Assembly (NCBI GenBank): GCA_016870775.1
Contig: VGAK01000011.1
Coordinates: 1-57,756, forward strand
Source: Actinomycetota bacterium
GTDB lineage: Bacteria > Actinomycetota > Acidimicrobiia > Acidimicrobiales > Ilumatobacteraceae
Direction of reading: 5' to 3'
Length of the DNA: 57,756 nucleotides
The notes beneath the pieces were generated by a model, which did not search any database, was not told where the DNA came from, and saw only the letters and a list, made by a program, of their open reading frames with translations. Each line of letters opens with the position of its first letter. Position 1 is the first letter of the stretch. Below are positions 1-57,756 of this stretch, in pieces. Position numbers and translations under genes: made by a program.

Positions 1-524
1 CCGAGCAGCCCCACCGAGTACACGAAACCCCGCGACCGTTCACAAACCCTCGGGAGGCGGGAATCGGGTGCTGTCGGAGCGGCCAGCATCACGGTCTCGA
101 TCCCCGCGGCATCGGCGGCGTCGCACCATGGACCCGCCTCCTCGAGCGGGAGATCGGGCACGATCGCACCCGCCACGCCCGCCGACGAGAGCGCCGCGGC
201 GAACCGCTCGTGACCCGCGTGGAAGACGGTGTTGTAGTAGCACATCACCGCGACGGGGATGCCGACATCGAGCGTGCGCACCTCGTGGAGGATCGAGGTC
301 GGCGTCGCACCGCGGTCGAGCGCGACCTGCGAGGCCTGCTGGATGACGGGGCCGTCCATCACCGGGTCGGAGAACGGAATCCCGATCTCGACGGCGTCGG
401 CGCCGTTGGCGGCGCACGCGCGCACGGTGTCGACCCAGCCCGGATGACCGCCCGTCACGTACGGGACGAGGCACTTGCCCCCCGCGTCGATGCGACGGCG
501 CGAGGCCGCCTCCAATCCGCCCAT
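1..524 (-). CDS. trpA: Tryptophan synthase alpha subunit, 3' end cut by window
   Basis: The alpha subunit splits indole-3-glycerol phosphate into glyceraldehyde 3-phosphate and indole, which passes through a tunnel to TrpB. About 174 codons are present of the roughly 260 usual for the family; the rest lies beyond the left edge. The barrel segment VEIGIPFSDP starts at residue 45, and Glu46 and Asp57 match the catalytic Glu49 and Asp60 of the E. coli enzyme. The ATG shares one base with the trpB stop (TGATG), so translation is probably coupled to trpB. The reading frame stays open to the window edge with good family similarity (RGFVYSVGLLG at the end), so I see no sign of decay. Confidence 0.95.
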   Translation of the reverse strand, partial: MGGLEAASRRRIDAGGKCLVPYVTGGHPGWVDTVRACAANGADAVEIGIPFSDPVMDGPVIQQASQVALDRGATPTSILHEVRTLDVGIPVAVMCYYNTVFHAGHERFAAALSSAGVAGAIVPDLPLEEAGPWCDAADAAGIETVMLAAPTAPDSRLPRVCERSRGFVYSVGLL

Positions 525-1699
525 CAGGGACGATCGGTCAGGACGCTCATCATCTGGCCGACGTCTTTGTCCCCGCGCCCAGAGAGGTTCATGAGCACCG
601 TCGCACCCTGCATCTTCGGGGCCTCGCGCGCGATCCATGCCACGGCATGCGCGCACTCGAGGGCGGGGATGATGCCCTCGGTGCGTGCGAGCAAACGGAA
701 TCCCTCTATCACCTCGTCGTCGGTGACGGTCGGGTACTCGGCGCGACCAATCGAGGCCAGGTACGAGTGCTCCGGTCCGACACCTGGATAGTCGAGTCCG
801 GCAGAGATCGAGTGCGCCTCTTGCACCTGACCGTGCTCGTCCTGCATGAGATAACTCTTCATGCCGTGCACGACACCGGGCTGCCCGCGCCCGACGGCGG
901 CTCCGCCGGCTGGCTCGACGCCCACGAGCCGGGAACGGTCGCCGACGAAACCGGAGAAGATCCCCATCGCATTCGACCCGCCTCCGACGCAGGCCACCAC
1001 CACGTCGGGGACGTCACCGAACGACTCGAGCATCTGGGCGCGCGCCTCGTCGCCGATCACCCGATGGAACTGGCGCACCATGTACGGGTACGGATGCGGA
1101 CCCATGACCGATCCGAGGCAGTAGTGCGTGGACTCGACCGTTGCCACCCAGTCGCGCATCGCCTCGTTGACGGCGTCCTTCAGGGTGCGGCTCCCCGACT
1201 CGACAGCCTCCACCTCGGCGCCCAACAGATGCATGCGGAACACGTTCAATTGCTGGCGCTCGACATCGACGGCGCCCATGTACACCTTGCACTCGAGTCC
1301 CATCAGCGCCGCCGCGGTCGCCGCCGCGACACCGTGCTGTCCCGCACCGGTCTCGGCGACGATCCTCCTCTTGCCCATCCGCTTGGCAAGCAGTGTCTGG
1401 CCGAGCACATTGTTGATCTTGTGGGAACCGGTGTGGTTCAGGTCCTCGCGCTTCAAGATGAGCCGGATCCCCAGTTGTGCCCCGAGGTTGCGGCACTCAG
1501 TCAGCATGCTGGGCCTGCCGGCGTACTCGCCGAGGATGTGGTCGAGGTCGCCGCGGAACACGGGATCCTCCCATGCCTCGGCGAACGCGGACTCCAGTTC
1601 CTGGCACGCCGGCACGAGCGTCTCGGGCACGAAGCGTCCACCGAACTCGCCGAATCGTCCGTCGGGACCGGGGGTGAGGAGGTCTGACACGCTCCTCAT
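524..1699 (-). CDS. trpB: Tryptophan synthase beta subunit
   Basis: TrpB condenses indole with serine to give tryptophan using pyridoxal phosphate. The protein (391 aa from the chosen ATG) has the PLP lysine in HTGSHKINN (Lys94), the phosphate-binding GGGSNAMG loop, and the C-terminal NLSGRGDKD motif, all typical of the TrpB1 type that pairs with TrpA. The frame stays open upstream to a GTG at 1777 that lies 18 bases after trpF and has a possible GGTGG binding site; I prefer ATG 1699 because residues before it do not resemble the family and [12 protein letters not shown] then begins at a normal position. It overlaps trpA by one base. Confidence 0.96.
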
Positions 1700-1795
1700 T
1701 CCACCATGCCTCGCACGCAAACCCACTACCAGATTGATCCCCCGTCGTGCCCGGTGGTGCGACTCTTGTCGCAACACGGCCCACCGTGTCCGCGG

Positions 1796-2464
1796 CTACT
1801 CGTCCCGCCAGTCATAGGGCTCGGCGCTCCCGCGTGCCCTTCCCGTTCCTGATCCGAGTCTCCCGAGCGCCTCGCGCGCGTTCTCGATGAACCCCCTCAA
1901 CAGGATCGGATCCTTCCGCCCGGGCTCGGACTCGACACCACTCGCCACGTCGACACCCCATGGCTCGACCATCGCGATGCCCGCGGCGACATTGTCGGGC
2001 GTGAGACCACCCGCCAGGATCAGATTCACGCCGATCGGCACCTCACCAGCGAGCTTCCAGTCGAAGACCCCGCCCGAGCCCGGAGCCGGCGCATCGAGCA
2101 GCACCAAGGGCGTGCCGAACTGGTCCGCGCGTGCGGCATCGACCGTGCCGGCCACCACCGACTTGATGACGGTGCGCACGTGGCGCCCGACGCTGGCGAC
2201 CGCCTCGGGACTCTCGTGCCCGTGGAGTTGTGCGGCCTTCAGACCGGCCTGGTGCACCAGATCGACGACGCGAGAGGGATGCTCGTCGCGGAACACGCCG
2301 ACGGTGAGGACCTCGGGCGGCAGGCGCCGCGTGATGTCGTAGACCTTCTGCACCGCGATCTGTCGCACCGACGGAGCGAAGATGAACCCCACCGCGTCGG
2401 CGCCGAGCGCGACGGCGAGCAGGGCATCATCCTCGTTCGTGATGCCGCAGATCTTCACGAACAT
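1796..2464 (-). CDS. trpF: Phosphoribosylanthranilate isomerase
   Basis: TrpF catalyses the Amadori rearrangement of phosphoribosylanthranilate, the step before TrpC. The 222-aa protein is a single TIM barrel: KICGITNEDDA at residues 4-14 carries the general base Cys6, and LLDAPAPGSGG holds the general acid Asp124. A TAGCGT hexamer at 2478-2473 lies 8 bases before the ATG without an obvious ribosome binding site, so trpF may have its own promoter for a leaderless message inside the trp cluster. It sits between trpC and trpB, in the same direction. Confidence 0.95.
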   Translation of the reverse strand: MFVKICGITNEDDALLAVALGADAVGFIFAPSVRQIAVQKVYDITRRLPPEVLTVGVFRDEHPSRVVDLVHQAGLKAAQLHGHESPEAVASVGRHVRTVIKSVVAGTVDAARADQFGTPLVLLDAPAPGSGGVFDWKLAGEVPIGVNLILAGGLTPDNVAAGIAMVEPWGVDVASGVESEPGRKDPILLRGFIENAREALGRLGSGTGRARGSAEPYDWRDE

Positions 2465-2548
2465 GGACCCGAACGCTAATCAAAGCACCCGTGCGCCGGG
2501 GGGAGTTTCCCGACCGCCCGCACGGCCGTACTCAGGGCGGAATCGATC

Positions 2549-3331
2549 TCAGTCGACGATCAGATCGGCGAGCGCAGCGGCCGGATCGGCCGCTGTCACG
2601 AGATGCTCACCCACGAGAACCGCCCGGTATCCGGCGCGGTGCAACGACTCTGCGTCGGCGCGGCCCCGCACGCCGGACTCGGCCACGGTCACCACTCCGG
2701 CAGGCATCACCGACCCCATGCGCACCGCACGGTCATGGTCGACGGCGAAGGTGACCAGGTCGCGCTGGTTCACACCGACGAGGGTGGCACCCGCTGCGAC
2801 CGCGACCGAGAGCTCGGTCTCGTCGTGCACCTCCACGAGGGCATCGATGCCGACCTCGCGTGCGACCCCGAGGAACTCGGCCAACTCCCCCGCACCGAGT
2901 GCGGCAGCGATCAGGAGCACGCAGTCCGCACCCATCAGCCGCGCGTCGCAGACATCCCTCGCATCCACGGTGAAGTCCTTGCGGATCACCGGCAGGGAGC
3001 ACGCTGCTCTCGCCGCGACAAGGTCGGCCACCGATCCACCGAAATGCTCCGTGTCGGTGAGCACGGACAGACACGTCGCCCCGCCGCGCTCGTAGGTGGC
3101 TGCGAGATTCGCCGGGTCGAGATCGCCCGCGAGATCACCCTTCGACGGTGACCGGCGCTTCACCTCTGCGATGACCGCAAGGCGTGTCGAAGCCGCGATG
3201 GCTGCGGTGAACCCGCGCACGGGTGCGGCGTCGCGCGCGCGCCTGATCAGGTCGCCTCGATCACGGGTGTCGCTCGCGGCGCGCGTGCGGTGCCACGCGA
3301 GGATGTCCTCGAGATAGGTGCGGGGTGCCAC
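2549..3331 (-). CDS. trpC: Indole-3-glycerol phosphate synthase
   Basis: TrpC closes the indole ring by decarboxylating and cyclising carboxyphenylamino-deoxyribulose phosphate. The 260-aa barrel has the hallmark IAEVKRRSPSKG (Glu56, Lys58), PVIRKDF with the catalytic Lys118, VGVNQRDL and the phosphate-binding AESGVRGR region. It starts with GTG after a GGGTGAT-like site and is the first trp gene in the window; trpD, trpE and trpG are not present. The product feeds directly into TrpA/TrpB encoded 0.8-2.8 kb downstream. Confidence 0.96.
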   Translation of the reverse strand: MAPRTYLEDILAWHRTRAASDTRDRGDLIRRARDAAPVRGFTAAIAASTRLAVIAEVKRRSPSKGDLAGDLDPANLAATYERGGATCLSVLTDTEHFGGSVADLVAARAACSLPVIRKDFTVDARDVCDARLMGADCVLLIAAALGAGELAEFLGVAREVGIDALVEVHDETELSVAVAAGATLVGVNQRDLVTFAVDHDRAVRMGSVMPAGVVTVAESGVRGRADAESLHRAGYRAVLVGEHLVTAADPAAALADLIVD

Positions 3332-3372
3332 GAGAAATCACCCGGGGCGGTGCGCGATCAGGTGTGCGCCTG

Positions 3373-3678
3373 TCAGAAGCCCTTGCCACCTATCGGCGTC
3401 AGGAAGAACATCTCGGGCCGCCCGCCCATCAAGGGTGCGAGGGACTTGCTGAACGGGGAGAACCACTCGGCACCCATGTGGGCCTGCATGGCCTCCTGGT
3501 TCTCGTACATCTCGTAGATCCAGAGAAGGTCGGGGTTCGAGGCATCGGAGTGGAGCACGTAGTAACGCGTCCCGGATTCGGCGTTCACGTGCTCGAAGGC
3601 GGCCTTGAAGGCCTCGGCGAGCTCGGTGCCCTTCCCTTCTGCGGCGGGCAACTTGGCGATGAGGCTGACCTGGCTCAT
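3373..3678 (-). CDS. Antibiotic biosynthesis monooxygenase (ABM) domain protein
   Basis: A 101-aa protein of the ABM / YgiN-like ferredoxin-fold family, which act as small dimeric, often cofactor-free quinol or aromatic oxygenases. The match rests on size, the N-terminal strand VSLIAKLPAAEGKG, the central helix with FKAAFEHVNAE, and the segment YYVLHSDASNPDLLWIYEMY followed by AMQAHM, which is the usual ABM core. The substrate cannot be told. It stands 41 bases upstream of trpC and 85 bases downstream of glyS on the same strand, so it may be co-transcribed with either. AGAGAG before the ATG could serve as ribosome binding site. Confidence 0.8.
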   Translation of the reverse strand: MSQVSLIAKLPAAEGKGTELAEAFKAAFEHVNAESGTRYYVLHSDASNPDLLWIYEMYENQEAMQAHMGAEWFSPFSKSLAPLMGGRPEMFFLTPIGGKGF

Positions 3679-3763
3679 GGTGACTCTCTCTTCTCGAACC
3701 GCAGAAGTTGCGGACCCTGAGAAAATAGCCGAGCAACGGCCCGGACCAGAATCCGGGAGGTCC

Positions 3764-5071
3764 TCAGAATCCGAGACGGCGCGTGAGCTCCTCCACGAGG
3801 CCGTCGATCGGCACCCGCACCTGCTCCATCGAATCGCGCTCGCGCACGGTGACTGCGCCGTCCTCGAGCGAGTCGAAGTCGACAGTGACGCACAAGGGCG
3901 TTCCGATTTCGTCCTGGCGACGGTAGCGACGGCCGATCTGCTGGGTCTCGTCGTAGTCGCACATCCAGCGTGCCGCGACGCGCGAGTGGACTTCGCGCGC
4001 CAGTGGCAGCAGCGTGTCCTTCTTCGAGAGCGGCAGGACGGCCACCTTGTAGGGAGCGAGGCGAGGGTGGAGGCGCAGGATGGTGCGGGACTCGCCGTTC
4101 ACCTCCTCCTCGTCGTAGGCGGCAAGGAGGAACGCCGCCATGGTGCGGTTGGCACCCGCGGCCGGCTCCACCACGTAGGGCACATAGTGCTCGCCCGAGG
4201 CCTGGTCGAAGTACTCGAGTCGCTGCCCGGAATGGGTTGCATGCTGGGTCAGGTCGTAATCGGTGCGCTGCGCGATCCCCTCGAGCTCGCCCCACCCCCA
4301 CGGGAACATGAACTCCACGTCGCTGGTGCCCGCCGAGTAATGCGACAGCTCATCGGCATCGTGGGCTCGGATCCGCAGCATCTCGCGGGGGATACCGAGC
4401 GACACGTACCACTCCATGCGCTCGTTGCACCAGTACTCGTACCACTTCGGCCCCTCGGCCGGAGGGGCGAAGAACTCGAGCTCCATCTGCTCGAACTCGC
4501 GGGTGCGGAAGATGAAGTTGCCCGGTGTGATCTCGTTGCGGAAGCTCTTGCCCACCTGGGCAATGCCGAACGGGGGCTTCTTGCGACTGGTCTGGAGCAC
4601 GTTCGAGAAGTTCACGAACATCCCCTGTGCGGTCTCGGGTCGCAGGTACACCTCGGCACCCGAGCCCTCCACCGGACCAGCCGTGGTCTTGAACATCAGG
4701 TTGAAGGCGCGCGCCTCGGTGAACTGGCAACCCTTCATCGACTGTGGGCAGTCCCTCGTCTCGAGTTGGTCCTCGCGGAACCGCCGCTTGCAGACCGTGC
4801 AATCGACCAGCGGGTCGGAGAAATTCGCGAGGTGACCCGATGCCTCGAAGACCTGCGGTGGACCGAGTATCGCGGCGTCGATCAGCACGGTGTCGTCGCG
4901 CATCTGGACCATCGTGCGCACCCATGCGTCCTTCACGTTCCTCAGCATCAACGACCCGAGCGGGCCGTAGTCGTAGGAGGACCGGAATCCGCCGTAGATC
5001 TCCGCGCTCGGATACACGAAACCGCGCCGCTTGCAGAGATTGACGATCTGTTCGAGATCCTTGGCGGGCAC
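3764..5071 (-). CDS. glyS: Glycyl-tRNA synthetase, alpha2 (single-chain) type
   Basis: Attaches glycine to tRNA-Gly in the cytoplasm. The 435-aa chain is the homodimeric type found in actinobacteria and eukaryotes, not the alpha2beta2 type. It shows the N-terminal YPSAEIYGGFRSSYDYGPLG block, a CxxC pair facing a second cysteine-rich turn, LRPETAQGMFVNF, the class II motif 2 (FRNEITPGNF with RTREFEQME) and motif 3 near PAAGANRTMAAFLL, then an anticodon-binding domain. The frame is open much further upstream, but that is antisense to nothing useful and overlaps recO; the GTG at 5071 lies 11 bases after the recO stop with AGGATCGGGG in front and gives a normal N-terminus. Confidence 0.95.
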   Translation of the reverse strand: MPAKDLEQIVNLCKRRGFVYPSAEIYGGFRSSYDYGPLGSLMLRNVKDAWVRTMVQMRDDTVLIDAAILGPPQVFEASGHLANFSDPLVDCTVCKRRFREDQLETRDCPQSMKGCQFTEARAFNLMFKTTAGPVEGSGAEVYLRPETAQGMFVNFSNVLQTSRKKPPFGIAQVGKSFRNEITPGNFIFRTREFEQMELEFFAPPAEGPKWYEYWCNERMEWYVSLGIPREMLRIRAHDADELSHYSAGTSDVEFMFPWGWGELEGIAQRTDYDLTQHATHSGQRLEYFDQASGEHYVPYVVEPAAGANRTMAAFLLAAYDEEEVNGESRTILRLHPRLAPYKVAVLPLSKKDTLLPLAREVHSRVAARWMCDYDETQQIGRRYRRQDEIGTPLCVTVDFDSLEDGAVTVRERDSMEQVRVPIDGLVEELTRRLGF

Positions 5072-5082
5072 GAACCCCGATC

Positions 5083-5802
5083 CTACAAGTGGCGGTCGAA
5101 CGACCCGAGCGCCCTCAGGCGCCGCTCGAGATGGTGCTCCATCGCATCCATCGCGATTGCGCTCGTCTCCCCCGCCGCGGCGGTGTCTCCCTCGGCGAGC
5201 GCGTCGCGCACCCGGCCCGACAGGATCGCCCTCATCAACCGGATCGCCGCATCGGACACCGGTTGACCCGGCCCGCAACTCGGACACATCACGCCGCCCT
5301 CGTCCACGTCGAAGACGAACCGCCCCTCCCTCGCGCCGCACCTGAGGCAACCGGCGAGGCTCGGTGCGCGACCCTCCAGGGCCAGGAGGCGCAGGAAGAA
5401 GGCGCCGAGCACGAGCGGTGATGGATCGGTGTCGAGGGTGCGGAGACCCTTCACCAGCATCTCGTGGATCTCGGGCACCGGTTCGCGGTCGGGCGTCATC
5501 TTGTCGACGGCCTCGACCATCGACAGTCCCTGCTGGACGCGCGCGAGGTCGGCACGCACGCGCGGGTGGTTCTCGACGAGGCGCACCTCGGCCACGGTGT
5601 CGAGATCGCGACCCGACCGGAGCGAGACATCGACATGGCTCATCGGCTCGAGGCGCGCACCGATCGATGACCTCGTCTTGCGCACGCCGCGGGCGACCGC
5701 ACGCACCTTGCCGTGCTCGCGCGTGAGGATCACAACCACCCGGTCTGCCTCGCCGAACTTGTGGGTGCGGAGCACCACACCGGAATCGCGGTACGTCGGC
5801 AC
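5083..5802 (-). CDS. recO: DNA repair protein RecO
   Basis: RecO works with RecR and RecF to load RecA onto SSB-coated single-stranded DNA in gap repair. The 239-aa protein has the N-terminal OB fold (YRDSGVVLRTHKFGEADRVV), a helical domain, and a C-terminal zinc site formed by CLRCG and CPSCG about 20 residues apart. The GTG at 5802 is preceded by GGCGGTGG and starts two residues before the conserved YRDSG; the frame is open 31 codons further up without family similarity. It lies 19 bases after the cis-prenyltransferase-like gene and 11 bases before glyS, so the three form an operon. A recO-uppS neighbourhood is common in actinobacteria. Confidence 0.95.
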   Translation of the reverse strand: MPTYRDSGVVLRTHKFGEADRVVVILTREHGKVRAVARGVRKTRSSIGARLEPMSHVDVSLRSGRDLDTVAEVRLVENHPRVRADLARVQQGLSMVEAVDKMTPDREPVPEIHEMLVKGLRTLDTDPSPLVLGAFFLRLLALEGRAPSLAGCLRCGAREGRFVFDVDEGGVMCPSCGPGQPVSDAAIRLMRAILSGRVRDALAEGDTAAAGETSAIAMDAMEHHLERRLRALGSFDRHL

Positions 5803-5821
5803 GGTCAGACCACCGCCTGGT

Positions 5822-6460
5822 TCATGAGTCGAGACCACCGAATCGACGGTGCCGCCGGTTGAAGTCGTCGATCGCGGACTCGAGGTGCCCCGCATTCAGC
5901 GATTCCCACGCCAGGTCGAGGAAGACCAGTTCGCTGTATGCCAGCTCCCACACCAGCGACGTCGGCAGCATGTCGGGCCGACCGAGCACCACGACCAAGT
6001 CGGGCTCATCTCCCGCGGGCGCCAGGATCGCTCGCGAGATCATCGCCTCGTCGACCTCGACGACACCCGATGAACTCAGTGCCGCGACCGCGTCGGCGAA
6101 GCGAACATGGCCGTCGGGGGATGGATCGACGATCACCGTCAACCCGTCGTCACGGCGACTGGCTCTTCGACTGGGTCGCCAGTGCTCGCTCCACTCGACC
6201 TTGCCGGTCCCATCCAGAGCCTCGAACATCGCAGCGGCAGCGGCGGCATCGAGTGCATCGCCGCCGTGCGGCAGCAAGGTCACCCAGCGGGCGCCCCCGG
6301 CGGCACCACCGGCGGCGAGGAGATCGAGCCGGGTGCGCCAGTGCTGTGTCGACATCTGCGCCCACTCCCGCGGGGTCCCACCGGCCACGACCACGTGGCT
6401 GAGGAGACCGCCGGGGTCCTGGCCGGACTCCCGTCCCCTGCGATCGGACACTGAGACCAC
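5822..6460 (-). CDS. Non-catalytic cis-prenyltransferase homologue with intact RxG tail
   Basis: A 212-aa protein that aligns along its whole length with undecaprenyl diphosphate synthase but lacks the catalytic motifs. HVVVAGGTPREW (22-33) stands where UppS has HVxxIMDGNGRW, PHGGD (64-68) replaces FSTEN, DPSPDGH (112-118) replaces the YGGR segment, and VLGRPD (158-163) replaces RTSGE. It keeps the C-terminal part: WELAYSELVFLDLAW (171-185) and the terminal RRHRRFGG, that is the RxG motif. The neighbouring plus-strand UppS shows the opposite pattern. By analogy with the eukaryotic NgBR/Nus1 subunit this could be the accessory subunit of a heteromeric enzyme; decay of an old paralogue is the alternative, but the clean frame argues against it. 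GTG 6460 has GGGAG 10 bases upstream. Confidence 0.8.
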   Translation of the reverse strand: MVSVSDRRGRESGQDPGGLLSHVVVAGGTPREWAQMSTQHWRTRLDLLAAGGAAGGARWVTLLPHGGDALDAAAAAAMFEALDGTGKVEWSEHWRPSRRASRRDDGLTVIVDPSPDGHVRFADAVAALSSSGVVEVDEAMISRAILAPAGDEPDLVVVLGRPDMLPTSLVWELAYSELVFLDLAWESLNAGHLESAIDDFNRRHRRFGGLDS

Positions 6461-6538
6461 GTTGGTGAGTCTCCCACGACCCGTGCCCCGTGGTGCCGAC
6501 ACGGGCACGCAACTCCCCCTCACTAGGGTGATCCTCCG

Positions 6539-7243
6539 ATGACAGGAGCCCCCGAGGACCGAAAGATCCATGTCGCGTGCATCATGGACGGCAACGGCCG
6601 TTGGGCGCGGCGCCGGGGACTTCCCCGCACCGAGGGCCACACCGCGGGCGAGGAGGCATTGGCGACTGTGGTGCGTGCCGCGGCCGCACGCGACGTCGGA
6701 TGGCTGACGGTGTTCGGTTTCTCGACGGAGAACTGGGTGCGACCGCGCTCCGAGGTGCGCCACATACTGTCCCTTCACCGCAAGCTCTTCGCGCGCACCG
6801 CCGAGATGGACGCGAACAACGCCCGCTCGAGTTGGATCGGGCGGCCCTTCGACGAACCGGGGGCCCGCACACCAGTGGAGGTGCAGCGTGCGATCGGCAA
6901 GGCCATGGCCGACACCGCAGGCAACGACGGACTCGTCGTGACGGTGGCATTCGACTACGGGAGCCGCGCCGAACTGGTCCGCGCCGCCTCGCGCACCATC
7001 GCCGCCTCCGGCGGGGACTGCGCCCTGATCGGGGCGGCCTCGATCGGGGCCAATCTCTACGACCCCGATCTGCCCCCTGTCGACCTGCTCGTGCGAACCT
7101 CTGGCGAGACACGCATCTCCAACTTCCTTCTCTGGCAGATCAAGGGGGCCAAGGTGCACTTCACCGAGCGCACCTGGCCCGACTTCGACGCCGCCGAACT
7201 GGACAGGGCCCTCGCGCTGCTGGCGCGCGGCCCGAGCGCGTGA
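6539..7243 (+). CDS. uppS: Undecaprenyl diphosphate synthase, catalytic, lacking C-terminal RxG
   Basis: Extends farnesyl diphosphate with isopentenyl diphosphate in cis to make the undecaprenyl carrier of cell-wall synthesis. The 234-aa chain has IMDGNGRW with catalytic Asp17, FSTENW (61-66), and RTSGETRISNFLLWQ (186-200). It is odd at the C-terminus: IKGAKVHFTERTWPDF replaces the usual AYAELxF interface segment and the chain ends ALLARGPSA, without the RRFGG tail. The divergent gene 78 bases away has exactly these missing parts. TAGGGT at 6524-6529 lies 9 bases before the ATG with no clear ribosome binding site. The stop overlaps the dinG start by 4 bases. Confidence 0.9.
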   Translation: MTGAPEDRKIHVACIMDGNGRWARRRGLPRTEGHTAGEEALATVVRAAAARDVGWLTVFGFSTENWVRPRSEVRHILSLHRKLFARTAEMDANNARSSWIGRPFDEPGARTPVEVQRAIGKAMADTAGNDGLVVTVAFDYGSRAELVRAASRTIAASGGDCALIGAASIGANLYDPDLPPVDLLVRTSGETRISNFLLWQIKGAKVHFTERTWPDFDAAELDRALALLARGPSA

Positions 7244-9183
7244 GCGGGTCGGGCGCGGGTCGCGAGGCGATCGAGGCGCTTCGGCGCGTGGTGTCGGTGA
7301 TGCCCGGTGCCGAGGAGCGTCAGGGCCAGATCGACATGGTGCACTCGGTCGCAGAAGCGATCGCTGCGGAACGCTCGATCATCGTCCAGGCCGGCACGGG
7401 CACCGGCAAATCCCTCGGTTACCTGGTGCCCGCGATCCTGAGCGGACGGCGCACCGTGGTGGCGACGGCGACGAAGTCCCTCCAGGACCAGCTCAGCCGC
7501 AATGATCTGCCCTTGCTGCGCGACAATCTCGGCACAGACTTCACGTGGGCCGTGGTCAAGGGCCGGGGCAACTATGTCTGTCTGCAACGCATCGCCGAAT
7601 TGGCCAAGGGATCGGCGCAGCCCGAGTTCGACGAGGTGGCCGGTCGTGCCCGCACCCAACTGAGGGCGGAGCTCGATGCGATCGCGGCGTGGGCCGAAGA
7701 GTCGTCCACTGGCGACCTCGAGGAGTTCGACTCAAACCCCAGTCAGAGGGCGCGCGCCGCGGTGACGGTGTCATCCGACGAATGCCCGGGGCGCACCAAG
7801 TGTCCCGTCGGCGATCGCTGCTTCGCCGAGAGGGCGCGCGCCGCGGCAGACGCCGCGGATGTGATCGTGGTGAATCTCCACCTCTACGGCTTCGACATCG
7901 CCTCCCAGGGCGCGATCCTGCCCGCCCACGATCTCGTGGTCTTCGACGAGGTGCACCAACTCGAATCGGTGATGAGCGACACTGTCGGCGTCGACCTCTC
8001 GAATGGTCGTGTTGCTTCGCTCGCGGGTGCCGTGCGCCGGGTCGTCGCGGACCGGGGCGTCACCGACTCGCTCGAGAACGCGGGGCTGCGCTTCTCCGAG
8101 GCGATCTCACCGCTCCACGGGGACCGTGTCACCATTCCCCTGCCGACACCGATCGCCGACACGCTCTCGGTCCTGCGCATCGAGACCGCCGCGATCATCC
8201 GGGTGCTGCGCGAGATAGAGACCGACAACGAGGCGACCGACCAGCGCCGCCTGCGCGCGGTCACGCAGGCGACCCGCCTCGCCGAGGGGATCGACACCGT
8301 GCTCGGCGAGGTGCGTGGCCAGGTTGCCTACGTGGTCGGATCCGACGAGCGGCCCGTGCTCCGGGTCAGCCCCCTGCACGTGGGCGGCGTGCTCTCGTCG
8401 GGAGTGTGGGCGAACCGACCAGCCGTTCTGACGAGCGCGACGGTGCCTTTGACCCTGCCCGAGCGGGTGGGCCTGCCCACCGACGGCACCGAGGTGCTCG
8501 ACGTGCCGAGCCCCTTCGACTACGAGCGCAACACGCGTCTCTACTGTTCGCCCGAGTTCCCCGACCGCAACTCGCCGGCGTTCACACCCTTCGTCCACGA
8601 CGAACTCGAGATGTTGATCGGGGCGGCGGGCGGCCGCACCCTCGCGCTCTTCACGAGCACCAAGGCCATGCGCGAGGCGGCCGAGGCGATGCGCCAGAGA
8701 CTCCCCTTCAGCATCCTGACTCCCGATGATCATCCGCGACAGCGGCTCATCGAGATGTTCATCGAGGACGAGAGCTCGTGCATCTTCGCCTCGCAGGGGT
8801 TCTTCCAGGGCATCGATCTCCCCGGGCGCACGCTGTCGCTCGTGGTGCTCGACAAACTGCCGTTCCCACGCCCCGACGACCCCCTCCTCGAGGCCCGGCG
8901 CGAGGACGTGGGGCGCAAAGACGCGTTCCAACGGATCGACCTGCCGATCGCTGCCACCGCCCTGGCACAGGCTGCGGGGCGTCTCGTGCGCACCGCCCGG
9001 GACCGTGGGGTCGTCGCGGTGCTCGACCGCCGTCTGGCCACCATGGGCTACTGGCGCACGCTCGTGGCGGCGATGCCCCCGATGCCGCGCACGCGGAACC
9101 GCGACGAGGTCGTCGACTTCCTCGCCCACATAACCGACCCGATCACCAGCACCAACCCGAACGGGAACACGGGCCCTCAATAG
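7240..9183 (+). CDS. dinG: DinG-family ATP-dependent DNA helicase
   Basis: An XPD/Rad3-like superfamily 2 helicase of 647 aa, the family that unwinds DNA 5' to 3' and resolves R-loops, forks and damage structures. Walker A is AGTGTGKS (51-58), motif II is DEVH (236-239) rather than DEAH, and motif VI is QAAGRLVR from residue 577. Four cysteines (Cys114, Cys182, Cys188, Cys194) between motifs I and II are placed as the iron-sulfur ligands of this family. Its GTG start overlaps the uppS stop (GTGA), so the two are translationally coupled. Its last 7 bases overlap the end of era on the other strand. The symbol is by family; the exact paralogue (DinG or YoaA type) is not certain. Confidence 0.9.
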   Translation: MSGSGAGREAIEALRRVVSVMPGAEERQGQIDMVHSVAEAIAAERSIIVQAGTGTGKSLGYLVPAILSGRRTVVATATKSLQDQLSRNDLPLLRDNLGTDFTWAVVKGRGNYVCLQRIAELAKGSAQPEFDEVAGRARTQLRAELDAIAAWAEESSTGDLEEFDSNPSQRARAAVTVSSDECPGRTKCPVGDRCFAERARAAADAADVIVVNLHLYGFDIASQGAILPAHDLVVFDEVHQLESVMSDTVGVDLSNGRVASLAGAVRRVVADRGVTDSLENAGLRFSEAISPLHGDRVTIPLPTPIADTLSVLRIETAAIIRVLREIETDNEATDQRRLRAVTQATRLAEGIDTVLGEVRGQVAYVVGSDERPVLRVSPLHVGGVLSSGVWANRPAVLTSATVPLTLPERVGLPTDGTEVLDVPSPFDYERNTRLYCSPEFPDRNSPAFTPFVHDELEMLIGAAGGRTLALFTSTKAMREAAEAMRQRLPFSILTPDDHPRQRLIEMFIEDESSCIFASQGFFQGIDLPGRTLSLVVLDKLPFPRPDDPLLEARREDVGRKDAFQRIDLPIAATALAQAAGRLVRTARDRGVVAVLDRRLATMGYWRTLVAAMPPMPRTRNRDEVVDFLAHITDPITSTNPNGNTGPQ

Positions 9184-10016
9184 CCGAGGCGCTCCAGCCG
9201 GTCAGCGCGCTGCTGCCAGTCCTTGTCGACCGTGACGTGCAGCTCGATGTGGGCGCCCGGTGCGAGTTGTTCGCGCACGGCCTGGCCGACACGCTTCAAC
9301 TGCTCCCCGCCCCGTCCGATGACCATGCCCTTCTGGCTCTCGCGCTCGACCAGGATCTCGCACCTGATCCGCGGCCACTCCCACTCGGTGACGCGCGTCG
9401 CGACCGAGTACGGCAACTCATCGCGCAGCACCGCCAACAACTGCTCGCGCACGAGTTCGGCGACCCACTGGCTCTCGTCGGCGTCCGAGACCATGCCCTC
9501 CGGGAAGTACGCGGGGCCCTCCGGCATCAGGGCATCGAGGGCCGCGAGCAGTTCGGGCACCCCCTCGCCCGTCGTCGCCGAGACCGGGAAGTACTCGGCC
9601 GCCCCGAGTTCGGAGGCCGCCGCCAACTGGGCCAGAACCAACTCTCGCGGGGCCTTGTCGATCTTGTTGACGACCACGAACGCATTGGCAATGTCGAGAC
9701 GCGAGGCCACCCACTGGTCGCCCTTCCCGAAGGCCTTCGTCGCGTCGATCAACATGCACACGACATCGACATCGTTCACGCTGTCGAGGGCGGTCGCGTT
9801 CACGCGCTCACCCAGCAGCGTGACCGGCTTGTGCAGGCCGGGCGTGTCGACGAACACGATCTGGGAGTCCGGGCCGTGCCACACGCCGCGCACCCGCGTC
9901 CGGGTGGTCTGGGGTTTGTTCGACACGATGCTGACTTTCGCACCGCAGATCGAGTTGACGAGGGTCGACTTGCCCACGTTCGGTCGCCCGACGAATGTGA
10001 CGAAACCGCTGCGCAC
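9177..10016 (-). CDS. era: GTPase Era
   Basis: Era binds the 3' end of 16S rRNA and helps assemble the 30S subunit. The 279-aa protein has G1 GRPNVGKS (10-17), G3 DTPG (57-60), G4 NKID, and a C-terminal KH domain with the GxxG loop in VIGRGGEQLKR. The GTG start follows TACCCT (10028-10023) by 6 bases and has no Shine-Dalgarno sequence, fitting a leaderless message. In many actinobacteria era lies next to ybeY and phoH; here those genes are 17 kb away and era instead faces dinG tail to tail. Confidence 0.97.
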   Translation of the reverse strand: MRSGFVTFVGRPNVGKSTLVNSICGAKVSIVSNKPQTTRTRVRGVWHGPDSQIVFVDTPGLHKPVTLLGERVNATALDSVNDVDVVCMLIDATKAFGKGDQWVASRLDIANAFVVVNKIDKAPRELVLAQLAAASELGAAEYFPVSATTGEGVPELLAALDALMPEGPAYFPEGMVSDADESQWVAELVREQLLAVLRDELPYSVATRVTEWEWPRIRCEILVERESQKGMVIGRGGEQLKRVGQAVREQLAPGAHIELHVTVDKDWQQRADRLERLGY

Positions 10017-10076
10017 TTTCTCAGGGTAACCAGTGCGGAACGCCGAGTCGCGCGAGGCCGGGGGCGCCTCGGCCGG

Positions 10077-11636
10077 TCAGACCTTCGAAGCGCGGCCGGC
10101 CCAGAACGGAGCGCGCAACTCGCGCTTCAGGATCTTCCCGGATCCCGTCTTTGGCAGTTCATCCATCCACGAGAACGACCTCGGAACCTTGTAGCTGGCC
10201 AGATGCACGCGGGCGTGCGCGTCGATGTCCTCGTCCCCGACCCGGGCACCGGGTCTCCTCACGAGCACCGCGTGGACCGTCTCTCCCCACTCCTCGCTCG
10301 GGATCCCGAACACCGCCGACTCGTAGATGTCGGGGTGATTCTCGAGCACACCCTCGATTTCGGCGGGGTAGATGTTCATCCCGCCCGAGATGATCATGTC
10401 CTTCTTGCGGTCGCAGATGTAGATGTAGCCCTCGTCGTCGCGATAGGCGATGTCCCCCACCGTCTGGTAGCCGTGGCGCTGGTCGGCGAGGTACTTGTCG
10501 TGCTGCTTGTAGTAGTCGGCGAAGACCGAGGGGCTCTTCACGAAGAGCTCACCCGTGTGCTGCGGGCCGGTTCCGGTGACCTCGTTCCCGTCGTCGTCGA
10601 ACAAGATGATCTCCACCATCGGTGCCGGCTTCCCGCACGAACCGGGCTTGCGGAGCTGGTCCTCGGGACGCAGCACGCAGTTGACGCCGAGCTCGGTGCT
10701 CCCGTAGACCTCGAAGAGCGAGTCTGCCGGGAAGTCGGCGAGATACATCTGCTTCAGCGTGAAGCTCCACGGTGCTGCGTTGGCGATCATTCTGCTCATC
10801 GAGGACACGTCGTAGCGGGCCTTGACCTCGGCCGGCAGGTTGCAGACCATGCGGATCGGAGTGGGGGCACTGAATGTGGAGGTCACCCCGTGGGTGTGCA
10901 CGAGTCGCAGCCAGTCCTCTGGGTCGAACTTGCGCTGCACGACGACGGTCTGTCCCATCGCCTGGCCCGTGCTCATGAACCCACCCGGTCCGCTGTGGTA
11001 GAGCGGTCCGGTCGTGAGGTACACGTCATCGGGCGAGTAGCCGATGTGGGCGATCAACGCCGCCCCCTGCTCCCGCCCCGTGGTGCCCCGACGGTACGCG
11101 CCCTTGGGTTTGCCCGTGGTGCCCGAGGTGTAGATCATCGTCGCACCGGGTTCCTGGTCCTCCTGGACCGCGGGCTCCTCCGGCGAGGCCTCGGCCATCA
11201 ACAGATCCGCCGAGGACATCCCGGAGGGCGCGTCGCCGTCGAAGACCAGGATCGCCGTCACCTTCGGGATGTGCGGCGCGATGCGAGCGAACGTGTCGGC
11301 GAACTCGGCGTCCACGTACACCACGCTCGCGTCACAGTGGTCGGTCACGTACGCCGCCTCGTCGTCGGAGAGCCGGTAGTTGAGGGGAACCGCGGTGATG
11401 CCCAGTTTTCGCGCCGCGTTCACCATCGTGACGATCCCGATCGAGTTCTGCCCGCACCAGACCACCTTGGATTCGGGGGCGCGCACACCGAGACCGAGCA
11501 GGACGTTGGCGAGCCTGTTGGCCCGCTCGTTCAACTCGGACCACGACACGATGATCGGTTCCTGACCGGGACGGTCGTCGATCACCGCGGGCTTGTCGGG
11601 CTGGGACTGGGCGTACAGGGTGAGGAAATCAGCCAT
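10077..11636 (-). CDS. Acyl-CoA synthetase (AMP-dependent, FadD-like)
   Basis: An ANL-superfamily ligase (519 aa) that activates a carboxylic acid as acyl-AMP and transfers it to coenzyme A. The P-loop is MIYTSGTTGKPKG, the A5 motif is VYGSTELG, and the C-terminal A10 lysine is in KTGSGKILKRELR; ICDRKKDMIISGGMNIYPAEIE marks the hinge, though its substrate is unknown. The frame is open far upstream, antisense to the next gene. I start at the ATG of MADFLTLYAQ, with TACGAA(T) 7-8 bases upstream as a possible leaderless -10; an ATG three codons earlier (11645) is equally in frame. Its neighbours (MaoC hydratase, acyl-CoA dehydrogenase) suggest fatty or aromatic acid breakdown. Confidence 0.9.
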   Translation of the reverse strand: MADFLTLYAQSQPDKPAVIDDRPGQEPIIVSWSELNERANRLANVLLGLGVRAPESKVVWCGQNSIGIVTMVNAARKLGITAVPLNYRLSDDEAAYVTDHCDASVVYVDAEFADTFARIAPHIPKVTAILVFDGDAPSGMSSADLLMAEASPEEPAVQEDQEPGATMIYTSGTTGKPKGAYRRGTTGREQGAALIAHIGYSPDDVYLTTGPLYHSGPGGFMSTGQAMGQTVVVQRKFDPEDWLRLVHTHGVTSTFSAPTPIRMVCNLPAEVKARYDVSSMSRMIANAAPWSFTLKQMYLADFPADSLFEVYGSTELGVNCVLRPEDQLRKPGSCGKPAPMVEIILFDDDGNEVTGTGPQHTGELFVKSPSVFADYYKQHDKYLADQRHGYQTVGDIAYRDDEGYIYICDRKKDMIISGGMNIYPAEIEGVLENHPDIYESAVFGIPSEEWGETVHAVLVRRPGARVGDEDIDAHARVHLASYKVPRSFSWMDELPKTGSGKILKRELRAPFWAGRASKV

Positions 11637-11753
11637 GCTCGACATTCGTAGCACACTCGCACGGCCCCATTTCCCGCCGGCAGTGTGTGGGCGCCGACGA
11701 CACACGATCCGGCATGCACCGACCCGGTCGCGACCCCGTGGCACACTGGGTCG

Positions 11754-12197
11754 ATGTTCCGACGCGCCCTCGATGGCCTCGACACCCGGCGCTGGTTCGA
11801 CCGCATGTGGCCCCAGACGCTGGCGATCGCGGTGTGGCTTCTCTACATCGACGGCGTGTTCAACCTGCTCGCGATCCTGGACCGGCGCGACATCTGGGGG
11901 ATGTGGCGCGTCGAGGGCGGTCTCGGGGCGCTGGTCGCGCTGGTGGCACTCGTGGCGTATCCGGTCGGGGGCTTTTTCATGGCCAACGGCAAGTTGCTCG
12001 GCTGGTGGGTCGCACTCGGCGCCGCCGCGGCACCATGGGTCCTGCGGGTCTGGTGGAAGGTCGGGGTCTGGCCCGATGTCAGTCTCGAGTGGGTGATCGT
12101 CGGTGGCTCGTACGTGAACCTGATGTTCGAGATCGCCCTCTTGGCGCTGCTCGTCCACCCCATGTCGCGCGACCACGCGCGCACCTGGTTCCGCTGA
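11754..12197 (+). CDS. Hypothetical four-helix membrane protein
   Basis: A 147-aa protein I do not recognise. It has four hydrophobic stretches that look like membrane helices: around LAIAVWLLYIDGVFNLLAIL, LVALVALVAYPVGGFFM, VALGAAAAPWVLRVWW and MFEIALLALLVHPM, with short charged ends (starting MFRRALDGLDTRRWFDR). The start at 11754 is chosen because CACACT (11742-11747) lies 6 bases upstream, the same arrangement as at the next gene; the frame is open 23 codons further up without a better start. It is divergent from the acyl-CoA synthetase and 61 bases before the MaoC gene on the same strand. Confidence 0.75.
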   Translation: MFRRALDGLDTRRWFDRMWPQTLAIAVWLLYIDGVFNLLAILDRRDIWGMWRVEGGLGALVALVALVAYPVGGFFMANGKLLGWWVALGAAAAPWVLRVWWKVGVWPDVSLEWVIVGGSYVNLMFEIALLALLVHPMSRDHARTWFR

Positions 12198-12258
12198 CTC
12201 CGCACTCACCCGTCCCACTGCTTCTGCTCCGCGCGCGGCACTGTGGCACACTCGCCCC

Positions 12259-12717
12259 ATGGCACGACACATAGAATCCATCGACGCACTCCGCACGCTC
12301 ACCGGGGAGCACCTCGGATACTCGGACTGGATGACCATCGATCAGGAGAGGGTGAACCTCTTCGCCGATGCCACGGGCGACCACCAGTGGATCCATGTCG
12401 ATGCCGAGCGGGCCGGGGCGGGCCCCTTCGGCGGGCCCATCGCCCACGGCTATCTCACCTTGTCACTCGGGCCGGTGCTGCTGCCCCAGATCTTCAGTGT
12501 GGGTGGGATCGCAATGGGCGTGAACTACGGCGCGAACAAGGTGCGGTTCATCTCCCCGGTCGCCGTCGGTTCGCGCCTGCGTGCCGGGGTCAGGCTCCTC
12601 GCCGTCGACGACGCCGCCGGTGGTGCGAGGGTGACCATCGAGGTCACCTTCGAGTGCGAGGGCGCGCCAAAGCCCTCGTGCGTCGCAGAGGTCATCTTCC
12701 AGTACTTCAACGGCTGA
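12259..12717 (+). CDS. MaoC-like (R)-specific enoyl-CoA hydratase
   Basis: A 152-aa single hot-dog domain of the MaoC / hydratase 2 family, which adds water to trans-2-enoyl-CoA. The hallmark stretch FADATGDHQWIHVD (around residues 35-48) carries the catalytic Asp and His, followed by GPFGGPIAHGYLTLSL, the conserved second part of the motif. The domain is complete and of normal length for the short stand-alone form. The ATG is preceded by CACACT (12247-12252) with a 6-base gap, a leaderless arrangement. The neighbouring acyl-CoA synthetases and dehydrogenase fit a beta-oxidation role; the natural substrate cannot be read from the sequence. Confidence 0.9.
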   Translation: MARHIESIDALRTLTGEHLGYSDWMTIDQERVNLFADATGDHQWIHVDAERAGAGPFGGPIAHGYLTLSLGPVLLPQIFSVGGIAMGVNYGANKVRFISPVAVGSRLRAGVRLLAVDDAAGGARVTIEVTFECEGAPKPSCVAEVIFQYFNG

Positions 12718-12743
12718 CACCAGAGACCGGTGCCTCCCGCGCC

Positions 12744-13718
12744 TCAGCGGAAGTTGGGGATGACCTTGGTCGCGAACAGCTCCATCGTCTCGGTCGAGGG
12801 ATAGTCGGGGCACCAGGGGATGAAGCCCGTGCACCCGGCATCGAGATACGCCTGGATCTTCTCACTCACCTGCTCGGGGGTGCCAACGAGTGCCTTGGCG
12901 CGCCACGACTCCGCCGGCTCGCCGTAGATGTTCAGTGAGCCCGCGGCGACCACCTCTGCCTCCGTCTCGCGGATGAAGACCTCGCTCGAGATGGTCTTGC
13001 GGATTCCGTCCTCGTCGCGTCCCACCGCTGCGCAATGACCCCTCAGGATCTCGCGCTTGCGCGTGAACTCCTCGAGTGACGACCCGAAGTTCGAGACATC
13101 TGCGTGCTGGGCGACGACACGCAGGGTCAACTGCTCCCCACCGCCGCCGATCCACACGGGCGGGTGGGGTGACTGCAGGGGCTTCGGATCGCAATTGGCG
13201 CGGCTGAGCCTGTAGTGCTTGCCCTCGTAGGTGGTCTCGGGCTTGGTCCACATCGACCTGACGATCTCGACGGTCTCGCGCAGCATCCCGATCCGGTCGG
13301 AGGGCTTGGCGAATTCGTAGCCGTAGCCGCGGTACTCGTTCTCGTACCAGCCCGCACCGATCCCCCAGTCGAGCCGTCCTCCCGAGATCACATCCATGGT
13401 CGAGGTGATCTTGGCGAGCAACCCGGGGTTCCGGTAGCTGTTGCAACCCACCATCTGGCCGAGCCGGATGCGCGAGGTGCGCTGGCTGATCGCGGCCATC
13501 GTCGTCCAGCACTCGAAGACCGCCTCTTGCGCCGGCCGTGGCACGTTGTGGAAGTGGTCGTAGACCCAGATCGAGTCGAACCCGAGTTCCTCGGCGCGCA
13601 CCGCCACCTCGACCGCGCGGTTCCACTTCTCCGCGGCGCCCTCGATCGAGGACAGTTCCATCTTCCAACCCTGGGGAATGAACATTCCAAAGATCGGCTG
13701 GTGGGGGTTGTTCGGCAT
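12744..13718 (-). CDS. LLM-class F420-dependent oxidoreductase
   Basis: A 324-aa luciferase-like TIM-barrel protein. Such proteins use FMN or the deazaflavin F420; the segment WGIGAGWYENEYRGYGYEF and the SGGRLDWG turn are typical of the actinobacterial F420 group, as are the N-terminal GFDSIWVYDHF strand and the late ALVGTPEQV. A strong ribosome binding site (GAGGAGGGA) sits 2 bases before the ATG at 13718, so the 17 upstream codons of the open frame are not used. It is divergent from the acyl-CoA synthetase at 13754 with only 35 bases between them. Substrate unknown; F420 usage is inferred from the family, not shown. Confidence 0.88.
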   Translation of the reverse strand: MPNNPHQPIFGMFIPQGWKMELSSIEGAAEKWNRAVEVAVRAEELGFDSIWVYDHFHNVPRPAQEAVFECWTTMAAISQRTSRIRLGQMVGCNSYRNPGLLAKITSTMDVISGGRLDWGIGAGWYENEYRGYGYEFAKPSDRIGMLRETVEIVRSMWTKPETTYEGKHYRLSRANCDPKPLQSPHPPVWIGGGGEQLTLRVVAQHADVSNFGSSLEEFTRKREILRGHCAAVGRDEDGIRKTISSEVFIRETEAEVVAAGSLNIYGEPAESWRAKALVGTPEQVSEKIQAYLDAGCTGFIPWCPDYPSTETMELFATKVIPNFR

Positions 13719-13753
13719 GGTCCCTCCTCGTCGGGCGAGATTACCGTTGCGAC

Positions 13754-15388
13754 ATGACGCAGTTCCCACCGGCGAGACTCGGCATGGCCGAGATCCACGA
13801 GGCGATCGCAGCCACGAGACCCGACGAGGAGTGCCTGATCTTCCGCGACAAGCGCCTCACGTGGGGCGAGGTCACCGACAGGACCCGCCGGCTCGCCAAC
13901 CACCTCGCGACCCGTGGCCACGGATGCACGACGGAGCGCGATCGGCTCGCCAACTGGGAGTCGGGGCAGGACCACCTGGCGATCTATCTCCACAACGGCA
14001 ACGAGTACCTCGAGGCGATGCTCGGCGCGTGGAAGGCGCGCGTCGCCCCGTTCAACGTGAACTACCGATACGTGGCGAGCGAGCTCGAGTACCTGCTCAC
14101 CGACTCGCGCGCCACGGCAACGGTGGTGCACTCGCGATTCGCCCCGACGCTCGACGAGGTGCGCCACCGGTTGCCGAACCTGCGCACGGTGATCCAGGTG
14201 CCCGACTCCTCGGGCAACGAGCTCCTGCCGGGGGCGGTGTGGTACGAGGACGCACTCGCCACCGCGAGCCCCGACAAGCCGGTCGCGGGCTACTCGGGTG
14301 ACGATCTCTACATCCTCTACACCGGGGGCACCACGGGCATGCCCAAGGGTGTGCTCTGGTGCAACGCCGATGCGGTCGTGGAGTGCTTCGGGGGATCCAA
14401 GACCGCCACGACGCTCGGGGAATTCTTGGCCGAGGCGGTCGGGGGCCTGCGCGCACTCCCCAGCCCCCCGTTCATGCACGGAGCAGGTCACTGGATCGCG
14501 ATGCGCACGTGGCTCTCGGGCGGGACGGTCGTGGTGCAGTCCAACCCCGAGCGCCTCGAGGCCGACGACATCTGGGGTGCCGTGGAGCGCGAGAGGGCGA
14601 ACTTCTTGCTGATCGTGGGCGACGCGTTCGCCCGACCTCTGCTCGACGGACTCGTCGACAACACACGAGACCTGTCGTCGCTCCTGTCGATCCTGTCGGG
14701 AGGTGCGCCGTTGTCGGCCAACCTCAAGGAGGAGTTCCTCGGGCACCTCCCGGGGATCATGCTCGTCGACGGACTCGGGTCCTCCGAGGCCGGTGGTCAG
14801 CTCTCGCAAGTGGTCACGAGCGGGGCGGCCTCGACCGGCACGTTCCCCTGGTCACCTCAGAACCACGTTCTCTCCGAGGACCTCACCCGGGAACTCGAAT
14901 CCGGCCACGATGGTCTCGGCTGGCTCGCAAAGAGCGGCCGCCTCGCGCTCGGTTATCTCGGTGATGAGGCCAAGACCAACCGCACGTATCCCGTCATCGG
15001 GGGGGTTCGCTACGTCGTGCCGGGCGACCGTGCCCGCCTGCGCGCCGACGGCATGATCGAGGTGCACGGACGCGACTCCGTGACGATCACCTCGGGCGGC
15101 GAGAAGATCTTCGCCGAGGAGGTCGAGGCCGCCGTGAAAGCGCACGGCGACGTCTACGACTGCGTCGTGACCGGAAGGCCGAGCGAGCGGTGGGGCAACG
15201 AGGTCGTCGCCATCATCCGCGTGAAGGAGGGTCGCGCCCCGAACGACGACTCGCTGCTGACGGAGGCCGCCAGGCACATCGCGCGCTACAAGCTCCCCAA
15301 ACGGATCATCCGCGTTCCCGAGATCCTCCGGTCCCCGTCGGGCAAGGCCGACTACAGGTGGGCCAAGGAGATCGCCGTCGACTCGTGA
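13754..15388 (+). CDS. Acyl-CoA synthetase (AMP-dependent, second copy)
   Basis: A 544-aa ANL ligase. The P-loop is YILYTGGTTGMPKGV with GG where most have SG, a variant common in actinobacterial FadD-like enzymes; HGRDSVTITSGGEKIFAEEVE is the hinge, and the A10 lysine is in SPSGKADYRW. The protein begins MTQFPPARLGMAEIHEAIA. TACCGT at 13742-13747 is 6 bases before the ATG and there is no Shine-Dalgarno sequence. It faces away from the F420 oxidoreductase and towards the acyl-CoA dehydrogenase, 57 bases apart tail to tail. The acid it activates is unknown; cholesterol or fatty-acid side chains are plausible for the family. Confidence 0.9.
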   Translation: MTQFPPARLGMAEIHEAIAATRPDEECLIFRDKRLTWGEVTDRTRRLANHLATRGHGCTTERDRLANWESGQDHLAIYLHNGNEYLEAMLGAWKARVAPFNVNYRYVASELEYLLTDSRATATVVHSRFAPTLDEVRHRLPNLRTVIQVPDSSGNELLPGAVWYEDALATASPDKPVAGYSGDDLYILYTGGTTGMPKGVLWCNADAVVECFGGSKTATTLGEFLAEAVGGLRALPSPPFMHGAGHWIAMRTWLSGGTVVVQSNPERLEADDIWGAVERERANFLLIVGDAFARPLLDGLVDNTRDLSSLLSILSGGAPLSANLKEEFLGHLPGIMLVDGLGSSEAGGQLSQVVTSGAASTGTFPWSPQNHVLSEDLTRELESGHDGLGWLAKSGRLALGYLGDEAKTNRTYPVIGGVRYVVPGDRARLRADGMIEVHGRDSVTITSGGEKIFAEEVEAAVKAHGDVYDCVVTGRPSERWGNEVVAIIRVKEGRAPNDDSLLTEAARHIARYKLPKRIIRVPEILRSPSGKADYRWAKEIAVDS

Positions 15389-15445
15389 CGCGCCCTCGAG
15401 CCGATCCGCTGCCCCACGGGCGCCCCGAGGGCGAATGGTGACCGA

Positions 15446-16684
15446 TCACACCGGCAAATCGCCGGTCGCCTTCCGCGTGGTGCCGGTGTCGGTGAAGGCC
15501 TTGATCGTGTTCTCGGCGATCCGCATCTGGTGGATCTCGTCGGCACCATCGGCGAACCGGGCCCAGCGGGCGTGCTGGAGCATGCTCGCCAGCGGGGTGT
15601 CGGTCGAGTACCCGAGCGCACCGTGGACCTGGATCGCTCGGTCGATGATCCGGTTCAGGCTGTTCGCCACGAAGTGCTTGGCCATTGAGACCTCCTGACG
15701 GAAGTCGTCGCCGCGGTCGATGCGATAGGCCGCGTGCAGGACCATCAGCTTGCACTGGTAGAGCTCCATCGCCGAGTCGGCGATCATCCACTGCACTCCC
15801 TGCTTCTCGGCCAGGTGCGATCCGTGCGAGTAGCGCGTGAGGGAGCGGTCGACCATCATGTCCAGAGCGGTCTCTGCCTGGGCGATCCAGCGCATGCAGT
15901 GGGCGAGCCGCGCCGGACCGAGCCGGTACTGACCGAGCCGGTGTCCGTTGCCGCGACCGCCGAGGATCTGGGAGTCGTGGACGCGCAGGTCCTCGATCAC
16001 GATCTCGGAGTGCCCGGTGGCACCGTGCATCGTCTCGACCTCGCGCACGTCGTTCCATCCCTCGGCCGGCAGGTCGATGAGGAACGCGGTGTTGGCTCCG
16101 CGGGATCCCTCCGGCACGTCCATCTCGGTGCGGGCGATGAGGATCGCGAACTTGGCGCGCCGGGCGCCGGAGATGAACCACTTGTGGCCGTTGATGATCC
16201 ACTCGTCGCCGTCCTTGATGGCATGTGTGCGGATGAGCGTCGGGTCCGAGCCGGCGACCTCGGGCTCGGTCATCGCGAAGCACGACGACGACACACCGTC
16301 GCAGAGCGGCTTGAGGTACTTCTGCTTCTGCTCGTCTGTGCCCCAGTGCACGAGCGTGTGCATGTTGCCCTCGTCGGGGGCCTGACAGTTGAACACCCAC
16401 GGACCAACGCGCGTCTTTGCAGCCTCGGCCTGGACCATCGCGAGGGCCACGTGCCCGAGACCCATGCCGCCCCACTCCTTGGGCATGTGCGGCAGCCACA
16501 GATCCTGCTTCACGGCCTCCTTGCGCAGGCGTATCAACTGGCCCACGTAGTCTCCGCGCTCGGTCTCGCTCATCTCCTCGCGGTGACCGAAGGGTTCCAT
16601 CGCGGGTTTGATCGAGCCGTCCACGAACGACCTGACACGGTCGCGAATCTCCTGATGCTCGGGTGCGAGGGTGAAATCGATCAT
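15446..16684 (-). CDS. Acyl-CoA dehydrogenase
   Basis: A 412-aa flavoprotein that oxidises acyl-CoA to trans-2-enoyl-CoA and passes electrons to ETF. The FAD-binding blocks CFAMTEPEVAGSDPT and WIINGHKWFISGA are intact, followed by the C-terminal helical domain with QVHGALGYSTDTPL and RWARFADGADEIHQMRIAE; length and layout are those of the ~400-aa members such as FadE-type enzymes. The ATG at 16684 has AAGGAGGAC 3-4 bases upstream; the frame is open 53 codons further but those are antisense to menG upstream sequence. Its promoter region is shared with the divergent menG. Confidence 0.93.
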   Translation of the reverse strand: MIDFTLAPEHQEIRDRVRSFVDGSIKPAMEPFGHREEMSETERGDYVGQLIRLRKEAVKQDLWLPHMPKEWGGMGLGHVALAMVQAEAAKTRVGPWVFNCQAPDEGNMHTLVHWGTDEQKQKYLKPLCDGVSSSCFAMTEPEVAGSDPTLIRTHAIKDGDEWIINGHKWFISGARRAKFAILIARTEMDVPEGSRGANTAFLIDLPAEGWNDVREVETMHGATGHSEIVIEDLRVHDSQILGGRGNGHRLGQYRLGPARLAHCMRWIAQAETALDMMVDRSLTRYSHGSHLAEKQGVQWMIADSAMELYQCKLMVLHAAYRIDRGDDFRQEVSMAKHFVANSLNRIIDRAIQVHGALGYSTDTPLASMLQHARWARFADGADEIHQMRIAENTIKAFTDTGTTRKATGDLPV

Positions 16685-16813
16685 CGGGTCCTCCTTGGTT
16701 CGCCGAATCGCCCACTTGCCGGAGCGACGGATCAATACTTGCATTCTGCCCGCGGCGCCGGAGCCGCGGCGAAGCGTGACGAACGCCCGACCATCCGCGG
16801 CTGGTCCCCGCTC

Positions 16814-16819
16814 TAGCCT
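16814..16819 (+). promoter_or_regulatory. -10 element TAGCCT of menG
   Basis: The hexamer TAGCCT ends 7 bases before the GTG of menG, with only TTCCCCG between. A transcript starting at its usual distance would begin at or very near the start codon. It is a clear example of the leaderless arrangement seen throughout the window. Confidence 0.55.
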
Positions 16820-16826
16820 TTCCCCG

Positions 16827-17591
16827 GTGAACCCACGCGACACCCGTCAGCAGCGCTCGTGGGATTCCGACACGCTCCCCGAGGGCCGCGAGAAGTCGGC
16901 GATGGTGAGGTCGATGTTCGATGCGATCGCCCCCCGCTACGACATGGTGAACCGGATCATGACGTTCCGGCTCGACGTGCAGTGGCGCCGCCGTGCGGTG
17001 CGCGACCTCGCCCTCCCGCCCGGTTCGGTGGTGCTGGACCTCGCGTCGGGGACCGGTGACCTGTGCATCGACCTCGCACGTGCCGGTCTCGAGCCGGTCT
17101 CGCTCGATCTCTCCCACGGCATGCTCGCCAACGACCGCAGCGGGGCCCCGCGCGCACAGGCCGACATCCTTCGTCTCCCCGTACCCGACGGCGCCGTCGA
17201 CGGGATCGTGTGCGGCTTCGCGTTGCGGAACCTCGTCGATCTGCCCGTTTTCTTCGCCGAGTGTGCGCGCGTGGTGCGGCCCGGTGGGCGCGTCGCCCTC
17301 CTCGATGTTGGCGTGCCGCACAACCGGGTCATCCGATGGGGCAACTCGGTGTACTTCGGTCGCATCGTGCCGAGGATCGGCGCCCTGCTGAGCGACGCAG
17401 CGGCGTACCGGTACCTTCCGCGCAGCGTGGCCTATCTTCCTGCGCGCGAGGTCCTCGTTGCCATGCTTCGCACCGCGGGGTTCCCCGACGCAGTGCACCA
17501 CCAGCTCTCCGGGGGACTCACCCAATTGATGACCGGGACCCGCGCCAGCGGCGGACCCGACCGGGACACCACCGGGGCGGATTCGCGGTGA
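16827..17591 (+). CDS. menG: Demethylmenaquinone methyltransferase
   Basis: Methylates demethylmenaquinone with S-adenosylmethionine, the last step of menaquinone synthesis. The 254-aa protein has the UbiE/MenG signature: FDAIAPRYDMVNRIMTFRLD near the N-terminus, the SAM motif I VLDLASGTGDL, and CGFALRNLVDLP. The GTG at 16827 follows TAGCCT by 7 bases. The end differs from the family: the terminal part lacks the usual conserved GIxxxH stretch and finishes in a short charged tail. The stop overlaps the menF start by 4 bases (GTGA), so the two are one operon. Confidence 0.92.
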   Translation: MNPRDTRQQRSWDSDTLPEGREKSAMVRSMFDAIAPRYDMVNRIMTFRLDVQWRRRAVRDLALPPGSVVLDLASGTGDLCIDLARAGLEPVSLDLSHGMLANDRSGAPRAQADILRLPVPDGAVDGIVCGFALRNLVDLPVFFAECARVVRPGGRVALLDVGVPHNRVIRWGNSVYFGRIVPRIGALLSDAAAYRYLPRSVAYLPAREVLVAMLRTAGFPDAVHHQLSGGLTQLMTGTRASGGPDRDTTGADSR

Positions 17592-18790
17592 GACAGCGAA
17601 CGATCCGCCTCGAGGCCGCACCCGACCTCAACCACGTCTGCCGCGGGGACGGTGTTCTGTTCGTGCGAGACGCAGTGGGAGTGTCGGGGCGCGGTGTCGC
17701 GGCCACGGGCACCGCAGAGGAAATGACCGCCCTCCTCGCCGCCATGGACACCGACCTCGACAACGGCGCCGTCGCCGTCGGTCTGGTCCCGTTCCTGCCC
17801 GGTGCCGACACCCGCTTCGTGATCCCTGAGTTCATCGTCTCGAAGCATCCCGACGGCACCACCACCGCGACGCTGGTCTCCCGCGACGACGCAGGCCTCA
17901 CCGATGCCGCGTTCCACGCCGCTCTGGCCGACGTGCGTGCGACCCGACCGCCACGTCCGACCGTGAACGGCTTTCGGGTCACACCGGCGACACCGGTGGA
18001 GAAGTATCTCGCGACCGTCACAGGCGCGCGCGATGCGGTCCGGGCAGGGTCGCTCGACAAGGTCGTCGTGGCTCGCGACATCGAGGTCCTCGCCGAGGAT
18101 CCGATCGACGTCCATGCCGTGCTGCTCCGCCTCCGCGCCTCGTTCGGCTCCAGTTACCGCTACTGCGTGGGCGACATGATCGGAGCCTCACCCGAGCTGC
18201 TGGTGGCCGTCGACGGCCGCAGTGTGCGCAGCCACCCGCTGGCGGGCACGGCGCCGCGCACGGGGGACCCCGACACCGACGCCCGGTTGGCGGCCGAGTT
18301 GATGGCGAGCACCAAGAACCAGGTCGAGCACCGCGTCGTCATAGACATGGTGCGCGACACGCTCCTGCCCCACTGTTCGTACCTCGACTGGGAGGCCGAA
18401 CCCTCCATCGTCGCGGTCGCCAACGTGCAGCACCTCGGCACCGAGATCGAGGGGGCGCTGTCCGAACCCCCGTCGTCGGTGTTGGACCTCGTGCGTCTCT
18501 TGAGCCCGACCCCGGCGCTCGGCGGTCACCCCTCTCGCGAGGCGATCGACTTCATCGTCTCCCATGAGCCGATGGAGCGCGGCTGGTACGGCGGAGCCGT
18601 CGGTTGGTTCGATGCACGCGGCGACGGTCAGTTCGCCGTCACGATCCGGTGCGCTCAGCTGTCGCGCGACCGCCGCACCGCGCGACTGTTCGCCGGTGGT
18701 GGCATCGTGGCCGAGAGCGACCCGTTCGCCGAGTTGGCCGAGACTCAGGCCAAGTTCCAGGCGATGCTCTCGGCGATCGTTCGTCCCTGA
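17588..18790 (+). CDS. menF: Isochorismate synthase
   Basis: Converts chorismate to isochorismate, the first committed step of menaquinone synthesis. The 400-aa protein has the chorismate-binding fold: the lysine region LDKVVVARDIEVL, SHPLAGTAPRTGD, the helix with GGHPSREAIDFI, and the metal-binding end WYGGAVGWFDARGDG with RLFAGGGIVAESDP. The last two blocks and their placement fit MenF/EntC-type isochorismate synthases rather than anthranilate or salicylate synthases. It overlaps menG by 4 bases and converges on menD, 40 bases away; MenD uses its product, so the two genes act in sequence despite opposite strands. Confidence 0.9.
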   Translation: MRQRTIRLEAAPDLNHVCRGDGVLFVRDAVGVSGRGVAATGTAEEMTALLAAMDTDLDNGAVAVGLVPFLPGADTRFVIPEFIVSKHPDGTTTATLVSRDDAGLTDAAFHAALADVRATRPPRPTVNGFRVTPATPVEKYLATVTGARDAVRAGSLDKVVVARDIEVLAEDPIDVHAVLLRLRASFGSSYRYCVGDMIGASPELLVAVDGRSVRSHPLAGTAPRTGDPDTDARLAAELMASTKNQVEHRVVIDMVRDTLLPHCSYLDWEAEPSIVAVANVQHLGTEIEGALSEPPSSVLDLVRLLSPTPALGGHPSREAIDFIVSHEPMERGWYGGAVGWFDARGDGQFAVTIRCAQLSRDRRTARLFAGGGIVAESDPFAELAETQAKFQAMLSAIVRP

Positions 18791-18830
18791 CCGGGAGGAT
18801 TGACTCCGGGCACCAACGCGCCCGTGGCGA

Positions 18831-20531
18831 CTATTCCGCCAGTGCCGCATCGACGGCGGAAACCGCGGCTGCGTTCGCCGACTCGTGGGCCGCGACATTG
18901 GCTCCACGCGCGAACCGAGCCTCGACGATGCGCACCCCCGGTGATCGCACCGCGGCCGAGAGCGCGGCTGCATCGACGACCTCGATGTGCTCGAGCCCGT
19001 GTGCCGCGGCCAGGGACGCGAACGTCACGCCGTGGGGCGTGCCGTAGAGAGACTCGAACACCGACTCCCCCACCACGGTGGCCTGCGGAAGGAAACTGAA
19101 GATCGACCCACCGTCGTTGTTCACCACCACCACGGTGAGCGACACGTCGCGGCGCGCCAGACCGATGAGTCCGTTCGCGTCGTGGAGGAGCGCCACGTCA
19201 CCGATCAGCAGCACTGTGTGCCGGCGCGTCGCGAGCGCGACGCCGATCGCCGTCGACACGACCCCGTCGATTCCGTTCGCTCCGCGGTTCGCGTGCACGG
19301 TCGCGTCCGGGGTGACGGTGCCGAACCACTCGACATCACGGATCGGCATCGAGGAGCTGACGACCAGCTGCGAGGAGCCGAGTGCGTCGGTGACGGTGCG
19401 TGCGACGGTGGGCTCGGACCACGTGGCACCACACCATTTGGAGAGTGCCGCTTGTGCCGCGGTCTCGGCGGCACCCCACCGGTCGAGCCACCCCGGGGGG
19501 GCGGTCGCGCCGGCGACCGATGATGCGACTCGACCGCAGATATCGGCCGCATCACCGGTGATGCGCAACGAGACTCGGTGGTCCGGATCGACGACCGCGT
19601 CCACCCCGGTGATCTGGATCGTCTCGGCGCCGGAGGCGACGAGCCACTGCGAGAGCACCTTGGACGCCGGCGGCTGACCGACTCTCACCACCACCTCGGG
19701 GGACAACTGCGCGGCGGCAGTCTGTGAGCGCAGGATCGGATCGAACCCCACAACGACGTGTCGATCGCATTCGCGAGCGCCGCTCAACGGATCTGCGAGC
19801 ACCGGCCATCCGAGCGCTCGTGCAAGATCGATCACCGATTGATCGGCCCCACGACCGGCCACCACGAGACCGCGCCGACCCGCCAGGCGACCCGCCACCT
19901 CGCCGATGGACCCGTCGTCGGGTCGCACGGCGAGATGCTGGGACATCCAAGCACCCGCGCGCGCGGGTGGCAGAGGCGACGCAGTCCCGACGAGTGGTTC
20001 ACGGAACGGCAGGTTCAGGTGCACCGGCCCGGGGCGACGTCCGGTCGACTCCGCGACGCAACGGGCCGCGAGAGCGCGCCATGTGTGGGCTGCATCGGCC
20101 GACGCGATCCCCGGATCATGGAACCACCGCACGGCGTCTCCGTAGAGCTTGGTCTGGTCGATCGTCTGGGGCGCGGCGACGTCGCGCAACTCGGGCGGGC
20201 GATCCGCGGTGCACACGATCATCGGGACCCCCGACAGGTGGGCCTCGGCGATGGCCGCGTGGAAGTGCGTGGCGGCGGTGCCGGACGTGCAGAGCAGCAC
20301 CGCGGGGGCACCGGTGGCCACCGCGATTCCGAGCGCGGCGAACGAGGCGCTGCGCTCGTCGTGGAAGACGTGCAGGACGAGATCGTCGCGCGCCGCGAGG
20401 GCGAGCGCCAGCGGTGTCGACCGGCTCCCCGGTGCGACCACGGCATGGGACACTCCGCAGCGCATCCACTCGTCGACGAGAGTGGCACAGAACGTGGCCG
20501 CGACGCCTGCTGTGTCGTTGGAGGGGTGCAT
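18831..20531 (-). CDS. menD: SEPHCHC synthase
   Basis: A thiamine-diphosphate enzyme that joins isochorismate and 2-oxoglutarate, second step of menaquinone synthesis. The 566-aa protein has the N-terminal APGSRSTPLALAL block typical of MenD, the catalytic glutamate in HDERSASFAALG, and the ThDP/Mg motif GDVALLHDANGL ending in VVNNDGG. The ATG at 20531 is preceded by CACGAT with a 7-base gap, a -10 that overlaps the -10 of the divergent DsbA gene. The open frame continues 107 codons upstream, antisense to that gene, without family similarity. Confidence 0.95.
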   Translation of the reverse strand: MHPSNDTAGVAATFCATLVDEWMRCGVSHAVVAPGSRSTPLALALAARDDLVLHVFHDERSASFAALGIAVATGAPAVLLCTSGTAATHFHAAIAEAHLSGVPMIVCTADRPPELRDVAAPQTIDQTKLYGDAVRWFHDPGIASADAAHTWRALAARCVAESTGRRPGPVHLNLPFREPLVGTASPLPPARAGAWMSQHLAVRPDDGSIGEVAGRLAGRRGLVVAGRGADQSVIDLARALGWPVLADPLSGARECDRHVVVGFDPILRSQTAAAQLSPEVVVRVGQPPASKVLSQWLVASGAETIQITGVDAVVDPDHRVSLRITGDAADICGRVASSVAGATAPPGWLDRWGAAETAAQAALSKWCGATWSEPTVARTVTDALGSSQLVVSSSMPIRDVEWFGTVTPDATVHANRGANGIDGVVSTAIGVALATRRHTVLLIGDVALLHDANGLIGLARRDVSLTVVVVNNDGGSIFSFLPQATVVGESVFESLYGTPHGVTFASLAAAHGLEHIEVVDAAALSAAVRSPGVRIVEARFARGANVAAHESANAAAVSAVDAALAE

Positions 20532-20537
20532 TGTGCC

Positions 20538-20543
20538 TATCGT
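20538..20543 (+). promoter_or_regulatory. Overlapping divergent -10 elements of menD and dsbA-like gene
   Basis: TATCGT on the plus strand ends 7 bases before the GTG of the DsbA-family gene. On the minus strand the same bases read as part of CACGAT, which ends 7 bases before the menD ATG. Only 19 bases separate the two start codons, so two RNA polymerases could not occupy this site at the same time, and the genes may be expressed alternately. Confidence 0.5.
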
Positions 20544-20550
20544 GTCACCT

Positions 20551-21225
20551 GTGCGGGTGGATGTTTGGTCCGACGTGGTCTGTCCCTGGTGCTTCATAGG
20601 GAAGCGCCGTTTCGACCGGGCCGTGGAGATCCTGCAGGAGAAAGGCGTCACCGAGACGATCCAGGTCGTGTACCGCGCATACCAACTCGACCCCACCGCC
20701 CCGATCGGTGAGCCGACACCCGTGCCCGACGCGTACGCCAAGAAGTTCGGGGGTCGCGAGCGGGCCGAACAGATCCTCGCCCATGTCACCGGGATCGCCG
20801 CCTCCGAGGGCATCGAGTTCCGCATGCACGATGCTCTCCGCGCCAACACCACCCTTGCTCACCGGGCACTCCGCTGGGCGCTCGCGGTCGCACCGGGGTC
20901 GGGACCCGATGCCCAGGCCCGCCTCAAGGAGTCGCTGCTCTCGGCGTACTTCACCGAGGGGCGCGATGTCGGGGATCCCGACACGATCGCTGCGTGCGCC
21001 GACCGGGCGGGTCTCGACGGAGCGACCCTGCGCGGCTGGCTCGACGGCGACGGTGGCACTGTCGAGGTGGTGGCCGACTTGCGGGCTGCGATCGACCGCG
21101 AGATCACCGGAGTTCCCGCGTTCGTGATCGACGACGCCTTCCTGGTGCCGGGGGCCCAGGACACCGACACCTTCGTGAACGTGATCGAGCGGATCCTCGC
21201 GCGGCGCGCCGACGCGGCCCGCTGA
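20551..21225 (+). CDS. DsbA-family oxidoreductase (FrnE-like)
   Basis: A 224-aa thioredoxin-fold protein with a helical insertion. The active site is CPWC in SDVVCPWCFIGKRRF, and the cis-proline region is ITGVPAFVIDDAFLVPGAQ, which fits the FrnE / 2-hydroxychromene-2-carboxylate isomerase-like group of DsbA proteins. There is no signal peptide, so it is probably cytoplasmic, as expected for FrnE. It lies between menD and menH and its stop shares one base with the menH start (TGATG), so it is in the men operon, but no role in quinone synthesis is known to me. GTG 20551 is the leaderless start; an in-frame GTG three codons earlier is less well placed. Confidence 0.88.
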   Translation: MRVDVWSDVVCPWCFIGKRRFDRAVEILQEKGVTETIQVVYRAYQLDPTAPIGEPTPVPDAYAKKFGGRERAEQILAHVTGIAASEGIEFRMHDALRANTTLAHRALRWALAVAPGSGPDAQARLKESLLSAYFTEGRDVGDPDTIAACADRAGLDGATLRGWLDGDGGTVEVVADLRAAIDREITGVPAFVIDDAFLVPGAQDTDTFVNVIERILARRADAAR

Positions 21226-22016
21226 TGCGACTCGCCGCGCATCGTCTCACGGTCACGGACGCAACCGACACGGCGCGCCTCGTCCTCCTCCACGGCTTCA
21301 CCCAGACAGGGCGCTCGTGGACTCCGGTCACAGAGTCGCTCTCCGGGCGACTCCCCCGGCACGAGATCGTTGCGCTCGATCTCCCCGGCCATGGTGGATC
21401 ACCCGATGGTGCGCGATCCCTCACCGACTGCGCCGACGATGTCGTCGAGTCGCTGGGAGCAAGGTCGTCCGGCACCGGTGAGCCACCGACGATCCTCGTT
21501 GGTTACTCGATGGGTGGACGCGTGGCTCTGCATGTCGCGCTCGACCACCCCGGGGCGGTCTCGGCACTCGTGTTGGTGAGCGCCACAGCGGGCATCGACG
21601 ACGCCGGGGAGCGCACGGCACGTCTCCGATCCGATGCCGCGCTCGCCGAGCGCGTCGAGGCGATCGGGACCGCCGCCTTCGTCGATGAATGGCTCGCCCA
21701 ACCGATGTTCGCATCGCTCTCGCGCGGGGCCGCACGGGTCGGGGAACGACTCGGGAACAGCGCGAGCGGTCTCGCCGATTCACTGCGCCATGCGGGCACC
21801 GGGACCCAGCAACCCCTGTGGGGACGGCTCGGAGAGATCGCGATGCCGGTTCTGGTGGTGACCGGCGACCTGGACACCAAGTTCACCGCCGTCGGTGACC
21901 GGCTCGCCACCGCCATCACCGGGGCTCGGCGCGTGCGGATTCCCGGTGCCGGCCACACCGTGCACCTCGAGGACACGCCCGCATTCGTCGACGCATTGTG
22001 CGGGTGGATCGGGTGA
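21225..22016 (+). CDS. menH: Alpha/beta hydrolase, probable SHCHC synthase
   Basis: MenH removes pyruvate from SEPHCHC, third step of menaquinone synthesis. The 263-aa protein is an alpha/beta hydrolase with oxyanion-hole LLHGFTQTGRSW, nucleophile elbow GYSMGGR, the aspartate in VTGDLDTKF and the catalytic histidine in PGAGHTVHLEDTP. The LHGFTQTGRSW block and the GYSMGGR elbow are usual in MenH, and the location between menD and menA supports the assignment; a general hydrolase cannot be excluded. The ATG shares one base with the stop of the DsbA gene. Confidence 0.82.
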   Translation: MRLAAHRLTVTDATDTARLVLLHGFTQTGRSWTPVTESLSGRLPRHEIVALDLPGHGGSPDGARSLTDCADDVVESLGARSSGTGEPPTILVGYSMGGRVALHVALDHPGAVSALVLVSATAGIDDAGERTARLRSDAALAERVEAIGTAAFVDEWLAQPMFASLSRGAARVGERLGNSASGLADSLRHAGTGTQQPLWGRLGEIAMPVLVVTGDLDTKFTAVGDRLATAITGARRVRIPGAGHTVHLEDTPAFVDALCGWIG

Positions 22017-22062
22017 CCGGGTCGATCGGGTTCAGCCGAGGTGCGCGCGGATTGGGCGCCGT

Positions 22063-22944
22063 TCACCGTGCGAGTGCGAGTGCGAGCCCGAACGAATAGG
22101 TGACACCGAAGACGATCTGGGCACGACCCACGGCCCCGAGCACGGCGATCAAGTCGCGCCCTCGCGCGCCCCTGCCCACCGCATCGAGAGCTGACCGAGC
22201 AGCGACCACGCCGATCAACCCGGCGAGCGCCCAGACACCGGCGGTGACGGCCGTGACGATCACCGCCACCCCGGCTCCCGCGACGAGGAGGGCGAAGAAC
22301 TTGCGCGTCGCCGCATCCCCCATGCGCACCGCGAGGGTGCGCTTGCCCGCGTCGGTGTCACCGGGGATGTCGCGCAGGTTGTTCACCACCAGCAACGCAC
22401 AGGCGAAGCACCCGACCGCCGCGCTCGCCACCAGTGAGTCGAGAGTGACCCTCTCGGCGACGGCGAACTCGGTGCCGGTCGTTGCGACGACGCCGAAGAA
22501 CACGAACACGAACACCTCCCCGAGGCCGGCGTATCCGTAGGGTCGGGGTCCGCCCGTGTAGGTCCACGCGGCCACGAGAGCCGTCGCACCGACCACCAGC
22601 AACCACCACGAGGTCACGGCGGCCAGAACGAGACCCGCGACAGCAGCGACCCCGAGCGACCCGAGCGCAGCCCTCTTGACCGCACCCGGGGATGCGAGCC
22701 CCGACGCCACCAACCGCACCGGCCCGACACGCGCGTCATCGGTGCCACGCACACCGTCGGAGTAGTCGTTCGCATAGTTGACCCCCACCTGGAGCGCGAG
22801 ACTCACCGCGGCCGCGAGCGCGAGCCTCCACCACACCGGATCGTCGGCGTTCGACGCGCACGCCACCCCGACCGCCACGGGCACGAACGCGGCCGGCAGG
22901 GTGCGTGGACGGGCACCGAGCCACCATGTCGGCAGGCTGGTCAT
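22063..22944 (-). CDS. menA: 1,4-dihydroxy-2-naphthoate polyprenyltransferase
   Basis: An integral membrane prenyltransferase that attaches the isoprenoid tail to 1,4-dihydroxy-2-naphthoate. The 293-aa protein has eight or nine hydrophobic stretches and the two aspartate-rich motifs of the UbiA family: NYANDYSDGVRGTD near residue 60, which binds the prenyl diphosphate magnesium, and NNLRDIPGDTDAGKRTLAVRMGD near residue 190 (quoted in part). WTYTGGPRPYGY is also typical of MenA. The ATG at 22944 has AGGTGA upstream. It is convergent with menH and divergent from menE. Confidence 0.94.
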   Translation of the reverse strand: MTSLPTWWLGARPRTLPAAFVPVAVGVACASNADDPVWWRLALAAAVSLALQVGVNYANDYSDGVRGTDDARVGPVRLVASGLASPGAVKRAALGSLGVAAVAGLVLAAVTSWWLLVVGATALVAAWTYTGGPRPYGYAGLGEVFVFVFFGVVATTGTEFAVAERVTLDSLVASAAVGCFACALLVVNNLRDIPGDTDAGKRTLAVRMGDAATRKFFALLVAGAGVAVIVTAVTAGVWALAGLIGVVAARSALDAVGRGARGRDLIAVLGAVGRAQIVFGVTYSFGLALALAR

Positions 22945-23040
22945 GTCACCTGCGCCGGCACCGTCCGCGCAGGATGACACGGTGGACGGGCGTGCGACAC
23001 ACTCCAAGTGTCGCAGAGACAGCAGCCTTAGAGTGAGCCG

Positions 23041-24162
23041 GTGCGCGAGGTGATCTGTCTCGACCTCCCCCTCGGCGACGAGTTCGTCACCCGCGTCCGG
23101 CGCGCCTGGGACGACGGAGATGCGGTCTTTCCCCTCGACCAGCGCCTCCCCGGCACCGCGCGCGAGACTCAACTTGCGACCGTGGCACCGACACGCATCG
23201 TCGACGCCGGTGGGGAGCGGGCCCACAACGGTCGACCGGCCGAGGATGGCGACGCGCTGATCGTTGCCACCAGTGGCACCACCGGTCAGCCGAAAGCGGC
23301 TGTGCTCACCATCGAGGCTGTCCGGGCGAGCGCACTCGCCTCCAGCGCACGACTCGGCGTCGGTCCCGACGACTGCTGGTTCGCGTGCCTCCCGCCGGCG
23401 CACGTGGGTGGCTTCTCCGTCGTCGCGCGCGCCATCGTCACTGGCGCACCCCTCATCACTGCTCCCCGCTTCGACCCCGCCGCCTATCGCGACGCCGCGG
23501 CGCGCGGCGCGACCCTGGTGTCGCTCGTCGCCACGGCACTCGGGCGCATCGATGCGTCGCTGGTGCGCACGATCGTGCTCGGCGGTTCACGACCGCCAGT
23601 GGACAGGCCCGGGAATTGTGTCGCGACCTACGGCATGACCGAGACCGGAAGCGGCGTCGTCTACGACGGAAGGGCCCTCGATGGCGTCGAGATCGAGATC
23701 CGCGATGGAATCGTGCACCTGCGATGCCCGATGCTGCTTCGCACCTACCGGGACGGCTCCCCGGGTGGCAGCGACATGGACCCGTGTGGTGCCGATGGGT
23801 GGTTCTGCACTCAGGATGCGGGCGAGATGCGTGACGGCGGCCTCGTGGTGCACGGCCGAATCGGCGATGTCATCGTCACCGGCGGCGAGAAGGTGTGGCC
23901 CGACGAGGTGGAGGCCGTGATCGCCACCCTGCCGGGAGTTGCCGAGGTCTGCGTCGCGGGCGTTCCCGATCCCGAGTGGGGAGATGCAGTGCACGCATGG
24001 ATCGTGCCGACCGGTGAGTGTCCCGGTCTCGCCGAGGTCAGGGACCACGTGAAGTCGACCCTGCCCGCGTGGTGTGCCCCGCGGGCGATCCGATGCATCG
24101 GGTCGATCCCGCGCACCCCGCTCGGCAAACCAATCAGATCCGCGCTCGTGGCGTCGAACTGA
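23041..24162 (+). CDS. menE: o-Succinylbenzoate-CoA ligase, compact form
   Basis: An ANL ligase of only 373 aa that would activate o-succinylbenzoate for MenB. The P-loop is ATSGTTGQPKAA (76-87), the A5 motif is TYGMTETGSGVVYDG, then GWFCTQDAGEM, and VTGGEKVWPDEVE, and the end has PRTPLGKPIRSAL with the A10 lysine. The N-terminal subdomain is shorter than in most acyl-CoA ligases, as in other compact actinobacterial MenE proteins. The assignment rests on this and the men context. GTG start with TAGAGT 6 bases upstream; leaderless. It is divergent from menA, 96 bases apart. Confidence 0.87.
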   Translation: MREVICLDLPLGDEFVTRVRRAWDDGDAVFPLDQRLPGTARETQLATVAPTRIVDAGGERAHNGRPAEDGDALIVATSGTTGQPKAAVLTIEAVRASALASSARLGVGPDDCWFACLPPAHVGGFSVVARAIVTGAPLITAPRFDPAAYRDAAARGATLVSLVATALGRIDASLVRTIVLGGSRPPVDRPGNCVATYGMTETGSGVVYDGRALDGVEIEIRDGIVHLRCPMLLRTYRDGSPGGSDMDPCGADGWFCTQDAGEMRDGGLVVHGRIGDVIVTGGEKVWPDEVEAVIATLPGVAEVCVAGVPDPEWGDAVHAWIVPTGECPGLAEVRDHVKSTLPAWCAPRAIRCIGSIPRTPLGKPIRSALVASN

Positions 24163-24298
24163 GCGCGGGACCGCCCGGCGTCCACCAGCGTCGCTTGACG
24201 GCGAGAGCGATCTCCGACCTCGGTGACGGGCTGAACGCCACCATGATGTCGGCGGGGCCACCGCGGAGACCGCACCACGCCGCGGCTCCGAGCCGGTG

Positions 24299-25045
24299 TC
24301 AGCCGGCCCCGCCCACTCCCGCACCGCCGTCGATGACGTAGGTCTCGCCGGTGATCCAGCTCGCGGCGTCCGAGACGAGGAATGTCGCCAGGTTCGCGAT
24401 GTCCTCGGGTTCCCCCAGCCTCTTCGTGGGCACGGTCTTTGCGATCTGCTCACCGAAGTTCTCGACGAGATACCCCGCGAAGTCGGTCTTCACGAGTCCC
24501 GGCGCGATGCCCACGACCCGCGTGGGGCCGAGCTCGCCGGCGAGCTGGCGCGTGAGGTGGATGAGTGCCGCCTTGGTCACGTTGTAGACACCCAGTCCGC
24601 CCCCGGCGCGCAGCCCACCCACCGATGAGATGTTCACCACGACCCCGGGGGAATCCTTCATCGCAGAATCCCACACGGCTTGCGTCCAGAACACCGGCGC
24701 CTTCAGGTTCACCTGCATCGTCTTGTCGTAGCGGGACTCGTCCACCCCCATCGTGGCGCCGTAGTACGGGTTCGTCGCCGCGTTGTTCACGAGGATGTCG
24801 AGCCGGCCGAACCGGGCGATCGTCTCGGCCACCACCTCGCGCGCGACGCCCAGATCGCCGACATTGACCGCACGGACGGCCACCTGCGCCCCCTCCGGGA
24901 AGTCGACGAGCACCGACTCGTCGATCTTGCGCGACACCATCATCACCTTGGCACCCGACTCGGCGAACTGCCGAGCGATCGCGAGCCCGATCCCCCGCGA
25001 TGCTCCCGTGACGAGCGCGACCCTGCCGTTCAGTGAGATCTGCAT
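24299..25045 (-). CDS. Short-chain dehydrogenase/reductase (SDR)
   Basis: A 248-aa classical SDR. It has the cofactor motif TGASRGIG (residues 14-21), NNAATNP, the catalytic serine in NISSVGGL and the catalytic YNVTK, and ends in the usual YVIDGGAG block. The arginine in MVSRK after the second strand suggests NADP(H) over NAD. The substrate is not visible; 3-oxoacyl or hydroxyacyl substrates are common for this group. TAGGTT at 25057-25052 is 6 bases before the ATG, with no ribosome binding site. The 136 bases between this gene and menE hold nothing I can identify. Confidence 0.9.
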   Translation of the reverse strand: MQISLNGRVALVTGASRGIGLAIARQFAESGAKVMMVSRKIDESVLVDFPEGAQVAVRAVNVGDLGVAREVVAETIARFGRLDILVNNAATNPYYGATMGVDESRYDKTMQVNLKAPVFWTQAVWDSAMKDSPGVVVNISSVGGLRAGGGLGVYNVTKAALIHLTRQLAGELGPTRVVGIAPGLVKTDFAGYLVENFGEQIAKTVPTKRLGEPEDIANLATFLVSDAASWITGETYVIDGGAGVGGAG

Positions 25046-25083
25046 GCGCCGAACCTAGTCCCGGGCCGCGTCGGCGGCGGGGT

Positions 25084-26376
25084 TCAGGACTCGTCGATCT
25101 GCGGCACGACCCTCACCGAGGTGATGCGACGACCCTCGAGTTCCTCGACGGTGAAGATCCACCCCTCGACCTCGATGCGCTCACCGGGAGATGGCACCCG
25201 CTCCAGGGCTCCGAAGAGGTACCCGGCGATCGTCTCGTGCTCGTCGTCGGGGATGCGGGTGCTGAAGTGGTCGTTGAAGTCCTCGATCGACATCGAGGCA
25301 TCCACGATCGACTCCCCGCTCGGGAGCTGTGTCACCACGGGGTCGAACTCGTCGTGCTCGTCGACGATCTCGCCGACCAATTCCTCGAGACAATCCTCGA
25401 GGGTCACGAGACCCACGATGCTTCCGTACTCGTCGGCCACGATCGCCATGTGGAAATGATTGTGCTGCATCTCTCGCATCAGCTTCGCGACGGGCTTGGT
25501 CTCGGGTATCACGCGCGCCTCGCGCGCCAGAGCGTCCACGAGCCCGCCGGCGGCGCCCGCGCGCACCGCGCGCATCATGTCCTTGGTGTAGACGATGCCA
25601 ACGACGTCGTCGTTGCCATCCTCGTCCTCGCGCATGACGGGGAGCCGACTGAATCCGTGCTCGAAGGCCACGTCCAGGGCCGATTCGATCCCCGACCCGG
25701 TGTCCACCGAGATCACATCGGGTCGGGGCGTCATCACTGTGCGCACCACGGTGTCCCCGAACTCGATGATCGACTCGATGAGTTCTCGTTCCTCGTGCTC
25801 GATCACCTTCTCCTCGGCCGCGGCCTCGACGATCCCGAGGAACTCCTGCTCGCCCACGAAAGGACCCTGCTCGAGGCCCTTGCCCTTGACCACGGCGTTG
25901 GTGAGCCCGATCAACCCGCGAGAGGCGACGCGCAGCGGCCAGAAGGCCGACACCAGACCCACGAGACGCGACGTGCGCAGCGCCGCACGCTCGGGATGCT
26001 GCACCGCGTACGTCTTCGGGACGGCCTCGGCGAACACGAAGAACACCACGACGTTGAGCACCACACCCACTGCCACGCCGGCGGCACCGAACAGACGGCC
26101 TGCGACGACGCCGGTGAGGGTGGCCTGCACCGTCTGACAGACGTTGACCGCCAGCAACAGCGGATTGACCCATCGCTCGGGATGAGCGACGAGGCCCAGG
26201 AGACTCGCCCCGCCGCGGGCACCCGTGTCCGATAGGGCCTGGGCCTTGGGCTTGGAGATGCGCGAGAGCCCCATCTCTGCGATCGCCATCACGGCGAGCA
26301 GCACGAACAACAACCCGATCACCACGATCATCCACCAATCGGCGGACGTGGGCACCCTCGCCAGGACCACCGACAC
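25084..26376 (-). CDS. CorC/HlyC-type (CNNM) membrane protein with CBS domains
   Basis: A 430-aa protein of the DUF21-CBS-CorC family, linked to magnesium export and, in older annotation, called hemolysin. An N-terminal DUF21 membrane domain (hydrophobic helices within residues 14-180, with AEMGLSRISKPKA and FAEAVPKTYA) is followed by a CBS pair (TVMTPRPDVISVD and MAIVADEYGSIVGLVTLED) and a C-terminal CorC_HlyC domain ending at residue 425. The GTG start lies 2 bases after the ybeY stop, so it is the third gene of the phoH-ybeY-corC operon, a conserved actinobacterial and proteobacterial arrangement. Confidence 0.92.
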   Translation of the reverse strand: MSVVLARVPTSADWWMIVVIGLLFVLLAVMAIAEMGLSRISKPKAQALSDTGARGGASLLGLVAHPERWVNPLLLAVNVCQTVQATLTGVVAGRLFGAAGVAVGVVLNVVVFFVFAEAVPKTYAVQHPERAALRTSRLVGLVSAFWPLRVASRGLIGLTNAVVKGKGLEQGPFVGEQEFLGIVEAAAEEKVIEHEERELIESIIEFGDTVVRTVMTPRPDVISVDTGSGIESALDVAFEHGFSRLPVMREDEDGNDDVVGIVYTKDMMRAVRAGAAGGLVDALAREARVIPETKPVAKLMREMQHNHFHMAIVADEYGSIVGLVTLEDCLEELVGEIVDEHDEFDPVVTQLPSGESIVDASMSIEDFNDHFSTRIPDDEHETIAGYLFGALERVPSPGERIEVEGWIFTVEELEGRRITSVRVVPQIDES

Positions 26377-26378
26377 GG

Positions 26379-26996
26379 TCAGACTCCTTCCGCGTCGTCG
26401 GGATCATCGGCGTGGACCTGACGGAAACCCGCGGGTGCGGGACAGCCCCAGTGGTGCACCTCGAGAATCGACAACTCGAGCGCACGCATCTCGATGCGTT
26501 CCCCCTGCTCGGCATGGTCGTGGCCGAGCACGTGGAGGATTCCATGCACCAAAAGGAGCGCCATCTCGTCGTCGAGGGTGCCGGCATGCGCCGGTGCCTG
26601 ATCCCGGGCGACAGCCGGGCACACCAGCACATCACCGAGCAACAACGGCATGTCGTCGTGGTCGGGGTGCGGGCGCACCGGCCCCTTCGAGGCCACCCCG
26701 GGCCCCTGCGACTCACCCACGGTGACCCCGTCGAGCGGGAAGGCCAGCACATCGGTCGGGCCCGTCTTGCCCAGGTGCTCAGCATTCAAGCCGGTCATGG
26801 TCGCGACATCGACGAAGAACACCGAGAGCTCGCAGTTGCCCCGCACACCCAATGCACCCAGGGCCGCGAGTGCGAGCGCCCGCCAACGCTCGAGGTCGAC
26901 CGGAACCTCGTTTTGCTCGTCGGCGACCCAGACCTCGGGTTCACCCGGTCCACCGGATCGTCGCACTGCCTCGATACGAGGTCGCGATTCAGCCAT
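26379..26996 (-). CDS. ybeY: Endoribonuclease YbeY (rRNA maturation)
   Basis: A single-strand-specific RNase that takes part in 16S rRNA 3' maturation and ribosome quality control. The 205-aa protein carries the metal signature HGILHVLGHDH at residues 151-161 and the family block TDVLAFPLD (81-89). It is about 50 residues longer than E. coli YbeY, mostly an N-terminal extension and a C-terminal tail after the metal site. The ATG overlaps the end of phoH by 8 bases, so it is translated from the phoH message. Confidence 0.94.
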   Translation of the reverse strand: MAESRPRIEAVRRSGGPGEPEVWVADEQNEVPVDLERWRALALAALGALGVRGNCELSVFFVDVATMTGLNAEHLGKTGPTDVLAFPLDGVTVGESQGPGVASKGPVRPHPDHDDMPLLLGDVLVCPAVARDQAPAHAGTLDDEMALLLVHGILHVLGHDHAEQGERIEMRALELSILEVHHWGCPAPAGFRQVHADDPDDAEGV

Positions 26997-28017
26997 GACC
27001 ACCACGACGGCTGTCACGGGAGGACACACCGGACGACCTGCCCGATGTACCGGGTGCGGGCCTGCGCACCGGCGCAGCCCGGTCGTAGGCGGCGACAATG
27101 TCGGCCACGATCCTGTGGCGCACCACGTCGGTGCCGTCGAGATGGACGAACGCGAGCGATTCGACACCCTCGAGGGTCCGGTCGAGTCCCACCAGACCAC
27201 TGCGGCCGTCGGGGACGTCGATCTGGGAGACGTCACCCGTCACCACCACTCTGGAGCCGAAACCGATGCGCGTGAGGAACATCTTCATCTGCTCGGGTGT
27301 CGTGTTCTGCGCCTCGTCGAGGATGATGAAGGAGTTGTTCAGGGTCCGACCGCGCATGAAGGCGAGTGGGGCCACCTCCACGGACTGTCTCTCGATCAAC
27401 TTCTGGGCGGCCTCAGCGTCGACCATGTCGTAGAGCGCATCGTAGAGCGGCTTGAGGTACGGGTCGATCTTGGCCATCAGGTCCCCGGGGAGGAACCCGA
27501 GACGCTCCCCGGCCTCGACCGCGGGTCTCGTCAGGATGATCCTTTGCACCTCGCGCGCGTGCAGGGCCTGCACCGCCATCGCCACTGCCAACCAGCTCTT
27601 GCCAGTCCCGGCCGGACCGATCGCGAACGTGACCGTGTTCTGCCGGATCGCATCGACATAGCGCTTCTGACCGGCGGTCTTGGGTCGCACCATGCGGCCG
27701 CGCGCACCCTTGAGGATGTCGTCTGTCAACACCGCGCTCGGCCTCTGCTCGGCGCGCACCATGATGATGCTGCGGTCCATCACCGAGGCGTCCAGTCTCT
27801 CCCCGCGCTGGAGGAGCAGGACCATCTCCTCGAACAACTTCCCCACCTGGTGCGAGCGCGGACCGGCACAGGCGATCTCGTTGCCGCGCACCGACACCGA
27901 CACATCGGGGAATGCCCCCTCGACCCTGCGCAGGTGCTCGTCCCGCTCGCCGAGTAGTTCGGCCATGAGATGGGACCCGGGCACGACGACCGTGACGGAG
28001 GGGGCGGCGGTGGTCAT
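26989..28017 (-). CDS. phoH: PhoH-like ATPase
   Basis: A 342-aa cytoplasmic P-loop ATPase of the PhoH/YbeZ type, which partners with YbeY in RNA metabolism. Walker A is GPAGTGKS (134-141), Walker B is FIILDEAQN, and [16 protein letters not shown] and the sensor segment [13 protein letters not shown] are family blocks. The N-terminal ~100 residues form the KH-like region of this group. The ATG 28017 is preceded by TATAAC 13 bases upstream, a likely -10. It leads the operon phoH-ybeY-corC. Confidence 0.94.
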
Positions 28018-28231
28018 GGTCGATTCCGAGGTTATACGCGCGCAGAAGCCATGGACCACCCCTGCTCCGTGCGGGGACACCGATCATCCCGCCGGACACG
28101 GGTGGCCGCGCTCGCCCTCGCGCGCCCTCGCACCCGCGTGATCCCCCGATGACGCGGTCGTTGTTGGCACCATGGAGCCTGGACATCCGCGCCTGCGCAC
28201 GCAGGCCCGGCCGACATGAAAGGCGACCACG

Positions 28232-30526
28232 GTGGCACGGAGGACCTTCAGCGCGGTCGCCTGGTCGGCGGCGCTGGCTGGCGCCGTGACGACCACGCTC
28301 GTTGCCGCGGGCACGATCGGGGTCGGTGACGCCACCGCAGGAGCGCTCTTGGTCCTGACGGCGGCTGTTCTCACCGCCGGTCTCGCCCATCGCATCGGGT
28401 GGCGGGGGCCCGCGGCGGCGGCACTGGTCACCACGCTGTTGTTCCTCGCCCGATGGGGTTCGACGCACGGCTTCGATGCCCGACTCACCGAAATCCTCCT
28501 CACCGCACCCTTCACGGTGATGATCGTGGTGCTCGTCGCGACCACGAGCCGGAGGCTCGCCGATCGTGCGGCCAGCGTCATTGCCGATGGACTCATCGTC
28601 GGGCTCGGCGCATGGATCATCGTCTGGGTGCTCCTGGTGGAGCCTGCGAGCGACCCGACGGATGGCACATGGTTCGTCTACGGCGCGCTCGACTCCGTCG
28701 GCGACGCCGTGTCGGTGCTGCGGGCCGTCGTGCTGGCGGCCGCGACCGTCGTCGTCATGCTGCTCGCGATCCTGCTTTTCTCCGGCGCCTCGAACACCGC
28801 GATCGGATTCGGCGCGGCGGCGGTTCTCGGCTGCGTCGCGGCCGCGATCGTGCGGGCGGTCTCGTTGCGCGACGACGTCTCGCTCGATCCACGCTGGTTC
28901 GATGCGCTGTTGCTCGGGGCGGCACTGGCGGGCGCCGCCGCGTTGTTCCATCCGTCGGTGCGCACGATCACCGCGGGGAGGCGCGTGCGCATCTCGTCAC
29001 CGCTGATGGCACGGTTGACCGCGACCACGGCCGCGCTCATCGCGCCGGTCATCGCCCTCGCGGGCACCGATGCACCGAGCGCGGGCGACCGGATCGTGCG
29101 CATCGCCTCGTCGGTCGTGCTCGCGGTCGCCGTGATGACGCGCGTCGTGCAGTCGGTGCGCGCGAACGCCTCCACCCAGGACGAGCTGGTGCGCTCCGCG
29201 CTCACCGACTCCCTGACGGGTCTCCCCAACCGGACGCTGATGCTGCGACACATCGACACTGCGCTCCGTTCGTCGTGGGGAACCCCGCGCCAACCCACCG
29301 TTCTGTTCATCGATGTCGACCGGTTCAAGGCGATCAACGACAGTCTCGGCCATGCCACGGGCGACGATGTTCTTACGACCGTCGCGTCACGACTGCTCGC
29401 CAGCGTGCCGGACCACGCGGTGGTGGGACGGATCTCGGGCGATGAGTTCGTGGTTCTCGATGACCGCACCGAGACTGCCGCGCAGTCGGTGATGCTCGCC
29501 GAGAAACTCCTCGACGCCTTCCGCGAGCCCGTCGGCGGATCCCAACCCGACATGTTCGTCACGGCGAGCATCGGCGTCGCCCACGCGCCCTCCGGCATGG
29601 ATCTCTCGGCCGATGCGCTCATGCGCCACGCCGACACCGCCATGTACCGGGCCAAGGACGCCGGACGCAACTGCATCGCCGTCTTCGACGACTCGATGGT
29701 GGAGCGAGTGACCCAGAGGCTCGACATCGAGACCGCCCTCTACCGCGCACTCGAGCGCGGGGAAGTGCACCTCGTGCACCAACCGATCGTCGACGTCGAC
29801 TTGGGCCTCGTGGTCGGTTTCGAAGCGCTGATGCGTTGGCGCCGCGAGGGTGCACCCGTCTCCCCGGCCGAGTTCATCCCCGTCGCGGAGGACACGGGCA
29901 CGATCGTGCCACTGGGCACCTGGGCCCTGCGCGACGCGCTGGCGCGCCTGCGCGGTTGGATCGACGACGGCACCTGCAAGCCGAGCACCACCATGAGCGT
30001 CAATGTCTCCCCGCGACAGCTGAACGATCCGCAGTTCGTGCACACGGTGGTCGACGCGCTCGCCACCACCAGGGTCTCGGCCGATCAACTGTGGCTCGAG
30101 GTCACCGAGGGCGTGATGATCACCGAACCCGACCAGGCCCTCGCCACCCTCCGCCGACTCGAGTCGCTCGGGGTGAGGATCGCGGTCGATGACTTCGGCA
30201 CTGGATACTCCTCGTTGTCGCTCCTCCAGCGCTTTCCGATCCACTGCGTCAAGATCGACCGCACGTTCGTCCAGCGGCTCGATGATCCGGGCACGCGCAC
30301 GATCGTGCGCACGATCGTGGCGATGGCCGGCTCGCTCTCGGCCGAGGTCGTGGCAGAGGGCGTCGAGACCACCGGCCAGTTGTCCCTCCTCGCGAGCCTC
30401 GGGTGCTCCCGGGTGCAGGGCTACTTGATCGGAGCCCCGGTGGGGGTCGCCGATATCCCCGCCGTGGTCGCCGACTTGGAGGACCGGGAATCGTTCGCCG
30501 CGCGCATCAACCCGGCGCGCGCGTGA
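28232..30526 (+). CDS. Membrane GGDEF-EAL protein (cyclic di-GMP metabolism)
   Basis: A 764-aa protein with an N-terminal membrane region of about eight to ten helices (residues 1-310), a GGDEF domain (about 325-485) and an EAL domain (about 500-755). The GGDEF active site reads SGDEF from residue 401; the first position varies in active cyclases, so synthesis is possible but not certain. The EAL domain has all the catalytic blocks I can check: EALMRW, NVSPRQL, EVTEGVM, DDFGTGYSSL, KIDRTFV, AEGVET and QGYLIGAP, so phosphodiesterase activity is likely. It ends 20 bases inside the convergent sulfatase gene. GTG start with AAAGG upstream. Confidence 0.92.
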   Translation: MARRTFSAVAWSAALAGAVTTTLVAAGTIGVGDATAGALLVLTAAVLTAGLAHRIGWRGPAAAALVTTLLFLARWGSTHGFDARLTEILLTAPFTVMIVVLVATTSRRLADRAASVIADGLIVGLGAWIIVWVLLVEPASDPTDGTWFVYGALDSVGDAVSVLRAVVLAAATVVVMLLAILLFSGASNTAIGFGAAAVLGCVAAAIVRAVSLRDDVSLDPRWFDALLLGAALAGAAALFHPSVRTITAGRRVRISSPLMARLTATTAALIAPVIALAGTDAPSAGDRIVRIASSVVLAVAVMTRVVQSVRANASTQDELVRSALTDSLTGLPNRTLMLRHIDTALRSSWGTPRQPTVLFIDVDRFKAINDSLGHATGDDVLTTVASRLLASVPDHAVVGRISGDEFVVLDDRTETAAQSVMLAEKLLDAFREPVGGSQPDMFVTASIGVAHAPSGMDLSADALMRHADTAMYRAKDAGRNCIAVFDDSMVERVTQRLDIETALYRALERGEVHLVHQPIVDVDLGLVVGFEALMRWRREGAPVSPAEFIPVAEDTGTIVPLGTWALRDALARLRGWIDDGTCKPSTTMSVNVSPRQLNDPQFVHTVVDALATTRVSADQLWLEVTEGVMITEPDQALATLRRLESLGVRIAVDDFGTGYSSLSLLQRFPIHCVKIDRTFVQRLDDPGTRTIVRTIVAMAGSLSAEVVAEGVETTGQLSLLASLGCSRVQGYLIGAPVGVADIPAVVADLEDRESFAARINPARA

Positions 30527-32543
30527 GACGACCGTCGGGTCTCCGGATCACCAGACCCACCCGGTGGTCGCCGGCACCGAGGAGCGTGTAGTCCAGGATC
30601 GCCGTGAAGCGGACCGTACCGCTCGCCCCGCTCAACTCGCCGATGACACCCGCCCCCTTTCCGTCGACCGTGATGATCCCCTCCGTGCCGGAGGGCAGGA
30701 ATCTCGACACGGTGACGGTGCCCGTCACCTGGGCCGGCACGCTCGTGCCCTTGATCCCGGCGATCGACCGGAACCCATCGGCTTGTTTGATCGACCACGA
30801 CGCGACAGCGTCGTCGGTGCCCTCCGTGGGGAGGTTCATGCCGATCAGCGCCGCCGACGCGCCCACGGCGGCCACGCGTGAGATGGGCCCGGTGTTCGGA
30901 ACCAGACCCGCATAGTGTGCGGCGCGGGCACGCACCGCCCCGAAATCCTCCGACATCACCGCGGTCTCACCCGTTGCCGACCGCACCACCCTCTCGCGCC
31001 GCGCGGGACACACCCGGGCGAGTGACGAACCGGCGAAGGTCCACGAGGTCGCGGTCTTGGTCACGTCGACGATCGTCGGCAGGACGTCGAGGTTCGACGC
31101 GGCGCACTCGCTCGTCTCGCCCCGGCGTTGGTTCGGGAACTTCACGAAGAGCGGAACCCGGAAGATGTCGTCCGATTGGGCCATGTCCGAGAAATCGGTG
31201 TGGCGCTGCGGCATCCCCGGCACGAACGAGATGCCGTGGTCGGCCGAGACCACGAGCATCGTGTCATCCCAACGGCCGGCATCGCGCAACTGTGCGATCA
31301 GCGCCGAGACCGCACGATCCGTGGCGCCGAGCTGGTGGAGGAATGCTTGGTAGATGTCTCGCACTCCGTCGTCGTCGGTCGGATTCTTGATTCCGATCTC
31401 GGGTGATTGGGGTGTCAACCGCAGATCCGGCGTGAGGCGCCATGGTGCGTGCGGCGCGAGCACGTGGACCACCGACACCCGCGGCTCACGGTCGCGAACA
31501 TGGCGTGCGACCGCCCGCTCGAGTGCCTTGAGATGCGGGAGGGCCGAGCCGTCGAACTGCTCCTTGAACTTGTCGGCCACCGCGTTGAAGCCGCCCCATG
31601 CGCCCTCCGTCGATGGGAGTTTCTTCCGGGCCGTCGGAGGGAGCACGCGCTGGCCGTAGACGAAACCCGCGTCGCGGATGAATCGCAGGAATCGCCTCGC
31701 ATCGACCGAATCGTTGACCCGGTTCGCCGGAGCGCATTCGCCGGCGGGACACAGACTCGTGACCGGCTCGACACCCTCGATTCCGACCCGGCCTCGGAAC
31801 AGCGTGAAGATGTTGCGCGGGTACTCGGCGAGGAACGGGCCACCCTCCGCTGCGGGCTCGACCGAGGAGAGCAGCGCCGGCACGGCCTGGTGAGTGAAGT
31901 TCGACGCCGCCACGGTGTCGCGGTACCACGTGGACGATGCCGCCAGCTCGGCGAACCCGGGGAAGCGCTCGGCATCGATCGTGCCGGCAGGAGAGATCAA
32001 GGCGTGGAGCGGGAACTCGTCGAACACGATCTGGATCACCGAGACCGATGGCGCCGCGACCACCGCGTCGGTTGAGGCACCCTCGGTCCCGATGAGGACG
32101 GGCCGCATCTGCACGACCGCGCTGCCGGTGACGGCAACCGACAGCACCGCGAGCCATCGCGACCACTCCCTCACCGGGCGTGACCTGTCGAACGCCCAGG
32201 GCAAGGCGACCGCGAAACTCACCGACAGGGCCACCGACCCGACATCCCCTTCGAACCCCAACCACCGCGCGACCGCGAGGCCCAACGCCGCCGAGAAGAC
32301 GCCGAGCATGACGAGGCGCGCCGACTCGTTCACCTTCGCGCCGAACTGGCGCGTGAATCGGTCGACCGAGGAGGCAAGCACGGCCGGGGCGATTGCGACC
32401 AGGAGAACGAACGCAAGAATCTCGGGAGTCGAGAGCTTCGCGGCCGAGAACACCGTCACGTTGCGACTGTACAGATCCAGGATCGGCTGGGTGACCGCCA
32501 TTGTCGCGAGTGCCAGGTAGGTGAGGAAGTGGCGACTCGTCAC
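30507..32543 (-). CDS. Membrane sulfatase/phosphoethanolamine-transferase-like protein
   Basis: A 678-aa protein with four or five N-terminal membrane helices (up to about residue 145) and an extracellular alkaline-phosphatase-superfamily domain. Metal-site features are IQIVFDEFP (Asp175), a candidate nucleophile Thr217 in SNFTHQAVPAL, HVLAPHAPWRL and VVSADHGIS. The layout resembles LTA-synthase and related sulfatase-like enzymes that act on envelope glycopolymers. The last 150 residues are an unrecognised domain. The start is GTG 32543 after CATCGT with a 6-base gap. It faces away from the SGNH hydrolase, which may act on the same surface; that link is conjecture. Confidence 0.82.
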   Translation of the reverse strand: MTSRHFLTYLALATMAVTQPILDLYSRNVTVFSAAKLSTPEILAFVLLVAIAPAVLASSVDRFTRQFGAKVNESARLVMLGVFSAALGLAVARWLGFEGDVGSVALSVSFAVALPWAFDRSRPVREWSRWLAVLSVAVTGSAVVQMRPVLIGTEGASTDAVVAAPSVSVIQIVFDEFPLHALISPAGTIDAERFPGFAELAASSTWYRDTVAASNFTHQAVPALLSSVEPAAEGGPFLAEYPRNIFTLFRGRVGIEGVEPVTSLCPAGECAPANRVNDSVDARRFLRFIRDAGFVYGQRVLPPTARKKLPSTEGAWGGFNAVADKFKEQFDGSALPHLKALERAVARHVRDREPRVSVVHVLAPHAPWRLTPDLRLTPQSPEIGIKNPTDDDGVRDIYQAFLHQLGATDRAVSALIAQLRDAGRWDDTMLVVSADHGISFVPGMPQRHTDFSDMAQSDDIFRVPLFVKFPNQRRGETSECAASNLDVLPTIVDVTKTATSWTFAGSSLARVCPARRERVVRSATGETAVMSEDFGAVRARAAHYAGLVPNTGPISRVAAVGASAALIGMNLPTEGTDDAVASWSIKQADGFRSIAGIKGTSVPAQVTGTVTVSRFLPSGTEGIITVDGKGAGVIGELSGASGTVRFTAILDYTLLGAGDHRVGLVIRRPDGRLTRAPG

Positions 32544-32582
32544 TCAACCACGATGCCACACCCGGGGTGCCACACTTGAGAG

Positions 32583-33449
32583 GTGTACACCACCCTCGCG
32601 CGGCGCGCACGATTCGCTCGCACAACGATCGCCATGGGGCTCGTCATCGGTGCCCTCGTCACGATGGAGCGTGGAGATGCAGGCGCCGTGACTGGTGGAG
32701 GACCTCGTGCGCGCGACCGAGTCGCACACCAGGGTGCGCTGCTGGTGATCGGCGACTCGCTCACCGTGGGAGCCACATCCATGGGCGGCTTTAGTTCCCG
32801 CCTCCGGTCACTCGCCGCATGGGATGAGGTGGTCATCGACGCTCGGGTCGGAAGATCAGCCCGGGTCGGGGCCGGAGTGCTCGCTCGCCGTCTCGCCGGC
32901 ACCGTCGATGTCGGGGCGGTCGTCGTGGCACTGGGCACCAACGACATGGCCGGCTACCGCGACAGCGCCTATGCGCGCTGGCTGATCGACGAGGTGATGA
33001 CGCGCGCCCGCGACTTGCCCGTGATGTGGATCAATCTCGAGTTTGCGGCCACGCCCCGGCCGGACAGGAAACCGAGGGGGGTGCGCTTCAACACTCAACT
33101 CGGGCGTGCCGCCGAGAGATGGCCGAATCTGAAGGTCTCCGACTGGAACGGTTGGTTCACCCCACGGGGCGATTCACGATTCGTTGCCGACGGGATGCAC
33201 CTCACCGCCACCGGCTATCGGGCCCGGAGCACCTTCATGGTCGCAGAAATCGCACGATTCGCCCGGTGGATCGAGACCGGCGGCACGACAACAACCGCCC
33301 CCGCACCGACCACCGCATCGACGACCACCGCTTTGCCGCCGTCAACGACCGCGGCACCGGAGGGCACCACCCCGTCGTCACCATCACTCACGACGGCAAC
33401 GACGACCTTGGTCTTGTCCACCTCGGCCTCGTCCACCTCGATCCCGTGA
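32583..33449 (+). CDS. Secreted SGNH/GDSL hydrolase with Thr/Pro-rich tail
   Basis: A 288-aa protein with an N-terminal hydrophobic segment (TIAMGLVIGALVTM) that could be a signal peptide or anchor, an SGNH hydrolase domain and a low-complexity C-terminal tail. Block I is GDSLTVGA with nucleophile Ser59; block III is GTND (118-121), and block V is DGMHL with Asp203 and His206. From residue 235 on the chain is almost only Thr, Ser, Pro and Ala, a likely wall-spanning or glycosylated stalk, without a sortase motif. CACACT at 32571-32576 lies 6 bases before the GTG; leaderless. Esterase or deacetylase activity on envelope polymers is a guess. Confidence 0.82.
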   Translation: MYTTLARRARFARTTIAMGLVIGALVTMERGDAGAVTGGGPRARDRVAHQGALLVIGDSLTVGATSMGGFSSRLRSLAAWDEVVIDARVGRSARVGAGVLARRLAGTVDVGAVVVALGTNDMAGYRDSAYARWLIDEVMTRARDLPVMWINLEFAATPRPDRKPRGVRFNTQLGRAAERWPNLKVSDWNGWFTPRGDSRFVADGMHLTATGYRARSTFMVAEIARFARWIETGGTTTTAPAPTTASTTTALPPSTTAAPEGTTPSSPSLTTATTTLVLSTSASSTSIP

Positions 33450-33494
33450 CCCCGCCCAGCGGTCGGGCCCGGGCGCACTGATACCGTCGTTGTC

Positions 33495-34445
33495 GTGCTC
33501 GCCGCGGTTGCCGACAACGGGTCCGTGCGCGTCGTCGAGCGCGATGTGCCCGAAGGCGATGGAGAACTGATCCGAATCACCTCGTCTGGGATCTGCGGCA
33601 GCGACCTTCACTTGCTCGCCGCTGGCGTCTCGGGTGTCGTCATGGGCCACGAGTTCGGGGGTACGACGGAGACCGGTCGGCTCGTGGCAGTTCGACCCAC
33701 CGGCCAGTGCGGTGTCTGCACCGAGTGTGGCCGCGGTCTGGGGCACTTGTGCCGCGATGCGGGACGTGCACTGCTGGGCATCAGCCGCGATGGTGGCCTT
33801 GCCGAATTCGCCCGTGTCGACCCCTCGCGCCTCGTCGAGATGCCGGCCGGCGTCGGTCCCTCGCAGGTCGCGCTCGTGGAGCCGCTCGCGGTCGTGGTCC
33901 ATGGCGTCGAGCGAGTGCGGCCAGAGCCCGGATCCCGGGCGCTCGTCGTCGGCGCCGGGTCGATCGGGCTGTTGTGTGGTGCAGTGTTGCGCGACCGGAA
34001 GGTGGAGGTCGACATCGTGGCCCGTCACCCTCACCAGCGTGAGGCCGCAGAGAGGCTCGGCCTCGTCCCAACGGGTACTCCCACCAGCACGAGCCACTCC
34101 CTCTACGACTCGGCCTTTGATGCCGTGTGCAGCCAGCAGAGCTTCGATGCGTGCGTCGCCGGACTCCGACCGAGGGGGTTCCTGCTCGAGTTCGGCATGT
34201 TCTGGACGCCGGTCACAATGTCGAACGCTCTTCTCATGAAGGAGGTGACGCTCCTGCCGTCCATTTTCTACAGCCACGACCACGCCAACGAGGACTTTGT
34301 GGGCGCGGCCGATCTCCTCGCCCGACAGCCCGGGATCGCCTCCGTTGTCGTGACCCACCGGCTCGCCTTGGACGAGGCAGCCGAGGCGGTCCGCTGCGCC
34401 GATGATCGGGCAGCCGGCGCCATCAAGGTGCACGTGTTCCCCTGA
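33495..34445 (+). CDS. Zinc-binding alcohol dehydrogenase (MDR family)
   Basis: A 316-aa medium-chain dehydrogenase. The catalytic zinc ligands are in GICGSDLHLL and GHEFGG, the four structural-zinc cysteines are in CGVCTECGRGLGHLC, and the NAD(P) motif is VVGAGSIGLLCG. It is about 30 residues shorter than typical members; the region around residues 190-215 is compact. TACCGT (33482-33487) is 7 bases before the GTG; leaderless. It stands alone before the ABC importer operon, on the same strand. Substrate unknown. Confidence 0.88.
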   Translation: MLAAVADNGSVRVVERDVPEGDGELIRITSSGICGSDLHLLAAGVSGVVMGHEFGGTTETGRLVAVRPTGQCGVCTECGRGLGHLCRDAGRALLGISRDGGLAEFARVDPSRLVEMPAGVGPSQVALVEPLAVVVHGVERVRPEPGSRALVVGAGSIGLLCGAVLRDRKVEVDIVARHPHQREAAERLGLVPTGTPTSTSHSLYDSAFDAVCSQQSFDACVAGLRPRGFLLEFGMFWTPVTMSNALLMKEVTLLPSIFYSHDHANEDFVGAADLLARQPGIASVVVTHRLALDEAAEAVRCADDRAAGAIKVHVFP

Positions 34446-34557
34446 TCAGGGCCGATCCGGGTCCCCCGCCCCGCCTGCCGGCAAAAGGGGGGTCCGTCGC
34501 CCCGGCTATTCCACGGGGCACCATTGCCATCGACAACGTGTTTTCCCCCATCGGCAC

Positions 34558-34586
34558 TGGGCACCCGACCCGATGGGTGCTATGGT
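34558..34586 (+). promoter_or_regulatory. Promoter with inverted repeat, peptide importer operon
   Basis: TGGGCA (34558-34563) and TATGGT (34581-34586) are 17 bases apart, a sigma-70-type promoter. The perfect inverted repeat GCACCC (34561-34566) / GGGTGC (34575-34580) fills the spacer and touches both elements, so a bound regulator would block polymerase. Such a site is usual for a repressor; no regulator gene lies next to it. Confidence 0.5.
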
Positions 34587-34597
34587 CCATTTCCGGA

Positions 34598-34614
34598 CAC
34601 ACCGAAGCGGTGTG
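34598..34614 (+). promoter_or_regulatory. 5' leader hairpin before the importer binding protein
   Basis: CACACCG, loop AAG and CGGTGTG form a perfect 7-base-pair hairpin about 12 bases after the -10 and just 6 bases before the GGGGG ribosome binding site region. It would be at the very 5' end of the transcript, where such stems stabilise mRNA. Confidence 0.45.
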
Positions 34615-34634
34615 CCGCACGTGGGGGTAACTCA

Positions 34635-36692
34635 ATGACACACAAGACCAACAGGTCCCGGGTGTTGCGTCGCGTGGGGGTCGCCATTGCGGCCGCCATC
34701 GCGGTGTCAACCGTGGCCTCGACGACGAGTCAGGCTGCATCCAAGCAGTCGGCGAGCAAATACGGCGGCGACGTAAAAGTTGCGATCGGCGACACTTTCC
34801 CGGGCTTCTGCTTCACCAACAACCCCGCCAACTCGGCGTTGATGGCGGTCCGCACCGTGTACGAGACCCTCTTCGAAAAGACAATCGGTGGCGACATGAT
34901 CGGTCTGCTCGCAGAGAGCGCCACGCCGTACGCCGACCTGAAGACCTGGGACATCAAGTTGCGTTCTGGCATCACATTCCACGACGGCACACCGCTGAAT
35001 GCTGACGCCCTGAAGTTGAACCTCGACTACGCAACCGGCCAAGCAGCCGCTGATCAGGCCTTTGCTGATGCAGCAACACACGCGGCCAAGGCGACCGCGT
35101 TCTACACCGCGTTCTCCGCGACCGCGGTGGGTCGTGCGGCGTTGACCGGACTCGGTCTGGCTGATCCCACGGTGGCCGCGAATGCCGCGGCAAACGTCGG
35201 TCAGGTCGCTCTGTTGATGGCACTTGGCATCTTCGCCAAGGACGGAGCCTTGGACAAAGCCGCCGGCCTGAACGCGTTGAACTTCACCGTGACCGCCCCG
35301 AGCGCTTCGTACCTGTCGAAGGCGATTGGAATCGGGACCTCGGCTGCGTTCACCGCGAACATCAAGAAGATCACCAAGAAGGACGACCTGACGGTGACTC
35401 TCTCGCTCGACCGCGCGCAGAACGACGTCGAGAGCATGTTGTATGCATCGGGCCGTTTCGTTGTCCGTGCGCCGAGCCAGTTCACGGGCGCCAGGGTCGC
35501 GACCTGCGGAACCGGCCGCCCGATCGGCACCGGGCCGTTCATGACCGACGAAAACTACACGCTGGTCAACACCGACACGCTCGCAGTGAAGAAGAACCCG
35601 AAGTACTGGCGCAAGGATCCCAACACCGGCGACAAGTTGCCGTACCTGAACACCATCACCTTCACCAACATCAAGGAGTCCTCGCAGCGCGCGGCAGCCG
35701 TTCGCACGGGCAAATACGACGCTGCGTACTTCAGTGCCCTGGGCGAAGGGACCTTCATCCAGGACCTTCGCAAGCGCAAGTCGATCCTGACCGAGTACAA
35801 GTCGGGTGTGGAGTACTACCCGTCACTGTGGTTGAACCAGGCCAAGGCGAACTCGCCCTTCAAGAGCAAGAACGCCCGCCTCGCTGTGCTGCACTGCTTG
35901 GATCGCGTGGGCTACAACAAGGTCCGACTGAAGGGTGAGGCAACCATCGCCAAGTCGCTCGTCGGGCCGAAGAGCATCATGTACACCACGCGTGGCTTCC
36001 AGGCGTTCGACGTGAACCTCTCGAAGCAGTACGTCGCGGCGTGGCAGGCCGAGGCCGGAAACGCAGGAAAGACGCTCGAATTCACCGTCCCCGCCGACAC
36101 CAGCACTGTCTCGCAGAGGAACAACCAGTTCTTCATCGACCAGTGGGCGAAGTGCGGGATCAAGGTGAACCAGGTGATCGAAGAAGCCGCCATCATCATC
36201 GCCAAGGCCTTCAACTCCGGGGCAACGAGCCTCGCGACGCAGAATGCCTACGATGCGATCGGTGCCCTGCTCTTCGAGGGAACCGACGTCGGCTTCAACC
36301 TGCCATTCGTCTTGAAGAGCGCGTGGCCCGCCGAGACCGCTGCCGCGAACACGGTGTACAACTCGACCTCCTCGGCGCGGATCTACTCCTCCGCCATCGG
36401 ATCGATCTTGAACCTCGCCAAGCACAACGACTTCAAGGTTTCGCAGTTCTTCTACGACGGACAGGCGAAGCAGTCCAAGGCGGGCGCACAGGCCTCCTAC
36501 ATCGAGGGCACCGCCTACCTGCAGACCGAGGGCTACATGGGCTCCACCGTTCACGGCTACTACACGATGTTCATGAACAAGAAGCGGGGCCTCACCAACA
36601 TCGGCAAGCTGCAGTTGGTGAAGGGCAAGACCCAGCGCCTCGTGACCAACTGGGGCATCGACTGGACCGGGGTTCAGAAGAAGAAGGGGTGA
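34635..36692 (+). CDS. ABC transporter substrate-binding protein, family 5
   Basis: The extracellular receptor of a peptide- or nickel-type ABC importer, 685 aa, larger than the usual 500-580. A Sec signal is clear (RSRVLRR then a hydrophobic stretch to about 30, TTSQAA), but there is no lipobox cysteine, which is odd for a monoderm. The family-5 core is seen in RTVYETLF, the ITFHDGTPLNADALKLNLDY block, and GTGPFMTD. Residues about 135-240 are an Ala-rich stretch absent from the paralogue at 47394-49142. Codon use and GC are lower than in neighbours, as for a highly expressed gene. GGGGGT lies 7 bases before the ATG. Substrate unknown; the permeases and ATPases follow. Confidence 0.9.
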   Translation: MTHKTNRSRVLRRVGVAIAAAIAVSTVASTTSQAASKQSASKYGGDVKVAIGDTFPGFCFTNNPANSALMAVRTVYETLFEKTIGGDMIGLLAESATPYADLKTWDIKLRSGITFHDGTPLNADALKLNLDYATGQAAADQAFADAATHAAKATAFYTAFSATAVGRAALTGLGLADPTVAANAAANVGQVALLMALGIFAKDGALDKAAGLNALNFTVTAPSASYLSKAIGIGTSAAFTANIKKITKKDDLTVTLSLDRAQNDVESMLYASGRFVVRAPSQFTGARVATCGTGRPIGTGPFMTDENYTLVNTDTLAVKKNPKYWRKDPNTGDKLPYLNTITFTNIKESSQRAAAVRTGKYDAAYFSALGEGTFIQDLRKRKSILTEYKSGVEYYPSLWLNQAKANSPFKSKNARLAVLHCLDRVGYNKVRLKGEATIAKSLVGPKSIMYTTRGFQAFDVNLSKQYVAAWQAEAGNAGKTLEFTVPADTSTVSQRNNQFFIDQWAKCGIKVNQVIEEAAIIIAKAFNSGATSLATQNAYDAIGALLFEGTDVGFNLPFVLKSAWPAETAAANTVYNSTSSARIYSSAIGSILNLAKHNDFKVSQFFYDGQAKQSKAGAQASYIEGTAYLQTEGYMGSTVHGYYTMFMNKKRGLTNIGKLQLVKGKTQRLVTNWGIDWTGVQKKKG

Positions 36693-36726
36693 CCTTTCCT
36701 CACTGACTCACGTTCAAACACCACGA

Positions 36727-36768
36727 GGGAGCGGCGTCCGATTGGGCGCCGCTCCCTTGTTTGTTCTA
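36727..36768 (+). terminator. Intrinsic terminator between binding protein and permease genes
   Basis: GGGAGCGGCG (36727-36736) pairs perfectly with CGCCGCTCCC (36747-36756) around a 10-base loop, followed by a T-rich run TTGTTTGTTCT. This is a strong rho-independent terminator 34 bases after the binding protein stop. It would let most transcripts stop after the receptor gene, keeping it in excess over the transporter. TAGGGT at 36767-36772 just after it could be a separate weak start for the permease genes. Confidence 0.75.
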
Positions 36769-36809
36769 GGGTGACGCGCGGGGCAACGCGCTCCGCGCTT
36801 GGGGACTCA

Positions 36810-37769
36810 ATGGATTTCTTGCAAATACTCGCGAAGCGTCTCGTCGGGCTGGTTGTCATCGTGACGATCGCAACTTTCCTGCTCTCTCTGCTGACATGGC
36901 TTCTTCCCGGCGACGCAGCAGAGGTGATCGCGGGTGGAGCAGCTCCGCAGGTGATCGAGTCGATTCGCCAGGACCTGGCACTCGACGAGGGTGTGTTCGG
37001 CTACTACTGGAACTGGTACACCGGGCTCCTTACCGGTGACCTCGGTCGGTACTACCTCGCGGGCGGATACCGCGAGGTCTCCGAGGTGGTGGGCCAGACC
37101 CTTCCCGTGTCATTGCAAATGCTCATCTACGCACAGATCGTGTCGCTCACGCTGGCGGTGCCGCTCGGGCTGGTGTCGGCCTACAAGGAGAACAGCCGCT
37201 TCGACAGGATCGTGTCGAGCACCCTGTTCACCATGGTCTCGTTCCCCTCGTTCGCGCTCGCGCTCATCATGTCGCTGGTGTTCGCGGTGCAACTCGAATG
37301 GGTGGATCCCATCGGCTACGTGGCCCCATCAGAGAACCTCCTCGAACACCTGAAGTTGATGATTCTCCCCGTCATCAGCATCAGCGTCGGCCTCACCTCG
37401 TCGTACACACGTCTGCTTCGAAACGACGTCATCCAGACCCTGAAGGAGGACTATGTCACCATGGCCGCCTCCAAGGGGATCTCGGACCGCCGAATTCTCT
37501 TCAGGCACGTTTTCCGACCCTCGAGCACGACACTGCTGACCTCGGCTGCGCTCAACATGGGCGGTCTGATCGGCGGCACGATCGTGATCGAGACGATTTT
37601 TGTCATTCCCGGTATCGGATACGAGATCTTCTACGCGATCGGCTCGCGGCAACTCATCGCAATGCAGACGCTGATCGCTCTCATCGCGACGTTCTACGTC
37701 TTCTTCAACACCACCGTTGACTTGATCACCCAAGTCGTCGACCCGAGAACGAGGGAGCGCCGTGTCTGA
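36810..37769 (+). CDS. ABC importer permease, DppB-like
   Basis: A 319-aa inner-membrane permease with six hydrophobic helices and the DppB/OppB layout: a long extracellular segment after the first helix, then the cytoplasmic EAA loop DYVTMAASKGISDRRILFRH (residues about 224-243) that docks on the ATPases. GGGGACTCA in front of the ATG resembles the leader of the binding-protein gene. The ORF is open 13 codons further up but MDFLQILAKRL is the normal N-terminus. It overlaps the next permease gene by 8 bases. Confidence 0.93.
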   Translation: MDFLQILAKRLVGLVVIVTIATFLLSLLTWLLPGDAAEVIAGGAAPQVIESIRQDLALDEGVFGYYWNWYTGLLTGDLGRYYLAGGYREVSEVVGQTLPVSLQMLIYAQIVSLTLAVPLGLVSAYKENSRFDRIVSSTLFTMVSFPSFALALIMSLVFAVQLEWVDPIGYVAPSENLLEHLKLMILPVISISVGLTSSYTRLLRNDVIQTLKEDYVTMAASKGISDRRILFRHVFRPSSTTLLTSAALNMGGLIGGTIVIETIFVIPGIGYEIFYAIGSRQLIAMQTLIALIATFYVFFNTTVDLITQVVDPRTRERRV

Positions 37770-38670
37770 GACGATTTCAACCGCGGACAGTGCCGACACT
37801 GGTCCGCTCGCTCCCGCCGCGAAGAGGAAGAGACCGGTTGGCTTCTACCTCGCCGGCTCGTGGCTCGGATCGATTGTCCTCCTCGGACTGTTCGGCGCCC
37901 TGCTCCCCCTGCGGCAATGGGATTTGGCGAGTTACGACTATCTCGGCGCACTGCCCGGCACACCGGGACACCCCCTCGGCACGACACAAGACGGCTACGA
38001 CATGCTCTCGGGGCTCATCAATGGAGCCCGCATCTCGATTTTCGTCTCGTTCTTCGCTGTTCTCTTCGGCGGCGGAATCGGTGCTCTGATCGGCATCACC
38101 TCGGCGTACTTCCGAGGCAAGTACGACCTCATCGTGGTCTCCATCTTCAACATCATGCTGTCCATCCCGAACCTCGTGCTGTCCCTGGCACTGTTGTCGA
38201 CGCTGGCCTATTCCTCGCCGGACAAACCAGCGACGCTCCAGCGACGTCTGATCATCCTGATCCTCTCGCTCACGATCGTGATCATTCCCATCCTCGGGCG
38301 GATCGCGCGCGCTTCTGCGCTCCAATGGTCGAGCCGCGATTTCGTGGTTGCGTCCAAGTCGATGGGCACGCGCAACTTCACGATCATCCGAAGGCACATC
38401 CTGCCGAACGTCGCGCCGGCGATCCTCGCGATCGGTTTCCTGGCCATCGGCTCGGTCATCATTGTCGAGGGATCGTTGTCGATCCTCGGTATCGGTGTGC
38501 CCGGGGGTGCGTCGTGGGGTTCGATGCTCGCCAATGGTCGCGGCAACATCGCCTTCAGTCCCCACGAGGTGTACATGCCGGCGATATGCATCGCCCTCAC
38601 CGTGATCTCGAGCAACTGGTTCGGTGACTACGTACGCTCGCGACTCGACTTGAGAGAAGCCAAGATATGA
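37762..38670 (+). CDS. ABC importer permease, DppC-like
   Basis: A 302-aa permease, partner of the preceding gene. It has a ~30-residue cytoplasmic N-terminus, six membrane helices and the EAA loop RDFVVASKSMGTRNFTIIRRH. The periplasmic segment contains GTPGHPLGTTQDGYDMLSGLI, the usual DppC motif region with HPLGTD-like sequence (here GTTQ in place of GTD). The GTG start has GAGGGAG upstream and overlaps the previous gene by 8 bases; its stop overlaps the ATPase start by 4 bases, so stoichiometric translation is likely. Confidence 0.93.
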   Translation: MSETISTADSADTGPLAPAAKRKRPVGFYLAGSWLGSIVLLGLFGALLPLRQWDLASYDYLGALPGTPGHPLGTTQDGYDMLSGLINGARISIFVSFFAVLFGGGIGALIGITSAYFRGKYDLIVVSIFNIMLSIPNLVLSLALLSTLAYSSPDKPATLQRRLIILILSLTIVIIPILGRIARASALQWSSRDFVVASKSMGTRNFTIIRRHILPNVAPAILAIGFLAIGSVIIVEGSLSILGIGVPGGASWGSMLANGRGNIAFSPHEVYMPAICIALTVISSNWFGDYVRSRLDLREAKI

Positions 38671-39641
38671 CCAACTTGCTCGAGATCGAGGACCTGTCGG
38701 TCGGTTTTCGCACGCCGCGTGGCAACCTCCAGGCGGTTCGCAACGCCACGCTCACTCTCGCTCCTGGTGAGAGCATCGGCATCGTGGGTGAGTCCGGTTC
38801 GGGCAAGACGGTGCTCTCGCGTGCCGTCATGGGTCTTCTGCCGAGCACCGCCACCCGCACGGGTTCGATCGTCTATCAAGGTCGGGAGATCTCCGACCTG
38901 CCCCGAGACGAGGTGCGCGATCTCTGGGGCACCGGGATGGCGATGATTTTCCAGGATCCGATGACCGCGCTCAACCCCACTCGCCGCATTGGTTCGCAGT
39001 TGAGCGAGAGCCTCGTCGTTCGCCTCAAGATGGACAAGGGTGCAGCCCGCCAGAAGTCCGTCGAGCTGCTCAGGCGTGTGCGCATCCCCGACCCCGAGGG
39101 CATGCTGCGGAAGTTTCCCTATCAACTCTCTGGTGGGATGCGTCAGCGCATCATGATCGCAATCGCCGTGTCGTGTGGGCCTGAGTTGCTGTTTGCCGAC
39201 GAACCAACCACCGCCCTCGACGTGACCGTGCAGGCCCAAGTGCTCGAGTTGCTCGACGAGTTGCGAGCCGAGAACAACACCGCGATGGTTCTCGTCACCC
39301 ATGACCTGGGTGTCGTCGCGGGCCACACCGACAAGATTGCGGTGATGTACGCGGGGGATGTCGTCGAGTACGCGCCCACGAAGAGGCTCTACGCCAGCAT
39401 GAAGATGCCCTACACGGAAGCTCTGCTGAATTCGATCCCACGTCTCGAGACGCCGACGGGAAGTCGCTTGCCGGTCATCGAAGGACGCCTACCCGACCCC
39501 ACGAAGGAAGTGGCGGGGTGCGCCTTTGCGGACCGTTGCCCCTACGTCAGCGAAAAGTGCCGAGCCGAGAAACCCCCGCTCATGGACGCGGGCGATGGCC
39601 ACCTCTATCGCTGCTGGTTCCCGATCGGAGGAGTCAACTGA
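38667..39641 (+). CDS. ABC importer ATPase, DppD-like
   Basis: A 324-aa ATPase of the OppD/DppD family. Walker A is GESGSGKT (residues 33-40), the Q-loop is IFQDPMTALNP, the signature LSGGMRQR, and Walker B LLFADEPTTALD; the H-loop is VTHDLGVV. The C-terminal oligopeptide/dipeptide transporter region has four cysteines in CAFADRCPYVSEKC and RCWFP, positions that bind an iron-sulfur cluster in known DppD-type proteins. The ATG overlaps the previous stop (ATGA) and its own stop shares a base with the next start. Confidence 0.94.
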   Translation: MTNLLEIEDLSVGFRTPRGNLQAVRNATLTLAPGESIGIVGESGSGKTVLSRAVMGLLPSTATRTGSIVYQGREISDLPRDEVRDLWGTGMAMIFQDPMTALNPTRRIGSQLSESLVVRLKMDKGAARQKSVELLRRVRIPDPEGMLRKFPYQLSGGMRQRIMIAIAVSCGPELLFADEPTTALDVTVQAQVLELLDELRAENNTAMVLVTHDLGVVAGHTDKIAVMYAGDVVEYAPTKRLYASMKMPYTEALLNSIPRLETPTGSRLPVIEGRLPDPTKEVAGCAFADRCPYVSEKCRAEKPPLMDAGDGHLYRCWFPIGGVN

Positions 39642-40633
39642 TGGCTGGGAGCGGGAAGGCCCACTTGCGTCCCACGGATGACCGGGTGCTCGTCGTCGAG
39701 GATCTCACGGTCGAGTTCCGCATTTCGAGGGACAAGATCGTCAAGGCGGTGTCGGGCGTGAGCCTCGACCTGGTCCGCGGCGAGACCCTCGCGATCGTCG
39801 GCGAGTCGGGGTGCGGCAAATCCACCCTCGGCAAGGCTGTGCTCCAGATCCCGAAGCCAACGAGCGGCTCGGTCAACTTCCTCGGCAAGGAGCTCACCGA
39901 GTTGAAGGGTGACACCCTGCGCGACATGCGCCCGGCGATGCAGATGATCTTCCAGGACCCGATCTCCTCGCTCGACCCGCGCCTCACCGTGTCCGAGACG
40001 CTCGCGGAGCCCTTGCGGGTCTGGAACAAGGGCACCGAGACCGAGATCCAAGCCAAGATCGATGATCTCTTGGTGAACGTGAACTTGGACCCCTCCGTCG
40101 TGCGCGACCGCCGTTCGTACGAATTCTCCGGTGGCCAGTGCCAGCGGATCAGTATCGCCCGCGCACTCGCACTCGAGCCGACCATGATCATCTGTGATGA
40201 GCCCGTCTCGGCCCTCGACGTGTCGGTGCAGGCCCAGATCCTGAACCTCCTCCAGGACATGAAGGACCGCTACGGTCTCACACTGATCTTCATCTCCCAC
40301 GACCTCGCCGTCGTGAAGGCCGTGAGCACCCGCGTGATGGTCATGTACCTGGGCAAGGTGTGCGAGGTCGCCGATCCGGACTCCGTGTACCAGCGCACCC
40401 GCCATCACTACACGAAAGCGCTGGTGGGCTCGGTGCCCATTCCGGATCCGACGCGCAAACCCACCGGCAACCTCATCCAAGGCGAGCCACCCTCCCCGAT
40501 GAATCCTCCGTCGGGTTGCCGCTTCCGGACCCGGTGCGCCGCGGCGAGCGAGCAATGTGCCGCAGAGGAACCACAGTTGCGTGAAGTCGCACCGGGCCAC
40601 TTCGTGGCCTGCCACCACCCGATCGAGGTCTGA
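39641..40633 (+). CDS. ABC importer ATPase, DppF-like
   Basis: A 330-aa partner ATPase. Walker A is GESGCGKS, the Q-loop IFQDPISSLDP, the signature FSGGQCQR (Cys replacing the usual Arg in GGQRQR), Walker B IICDEPVSALD and H-loop ISHDLAVV. The C-terminal cluster region holds CRFRTRC, QC and the final AC, as in DppF proteins. GGAGGAG precedes the ATG, which shares one base with the DppD stop. It is the last gene of the operon; 87 bases follow before the convergent CMD gene. Confidence 0.93.
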   Translation: MAGSGKAHLRPTDDRVLVVEDLTVEFRISRDKIVKAVSGVSLDLVRGETLAIVGESGCGKSTLGKAVLQIPKPTSGSVNFLGKELTELKGDTLRDMRPAMQMIFQDPISSLDPRLTVSETLAEPLRVWNKGTETEIQAKIDDLLVNVNLDPSVVRDRRSYEFSGGQCQRISIARALALEPTMIICDEPVSALDVSVQAQILNLLQDMKDRYGLTLIFISHDLAVVKAVSTRVMVMYLGKVCEVADPDSVYQRTRHHYTKALVGSVPIPDPTRKPTGNLIQGEPPSPMNPPSGCRFRTRCAAASEQCAAEEPQLREVAPGHFVACHHPIEV

Positions 40634-40720
40634 AACCGTCGTTTCGGATCGACGGGATGGTGCCCCCTCCACAGAGGTCGGACTCATGACCGCACTCAGG
40701 CCACGATCAGGTGACCCCGT

Positions 40721-41299
40721 TCAGTCGGGCCACCCCGGTGTTCCGCGATCCAATTCGACGCCCACGGTGTTCAGGAAACCCGACACCAACCTGTAGGTGC
40801 CGGCCACCAGTAGGAGCTCGATGAGCTCGGCTGTGTTCCACGTGTCCGCGAGACGCCCCCACGTCGTCTCCCCCACGCAGTCGTCCTCGCACAACTCATC
40901 ACACATCGCGATCAGATCCATGTCCCGCACCGACCATGGGTGCGCTGATGGATCCCGCGTGAGGGAGGCGATCTCAGCATCGGTCAGACCCACGCGACGA
41001 CCGATCAGGGTGTGCTGACCGAACTCGTACACCGACCGACAGTTCCAACCGACACGCAGGATCACGATCTCCCGCTCACGTGCCGGCAGGAGTCCCTTGT
41101 TGAGGAAGAACCCGGCGTACGTCGTGAACCGCTTCAGCACCTTCGGGTGGTGTGCGAGCGTGGCGAAGATGTTGATCGGTTGCCCGTCGGATGTCGCGAT
41201 GCCCTTGGCGTACATCTCGATCACCTCCTCTGTCGGGTTGTCCACGATCGGGATTCGCGGTGAAGTGGGCCGTGCACGGTGATGCGGATCAGAAACCAT
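40721..41299 (-). CDS. Carboxymuconolactone decarboxylase-family protein
   Basis: A 192-aa all-helical CMD/AhpD-like protein. The core is REREIVILRVGWNCRSVYEFGQHT, given here only by its ends REREIVIL and YEFGQH, at about residues 85-110. The single cysteine in NCRS and the following Glu and His are usual for the CMD subgroup; the CxxC of AhpD alkylhydroperoxidases is absent, so a peroxidase role is doubtful. The ATG at 41299 starts MVSDPHH; ten further upstream codons are open. A CAACAAT stretch 5 bases before the ATG may be its -10. Divergent from alkB, 46 bases apart. Confidence 0.82.
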   Translation of the reverse strand: MVSDPHHRARPTSPRIPIVDNPTEEVIEMYAKGIATSDGQPINIFATLAHHPKVLKRFTTYAGFFLNKGLLPAREREIVILRVGWNCRSVYEFGQHTLIGRRVGLTDAEIASLTRDPSAHPWSVRDMDLIAMCDELCEDDCVGETTWGRLADTWNTAELIELLLVAGTYRLVSGFLNTVGVELDRGTPGWPD

Positions 41300-41345
41300 G
41301 ATCCATTGTTGCCCCCAACCACACCCCATCCGCTACCGTGGGTTC

Positions 41346-41966
41346 GTGTCCGGGTTGCCCCGTCTGCCCCTCGATTCCGGGACTGTCGAACTGTTGCCCC
41401 GAGACGGCTCTGCGCTGCTCGTGCCCGGCTTCCTCGCGCCCGACGACGCCGATGACCTGCTCGATCGTTGTGGTGCGTCGATTCCGTGGGAATCGACCTC
41501 GCTCGTGATGTTCGGCAGGGAGGTCGCCGAGCCGCGTCTCTCGGCCTGGATTGCCGACATTGGCGTCGTCTACGGCTACTCGGGGCGTGATCGCAGGGTC
41601 CACCCGTGGTCGCCCGATCTGGACCGTGTGCGCCGTCTCTGCGAGGCCCGGACGGGTTCGTCATTCAACGGGGTGCTCGCGAACCTCTACAGGGACGGCC
41701 GTGACCACATGGGATGGCACGCCGACGACGAGTCGTGCCTCGGTGTGGACCCGGTGATCGCCTCGGTGTCGCTCGGGGCAGAGCGACGGTTCGACCTGCG
41801 CCACAGGCAAACCGGCGAGACCGTCTCGTGCCTGCTCCCCCACGGATCGCTCCTCGTGATGTCGGGGCGATCCCAGATTGCATGGAAGCACCGCCTCCCA
41901 CGGTCCGCCAGGCTCGACAACGCGCGACTCAACCTCACATTCCGGCTGATCCGGTCGCCCCGTTGA
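41346..41966 (+). CDS. AlkB-like 2-oxoglutarate/Fe(II) dioxygenase
   Basis: A 206-aa protein of the AlkB family, which removes methyl groups from damaged bases. Iron ligands are His125, Asp127 (HADD) and His182 (WKHRL), and the 2-oxoglutarate-binding RLNLTFR (194-200) is complete; NLYRDGRDHMGWH is the family block before the iron site. Its length matches AlkB/ALKBH2-type proteins. The start is GTG 41346, because TACCGT (41334-41339) lies 6 bases upstream; an ATG 16 codons earlier overlaps the divergent gene. No adaptive-response regulator (Ada) is nearby. Confidence 0.92.
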   Translation: MSGLPRLPLDSGTVELLPRDGSALLVPGFLAPDDADDLLDRCGASIPWESTSLVMFGREVAEPRLSAWIADIGVVYGYSGRDRRVHPWSPDLDRVRRLCEARTGSSFNGVLANLYRDGRDHMGWHADDESCLGVDPVIASVSLGAERRFDLRHRQTGETVSCLLPHGSLLVMSGRSQIAWKHRLPRSARLDNARLNLTFRLIRSPR

Positions 41967-42014
41967 GATCCCCACGCCCGGGAGGACCCACTCCAGGGTG
42001 TGCCACAATGACGC

Positions 42015-43148
42015 ATGACTGTTGATTCGCCGGGAGCCGAGATGGCCGTCCCCATGTCCGCGTCCGACCTCGACGCCGCCTGGCTCGAGTCGGCTCTCAG
42101 GCACGCCGGACATCTCTCCGGGGGATCGGTTGCGTCGGTGAGCCACCAGATCATCGGTGAGGGCGTGGGAATGGTGGGCCAACTGGCCCGTCTCACGATC
42201 ACCTACTCCGGCGAGGCGGGCGATCTCCCCCCCACGATGATCGCCAAGCTCCCGTCGCCGTACGAGGCGAACCGGGCCCAGATGCAGGCCTTCCGCTACT
42301 ACGTGCGCGAGGCGCTCTTCTACCGCGAGGTGGCCCCGCGCGCGGGCGTGCGGGTGCCGCGGTGCTACTGGAGTGCGATCGACACCGAGACCAACCTCTC
42401 GGCACTGCTCCTGGAGGACCTCGGCCACCTCGAGGTCTCCGACCAGATTGCCGGCATGTCGCCCGCTCTGGCCGAGCGCGCGATCCGCGCCGCGGCCAAA
42501 CTTCACGCCAAGTGGTGGCAGACGCCGGAGCTGGATGCACTCGATTGGATGGACTTCGGCAACGGCCCCATCACCATGCAGGCAGTTCCGCTGTTCCACT
42601 ACGCCTGGCCGCTGTTCCTGGCGAACGGTTTCGAGCGCCTCCTCAGCCCCGACCAGATCCGGCTCGGAGAGCGCGTGCGTGACCGGTTCGAGGACCTGCT
42701 CAACGACTTCGGTGGCACCCAACGCACGATCTGCCACACGGACTTCCGCAGTGAGAACATGTTCTTCGGGGCACCCGGCACCGACGACGACGTGGTGCTC
42801 CTCGACTGGCAGCTCACCACCCGCTCGGGCGGCCTCTACGACGTGGCCTACATGCTCGCCCAGTCCCTCTCCGTCGAGGACCGGCGCGCGCATGAGGATC
42901 GCCTCCTGCGGGTCTACCACCAGTGCCTGCGGGAGGGCGGGATCGAGGTTCCCTTCGAGGAGATCCTCGAGTACTACAAGGTGAGCCTCATGGTGTGCCT
43001 CGTGATCCCGGTCAGCGTGGGTGGCACGCTCGACATGGCCAACGAGCGGGGCCGGATGCTCGGTGAGGTCATCACCCAGCGCACATTCACCGCCGCCACT
43101 GACCAGGGGTGCGCAGCCGTGCTCGATGCCCGCTACGGCACCGACTGA
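42015..43148 (+). CDS. Ecdysteroid-kinase-like phosphotransferase
   Basis: A 377-aa kinase-fold protein related to aminoglycoside phosphotransferases and the EcKinase/DUF1679 group. The catalytic loop is HTDFRSEN (His241, Asp243, Asn248) and the metal aspartate is in LLDWQ (Asp264); the ATP lysine is probably Lys78 in MIAKLP and a glutamate (Glu99 or Glu105) pairs with it. Actinobacterial members are often near acyl-CoA ligases and may phosphorylate alcohols or lipids; the substrate is unknown. CACAAT at 42004-42009 lies 5 bases before the ATG. It is convergent with the acyl-CoA synthetase, 11 bases apart. Confidence 0.85.
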   Translation: MTVDSPGAEMAVPMSASDLDAAWLESALRHAGHLSGGSVASVSHQIIGEGVGMVGQLARLTITYSGEAGDLPPTMIAKLPSPYEANRAQMQAFRYYVREALFYREVAPRAGVRVPRCYWSAIDTETNLSALLLEDLGHLEVSDQIAGMSPALAERAIRAAAKLHAKWWQTPELDALDWMDFGNGPITMQAVPLFHYAWPLFLANGFERLLSPDQIRLGERVRDRFEDLLNDFGGTQRTICHTDFRSENMFFGAPGTDDDVVLLDWQLTTRSGGLYDVAYMLAQSLSVEDRRAHEDRLLRVYHQCLREGGIEVPFEEILEYYKVSLMVCLVIPVSVGGTLDMANERGRMLGEVITQRTFTAATDQGCAAVLDARYGTD

Positions 43149-43159
43149 GCGGGGCAGCC

Positions 43160-44689
43160 TCAGTTGACCTGACGGTTGCGACCCTCCCAATAGGGGGCGC
43201 GCAGCTTGAACTTCTGCAGTTTTCCGGTGGAGGTGCGCGCGAGTTCGTCGCGGAACTCGACCCGCTTCGGACACTTGTAGCCCGCGAGTTTGGTCTTGGC
43301 GTGCGCGATGACATCATCCTCGGAGAGGGTCGACCCGGGCGTGGTGACCACGAGCGCCAGCACCAGCTCGCCCCACTTTTCATCGGGAATTCCGATCACC
43401 GCGACCTCGGCCACCTCGGGATGGGAGAAGACCGCATCCTCGACCTCGATCGACGAGACATTCTCCCCGCCCGAGACGATCACGTCCTTCTTGCGATCCG
43501 AGATGGTCACGTGGTGGTGCTCCCCCATCGACCCACCGTCGCCGGTGCGGAACCAGCCATCCACCATGGCCCTGGCGGTCTCCTCGGGCTGGTTCCAGTA
43601 CCCCTCCATGATCACCGAACCGCGGGCCAGAACCTCGCCCTCGGTGTCGATGCGCATCTCGACACCGAGCGAGGGGGCACCGGCGGCACCGAGGCGCTGG
43701 GCGCGCTCGGCCGGGCTGAGGGAATCCCATTCACTGCGACCACGGTTCATGGTGAGGAGTGGTGCTGTCTCTGTGAGCCCGTAGATCTGCACGAACTCCC
43801 ATCCCAGGTCGGTCTCGATGCGCTCGATGGTCTTGGTCGGGGGCGGTGCGCCCGCCACCACCATCCGCACCCGGTCGCGGCTGGTCGGCAACCCGGTCGC
43901 GGCAGCATCCAGGATCATGTTCGCGACCGCTGGTGCCCCGCACAGGAGGGACACACCGTGGGCGTCGATGCGTCGGAGAATCTCGGCCCCGTCGACCTTG
44001 CGGAGCACGATGTGCGTGCCGCCCATCGCGGTGACCGCAAAGACCATGCCCCATCCGTTGGCGTGGAACTGCGGCAGGGTGTGCAGGTAGACGTCACGGT
44101 CGTTCACGCCCAGCTGCCACCCGAACACCGCCGCGTTCACCCAAAGGTTTCGATGGGTCAACTGCACACCCTTCGGCCGCGCCGTGGTGCCGCTCGTGTA
44201 GTTGATCGTCGCGGTCGCGTCCTCATCGGGGACCCATGGTCGTGGCTCGGCACCGAACCTGTAGAGGACCTCGTCGGACTCGGCCCCGATCACGAAACGG
44301 TGCCGCGCGGTCACCGCGGCAAGTGGCTCGTCGAGTTCCGGATCCACCATCAGCACCTCGGCGCCGCTGTGCTCCACGATGTAGGCGACCTCTTCGGCCA
44401 CGAGGCGGAAGTTGATCGGCACGAGCACACGCCCCGAGGCACTGACTCCGTAGAACGAGGTGAGAAGACGCGCCGAGTTCTGGCTCACGACCGCCACCCG
44501 AGCCCCCTGGGGGATGCCCAGAGAATCGAGCCCGGCAGCCTGGGCGTGTGCCCGATCGGCCATGTCGGCATACGTGATCGAACCCCACGACGGTGCCGGC
44601 TGGTCTGGCTCGTCGACGATGGCGATGCGCTCGCCGTACACCTGCGCGGCGCGGCGGAGATGGTCGACGACTGTGAGGGCGACTTTCAT
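43160..44689 (-). CDS. Acyl-CoA synthetase (AMP-dependent, third copy)
   Basis: A 509-aa ANL ligase. P-loop INYTSGTTARPKGV, A5 IYGLTETAP, TGDGG in the A7 region, and ISDRKKDVIVSGGENVSSIEVE hinge, with the A10 lysine in TSTGKLQKFKLR. The layout matches medium/long-chain FadD-like proteins. The ATG at 44689 is chosen because TACGGT (44702-44697) lies 7 bases upstream; an ATG three codons earlier is possible. It lies 78 bases from the end of the nitronate monooxygenase-like gene on the same strand. Confidence 0.9.
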   Translation of the reverse strand: MKVALTVVDHLRRAAQVYGERIAIVDEPDQPAPSWGSITYADMADRAHAQAAGLDSLGIPQGARVAVVSQNSARLLTSFYGVSASGRVLVPINFRLVAEEVAYIVEHSGAEVLMVDPELDEPLAAVTARHRFVIGAESDEVLYRFGAEPRPWVPDEDATATINYTSGTTARPKGVQLTHRNLWVNAAVFGWQLGVNDRDVYLHTLPQFHANGWGMVFAVTAMGGTHIVLRKVDGAEILRRIDAHGVSLLCGAPAVANMILDAAATGLPTSRDRVRMVVAGAPPPTKTIERIETDLGWEFVQIYGLTETAPLLTMNRGRSEWDSLSPAERAQRLGAAGAPSLGVEMRIDTEGEVLARGSVIMEGYWNQPEETARAMVDGWFRTGDGGSMGEHHHVTISDRKKDVIVSGGENVSSIEVEDAVFSHPEVAEVAVIGIPDEKWGELVLALVVTTPGSTLSEDDVIAHAKTKLAGYKCPKRVEFRDELARTSTGKLQKFKLRAPYWEGRNRQVN

Positions 44690-44767
44690 GGCTCCCACCG
44701 TAGGCGACGGAGTCTGAGCCCGATCAACCCCGACGGGATGCGATCCGGGGCCGACGGCGGCACGCGG

Positions 44768-45715
44768 TCAGCGGATGCAGTGCACCAACTCGGCACGATC
44801 CCGGAACTCGCGCACGGTCTCCCAGATGATCTCGGACACCGGTTTGACGGAACGGATCCTGCCCGCCACTTGCCCGGTCAAGGCGATGCCGGCCTCGAGG
44901 TCTCCACCGAAGTACACCTCCTGCACGCGGCCGAATTGATCCATGCCCACCTGCTCCTCGCGCTCGAGACGGCTCGTGCGCTCGGTGCGCAGCGCCCGCA
45001 ATCCCGGCCGGCCGAACCGGTTGAGAAAGACCGTGTCGGTCTCTGCGGCATCCACGATCGCCTGTTTCCATTTCTCGTGCACGGGTGACTCGGCGGCTGA
45101 GACCATCCGCGTGCCCATCTGAACACCCTCGGCCCCGAGGGCGAAGGCCGCCGCCATGGTTCGACCGTCGGTGATACCGCCGGCTGCGATGATCGGCACG
45201 TCGACGCTCTCGGCGACGAGTGGCAGCAGCACCATCGTGGACACATCACGGGGATTCTTGAACCCGCCGCCCTCGCCACCCTCCACCACGAGACCGTCCA
45301 CGCCCGCATCCACGGCCTTCAGAGCCGCCGCCAGAGTCGGCACCACGTGGAAGACGGTGAGTCCCGCGGCCTTCAGCGTGGCCGTGTACTTGGTCGGATC
45401 CCCGGCCGAGGTCGTCACGAACCCAACGCCCTGCTCGACGACGAAATCTGCGATGTGCGGGTCGCGCACGAAAGCCTGGGCGATGTTGACACCAAAGGGC
45501 TTCTCGGTCAACTCGCGCATGCGCGCGATCTCTGTCTTGATCGCATCGAGCTCGCCCGACGAGGTCTCGATGATCCCCATGCCTCCGGCGTTCGAGACCG
45601 CCGAGGCCAGTGCCGATCTGGCGATCCAACCCATGGGTGCCTGGACAATGGGGTAGTCGACGCCGAGCATCTCGGCGATGCGCGACTTGACGGGAGCGGG
45701 TGCTGTGTGGGCCAT
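44768..45715 (-). CDS. Nitronate monooxygenase-like flavoprotein
   Basis: A 315-aa TIM barrel of the NMO / 2-nitropropane dioxygenase family. FMN-binding blocks are APMGWIA (residues 26-32), VEGGEGGG and AAGGITDGRTMAAAFALGA with VQMGTRM. Where known nitronate monooxygenases have the catalytic histidine (GGH), this protein has GGF, so nitronate oxidation is doubtful and a reductase or other flavin role is more likely. TAGGGT (45727-45722) precedes the ATG by 6 bases. It shares its promoter region with the divergent acyl-CoA synthetase; the -10 elements are 30 bases apart. Confidence 0.85.
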   Translation of the reverse strand: MAHTAPAPVKSRIAEMLGVDYPIVQAPMGWIARSALASAVSNAGGMGIIETSSGELDAIKTEIARMRELTEKPFGVNIAQAFVRDPHIADFVVEQGVGFVTTSAGDPTKYTATLKAAGLTVFHVVPTLAAALKAVDAGVDGLVVEGGEGGGFKNPRDVSTMVLLPLVAESVDVPIIAAGGITDGRTMAAAFALGAEGVQMGTRMVSAAESPVHEKWKQAIVDAAETDTVFLNRFGRPGLRALRTERTSRLEREEQVGMDQFGRVQEVYFGGDLEAGIALTGQVAGRIRSVKPVSEIIWETVREFRDRAELVHCIR

Positions 45716-45757
45716 GTCGGCACCCTAGGACATCCGAACCCGCACCACGGCGTGCTC

Positions 45758-45763
45758 TAGCGT
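45758..45763 (+). promoter_or_regulatory. -10 element TAGCGT of acyl-CoA synthetase 4
   Basis: TAGCGT ends 6 bases before the GTG at 45770. The opposite strand has TAGGGT at 45727-45722, 6 bases before the ATG of the divergent gene. With only 54 bases between the two start codons, this is a compact back-to-back pair of leaderless promoters. Confidence 0.5.
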
Positions 45764-45769
45764 CTGGGT

Positions 45770-47275
45770 GTGGACGCACTCCTTCCATCCACCGCGGAAA
45801 CACCCGACGCTCCAGCCGTCGTCGTCGGGGAGCGGGTCCTCACATGGCGTGACCTCGAGGTACGCGCGTGTCGCGTCGCGAACGGTCTCCGGGCAGCCGG
45901 GCTCACGCCCGGGGATCGTTGGGCGATTCTTGCCCGAAACTGCCTGGAATGGCCCGAACTGGTCCTGGGGAATCTCCTCGCGGGGACCCGGTACGTCCCG
46001 CTGAATTGGCATCTCACGGTCGGGGAACTCGAGTATCTGCTCGTCAACAGTGGGGCCACGCTGTTGATCGTCGACCGGACGCACGAGGCCACGGGACGCG
46101 AAGCCGCCGCCCGCGCCGGGATCGACCCGGCACGCGTCGTCGTGATCGGGTCTGATTTTGGTCCGTGGCGCGACTCCCACACCGACACGCGACCATCGAA
46201 CGATGTGGCGGGTGGACCTCTCCTGTACACGGGTGGCACGACGGGGCCGTCCAAGGGCGTCGTGCGTGCCGATTCCGGCCAGACGATCCAGCGTTGGATG
46301 CGGGGGCAGTCCACGTGGGGTGGTTTTCTCCAGATGCCAGAGCGCGGCCGGGTCCTCATCACCACGCCCTTGTACCACGGCTTCGGGACTGGAATCCTCG
46401 GGGCCTCACTCGTGCGTCAACACTCCGTGTTCATCCATGAGCGCTTCGAGGTCGACGTGTTCCTCGCCACGGTGGAACGCCATCGGATCACGAGCATTCC
46501 CCTTGTGCCGACCTTGATGGTGCGTCTCGCAAAGCTCGATGATGCAACCTTCCGCCGCCATGATCTTTCGAGCGTCGCCTGGATCACGCACACGGCCGCT
46601 CCGTGCCCCCCGTGGGCAAAGAGCCGGCTCATCGACATTTTCGGGCCGGTCGTCGTCGAGTTCTACGGCTCGAGCGAGGGAACCGGACCGGTGGTCTGCA
46701 CGAGCCGAGAGTGGCTCGAGCGTCCGGGCACAGTCGGGCGCCCCGCCCCGATTCTCCGGGTTTCTGTCGTCGATGACGAGGGCCGAGATCTCGCACCGGG
46801 AGAGATCGGCACGCTGTACTTCGCAAGGGCCGAGGGACCTCCGGCCTACCACGGCGACGATGAGAAGACCCGCGCGAGTCGGTTGCCCGACGGTCGATTC
46901 ACGGTCGGTGACCTGGGATACACCGACGTTGACGGATTCGTCTACCTCGTCGACCGACGGGTCGACCTGATCCTCTCCGGGGGTGTCAACATCTACCCTG
47001 CCGAGATCGAAGGGGTCATCAGCCAGCATCCGTCGGTGCGCGACGTGGCCGTCTTCGGAGTCCCCGATCCCGAGTTCGGCCAGCAAGTGAAGGCCGCAGT
47101 CGAGCTCGAGGCGGGTGCTTCGCTCGACATCGACGCGCTGCGGGCATGGTGCGGGGGGCGTCTTGCCCCCTTCAAGATTCCTCGCACCCTGGATGTGCAT
47201 GGAGCCCTGCCACGCGAAGCACACGGAAAGCTGAAGAAGCGTCTGTTGCGCGACGAATACTGGCCGAATCCCTGA
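45770..47275 (+). CDS. Acyl-CoA synthetase (AMP-dependent, fourth copy)
   Basis: A 501-aa ANL ligase. The P-loop is LLYTGGTTGPSKGVV, with GG as in the second copy; A5 FYGSSEGTGP, TVGDLGY, and VDLILSGGVNIYPAEIE hinge; the A10 lysine is in REAHGKLKKRLLRDEYW. Start GTG with TAGCGT 6 bases upstream. The neighbour across the promoter is the nitronate monooxygenase-like gene, and a long hairpin terminator follows. Substrate unknown; alicyclic or aromatic acids are possible. Confidence 0.9.
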   Translation: MDALLPSTAETPDAPAVVVGERVLTWRDLEVRACRVANGLRAAGLTPGDRWAILARNCLEWPELVLGNLLAGTRYVPLNWHLTVGELEYLLVNSGATLLIVDRTHEATGREAAARAGIDPARVVVIGSDFGPWRDSHTDTRPSNDVAGGPLLYTGGTTGPSKGVVRADSGQTIQRWMRGQSTWGGFLQMPERGRVLITTPLYHGFGTGILGASLVRQHSVFIHERFEVDVFLATVERHRITSIPLVPTLMVRLAKLDDATFRRHDLSSVAWITHTAAPCPPWAKSRLIDIFGPVVVEFYGSSEGTGPVVCTSREWLERPGTVGRPAPILRVSVVDDEGRDLAPGEIGTLYFARAEGPPAYHGDDEKTRASRLPDGRFTVGDLGYTDVDGFVYLVDRRVDLILSGGVNIYPAEIEGVISQHPSVRDVAVFGVPDPEFGQQVKAAVELEAGASLDIDALRAWCGGRLAPFKIPRTLDVHGALPREAHGKLKKRLLRDEYWPNP

Positions 47276-47336
47276 ACCTCACCGAGATCGCAGCACGGCC
47301 TCGACGATGGTGCGAGGGTGCACCCGGACCGAACGC

Positions 47337-47376
47337 CGAAGGGGGGCGGCGGGCCTTCGCCCACCGCCCCCCTTCG
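47337..47376. terminator. Long hairpin terminator between convergent genes
   Basis: An 18-base arm (47337-47354) pairs with 47359-47376 around the 4-base loop CTTC with one mismatch. The very GC-rich stem lies 61 bases after one stop and 17 bases after the other in the 118-base gap, so it can serve both strands. No T-run follows on either side, so it may act with Rho or as a plain block. Confidence 0.7.
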
Positions 47377-47393
47377 TGAGACGTCGGAGAGGA

Positions 47394-49142
47394 TCAGCCC
47401 TTCCAGATCTGTACGAAGTCCTGTCCCCGAATCTCGACAACCGAGACACGCGTGCCATCAGGATTGTTGTACTTGCCCCAACCGTTCAACTTCGAGGCGC
47501 GGTTCACGAAGGTGAAGGTGTAGCCATGAATTGCCGGAATTGCGATGGCATTCTCCTGCAGGTACTTGGTGCCCGCAGCCCACAGCGGCTTCGCCTTCTT
47601 GGGGTCTGGCTCCCCCATGGCTGCATAGAGCAACTTCCCCACTTGCGCATCGGTGTGGTTACCGATTGCAATCACCTTCTGGTAGGCCTGAGCCAGTGCC
47701 GAGGTGCGCAGTGGGTTCGTGGAGTCGTCAGGGAATGCCTTGTCAATGAAGAAGGGCATCACATAGCCAGCACCGGGGCCTTCCGCGGGCGTTCCCTGCG
47801 CGAAGTCCAACGAGTTGCCCGCAGGCCGATAGATGTTGGTGATCAAAATATTGGCTTCCGCCTGGTAGGTCGGATTCACCGTGATCCCAACGGCTTTGAG
47901 CATGTTTTCGATGGCCTTGGTGTTGTTCAGTGACTGCGTGCTGGTGTCGGCGTACAAAGTGACCTTGAACGGTCCGGCAGCGCCCAGATCAGTGTTGCAA
48001 CGACCGACGAAATCCTGCGCCAGGGTCTTGTTGAACGGCAGCGAGCCCTCCAGCGAGTACATGATGTGGTCCTTGCCAACGATTGAGCCGTTGTAGGAGC
48101 CGAGCCCCTTCAGACGCACAGTGTTGTAGGTCTTCCAGTCGATCGCGTGCGCAATCGCCTTGCGACAGTTGAGGTACTTGAAGGGTGAACCAGCCTTGGA
48201 CTGATTCGGCATCCACTGACCCCACAGGTTGGTCTTGCCTTTCAGTTCCGTCAGGACACTCTTGCGCTTCTGCATGTCCTTGATGAACGTGGCGTCACCC
48301 AAACCGAAGAAACCAACGTCGATGGTTCCCCTGCGGACCGCGGCCGCCCGTTGCGAGGCTTCCTTGATGACAACGACCGTCACCTTGTCCAGGTACGGCA
48401 ACTGAACACCATTCGCGTCCTTCTGCCAATAGAGATCGTTGCGCACGGTCACCAATTCGTCGGGTCGGTAGGACTGGATCTTGAACGGTCCGGTACCGAT
48501 TCCGTTGGTCGAACAGGTTGCCGCGTTCTTGGCCTGTTCGGGGGCACGCATGACGTAGCGACCCGCACGGTACATGAGCCCGAGGAAGTCGTTGTCGGCC
48601 CGGTCGAGCGTGATCTTCACTGTCAGGTTGTCGACGACGTCGACGGAGTTGATGTTGGAATTCACACCGATTCCGGTTGAACCGTAGGACGGGGTGCTCG
48701 ACCAGTACTTCGCGGTGGTGAGACCACGACCGATGTCCATATTGAACTTCACGACATCAGCGTTGAACTCCTCACCATTGGAGAACTTGATGTTCGGGCG
48801 GAGCTTGAAGATCCACTCCTTGCCGTTTGCATTGTTCTGCCAACTTTCAGCAAGGTAGGGGACGAACTCACCTTTCGCATTGCGCTCCACCAACTGTTCG
48901 TAGACGAGCCTTGTCGCGCCGAGCGGTCCCGCCGAGAGCGCCTGCGGGAAGCACCACCCACCGATGTTCGCATCGATGCCGTAGGTGATCGCGCCGCCTC
49001 TCTTCGGCTTCTTCGCGGACGACGGGTTGCCACTCGCTTGGCTCGCTGTTGTCGCAACAACCGAGCTCGCGACGGCCGCGGCCACGACCGCAACCCATCT
49101 CTTCATGCGCCGCGAACGCGCGGACGTTTGGCTTTGCTTCAT
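47394..49142 (-). CDS. Orphan ABC substrate-binding protein, family 5
   Basis: A 582-aa secreted receptor, paralogue of the binding protein at 34635-36692 and of normal family length. The signal peptide is RRMKRWVAVVAAAVASSVVA and then TTASQASG, again without a lipobox cysteine. Family blocks: RLVYEQLV, IKFSNGEEFNADVVKFNMDI, TGPFKI, and a shared VIKEASQRAAAVR (near-identical to NIKESSQRAAAVR in the paralogue). GGGGAG lies 7-8 bases before the ATG at 49142; a TTGGCG and TAAGGT pair about 19 bases apart upstream may be its promoter. No permease or ATPase is adjacent, so it probably feeds another transporter, possibly the one 8 kb away. Codon use is that of a well-expressed gene. Confidence 0.9.
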   Translation of the reverse strand: MKQSQTSARSRRMKRWVAVVAAAVASSVVATTASQASGNPSSAKKPKRGGAITYGIDANIGGWCFPQALSAGPLGATRLVYEQLVERNAKGEFVPYLAESWQNNANGKEWIFKLRPNIKFSNGEEFNADVVKFNMDIGRGLTTAKYWSSTPSYGSTGIGVNSNINSVDVVDNLTVKITLDRADNDFLGLMYRAGRYVMRAPEQAKNAATCSTNGIGTGPFKIQSYRPDELVTVRNDLYWQKDANGVQLPYLDKVTVVVIKEASQRAAAVRRGTIDVGFFGLGDATFIKDMQKRKSVLTELKGKTNLWGQWMPNQSKAGSPFKYLNCRKAIAHAIDWKTYNTVRLKGLGSYNGSIVGKDHIMYSLEGSLPFNKTLAQDFVGRCNTDLGAAGPFKVTLYADTSTQSLNNTKAIENMLKAVGITVNPTYQAEANILITNIYRPAGNSLDFAQGTPAEGPGAGYVMPFFIDKAFPDDSTNPLRTSALAQAYQKVIAIGNHTDAQVGKLLYAAMGEPDPKKAKPLWAAGTKYLQENAIAIPAIHGYTFTFVNRASKLNGWGKYNNPDGTRVSVVEIRGQDFVQIWKG

Positions 49143-49513
49143 TCGGATTCTCCCCAACAAATGTGCATCACACCCCCGGTGCGAGCACCCAAACCTTAGA
49201 CTCTGTGCGACAGGGGACGCCAACTTCCCGCATCCATTCCTCTTGTCGGGTGCAACTTCTCGCTCGGTCTGGCGCGAGCCCCGGCTCACCTGCGCCGGCG
49301 GGCGTGGGGCAAGGGGGGCCGAACCTGCCCCGTCGGGAGCGGCACCGTGTCGTGGCCTCTCGCCCCGCGCGAGGGTGAGAATTGTCCACCAGGGTCGATG
49401 GCCGTTTCCCGGGCCGATCCGGGGCAAATCGTGGGCGCCTCCTCCCCAGATGCGTTCCGGTGCGTTGTTTGGTGCCGCCGCACCCGACGGTCCGACGGCC
49501 GAGCCGAGATCGG
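49143..49513. other. Non-coding gap between orphan binding protein and acyl-CoA synthetase
   Basis: A 371-base stretch without a gene I can support; the open frames in it are short and have no family similarity. Its right half lies downstream of the acyl-CoA synthetase, and the left part must hold the promoter of the orphan binding protein (candidate TAAGGT around 49195-49190 on the minus strand). I found no hairpin or RNA motif. Confidence 0.5.
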
Positions 49514-51217
49514 TCAGTTGCGGGGCGCGATCGCGTAGTGATCGCGCAGGTCGCGCTTCAGGACCTTGCCCGTCGCATTGCGAGGCAGGTCACCCTCGTG
49601 CCAAAAGATCGCTGACGGCACCTTGAAAGCAGCAAGGCGAGCACTGAGATGCTGTCGGATGTGGGCTGTCGAGGCGGGGCCGTACCCCGGCGCGGCGACC
49701 ACCACGGCGGCCACCTCCTCACCGAGCATGTCATGGGGTAGGCCCACCACGGCGCAGTCGAGCACCGCGGGATGCTCGAACAGGGCCGTTTCGACCTCGA
49801 CGCAATAGATGTTCTCCCCGCCGCGCAGGACCATGTCCTTGATGCGGTCGACAACGTAGATGTAGCCCTCGGCATCCATCCGGGCCGCATCGCCGGAGCG
49901 GAACCAACCGTCGACGAAGGACGCCGCGGTCGCATCGGGGTTGTTCCAATAGCCGCGCACATTGCTCGGGCCATAGAGCCACAACTCACCCGTCTCCCCC
50001 GGCGCCAGGTCGTTGCCCTCCCAGTCGACGATCCTCACCTCACAGCCCACCGCGGGCAGGCCGACCGAATCCTTCCTGGCGAAGTAGCCCGCCCCGGAGT
50101 GTGCGATCACGGCCGCGGTGGTCTCGGTGAGACCGTATCCGTTCGAGGGATTCACCTTCCCCGCGAACACTGTCTCGATGCGAGCAATGGAGTCGGGGGG
50201 CACGGGCGCCCCGCCCTGGCCGATCGAGGTGATCGAGGACAGATCGAACGAGTCGAAGTCGGGATGCTCGAGCAGGGTTCGGACCACCGTTGGGACCCCG
50301 CCCACCACGTTCACACGGTGGCGCTCGATCAGAGCGAGCGCCTCACCCGCGTCCCACTTGAACATGGTGTGGACACAGACACCGTTGTTCGTGTTGTTGA
50401 TCAAGCCGCAGAGACCCGCGATGTGGAAGAACGGAAAGGTCGCGAGGGCTCTCACCTGGGTCGTCGGCGTTGCTGCGACTGGTGCGGTCGACGCGGGTGC
50501 ACCGGTGATCTTGGCCGCGACGGCAGCCGCGAGGACCCCGTTGCCGACGTTTGTCATGTAGTTGCGATGCGACCCGACGGCACCCTTCGGGAATCCGGTG
50601 GTGCCCGAGGTGTAGAGGATCGTTGCGTCGTCCTCGGGCGCGATATCGACCGCGGGCAGAGTGGCCGAGCGATCTCCCGTCGCCTCATCCCAGCCGGTGG
50701 CATCGGACCGCGGCGCGCACCGGGTGGTCACCAAGTGTCGAAGTGGTGCGCGTGCGAGCATCGCGGCAGGCAGGCGCTCGGAGCGCTCACCATCGACGAG
50801 CGCGGCGAGCGCGCCCGAGTCGTTCAGGGCGAACTCGAGCTCCTCGGTGATCCACCAGGCGTTGAGGCTCACGACCACCGCGCCGATGCACTGGATCGCC
50901 CAGAAGGCGATCGCCCATTCGGGGTAGTTGCGCATCCCGATCGCGACCCGGTCACCCTTGCCGATCCCCCGCTCGGCCAGCCACGCCGCCAACGACACCA
51001 CCTGCCCGTGTGCCTCACCGTATGTGAGGGGCACGTCGTCATAGACGAAGTAGGTGGCGTCGGTGCGGGCCGACACTGAGGCCAGCCACAAGTCGCGCAA
51101 CGTCGGGGGCACCCTCGTGAACACTCTCAGCGGACGACCGTTCACCAGTTCGGTGCGCACCTCACACGGAGCCCCCGGGGCGGTCAATTCTGCGATGGCC
51201 TGCCCTCTGGTCAGCAC
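49514..51217 (-). CDS. Acyl-CoA synthetase (AMP-dependent, fifth copy)
   Basis: A 567-aa ANL ligase. P-loop ILYTSGTTGFPKGAV, A5 GYGLTETTA, SGDAARMD, and DRIKDMVLRGGENIYCVEVE hinge, with the A10 lysine in RNATGKVLKRDLR. A short Ala/Thr-rich insertion (about residues 275-300) sits after the P-loop domain. N-terminus is about 30 residues longer than in the other copies. The start is GTG 51217, where TACGGT (51230-51225) is 7 bases upstream; the frame is open 101 codons more, antisense to the secreted protein. Divergent from that gene with 148 bases between. Confidence 0.9.
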   Translation of the reverse strand: MLTRGQAIAELTAPGAPCEVRTELVNGRPLRVFTRVPPTLRDLWLASVSARTDATYFVYDDVPLTYGEAHGQVVSLAAWLAERGIGKGDRVAIGMRNYPEWAIAFWAIQCIGAVVVSLNAWWITEELEFALNDSGALAALVDGERSERLPAAMLARAPLRHLVTTRCAPRSDATGWDEATGDRSATLPAVDIAPEDDATILYTSGTTGFPKGAVGSHRNYMTNVGNGVLAAAVAAKITGAPASTAPVAATPTTQVRALATFPFFHIAGLCGLINNTNNGVCVHTMFKWDAGEALALIERHRVNVVGGVPTVVRTLLEHPDFDSFDLSSITSIGQGGAPVPPDSIARIETVFAGKVNPSNGYGLTETTAAVIAHSGAGYFARKDSVGLPAVGCEVRIVDWEGNDLAPGETGELWLYGPSNVRGYWNNPDATAASFVDGWFRSGDAARMDAEGYIYVVDRIKDMVLRGGENIYCVEVETALFEHPAVLDCAVVGLPHDMLGEEVAAVVVAAPGYGPASTAHIRQHLSARLAAFKVPSAIFWHEGDLPRNATGKVLKRDLRDHYAIAPRN

Positions 51218-51365
51218 GCGCGCGACCGTACCAGTCGCACGCAGTCCGCTGGAACCCCGGAGTGGAGATCGCCGGTCGACGCGACGTTGACAACGTCGGT
51301 CTGATCTATGGTGGCATGCATCGGGAGCCGCGGGGAGCCGCCGGCACGTGTGAGGGGTCGCGGAC

Positions 51366-52691
51366 ATGTTGAATCCATCGACGCGCTCCGACAAGAAGTC
51401 TCGTGTGCGACGTTTGCGGGGGCCGGTGTTGCTCGCACTGGCGGTGAGCGGGTTCTGGGTCGCACTGGCGAACGCGAGCGAACCGGACAGACTCGTGACG
51501 AACGGGTCCTTCGAGACCACTGGACGGCTCCAGGTCGCCTATTCACTCGCCTACTCAGAAGACAGCGGAGCCACGTGCGTCGCGTCGCCGACCTCGCCGG
51601 TCACGGTCACCGTCTCCACGGATGGATCGCTGCGAGCCACGCCCTCCACGCTCGAGTTCGATGCCTGCGACGAGCACCAGAACGTGGTTTTCACCGCGGA
51701 CACCGGCGGCTCGCACGAGGTGCTCGCCCAGATCACCTCTGGCCCGGCCGAGGGGTTGATGGTGTCACCCGGCCTCATTTATTTGTCGGTGTTCGACGGC
51801 CCCGCGCGACCGGCAGCCCTCGCGGCCGCAGCAGCTAGTGACACCACGGCCCCGGAGTGGGCCTGCGACCCCCCCGGCGCCGATGCGCGATGGCACGGCG
51901 ACAACATCACGCTCGCCTGTCGCGCATGGGACACAGGGTCGGGCCTCAGTCTGTGGACACCGGCCTTCTTCACCCTGGCCACCTCGGCCGCGCAGACCGA
52001 GGAGACCTCCGATGCCGCGACCGGGATGGAGATCCTCTGCGACGTCGCGGGCAACTGCACGTTGGCCGGCAACCTGCGCGGCTTCAACATCGACATCCGC
52101 GGCCCCGAGCGCATCCGCATCGATGGGCCGATCAGCGAGAGCGACTCGTTCATCTGGGGCCGCGTCCCGCCCGATCGCCACACCTGCACGGCAGCCGACT
52201 TCGGCTCTGGAATGTCGCACTGCACCGTCGGGGACTACTCGCCCGATGTCGGCTCGCACGTGCTCTTCGCGGTCGCGACCGACCGCGTGGGGAACTACAG
52301 CTACAAGAACCTCTTCTACAGGGTGGAGCCCTGGACCCTGTCCTTCGGCGACGGCCTCACCACCGACCCTGACCGTCCGCTCACCGTGGCAGCAGGGAGC
52401 GACCTCACGATCCCCTTCGAGGTCTTCGCCGGCCCGAGGGGAACCGATGAACAAACAAGCGCCTCGGTCGTGCGTGCGATCTCCCGACGCGTGGTGTCGT
52501 GCGAGCACGGCTTCGCCGTGTCGGGGGTGATCAACATGGGCACCGACGGCCTGTCGCGCGACCCGAGCGACGATCGGTTCCTCCTCGCGTGGCGCGCGCC
52601 CATTGCCCACGCCTGCCACAACCTGTCGATCGAGCTCCTCGACGGCGAACGCCGCACCCTGAGACTCGTCGTCGCTGCCGACCCGAGGTGA
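51366..52691 (+). CDS. Secreted protein with bacterial Ig-like domains
   Basis: A 441-aa exported protein. A signal peptide (RRLRGPVLLALAVSGFWVALANA) is followed by a ~90-residue all-beta segment with one Cys pair (Cys71, Cys101), then two Ig-like repeats of the kind common in actinobacterial secreted proteins: residues 160-250 with CDPPGADARWHGDNITLAC, SGLS and ILCDVAGNC, and residues 250-330 ending in VATDRVGNYSYKNLFYRV. The C-terminal ~110 residues have one Cys pair and are not recognised. No enzyme motif, no anchor. It may bind or scaffold something at the surface. ATG start; a TATGGT (51307-51312) could be the -10. Confidence 0.78.
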   Translation: MLNPSTRSDKKSRVRRLRGPVLLALAVSGFWVALANASEPDRLVTNGSFETTGRLQVAYSLAYSEDSGATCVASPTSPVTVTVSTDGSLRATPSTLEFDACDEHQNVVFTADTGGSHEVLAQITSGPAEGLMVSPGLIYLSVFDGPARPAALAAAAASDTTAPEWACDPPGADARWHGDNITLACRAWDTGSGLSLWTPAFFTLATSAAQTEETSDAATGMEILCDVAGNCTLAGNLRGFNIDIRGPERIRIDGPISESDSFIWGRVPPDRHTCTAADFGSGMSHCTVGDYSPDVGSHVLFAVATDRVGNYSYKNLFYRVEPWTLSFGDGLTTDPDRPLTVAAGSDLTIPFEVFAGPRGTDEQTSASVVRAISRRVVSCEHGFAVSGVINMGTDGLSRDPSDDRFLLAWRAPIAHACHNLSIELLDGERRTLRLVVAADPR

Positions 52692-52844
52692 GTCCCACCG
52701 ATCCGGCTCGGGTGACCATGCGACGGACAATCGGCGGGATCGGGAACCCTGCTTCGATGACCCTCGAGACACCCCATCGCATCGTGAGCAGGGCAGGGAG
52801 GTGGCCGGCGCGCGACTCGGCGAGCCCGGTGCTCGCAGGCGAGG

Positions 52845-53609
52845 TCACCGTCCTCGGAGGGTCTGTTGCACAGCCAGCAGTGCCCCGAGGTCGACGTCGG
52901 CACCACTCCCCTGGCCCCCGTTCTCGGCATGTCCGAACGGATTGTCCAGGTCCTTCACGAGAAACAAAAGGTAGGTGTAGACGAGGCTCAGCACGGACGG
53001 GGCGATCCATGACATCACATTCGAGGGAAAATCGACGACCGCGAGCAGAGCCATCATCACCGCGACGAGGAATCCCATCAGCACGTATCCCGCCTGAATG
53101 AACGAGGTGTTCCGGATCACCGAGATGCGCGACAAGGTGTTCGTGAGCTCACCATTGAGGGTGAGCAGCCGTCCCGCATAGTGCGTTCCCATCCCCTTCT
53201 TCTCGGCATCCACGATGAGCAGTGCGAGGTCCGCGTGAGCCGACCACATCTCACTGTCGCGCGTGCCCTTGGTGAACCAGTCACAGACGGCATCGACCAC
53301 GAGGAGGATGCGTTGCTTTGCCCACGCGACCTCGAGATCCTTGGAGACGAGTCCACCCACCGCCGCGGAGTGGAAGCCGTTCAAAGCCGACGCGACGACG
53401 CCCGGGAGCCGTTCGGATTCCTTGTAATCGGCGAGCACGCCCGCGAGCATGAACCCGAGGATCAGCGTGACCCCCGTGATCACCGCGCCGGCCTCCCCGA
53501 ACGAGACGATCTCGCCCACATCCAACGACTCGAAGAGGACCCATCGAGCCGCGAGCACGGCAGCCACCACCGGTAGGGCCTTCACCAGAAGCCTGAATTT
53601 GTTGGACAC
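52845..53609 (-). CDS. DUF4239 (bestrophin-like) membrane protein
   Basis: A 254-aa protein with two helices in the first half (VVAAVLAARWVLF, ITGVTLILGFMLAGVLA) and two near the C-terminus (VLMGFLVAVMMALLAVV, APSVLSLVYTYLLFLV), followed by the DLDNPFGHAENG motif that marks the DUF4239 / bestrophin-like family. The middle 100 residues are soluble and helical. Function unknown; channel activity has been suggested for the fold. The GTG at 53609 has GAGG upstream; 24 further codons are open. It is divergent from the large secreted protein and convergent with the Ig-domain protein. Confidence 0.8.
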   Translation of the reverse strand: MSNKFRLLVKALPVVAAVLAARWVLFESLDVGEIVSFGEAGAVITGVTLILGFMLAGVLADYKESERLPGVVASALNGFHSAAVGGLVSKDLEVAWAKQRILLVVDAVCDWFTKGTRDSEMWSAHADLALLIVDAEKKGMGTHYAGRLLTLNGELTNTLSRISVIRNTSFIQAGYVLMGFLVAVMMALLAVVDFPSNVMSWIAPSVLSLVYTYLLFLVKDLDNPFGHAENGGQGSGADVDLGALLAVQQTLRGR

Positions 53610-53731
53610 TGCCTCATCCCCCTCGTGAGTTGGCTCGTCAGACGGGACTCCGAGCCCCGGGGCACCCCGGGTGGTTCGCATCCCCTCCTCCTATGAGTAT
53701 TGTTCGGGACACCCGACCAGGGAGGTTTCTG

Positions 53732-55750
53732 GTGGTTCCGAAGAAGATCTTCGCGGCTGCGGGTGCGCTCGCAGTCGCCGCATCGCTCCTGCCGTCGGGC
53801 ACTGCAGGGGCCGCGACCACGACCCGACTCGCCACACAAGTGGCCGGCGCGACGGCGGGCTCCCGGGTTCTTGCCGTCTACTCGACCGGCGCGAGCACCT
53901 CGGCGACCCTCAGGGGCGGCAAGGCAACGCTGGTGCTCCCCAAGGCCAAGAGCTCAAAGGTCAAGGTGAGCCTGCACCTGGTCGGCCCGAACGGCGCATA
54001 TGCCGGGCCGATCTCGCTCGGCAAGAAGTCGGGCAAGAAGACCACATGGAACGGTGCGGTCGTCGCCGCACGCGGCAAGACCACCAAGCTGCCCAAGATC
54101 ACCTACAACGCATCCCAGGGTTACGGCTCGGCAACCCTCACCGGGACAGCCGCCAAGATCGCACTCGCCACCGCATTGCGCGGCGCCTCGGTCAAGGGCA
54201 AGCCCGCCGGGGCCGGCCGTCTCGGCATGGCCACCACCAAGAAAGCATCGTCAGCCTCACTCGCACCCGGTGACTGGATCGAGGACGACTTCACCGTGCG
54301 TGCCTTCGACGCGGCCGATGTCGATGCGGGAGGGGACCTCGACGGCGACGGACTGCCCAACACTCTCGACATTGACGACGACGGTGACGGGTACCCCGAC
54401 CAGGTCGACCAGTCGGCCGGTCTCGGTGGCAGCACCCCGACCGCCAAGTACGACACGATCAACGCGCTCAACACCGCGATGACCTGGCGCCAGCCGCCCA
54501 TCAACTACAACTACCTCGTCAAGTTGTATCCGGACCCGGCCAAGCTGCGCACGGAGCTCTCGAAGTTGAACAGCGACGGTTTCACCATGACCGCCCGTGT
54601 CGTGGCACCGTTCCTCTCCGAGACGAGTGGTGTCACCATCCGTGACGCATGGGTCGATTGCACGGGGCTGCCCTGGTGCGTCAGCGAGGATTCCGGAACC
54701 ACCGAGGCCGATCTCGTGGTGGCGCCGCGGATGCTCCCGTGGGGTGACGGTGACATCGGAAACTTCTGGAAGTACGCCTACAAGAAGGCCGACCAGACGA
54801 CCTGCTCGATCTACAACCCGGCCAGCAACTTGACCGGCACACCCGGATGCCAGGTGGTCAAGTGGGGCTCGTACTCGATGAAGGACATGCTCACCAAGGC
54901 CGTCGCGAACGGGATGCCGAGCCTCACCGCCCCCACCTGGGAGGACCACACCGGCGGATTCGGCATGAACGACGCCTACTACCTGAAGCCCCCGGGATCG
55001 GGTGGTGGCTCGGGCTTCGATTTCACCGCCTATTTCGCACCGCGCGGCTACGCCAAGTTCCTCGACAACATGAAGGTCGGCGATGTCTTCACTGTCAAGG
55101 CGACCCTCAGCGACGGCTCCACGGCGCAGGTGGCGATGACGATCAGCCCGTTCTTCGTGACCGCGCCCACGGCGTTCTCGTTCACCGCCCAGGGCGGAAC
55201 CGAAAAGACCGTCGACTACACCGTTTCGGACACCACCTGTACCAGCAACGATGGCCCCACCTGCCGCAACGGCTCGGACAACAAGCCGATCGAGGTGTCT
55301 GCGGCCCAGCCGAAGTTGACGGTGAAGTTCTGGAGGCCCCAGCGCCCGAGGATCACGGGTGCCGATGATGCGATCTCCGGAACCGACACATTCCTCGACA
55401 TGGGATCGCTGAACTACCGGTTCGCACTGCAGGGCAATGACGGCGGCCAGTTCGTCTTTTGCCCGAATGCGGCGGTCTCGCTCACCGACACCAACGGCTC
55501 GACGTTCACGCCCGTGGCCGCGACGTCGGGCTTCTCGAACGACCGCGAGTTCATCAAAGACGGGTCCTCCGAGGCCCCACCGAGCGAGACCCGGTTCATC
55601 ACTGCTGTGATCGATCTCGCCAAGTGCCCGAACCTCGCGATGACCGCGGGGACCAAGTACACGGTGACGATGTACGCCTCCGGCGAGCCGTTGTTCGGCA
55701 TGAACCGCAGCAGCACCAGCCAGTCGTTCGCGATCAGATTCGCGAGCTGA
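53732..55750 (+). CDS. Large secreted protein with calcium-type Asp-rich loops
   Basis: A 672-aa exported protein I do not recognise. A signal peptide (KKIFAAAGALAVAASLL then GTAGAA) is followed by a Lys/Gly/Ala-rich beta region (30-180), then Asp-rich loops DLDGDGLPN and DIDDDGDGYPD (202-225), which are thrombospondin type 3-like calcium sites. The remaining 440 residues have paired cysteines and many Thr, Asn and aromatic residues, as in adhesin or S-layer-like beta proteins, and no enzyme motif. Many actinobacterial surface proteins combine such loops with beta repeats. GTG 53732 has GGGAGG 6 bases upstream; an upstream ATG (53693) is less well placed. Confidence 0.75.
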   Translation: MVPKKIFAAAGALAVAASLLPSGTAGAATTTRLATQVAGATAGSRVLAVYSTGASTSATLRGGKATLVLPKAKSSKVKVSLHLVGPNGAYAGPISLGKKSGKKTTWNGAVVAARGKTTKLPKITYNASQGYGSATLTGTAAKIALATALRGASVKGKPAGAGRLGMATTKKASSASLAPGDWIEDDFTVRAFDAADVDAGGDLDGDGLPNTLDIDDDGDGYPDQVDQSAGLGGSTPTAKYDTINALNTAMTWRQPPINYNYLVKLYPDPAKLRTELSKLNSDGFTMTARVVAPFLSETSGVTIRDAWVDCTGLPWCVSEDSGTTEADLVVAPRMLPWGDGDIGNFWKYAYKKADQTTCSIYNPASNLTGTPGCQVVKWGSYSMKDMLTKAVANGMPSLTAPTWEDHTGGFGMNDAYYLKPPGSGGGSGFDFTAYFAPRGYAKFLDNMKVGDVFTVKATLSDGSTAQVAMTISPFFVTAPTAFSFTAQGGTEKTVDYTVSDTTCTSNDGPTCRNGSDNKPIEVSAAQPKLTVKFWRPQRPRITGADDAISGTDTFLDMGSLNYRFALQGNDGGQFVFCPNAAVSLTDTNGSTFTPVAATSGFSNDREFIKDGSSEAPPSETRFITAVIDLAKCPNLAMTAGTKYTVTMYASGEPLFGMNRSSTSQSFAIRFAS

Positions 55751-55784
55751 GCCTCGTGGCTCTCCTGGCTGGTCTTCTCTGAGG

Positions 55785-55803
55785 ACCCGGCTCAGGCGGG
55801 TTT
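55785..55803 (+). terminator. Weak hairpin terminator after the large secreted protein
   Basis: ACCCG (55785-55789) and CGGGT (55797-55801), followed by TTT, form a short stem 34 bases after the stop. A second 5-base stem (CTGAG 55779-55783 with CTCAG 55791-55795) competes with it. This is plausible as a terminator but short. Confidence 0.35.
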
Positions 55804-55958
55804 CACCGTCCGGGGCAACCCGAGACCGGATCACTCGTGCCCGATGGAGGCGACGCCGAGAATCGAACCGTCCGCGGACGACGACGAATCGCCCGATTCC
55901 AACGGTTAGAACACGATCACGGCCACTGGAGGACGCCGGAAGGACGCCGCGCGACTGA

Positions 55959-56579
55959 TCACTCGTTGATAGAACCATCCGGCATGGTCGCGCCGGACAG
56001 GTCCGCGCCCGTCAGGTCCGCGCCAGACAGGTTCGCGCCGGACAGGTTCGCGTCGCGCAGGATCGCGCCACGCAGGTCCGCGTAGTAAAGGTTCGCGCGA
56101 GTCAGGTTCGCGTCGGTCAGGGTCGCGTCGGTCAGGGTCGCGCCGATCAGGTCCGCGCGGGTCAGGTTCGCGTCGGACAGGTTCGCGTCCCTCAGTTTCG
56201 CGCCACGCAGGTCCGCGTCGCGCAGGATCGCGCCACGCAGGTCCGCGTGGTACAGGTTCGCGCCACGCAGGTCCGCGTCGCGCAGGATCGCGCCACGCAG
56301 GTCCGCGTGGTACAGGTTCGCGCGAGTCAGGTTTGAGCGAGTCAGGTTCGCGTCGGTCAGGTTCGCGTCGGTCAGGTTCGCGCGGTGCAGGTTCGCGCCG
56401 GCCAGGTCCGCGCCGGTCAGGTTTGAGCGAGTCAGGTCCGCGCCGGACAGGTCCGCGCCGGTCAGGTCCGCGCCGGACAGGTCCGCGACGGCCAGGTCCG
56501 CGCCGGTCAGGTCCGCGACGGACAGGTCCGCGCCGGTCAGGTCCGCACCTGGCTTGATGCGATACCCGTTTACTTCCAC
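55959..56579 (-). CDS. Pentapeptide-repeat protein
   Basis: A 206-aa protein of about 38 consecutive pentapeptides of the A(D/N)LxX type (GADLT, DANLT, HADLR and so on), after a 10-residue start VEVNGYRIKP. Such chains fold into a four-sided beta helix; some (MfpA, Qnr) mimic DNA and protect gyrase, others have no known role. No other domain is present. The start is GTG 56579 because TACGGT (56591-56586) is 6 bases upstream; a TTG 11 codons earlier is weaker. A 60-base exact tandem duplication lies inside. The long Arg-rich frames on both strands here are by-products of the 15-base repeat. Confidence 0.9.
   Translation of the reverse strand: MEVNGYRIKPGADLTGADLSVADLTGADLAVADLSGADLTGADLSGADLTRSNLTGADLAGANLHRANLTDANLTDANLTRSNLTRANLYHADLRGAILRDADLRGANLYHADLRGAILRDADLRGAKLRDANLSDANLTRADLIGATLTDATLTDANLTRANLYYADLRGAILRDANLSGANLSGADLTGADLSGATMPDGSINE
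56201..56320. repeat. Exact 60-bp tandem duplication in the pentapeptide gene
   Basis: Bases 56201-56260 and 56261-56320 are identical. Each unit codes four pentapeptides (RDADLRGANLYHADLRGAIL in part), so the reading frame is kept and the beta helix is lengthened by one full turn set. The identity indicates a recent event or ongoing slippage. Confidence 0.85.
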
Positions 56580-56585
56580 GTTCCG

Positions 56586-56591
56586 ACCGTA
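56586..56591 (-). promoter_or_regulatory. -10 element TACGGT of the pentapeptide gene
   Basis: TACGGT on the minus strand ends 6 bases before the GTG at 56579. There is no ribosome binding site, so translation would start at the 5' end of the message. This placement decided the start codon over the upstream TTG. Confidence 0.5.
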
Positions 56592-56625
56592 GCAACCGTG
56601 TGGATGAGGCAAAACCGTACCCTCG

Positions 56626-56678
56626 TGCTACCTGGGTATGAACCGCGGCGACCTGCTATCTGGGTGTGAACCGCGGCG
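56626..56678. repeat. 25-bp imperfect direct repeats next to the mobile element
   Basis: TGCTACCTGGGTATGAACCGCGGCG-type units of 25 bases at 56626-56650 and 56654-56678 differ at two positions (only part of the unit is quoted elsewhere). Each contains the palindrome CCGCGG. They repeat with a 28-base period, in the gap just after the helix-turn-helix gene. They could be recombinase arm sites or an operator for the element. Confidence 0.6.
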
Positions 56679-56688
56679 CGGGTTTGAT

Positions 56689-57408
56689 TTAGGCGCGACG
56701 TTGCCACCAGCGGCGGCGCTCGACCGGGGCCGCAGGTAGCGCCAGGCGCAGCGCGTCGATAGCCCCGGTTAGTGCCTCGATGGTCGCGGCGCGTTCATCG
56801 GCAAGTGTTTGCGCGGTGCGGGCATCTTGGCGGGCCTGGTCGCGCTCGCGTAGTGCTTCGGCCAGCGCTGCGGCTGTCTCATCGGGTGGGGCCTGGGCAC
56901 GTATCGGCGGCGCTGCCAGGGCGCTGCCGGTTTCCTGGGCGCGTTCCCAGGCGATTACGTCGCTGTAGGGCACTTCCCAGCGGCGGCCTTTGCCATCGGG
57001 CATGGGTACTTGCCGGGCCTCGGGGAACGTGCCCGCTGTGACCATGCGCCGCACTGTCTTTACCGACCGACCCAGCCGGGCGGCCAGGTCGCGCAGGGTG
57101 AACGTGGTTCCTAGATCGCTGTCGGCCACGGTCGGGCCGTGGACTGGGCCTAGCACCGCGTCGGCGAGCCGTTCTAGGCGCTTGGCCTCCCTGGCCTCTA
57201 GGTCGCTCTCGACCGGGCCTGTGCCTGGTCGCCATGTCTCGAGCGCCCGCCTGTCGTCTGGCGGTTTCCAGCGGAGTGCGTCGATCTTGGCGCGCCCAGT
57301 GGGATCACCGGCGATAGCGATCTTGATCTTGTCGCGGAGACGCACGGGGTCACGGTGTCGGCGGGTGTCCTCGTCCTCGTCGGGCGGTTGGTTTTCCTCG
57401 TCGCTCAT
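56689..57408 (-). CDS. Helix-turn-helix protein of an integrated element
   Basis: A 239-aa protein. The first 100 residues are charged and unrecognised; residues about 105-155 form a MerR/excisionase-like helix-turn-helix (FTLRDLAARLGRSVKTVRRM, then a wing with GRRWEVPYSDVIAWE); the last 70 residues, rich in Ala, Glu and Arg with heptad spacing, look like a coiled coil. The ATG shares one base with the integrase stop (TAATG), so the two are translated together. Integrase plus such a partner is typical of actinobacterial integrative plasmids and phage-like elements, where it acts as directionality factor or replication partner. Symbol not assigned. Confidence 0.82.
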   Translation of the reverse strand: MSDEENQPPDEDEDTRRHRDPVRLRDKIKIAIAGDPTGRAKIDALRWKPPDDRRALETWRPGTGPVESDLEAREAKRLERLADAVLGPVHGPTVADSDLGTTFTLRDLAARLGRSVKTVRRMVTAGTFPEARQVPMPDGKGRRWEVPYSDVIAWERAQETGSALAAPPIRAQAPPDETAAALAEALRERDQARQDARTAQTLADERAATIEALTGAIDALRLALPAAPVERRRWWQRRA

Positions 57409-57756
57409 TAGTTCCCCCCGGCGGCCTGGTCGCGCCTGGCCTGTGTTACCAGCCCAGCGCTTGCGGCCTGGGTAACTAGCCCCACCTGGCCCTGGTAGCG
57501 GCGCAGCATGGCCACCGACCTGTGGCGCGTGGTCGCCATGACGCGGCTATCGGATACGCCCGCGAGCCTGGCGGCCTGTACCAGTCCCTTGCGCAGCGAG
57601 TGGCCGCGGTACTCGACCGGCAGGCCCGCCGCAGCGGTGCGGCGCTTCACTATCGCCGCGACCGCGTGGCCCGTTAGCGGCTGCCCCGACACGTGGCCCC
57701 ACCGGGTGATAGCCGTGAACACCGGCGCGGTGGGGTCGATAGCGGCGGCGCTCTCA
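57408..57756 (-). CDS. Tyrosine recombinase (integrase), C-terminal part
   Basis: The C-terminal ~115 residues of a phage-type integrase; the frame runs open to the right edge, where the start lies outside the window. The catalytic blocks are HSLRKG (the HxxR box), RHRS in place of the usual GHSS, and the tyrosine nucleophile in LRRYQG. It is followed by a short tail and the TAA that overlaps the next gene. Integration site and element boundaries cannot be seen, and no tRNA gene lies in the window to serve as target. Confidence 0.87.
   Translation of the reverse strand, partial: ESAAAIDPTAPVFTAITRWGHVSGQPLTGHAVAAIVKRRTAAAGLPVEYRGHSLRKGLVQAARLAGVSDSRVMATTRHRSVAMLRRYQGQVGLVTQAASAGLVTQARRDQAAGGN

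Follow-up and report, generated by a model that had tools for sequence, protein, structure and literature searches.

Does this actinobacterium make its undecaprenyl-type carrier lipid with one prenyltransferase chain or with two? The question is raised by two adjacent genes of the window (the whole 57,756-nucleotide stretch of DNA that was analysed), here called A and B, both of which encode relatives of the cis-prenyltransferases (cis-PTs). Split cis-PTs, made of two different proteins, have been described in eukaryotes and in an archaeon; in the literature searched there was none from bacteria. Review and structure papers, in the excerpts consulted, present the cis-PTs of bacteria as homodimeric and treat heteromers as the eukaryotic, long-chain type (PMC7839719, PMC7573591). 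If a split enzyme serves an essential cell-wall step here while a sister lineage has one gene, then the origin of heteromeric cis-PTs and the role of their second subunit become directly testable. The features of the locus are the following.

3764..5071, minus strand: glyS (glycine--tRNA ligase), downstream of recO; start codon inferred
5083..5802, minus strand: recO, downstream of B on the same strand; start codon inferred
5822..6460, minus strand: gene B, 212 aa, GTG start; predicted non-catalytic cis-prenyltransferase-like subunit
5834..5848, minus strand: RRFGG codons of B, residues 205-209 (the RxG motif), counted from the start at 6460
5924..5950, minus strand: WELAYSELV codons of B, residues 171-179, counted from the start at 6460
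6461..6538, no strand: divergent intergenic region of 78 bp, from which A starts rightward and B leftward
6539..7243, plus strand: gene A, 234 aa; predicted catalytic cis-prenyltransferase subunit
7240..9183, plus strand: DinG/YoaA-like helicase, sharing 4 bases with the end of A; start codon inferred

From left to right, glyS, recO and B are read leftward, and A and the helicase rightward. The helicase scores below the curated cut-offs of both the DinG and the YoaA models, a consensus scan of positions 6380-6640 gave no match to a sigma-70-like promoter, and tRNA and Rfam scans found no tRNA genes or Rfam RNAs across the window.

Both proteins exceed the Pfam gathering cut-off of 27 bits for PF01255 (Prenyltransf, cis-prenyltransferases), A with 208 bits across positions 1-209 of the 219 in the profile, B with 40.1 bits across positions 115-219 only. 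Against the TIGR00055 uppS equivalog (curated cut-off 109.55 bits), A is over at 189 bits and B under at 30.7 bits, so that automatic annotation would probably accept A as a normal UppS and offer no explanation for B. A carries MDGNGRW, FSTENW and RTSGE, reads IKGAKVHF at the position of AYxELxF and ends ahead of RRFGG. B has WELAYSELVF and RRFGG, with GGTPREW replacing MDGNGRW, and its WELAYSELV segment aligns with W207, Y211 and E213 of the E. coli enzyme. The original prediction had described just this exchange, with A keeping MDGNGRW, FSTEN and RTSGE without AYxELxF and RRFGG, and B keeping ELAYSELVF and RRFGG without the catalytic motifs; it is confirmed at the coordinates above and, as detailed below, across 105 pairs from related genomes. 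On our reading of the sequence the N-terminus of B lacks a hydrophobic anchor, and both A and B look like soluble bacterial proteins.

We propose, with a probability of roughly 0.87, that A and B are subunits of one heteromeric cis-prenyltransferase, which would be this bacterium's undecaprenyl-type diphosphate synthase. In such an enzyme A would bind Mg2+, the allylic diphosphate and IPP, and B would dimerize with A through the interface usual for cis-PTs, so placed that its C-terminal R-x-G tail enters the A active site as that of NgBR does for DHDDS; residues 205-209 of B are thus predicted to act in trans. Residue E213 is an interface residue of the dimer with a role in IPP binding. The conserved Glu of the AYxE segment of B would probably also enter the A active site, and since the tail of B would occupy the site of A, each A:B dimer would have one working site. 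What the sequences themselves show is the complementarity of residues, the co-occurrence of the genes, purifying selection, the single clade that each gene forms and the lack of any other PF01255 protein in the genomes tested for one; the complex itself, the contribution in trans, the need for both chains and the identity of the product are inferences from these.

Co-occurrence was assessed in 126 genomes of the Ilumatobacteraceae, 32 of the window's genus and 94 of 26 other genera (7 of the genus were re-drawn). Both genes were found in 113 of the 126, adjacent and divergent in 109 and on separate contigs in the other 4, the median distance between the two starts being 65 bp over the 109 loci (start codons chosen by script). 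The pair is present in 24 of the 27 genera, the exceptions being g21, g28 and g40; among the 24, g43 is represented by a single genome with the pair, G073. That close relatives with A should not be missing B, on which the original prediction depended, is borne out by these 113 genomes, although B is interrupted in two of them. In these two (G141 and G073), which are fragmented assemblies, the B frame is broken by a stop codon and A is intact; the interruption could be an assembly error or real decay. Outside the 113, G075 and G081 have B without A, at the end of a contig, a single full-length UppS with neither A nor B was found in G058, G070 and G102, and eight genomes that are 63-84% complete (G004, G041, G044, G046, G051, G088, G103 and G135) gave no PF01255 match. 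One genome, G006, has a second, partial A-like gene on another contig, perhaps from a strain mixture or a duplication.

Residues were compared, in E. coli numbering, in an alignment of 105 complete pairs, 19 single UppS sequences and E. coli UppS; 8 of the 113 pairs, in which the length of A fell outside 200-260 aa or that of B outside 165-235 aa, were left out. In A, D26, G27, N28, R30 and W31 are kept in 104/105 sequences, the exception (G074) being cut at a contig end, and in G024 the motif reads IDGNGRW. R39, H43, S71, N74, R77, E81, R194, E198, R200 and S202 of A are kept in 105/105. Y211, by comparison, is found in 0/105, E213 in 6/105 and the RxG motif in 0/105. B presents the reverse: D26 is kept in 0/105, with Gly there in 105/105, and R194 and S202 are likewise each kept in 0/105, whereas W207, Y211 and E213 are kept in 105/105 and R242 and G244 in 104/105, where the exception (G090) is again truncated by the end of its contig. 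B still has certain residues of the catalytic side, W31 in 105/105 and R200 in 52/105. The 19 single UppS keep all of the residues named here, except for Leu at R242 in one.

Catalytic Asp and RxG together in one chain, as expected of a homodimeric UppS, are found in 0/105 A and 0/105 B. A has what marks the catalytic subunit of a heteromeric cis-PT, active-site residues without RxG (D26 in 104/105, RxG in 0/105), and B what marks the non-catalytic one, RxG without the catalytic Asp (104/105 and 0/105). Because the losses are complementary, each pair amounts to one full residue set divided over two chains. Its recurrence in 105 pairs, together with the purifying selection described below, shows that the pattern did not come about by chance. 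The proposal that a division of labour like that of DHDDS and NgBR may operate in a bacterium gains support from the residue pattern of these pairs.

Other positions also set the two families apart. At position 208, next to a Trp that is invariant in both, A has Gln in 105/105 and B has Glu in 105/105, a difference that is possibly an interface signature. At position 69 (residue 60 of A in the window) 105/105 A sequences have Gly, against Ala in 19/19 single UppS, and A has an insertion, a loop with an invariant Phe, that is absent from single UppS. The A69-to-G change and the Phe-bearing insertion may bear on the chain length of the product.

Single-chain AlphaFold models, for which 53 A and 52 B sequences were used as input (the B of G049 was left out), have pLDDT values of 90.9 for A and 87.9 for B. 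Among the 50 matches listed for each model, A matches UppS-type structures with TM scores of 0.78-0.87, and B matches UppS weakly, with TM scores of 0.50-0.57 and rmsd values of 5.8-13.6 Å; NUS1 is absent from the 50 matches listed for B. The A model ends after the helix at 218-229. Covariation between A and B, computed for 103 of the 105 pairs (G090 and G074 left out), placed 5 of the top 25 residue pairs in the interface-containing region Ec 140-223, against 4.1 expected.

DHDDS itself has no RxG motif, and the human complex that it forms with NgBR is among the known systems nearest to A and B in design. In published structures, so far as the excerpts consulted go, RxG acts across the dimer: in MtDPPS, Arg292* from one subunit is in contact with Asp76, the diphosphate and the Mg2+ waters of its partner (PMC6450523), and in the human enzyme the tail of NgBR, R290-x-G292, extends into the active site of DHDDS (PMC7573591). 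The division of residues between A and B follows the division between cis and trans contributions in these structures, from which we infer an A:B dimer. Like DHDDS/NgBR, the pair would combine a catalytic subunit without RxG and a non-catalytic partner with a C-terminal RxG that enters the partner's site (PMC7573591, in excerpt), and the profile of B reaches five human NUS1 sequences at E-values of 2.7e-5 to 8.7e-5. Unlike the human complex, A lacks the C-terminal helix-turn-helix that makes the human tetramer (a feature described in the same excerpt of PMC7573591), B lacks a hydrophobic N-terminal anchor, and the two genes are adjacent and divergent. Both proteins are closer to bacterial UppS than to DHDDS/NgBR, as judged from search E-values and not from a tree with eukaryotic sequences. 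A reaches bacterial cis-PTs at 1.9e-47 and DHDDS at 1.4e-25, and the B profile reaches bacterial UppS at 4e-22; since B is nearer to these than to NUS1, the pair looks like a separate origin.

Three other systems are useful for comparison. The Methanosarcina mazei proteins MM_0618/MM_1083 form a heteromeric cis-PT with C45-50 products, likely a glycosyl carrier lipid (excerpt of PMC8131916, citing Emi et al. 2019); this is a prokaryotic heteromer like the one proposed here but an archaeal one, and the likeness is to its description only. Homodimeric UppS, such as E. coli IspU and MtDPPS, resembles A over nearly its whole length and in fold, and B in the C-terminal half and tail, but differs in that neither A nor B has both the catalytic Asp and RxG. 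Heptaprenyl diphosphate synthase of Bacillus subtilis likewise pairs a catalytic subunit with a non-catalytic one to make polyprenyl chains in a bacterium (PMC7839719, in excerpt), but it is a trans-enzyme, non-homologous to A or B. The same review, in the part consulted, assigns homodimeric cis-PTs to bacteria and plants and heteromeric ones to eukaryotes, confines bacterial heteromers to the trans-enzymes, and states that cis- and trans-enzymes have neither sequence nor fold in common (PMC7839719). Our search of the open literature (titles and abstract openings, with most subscription papers outside its scope) found no bacterial heteromeric cis-PT, and no paper in the open literature was found with both Ilumatobacter and undecaprenyl. 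A tentative extension, to which we would give clearly worse than even odds, is that bacteria independently evolved a synthase of the undecaprenyl type that is an obligate heterodimer, in a family whose sister lineage retains the single gene at the corresponding place, with B as a non-catalytic handle for carrier-lipid supply or chain length and a product that may differ from C55.

The original prediction went further in expecting each protein alone to be inactive. By analogy with characterized enzymes this seems too strong: according to the excerpts consulted, human DHDDS alone is an active homodimer, with a kcat about 500-fold lower (PMC6921004), and M. mazei MM_0014 is a functional homodimer without RxG (PMC8131916). 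The tail has been altered in the human enzyme, where activity is 1.32 umol/h/mg without the change and 0.91 umol/h/mg with R290H, and where turnover (kcat) drops about 12-fold with G292A, and yeast Nus1 has Asn at the position of the RxG Arg (PMC7573591, in excerpt). The mild effect of R290H and the Asn of Nus1 suggest that the tail is perhaps not strictly needed. By the same analogy A could have weak or even full activity without a partner, and the RxG tail may help more than it is needed.

If A were in fact a complete enzyme alone, an RxG-less homodimer of the MM_0014 type, then B would be a paralogue with another job, for example regulating A or binding prenyl lipids. The activity of MM_0014 and the weak activity of DHDDS alone are consistent with such an arrangement, as is the faster evolution of B, with a mean pairwise difference of 0.59 against 0.32 for A. 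We nevertheless consider it improbable. B keeps the residues that act in trans or are associated with them (Y211 and E213 in 105/105, RxG in 104/105) and has lost most catalytic ones, and in A the reverse holds; A has lost Y211 in 105/105 and E213 in 99/105, both of which are kept in 19/19 single UppS; and B lies beside A in 109/113 genomes, all of which fits subunits of one enzyme better than independent paralogues.

A heteromeric synthase made of A and B would also have to account for the carrier lipid by itself. It had been predicted that no complete UppS would be found elsewhere, and this held: no third PF01255 protein was found in the genome of the window (G000; 1.74 Mb, 80% complete) or in three other genomes with the pair (G059, G066 and G084, each a single contig and 99% complete), and among the 126 family genomes full-length matches were seen only in the three that are without A and B. 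MraY is present in 8/8 genomes tested, these four among them, and its presence means that an undecaprenyl-type carrier lipid is needed, for which the pair appears, from gene content, to be the only evident source in peptidoglycan synthesis. The changes specific to the A family (A69 to G in 105/105 and the extra Phe-bearing loop) suggest that product length may differ, and one could suppose that the product of the pair is not the peptidoglycan carrier and that a non-homologous enzyme supplies undecaprenyl diphosphate, but the three single-contig genomes have MraY and no other PF01255 protein, we know of no non-homologous UppS, and we regard this as very unlikely.

Both genes are under purifying selection, with median dN/dS values, over 50 comparisons of related genomes, of 0.089 for B (maximum 0.286) and 0.059 for A. 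In an alignment of 52 B sequences 16 columns are invariant, including the RxG tail. Mirror-tree comparison of A and B distances gave r = 0.755, against a maximum of 0.06 in 500 permutations, a correlation that is also expected from shared ancestry alone, as the genes are inherited together. It is hardly credible that B is a decaying uppS remnant left after replacement by A, for all that its catalytic motifs are gone, it sits in the ancestral uppS place and it is interrupted in two genomes, because it is full length in 105 pairs and a remnant would not retain the tail; B as a pseudogene is rejected on dN/dS and the conserved tail.

How such a pair came about was approached through trees and gene order. 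In a tree that joins 34 A and 34 B (from 105 each) with E. coli UppS and the 19 single UppS, the A sequences make up one clade and the B sequences another, with SH-aLRT support of 99 and 100. B falls among the UppS of the order and A outside them, but the stem branch of B, at 4.08 changes per column, is so long that the tree leaves unsettled which copy descends directly. Gene order favours B as the copy in the ancestral uppS place. At loci with a single UppS, recO lies beside uppS on the same strand in 16/19 (not in G026, G070 or G102), and the helicase is divergent in 5/19, where the stretch included it, G058 among them; at loci with the pair, recO is on the strand of B in 111/113 and the helicase on the strand of A in 108/113; at the remaining loci the gene was not seen in the stretch examined. 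From this shared order B occupies the place of uppS, and A stands between B and the helicase. G058, of a sister lineage, has one full-length ordinary uppS at the position of B, and the earlier suggestion that the non-catalytic gene sits in the recO-uppS place is well founded.

In a tree of RecO, helicase and GlyS, with other families as outgroup, G058 is sister to 35 sampled pair genomes (95/88). With genus g40 added, G058 and g40 group together (98/93) as sister to 29 pair genomes (90/90). The simplest history is a single origin of the pair, in the common ancestor of all family members outside the {g28, g40} lineage. Another uppS-like gene would have come to stand between the divergent helicase and the original uppS and would have retained catalysis, and the gene at the ancestral site, now B, would have retained the dimer interface and tail.

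Genus g40 (G070, G088 and G102) has neither uppS nor A or B between the divergent helicase and recO. In two of its genomes, G070 and G102, a different type of full-length UppS is encoded elsewhere; it groups with the UppS of G026 and has a changed tail, which in G070 reads RRRRKGS. In G088 (81% complete) no PF01255 match was found. This looks like replacement of the native uppS. Co-loss of A and B in g40 was considered and dropped, since g40 groups with G058 outside the pair-bearing clade and is therefore uninformative on co-loss.

Beyond the family, an order-wide search of 248 genomes found full-length PF01255 matches in other families, among the matches listed. A class-wide search of 296 genomes with the B profile recovered 22 of 23 family members at 131-251 bits, the miss being G070, and among the matches listed the rest reach at most 108.2 bits; these matches outside the family we take as ordinary UppS. 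Many genomes of other families of the class (for example f65, f67 and f70) have two B-profile matches among those listed, probably two ordinary cis-prenyltransferases. A tblastn search of plasmids with A returned 113 records, each below 60% identity. A pattern scan reaching other phyla gave 168 stretches, 167 of which were confirmed as relatives. The best 80, those listed, are mostly labelled Actinomycetota, Ilumatobacteraceae, Ilumatobacter, Acidimicrobiaceae or Acidimicrobium, with 'acIV' actinobacteria also named, and the few of these 80 that are labelled Ferrithrix, Bifidobacterium breve or Acidobacteria are presumably mislabelled bins.
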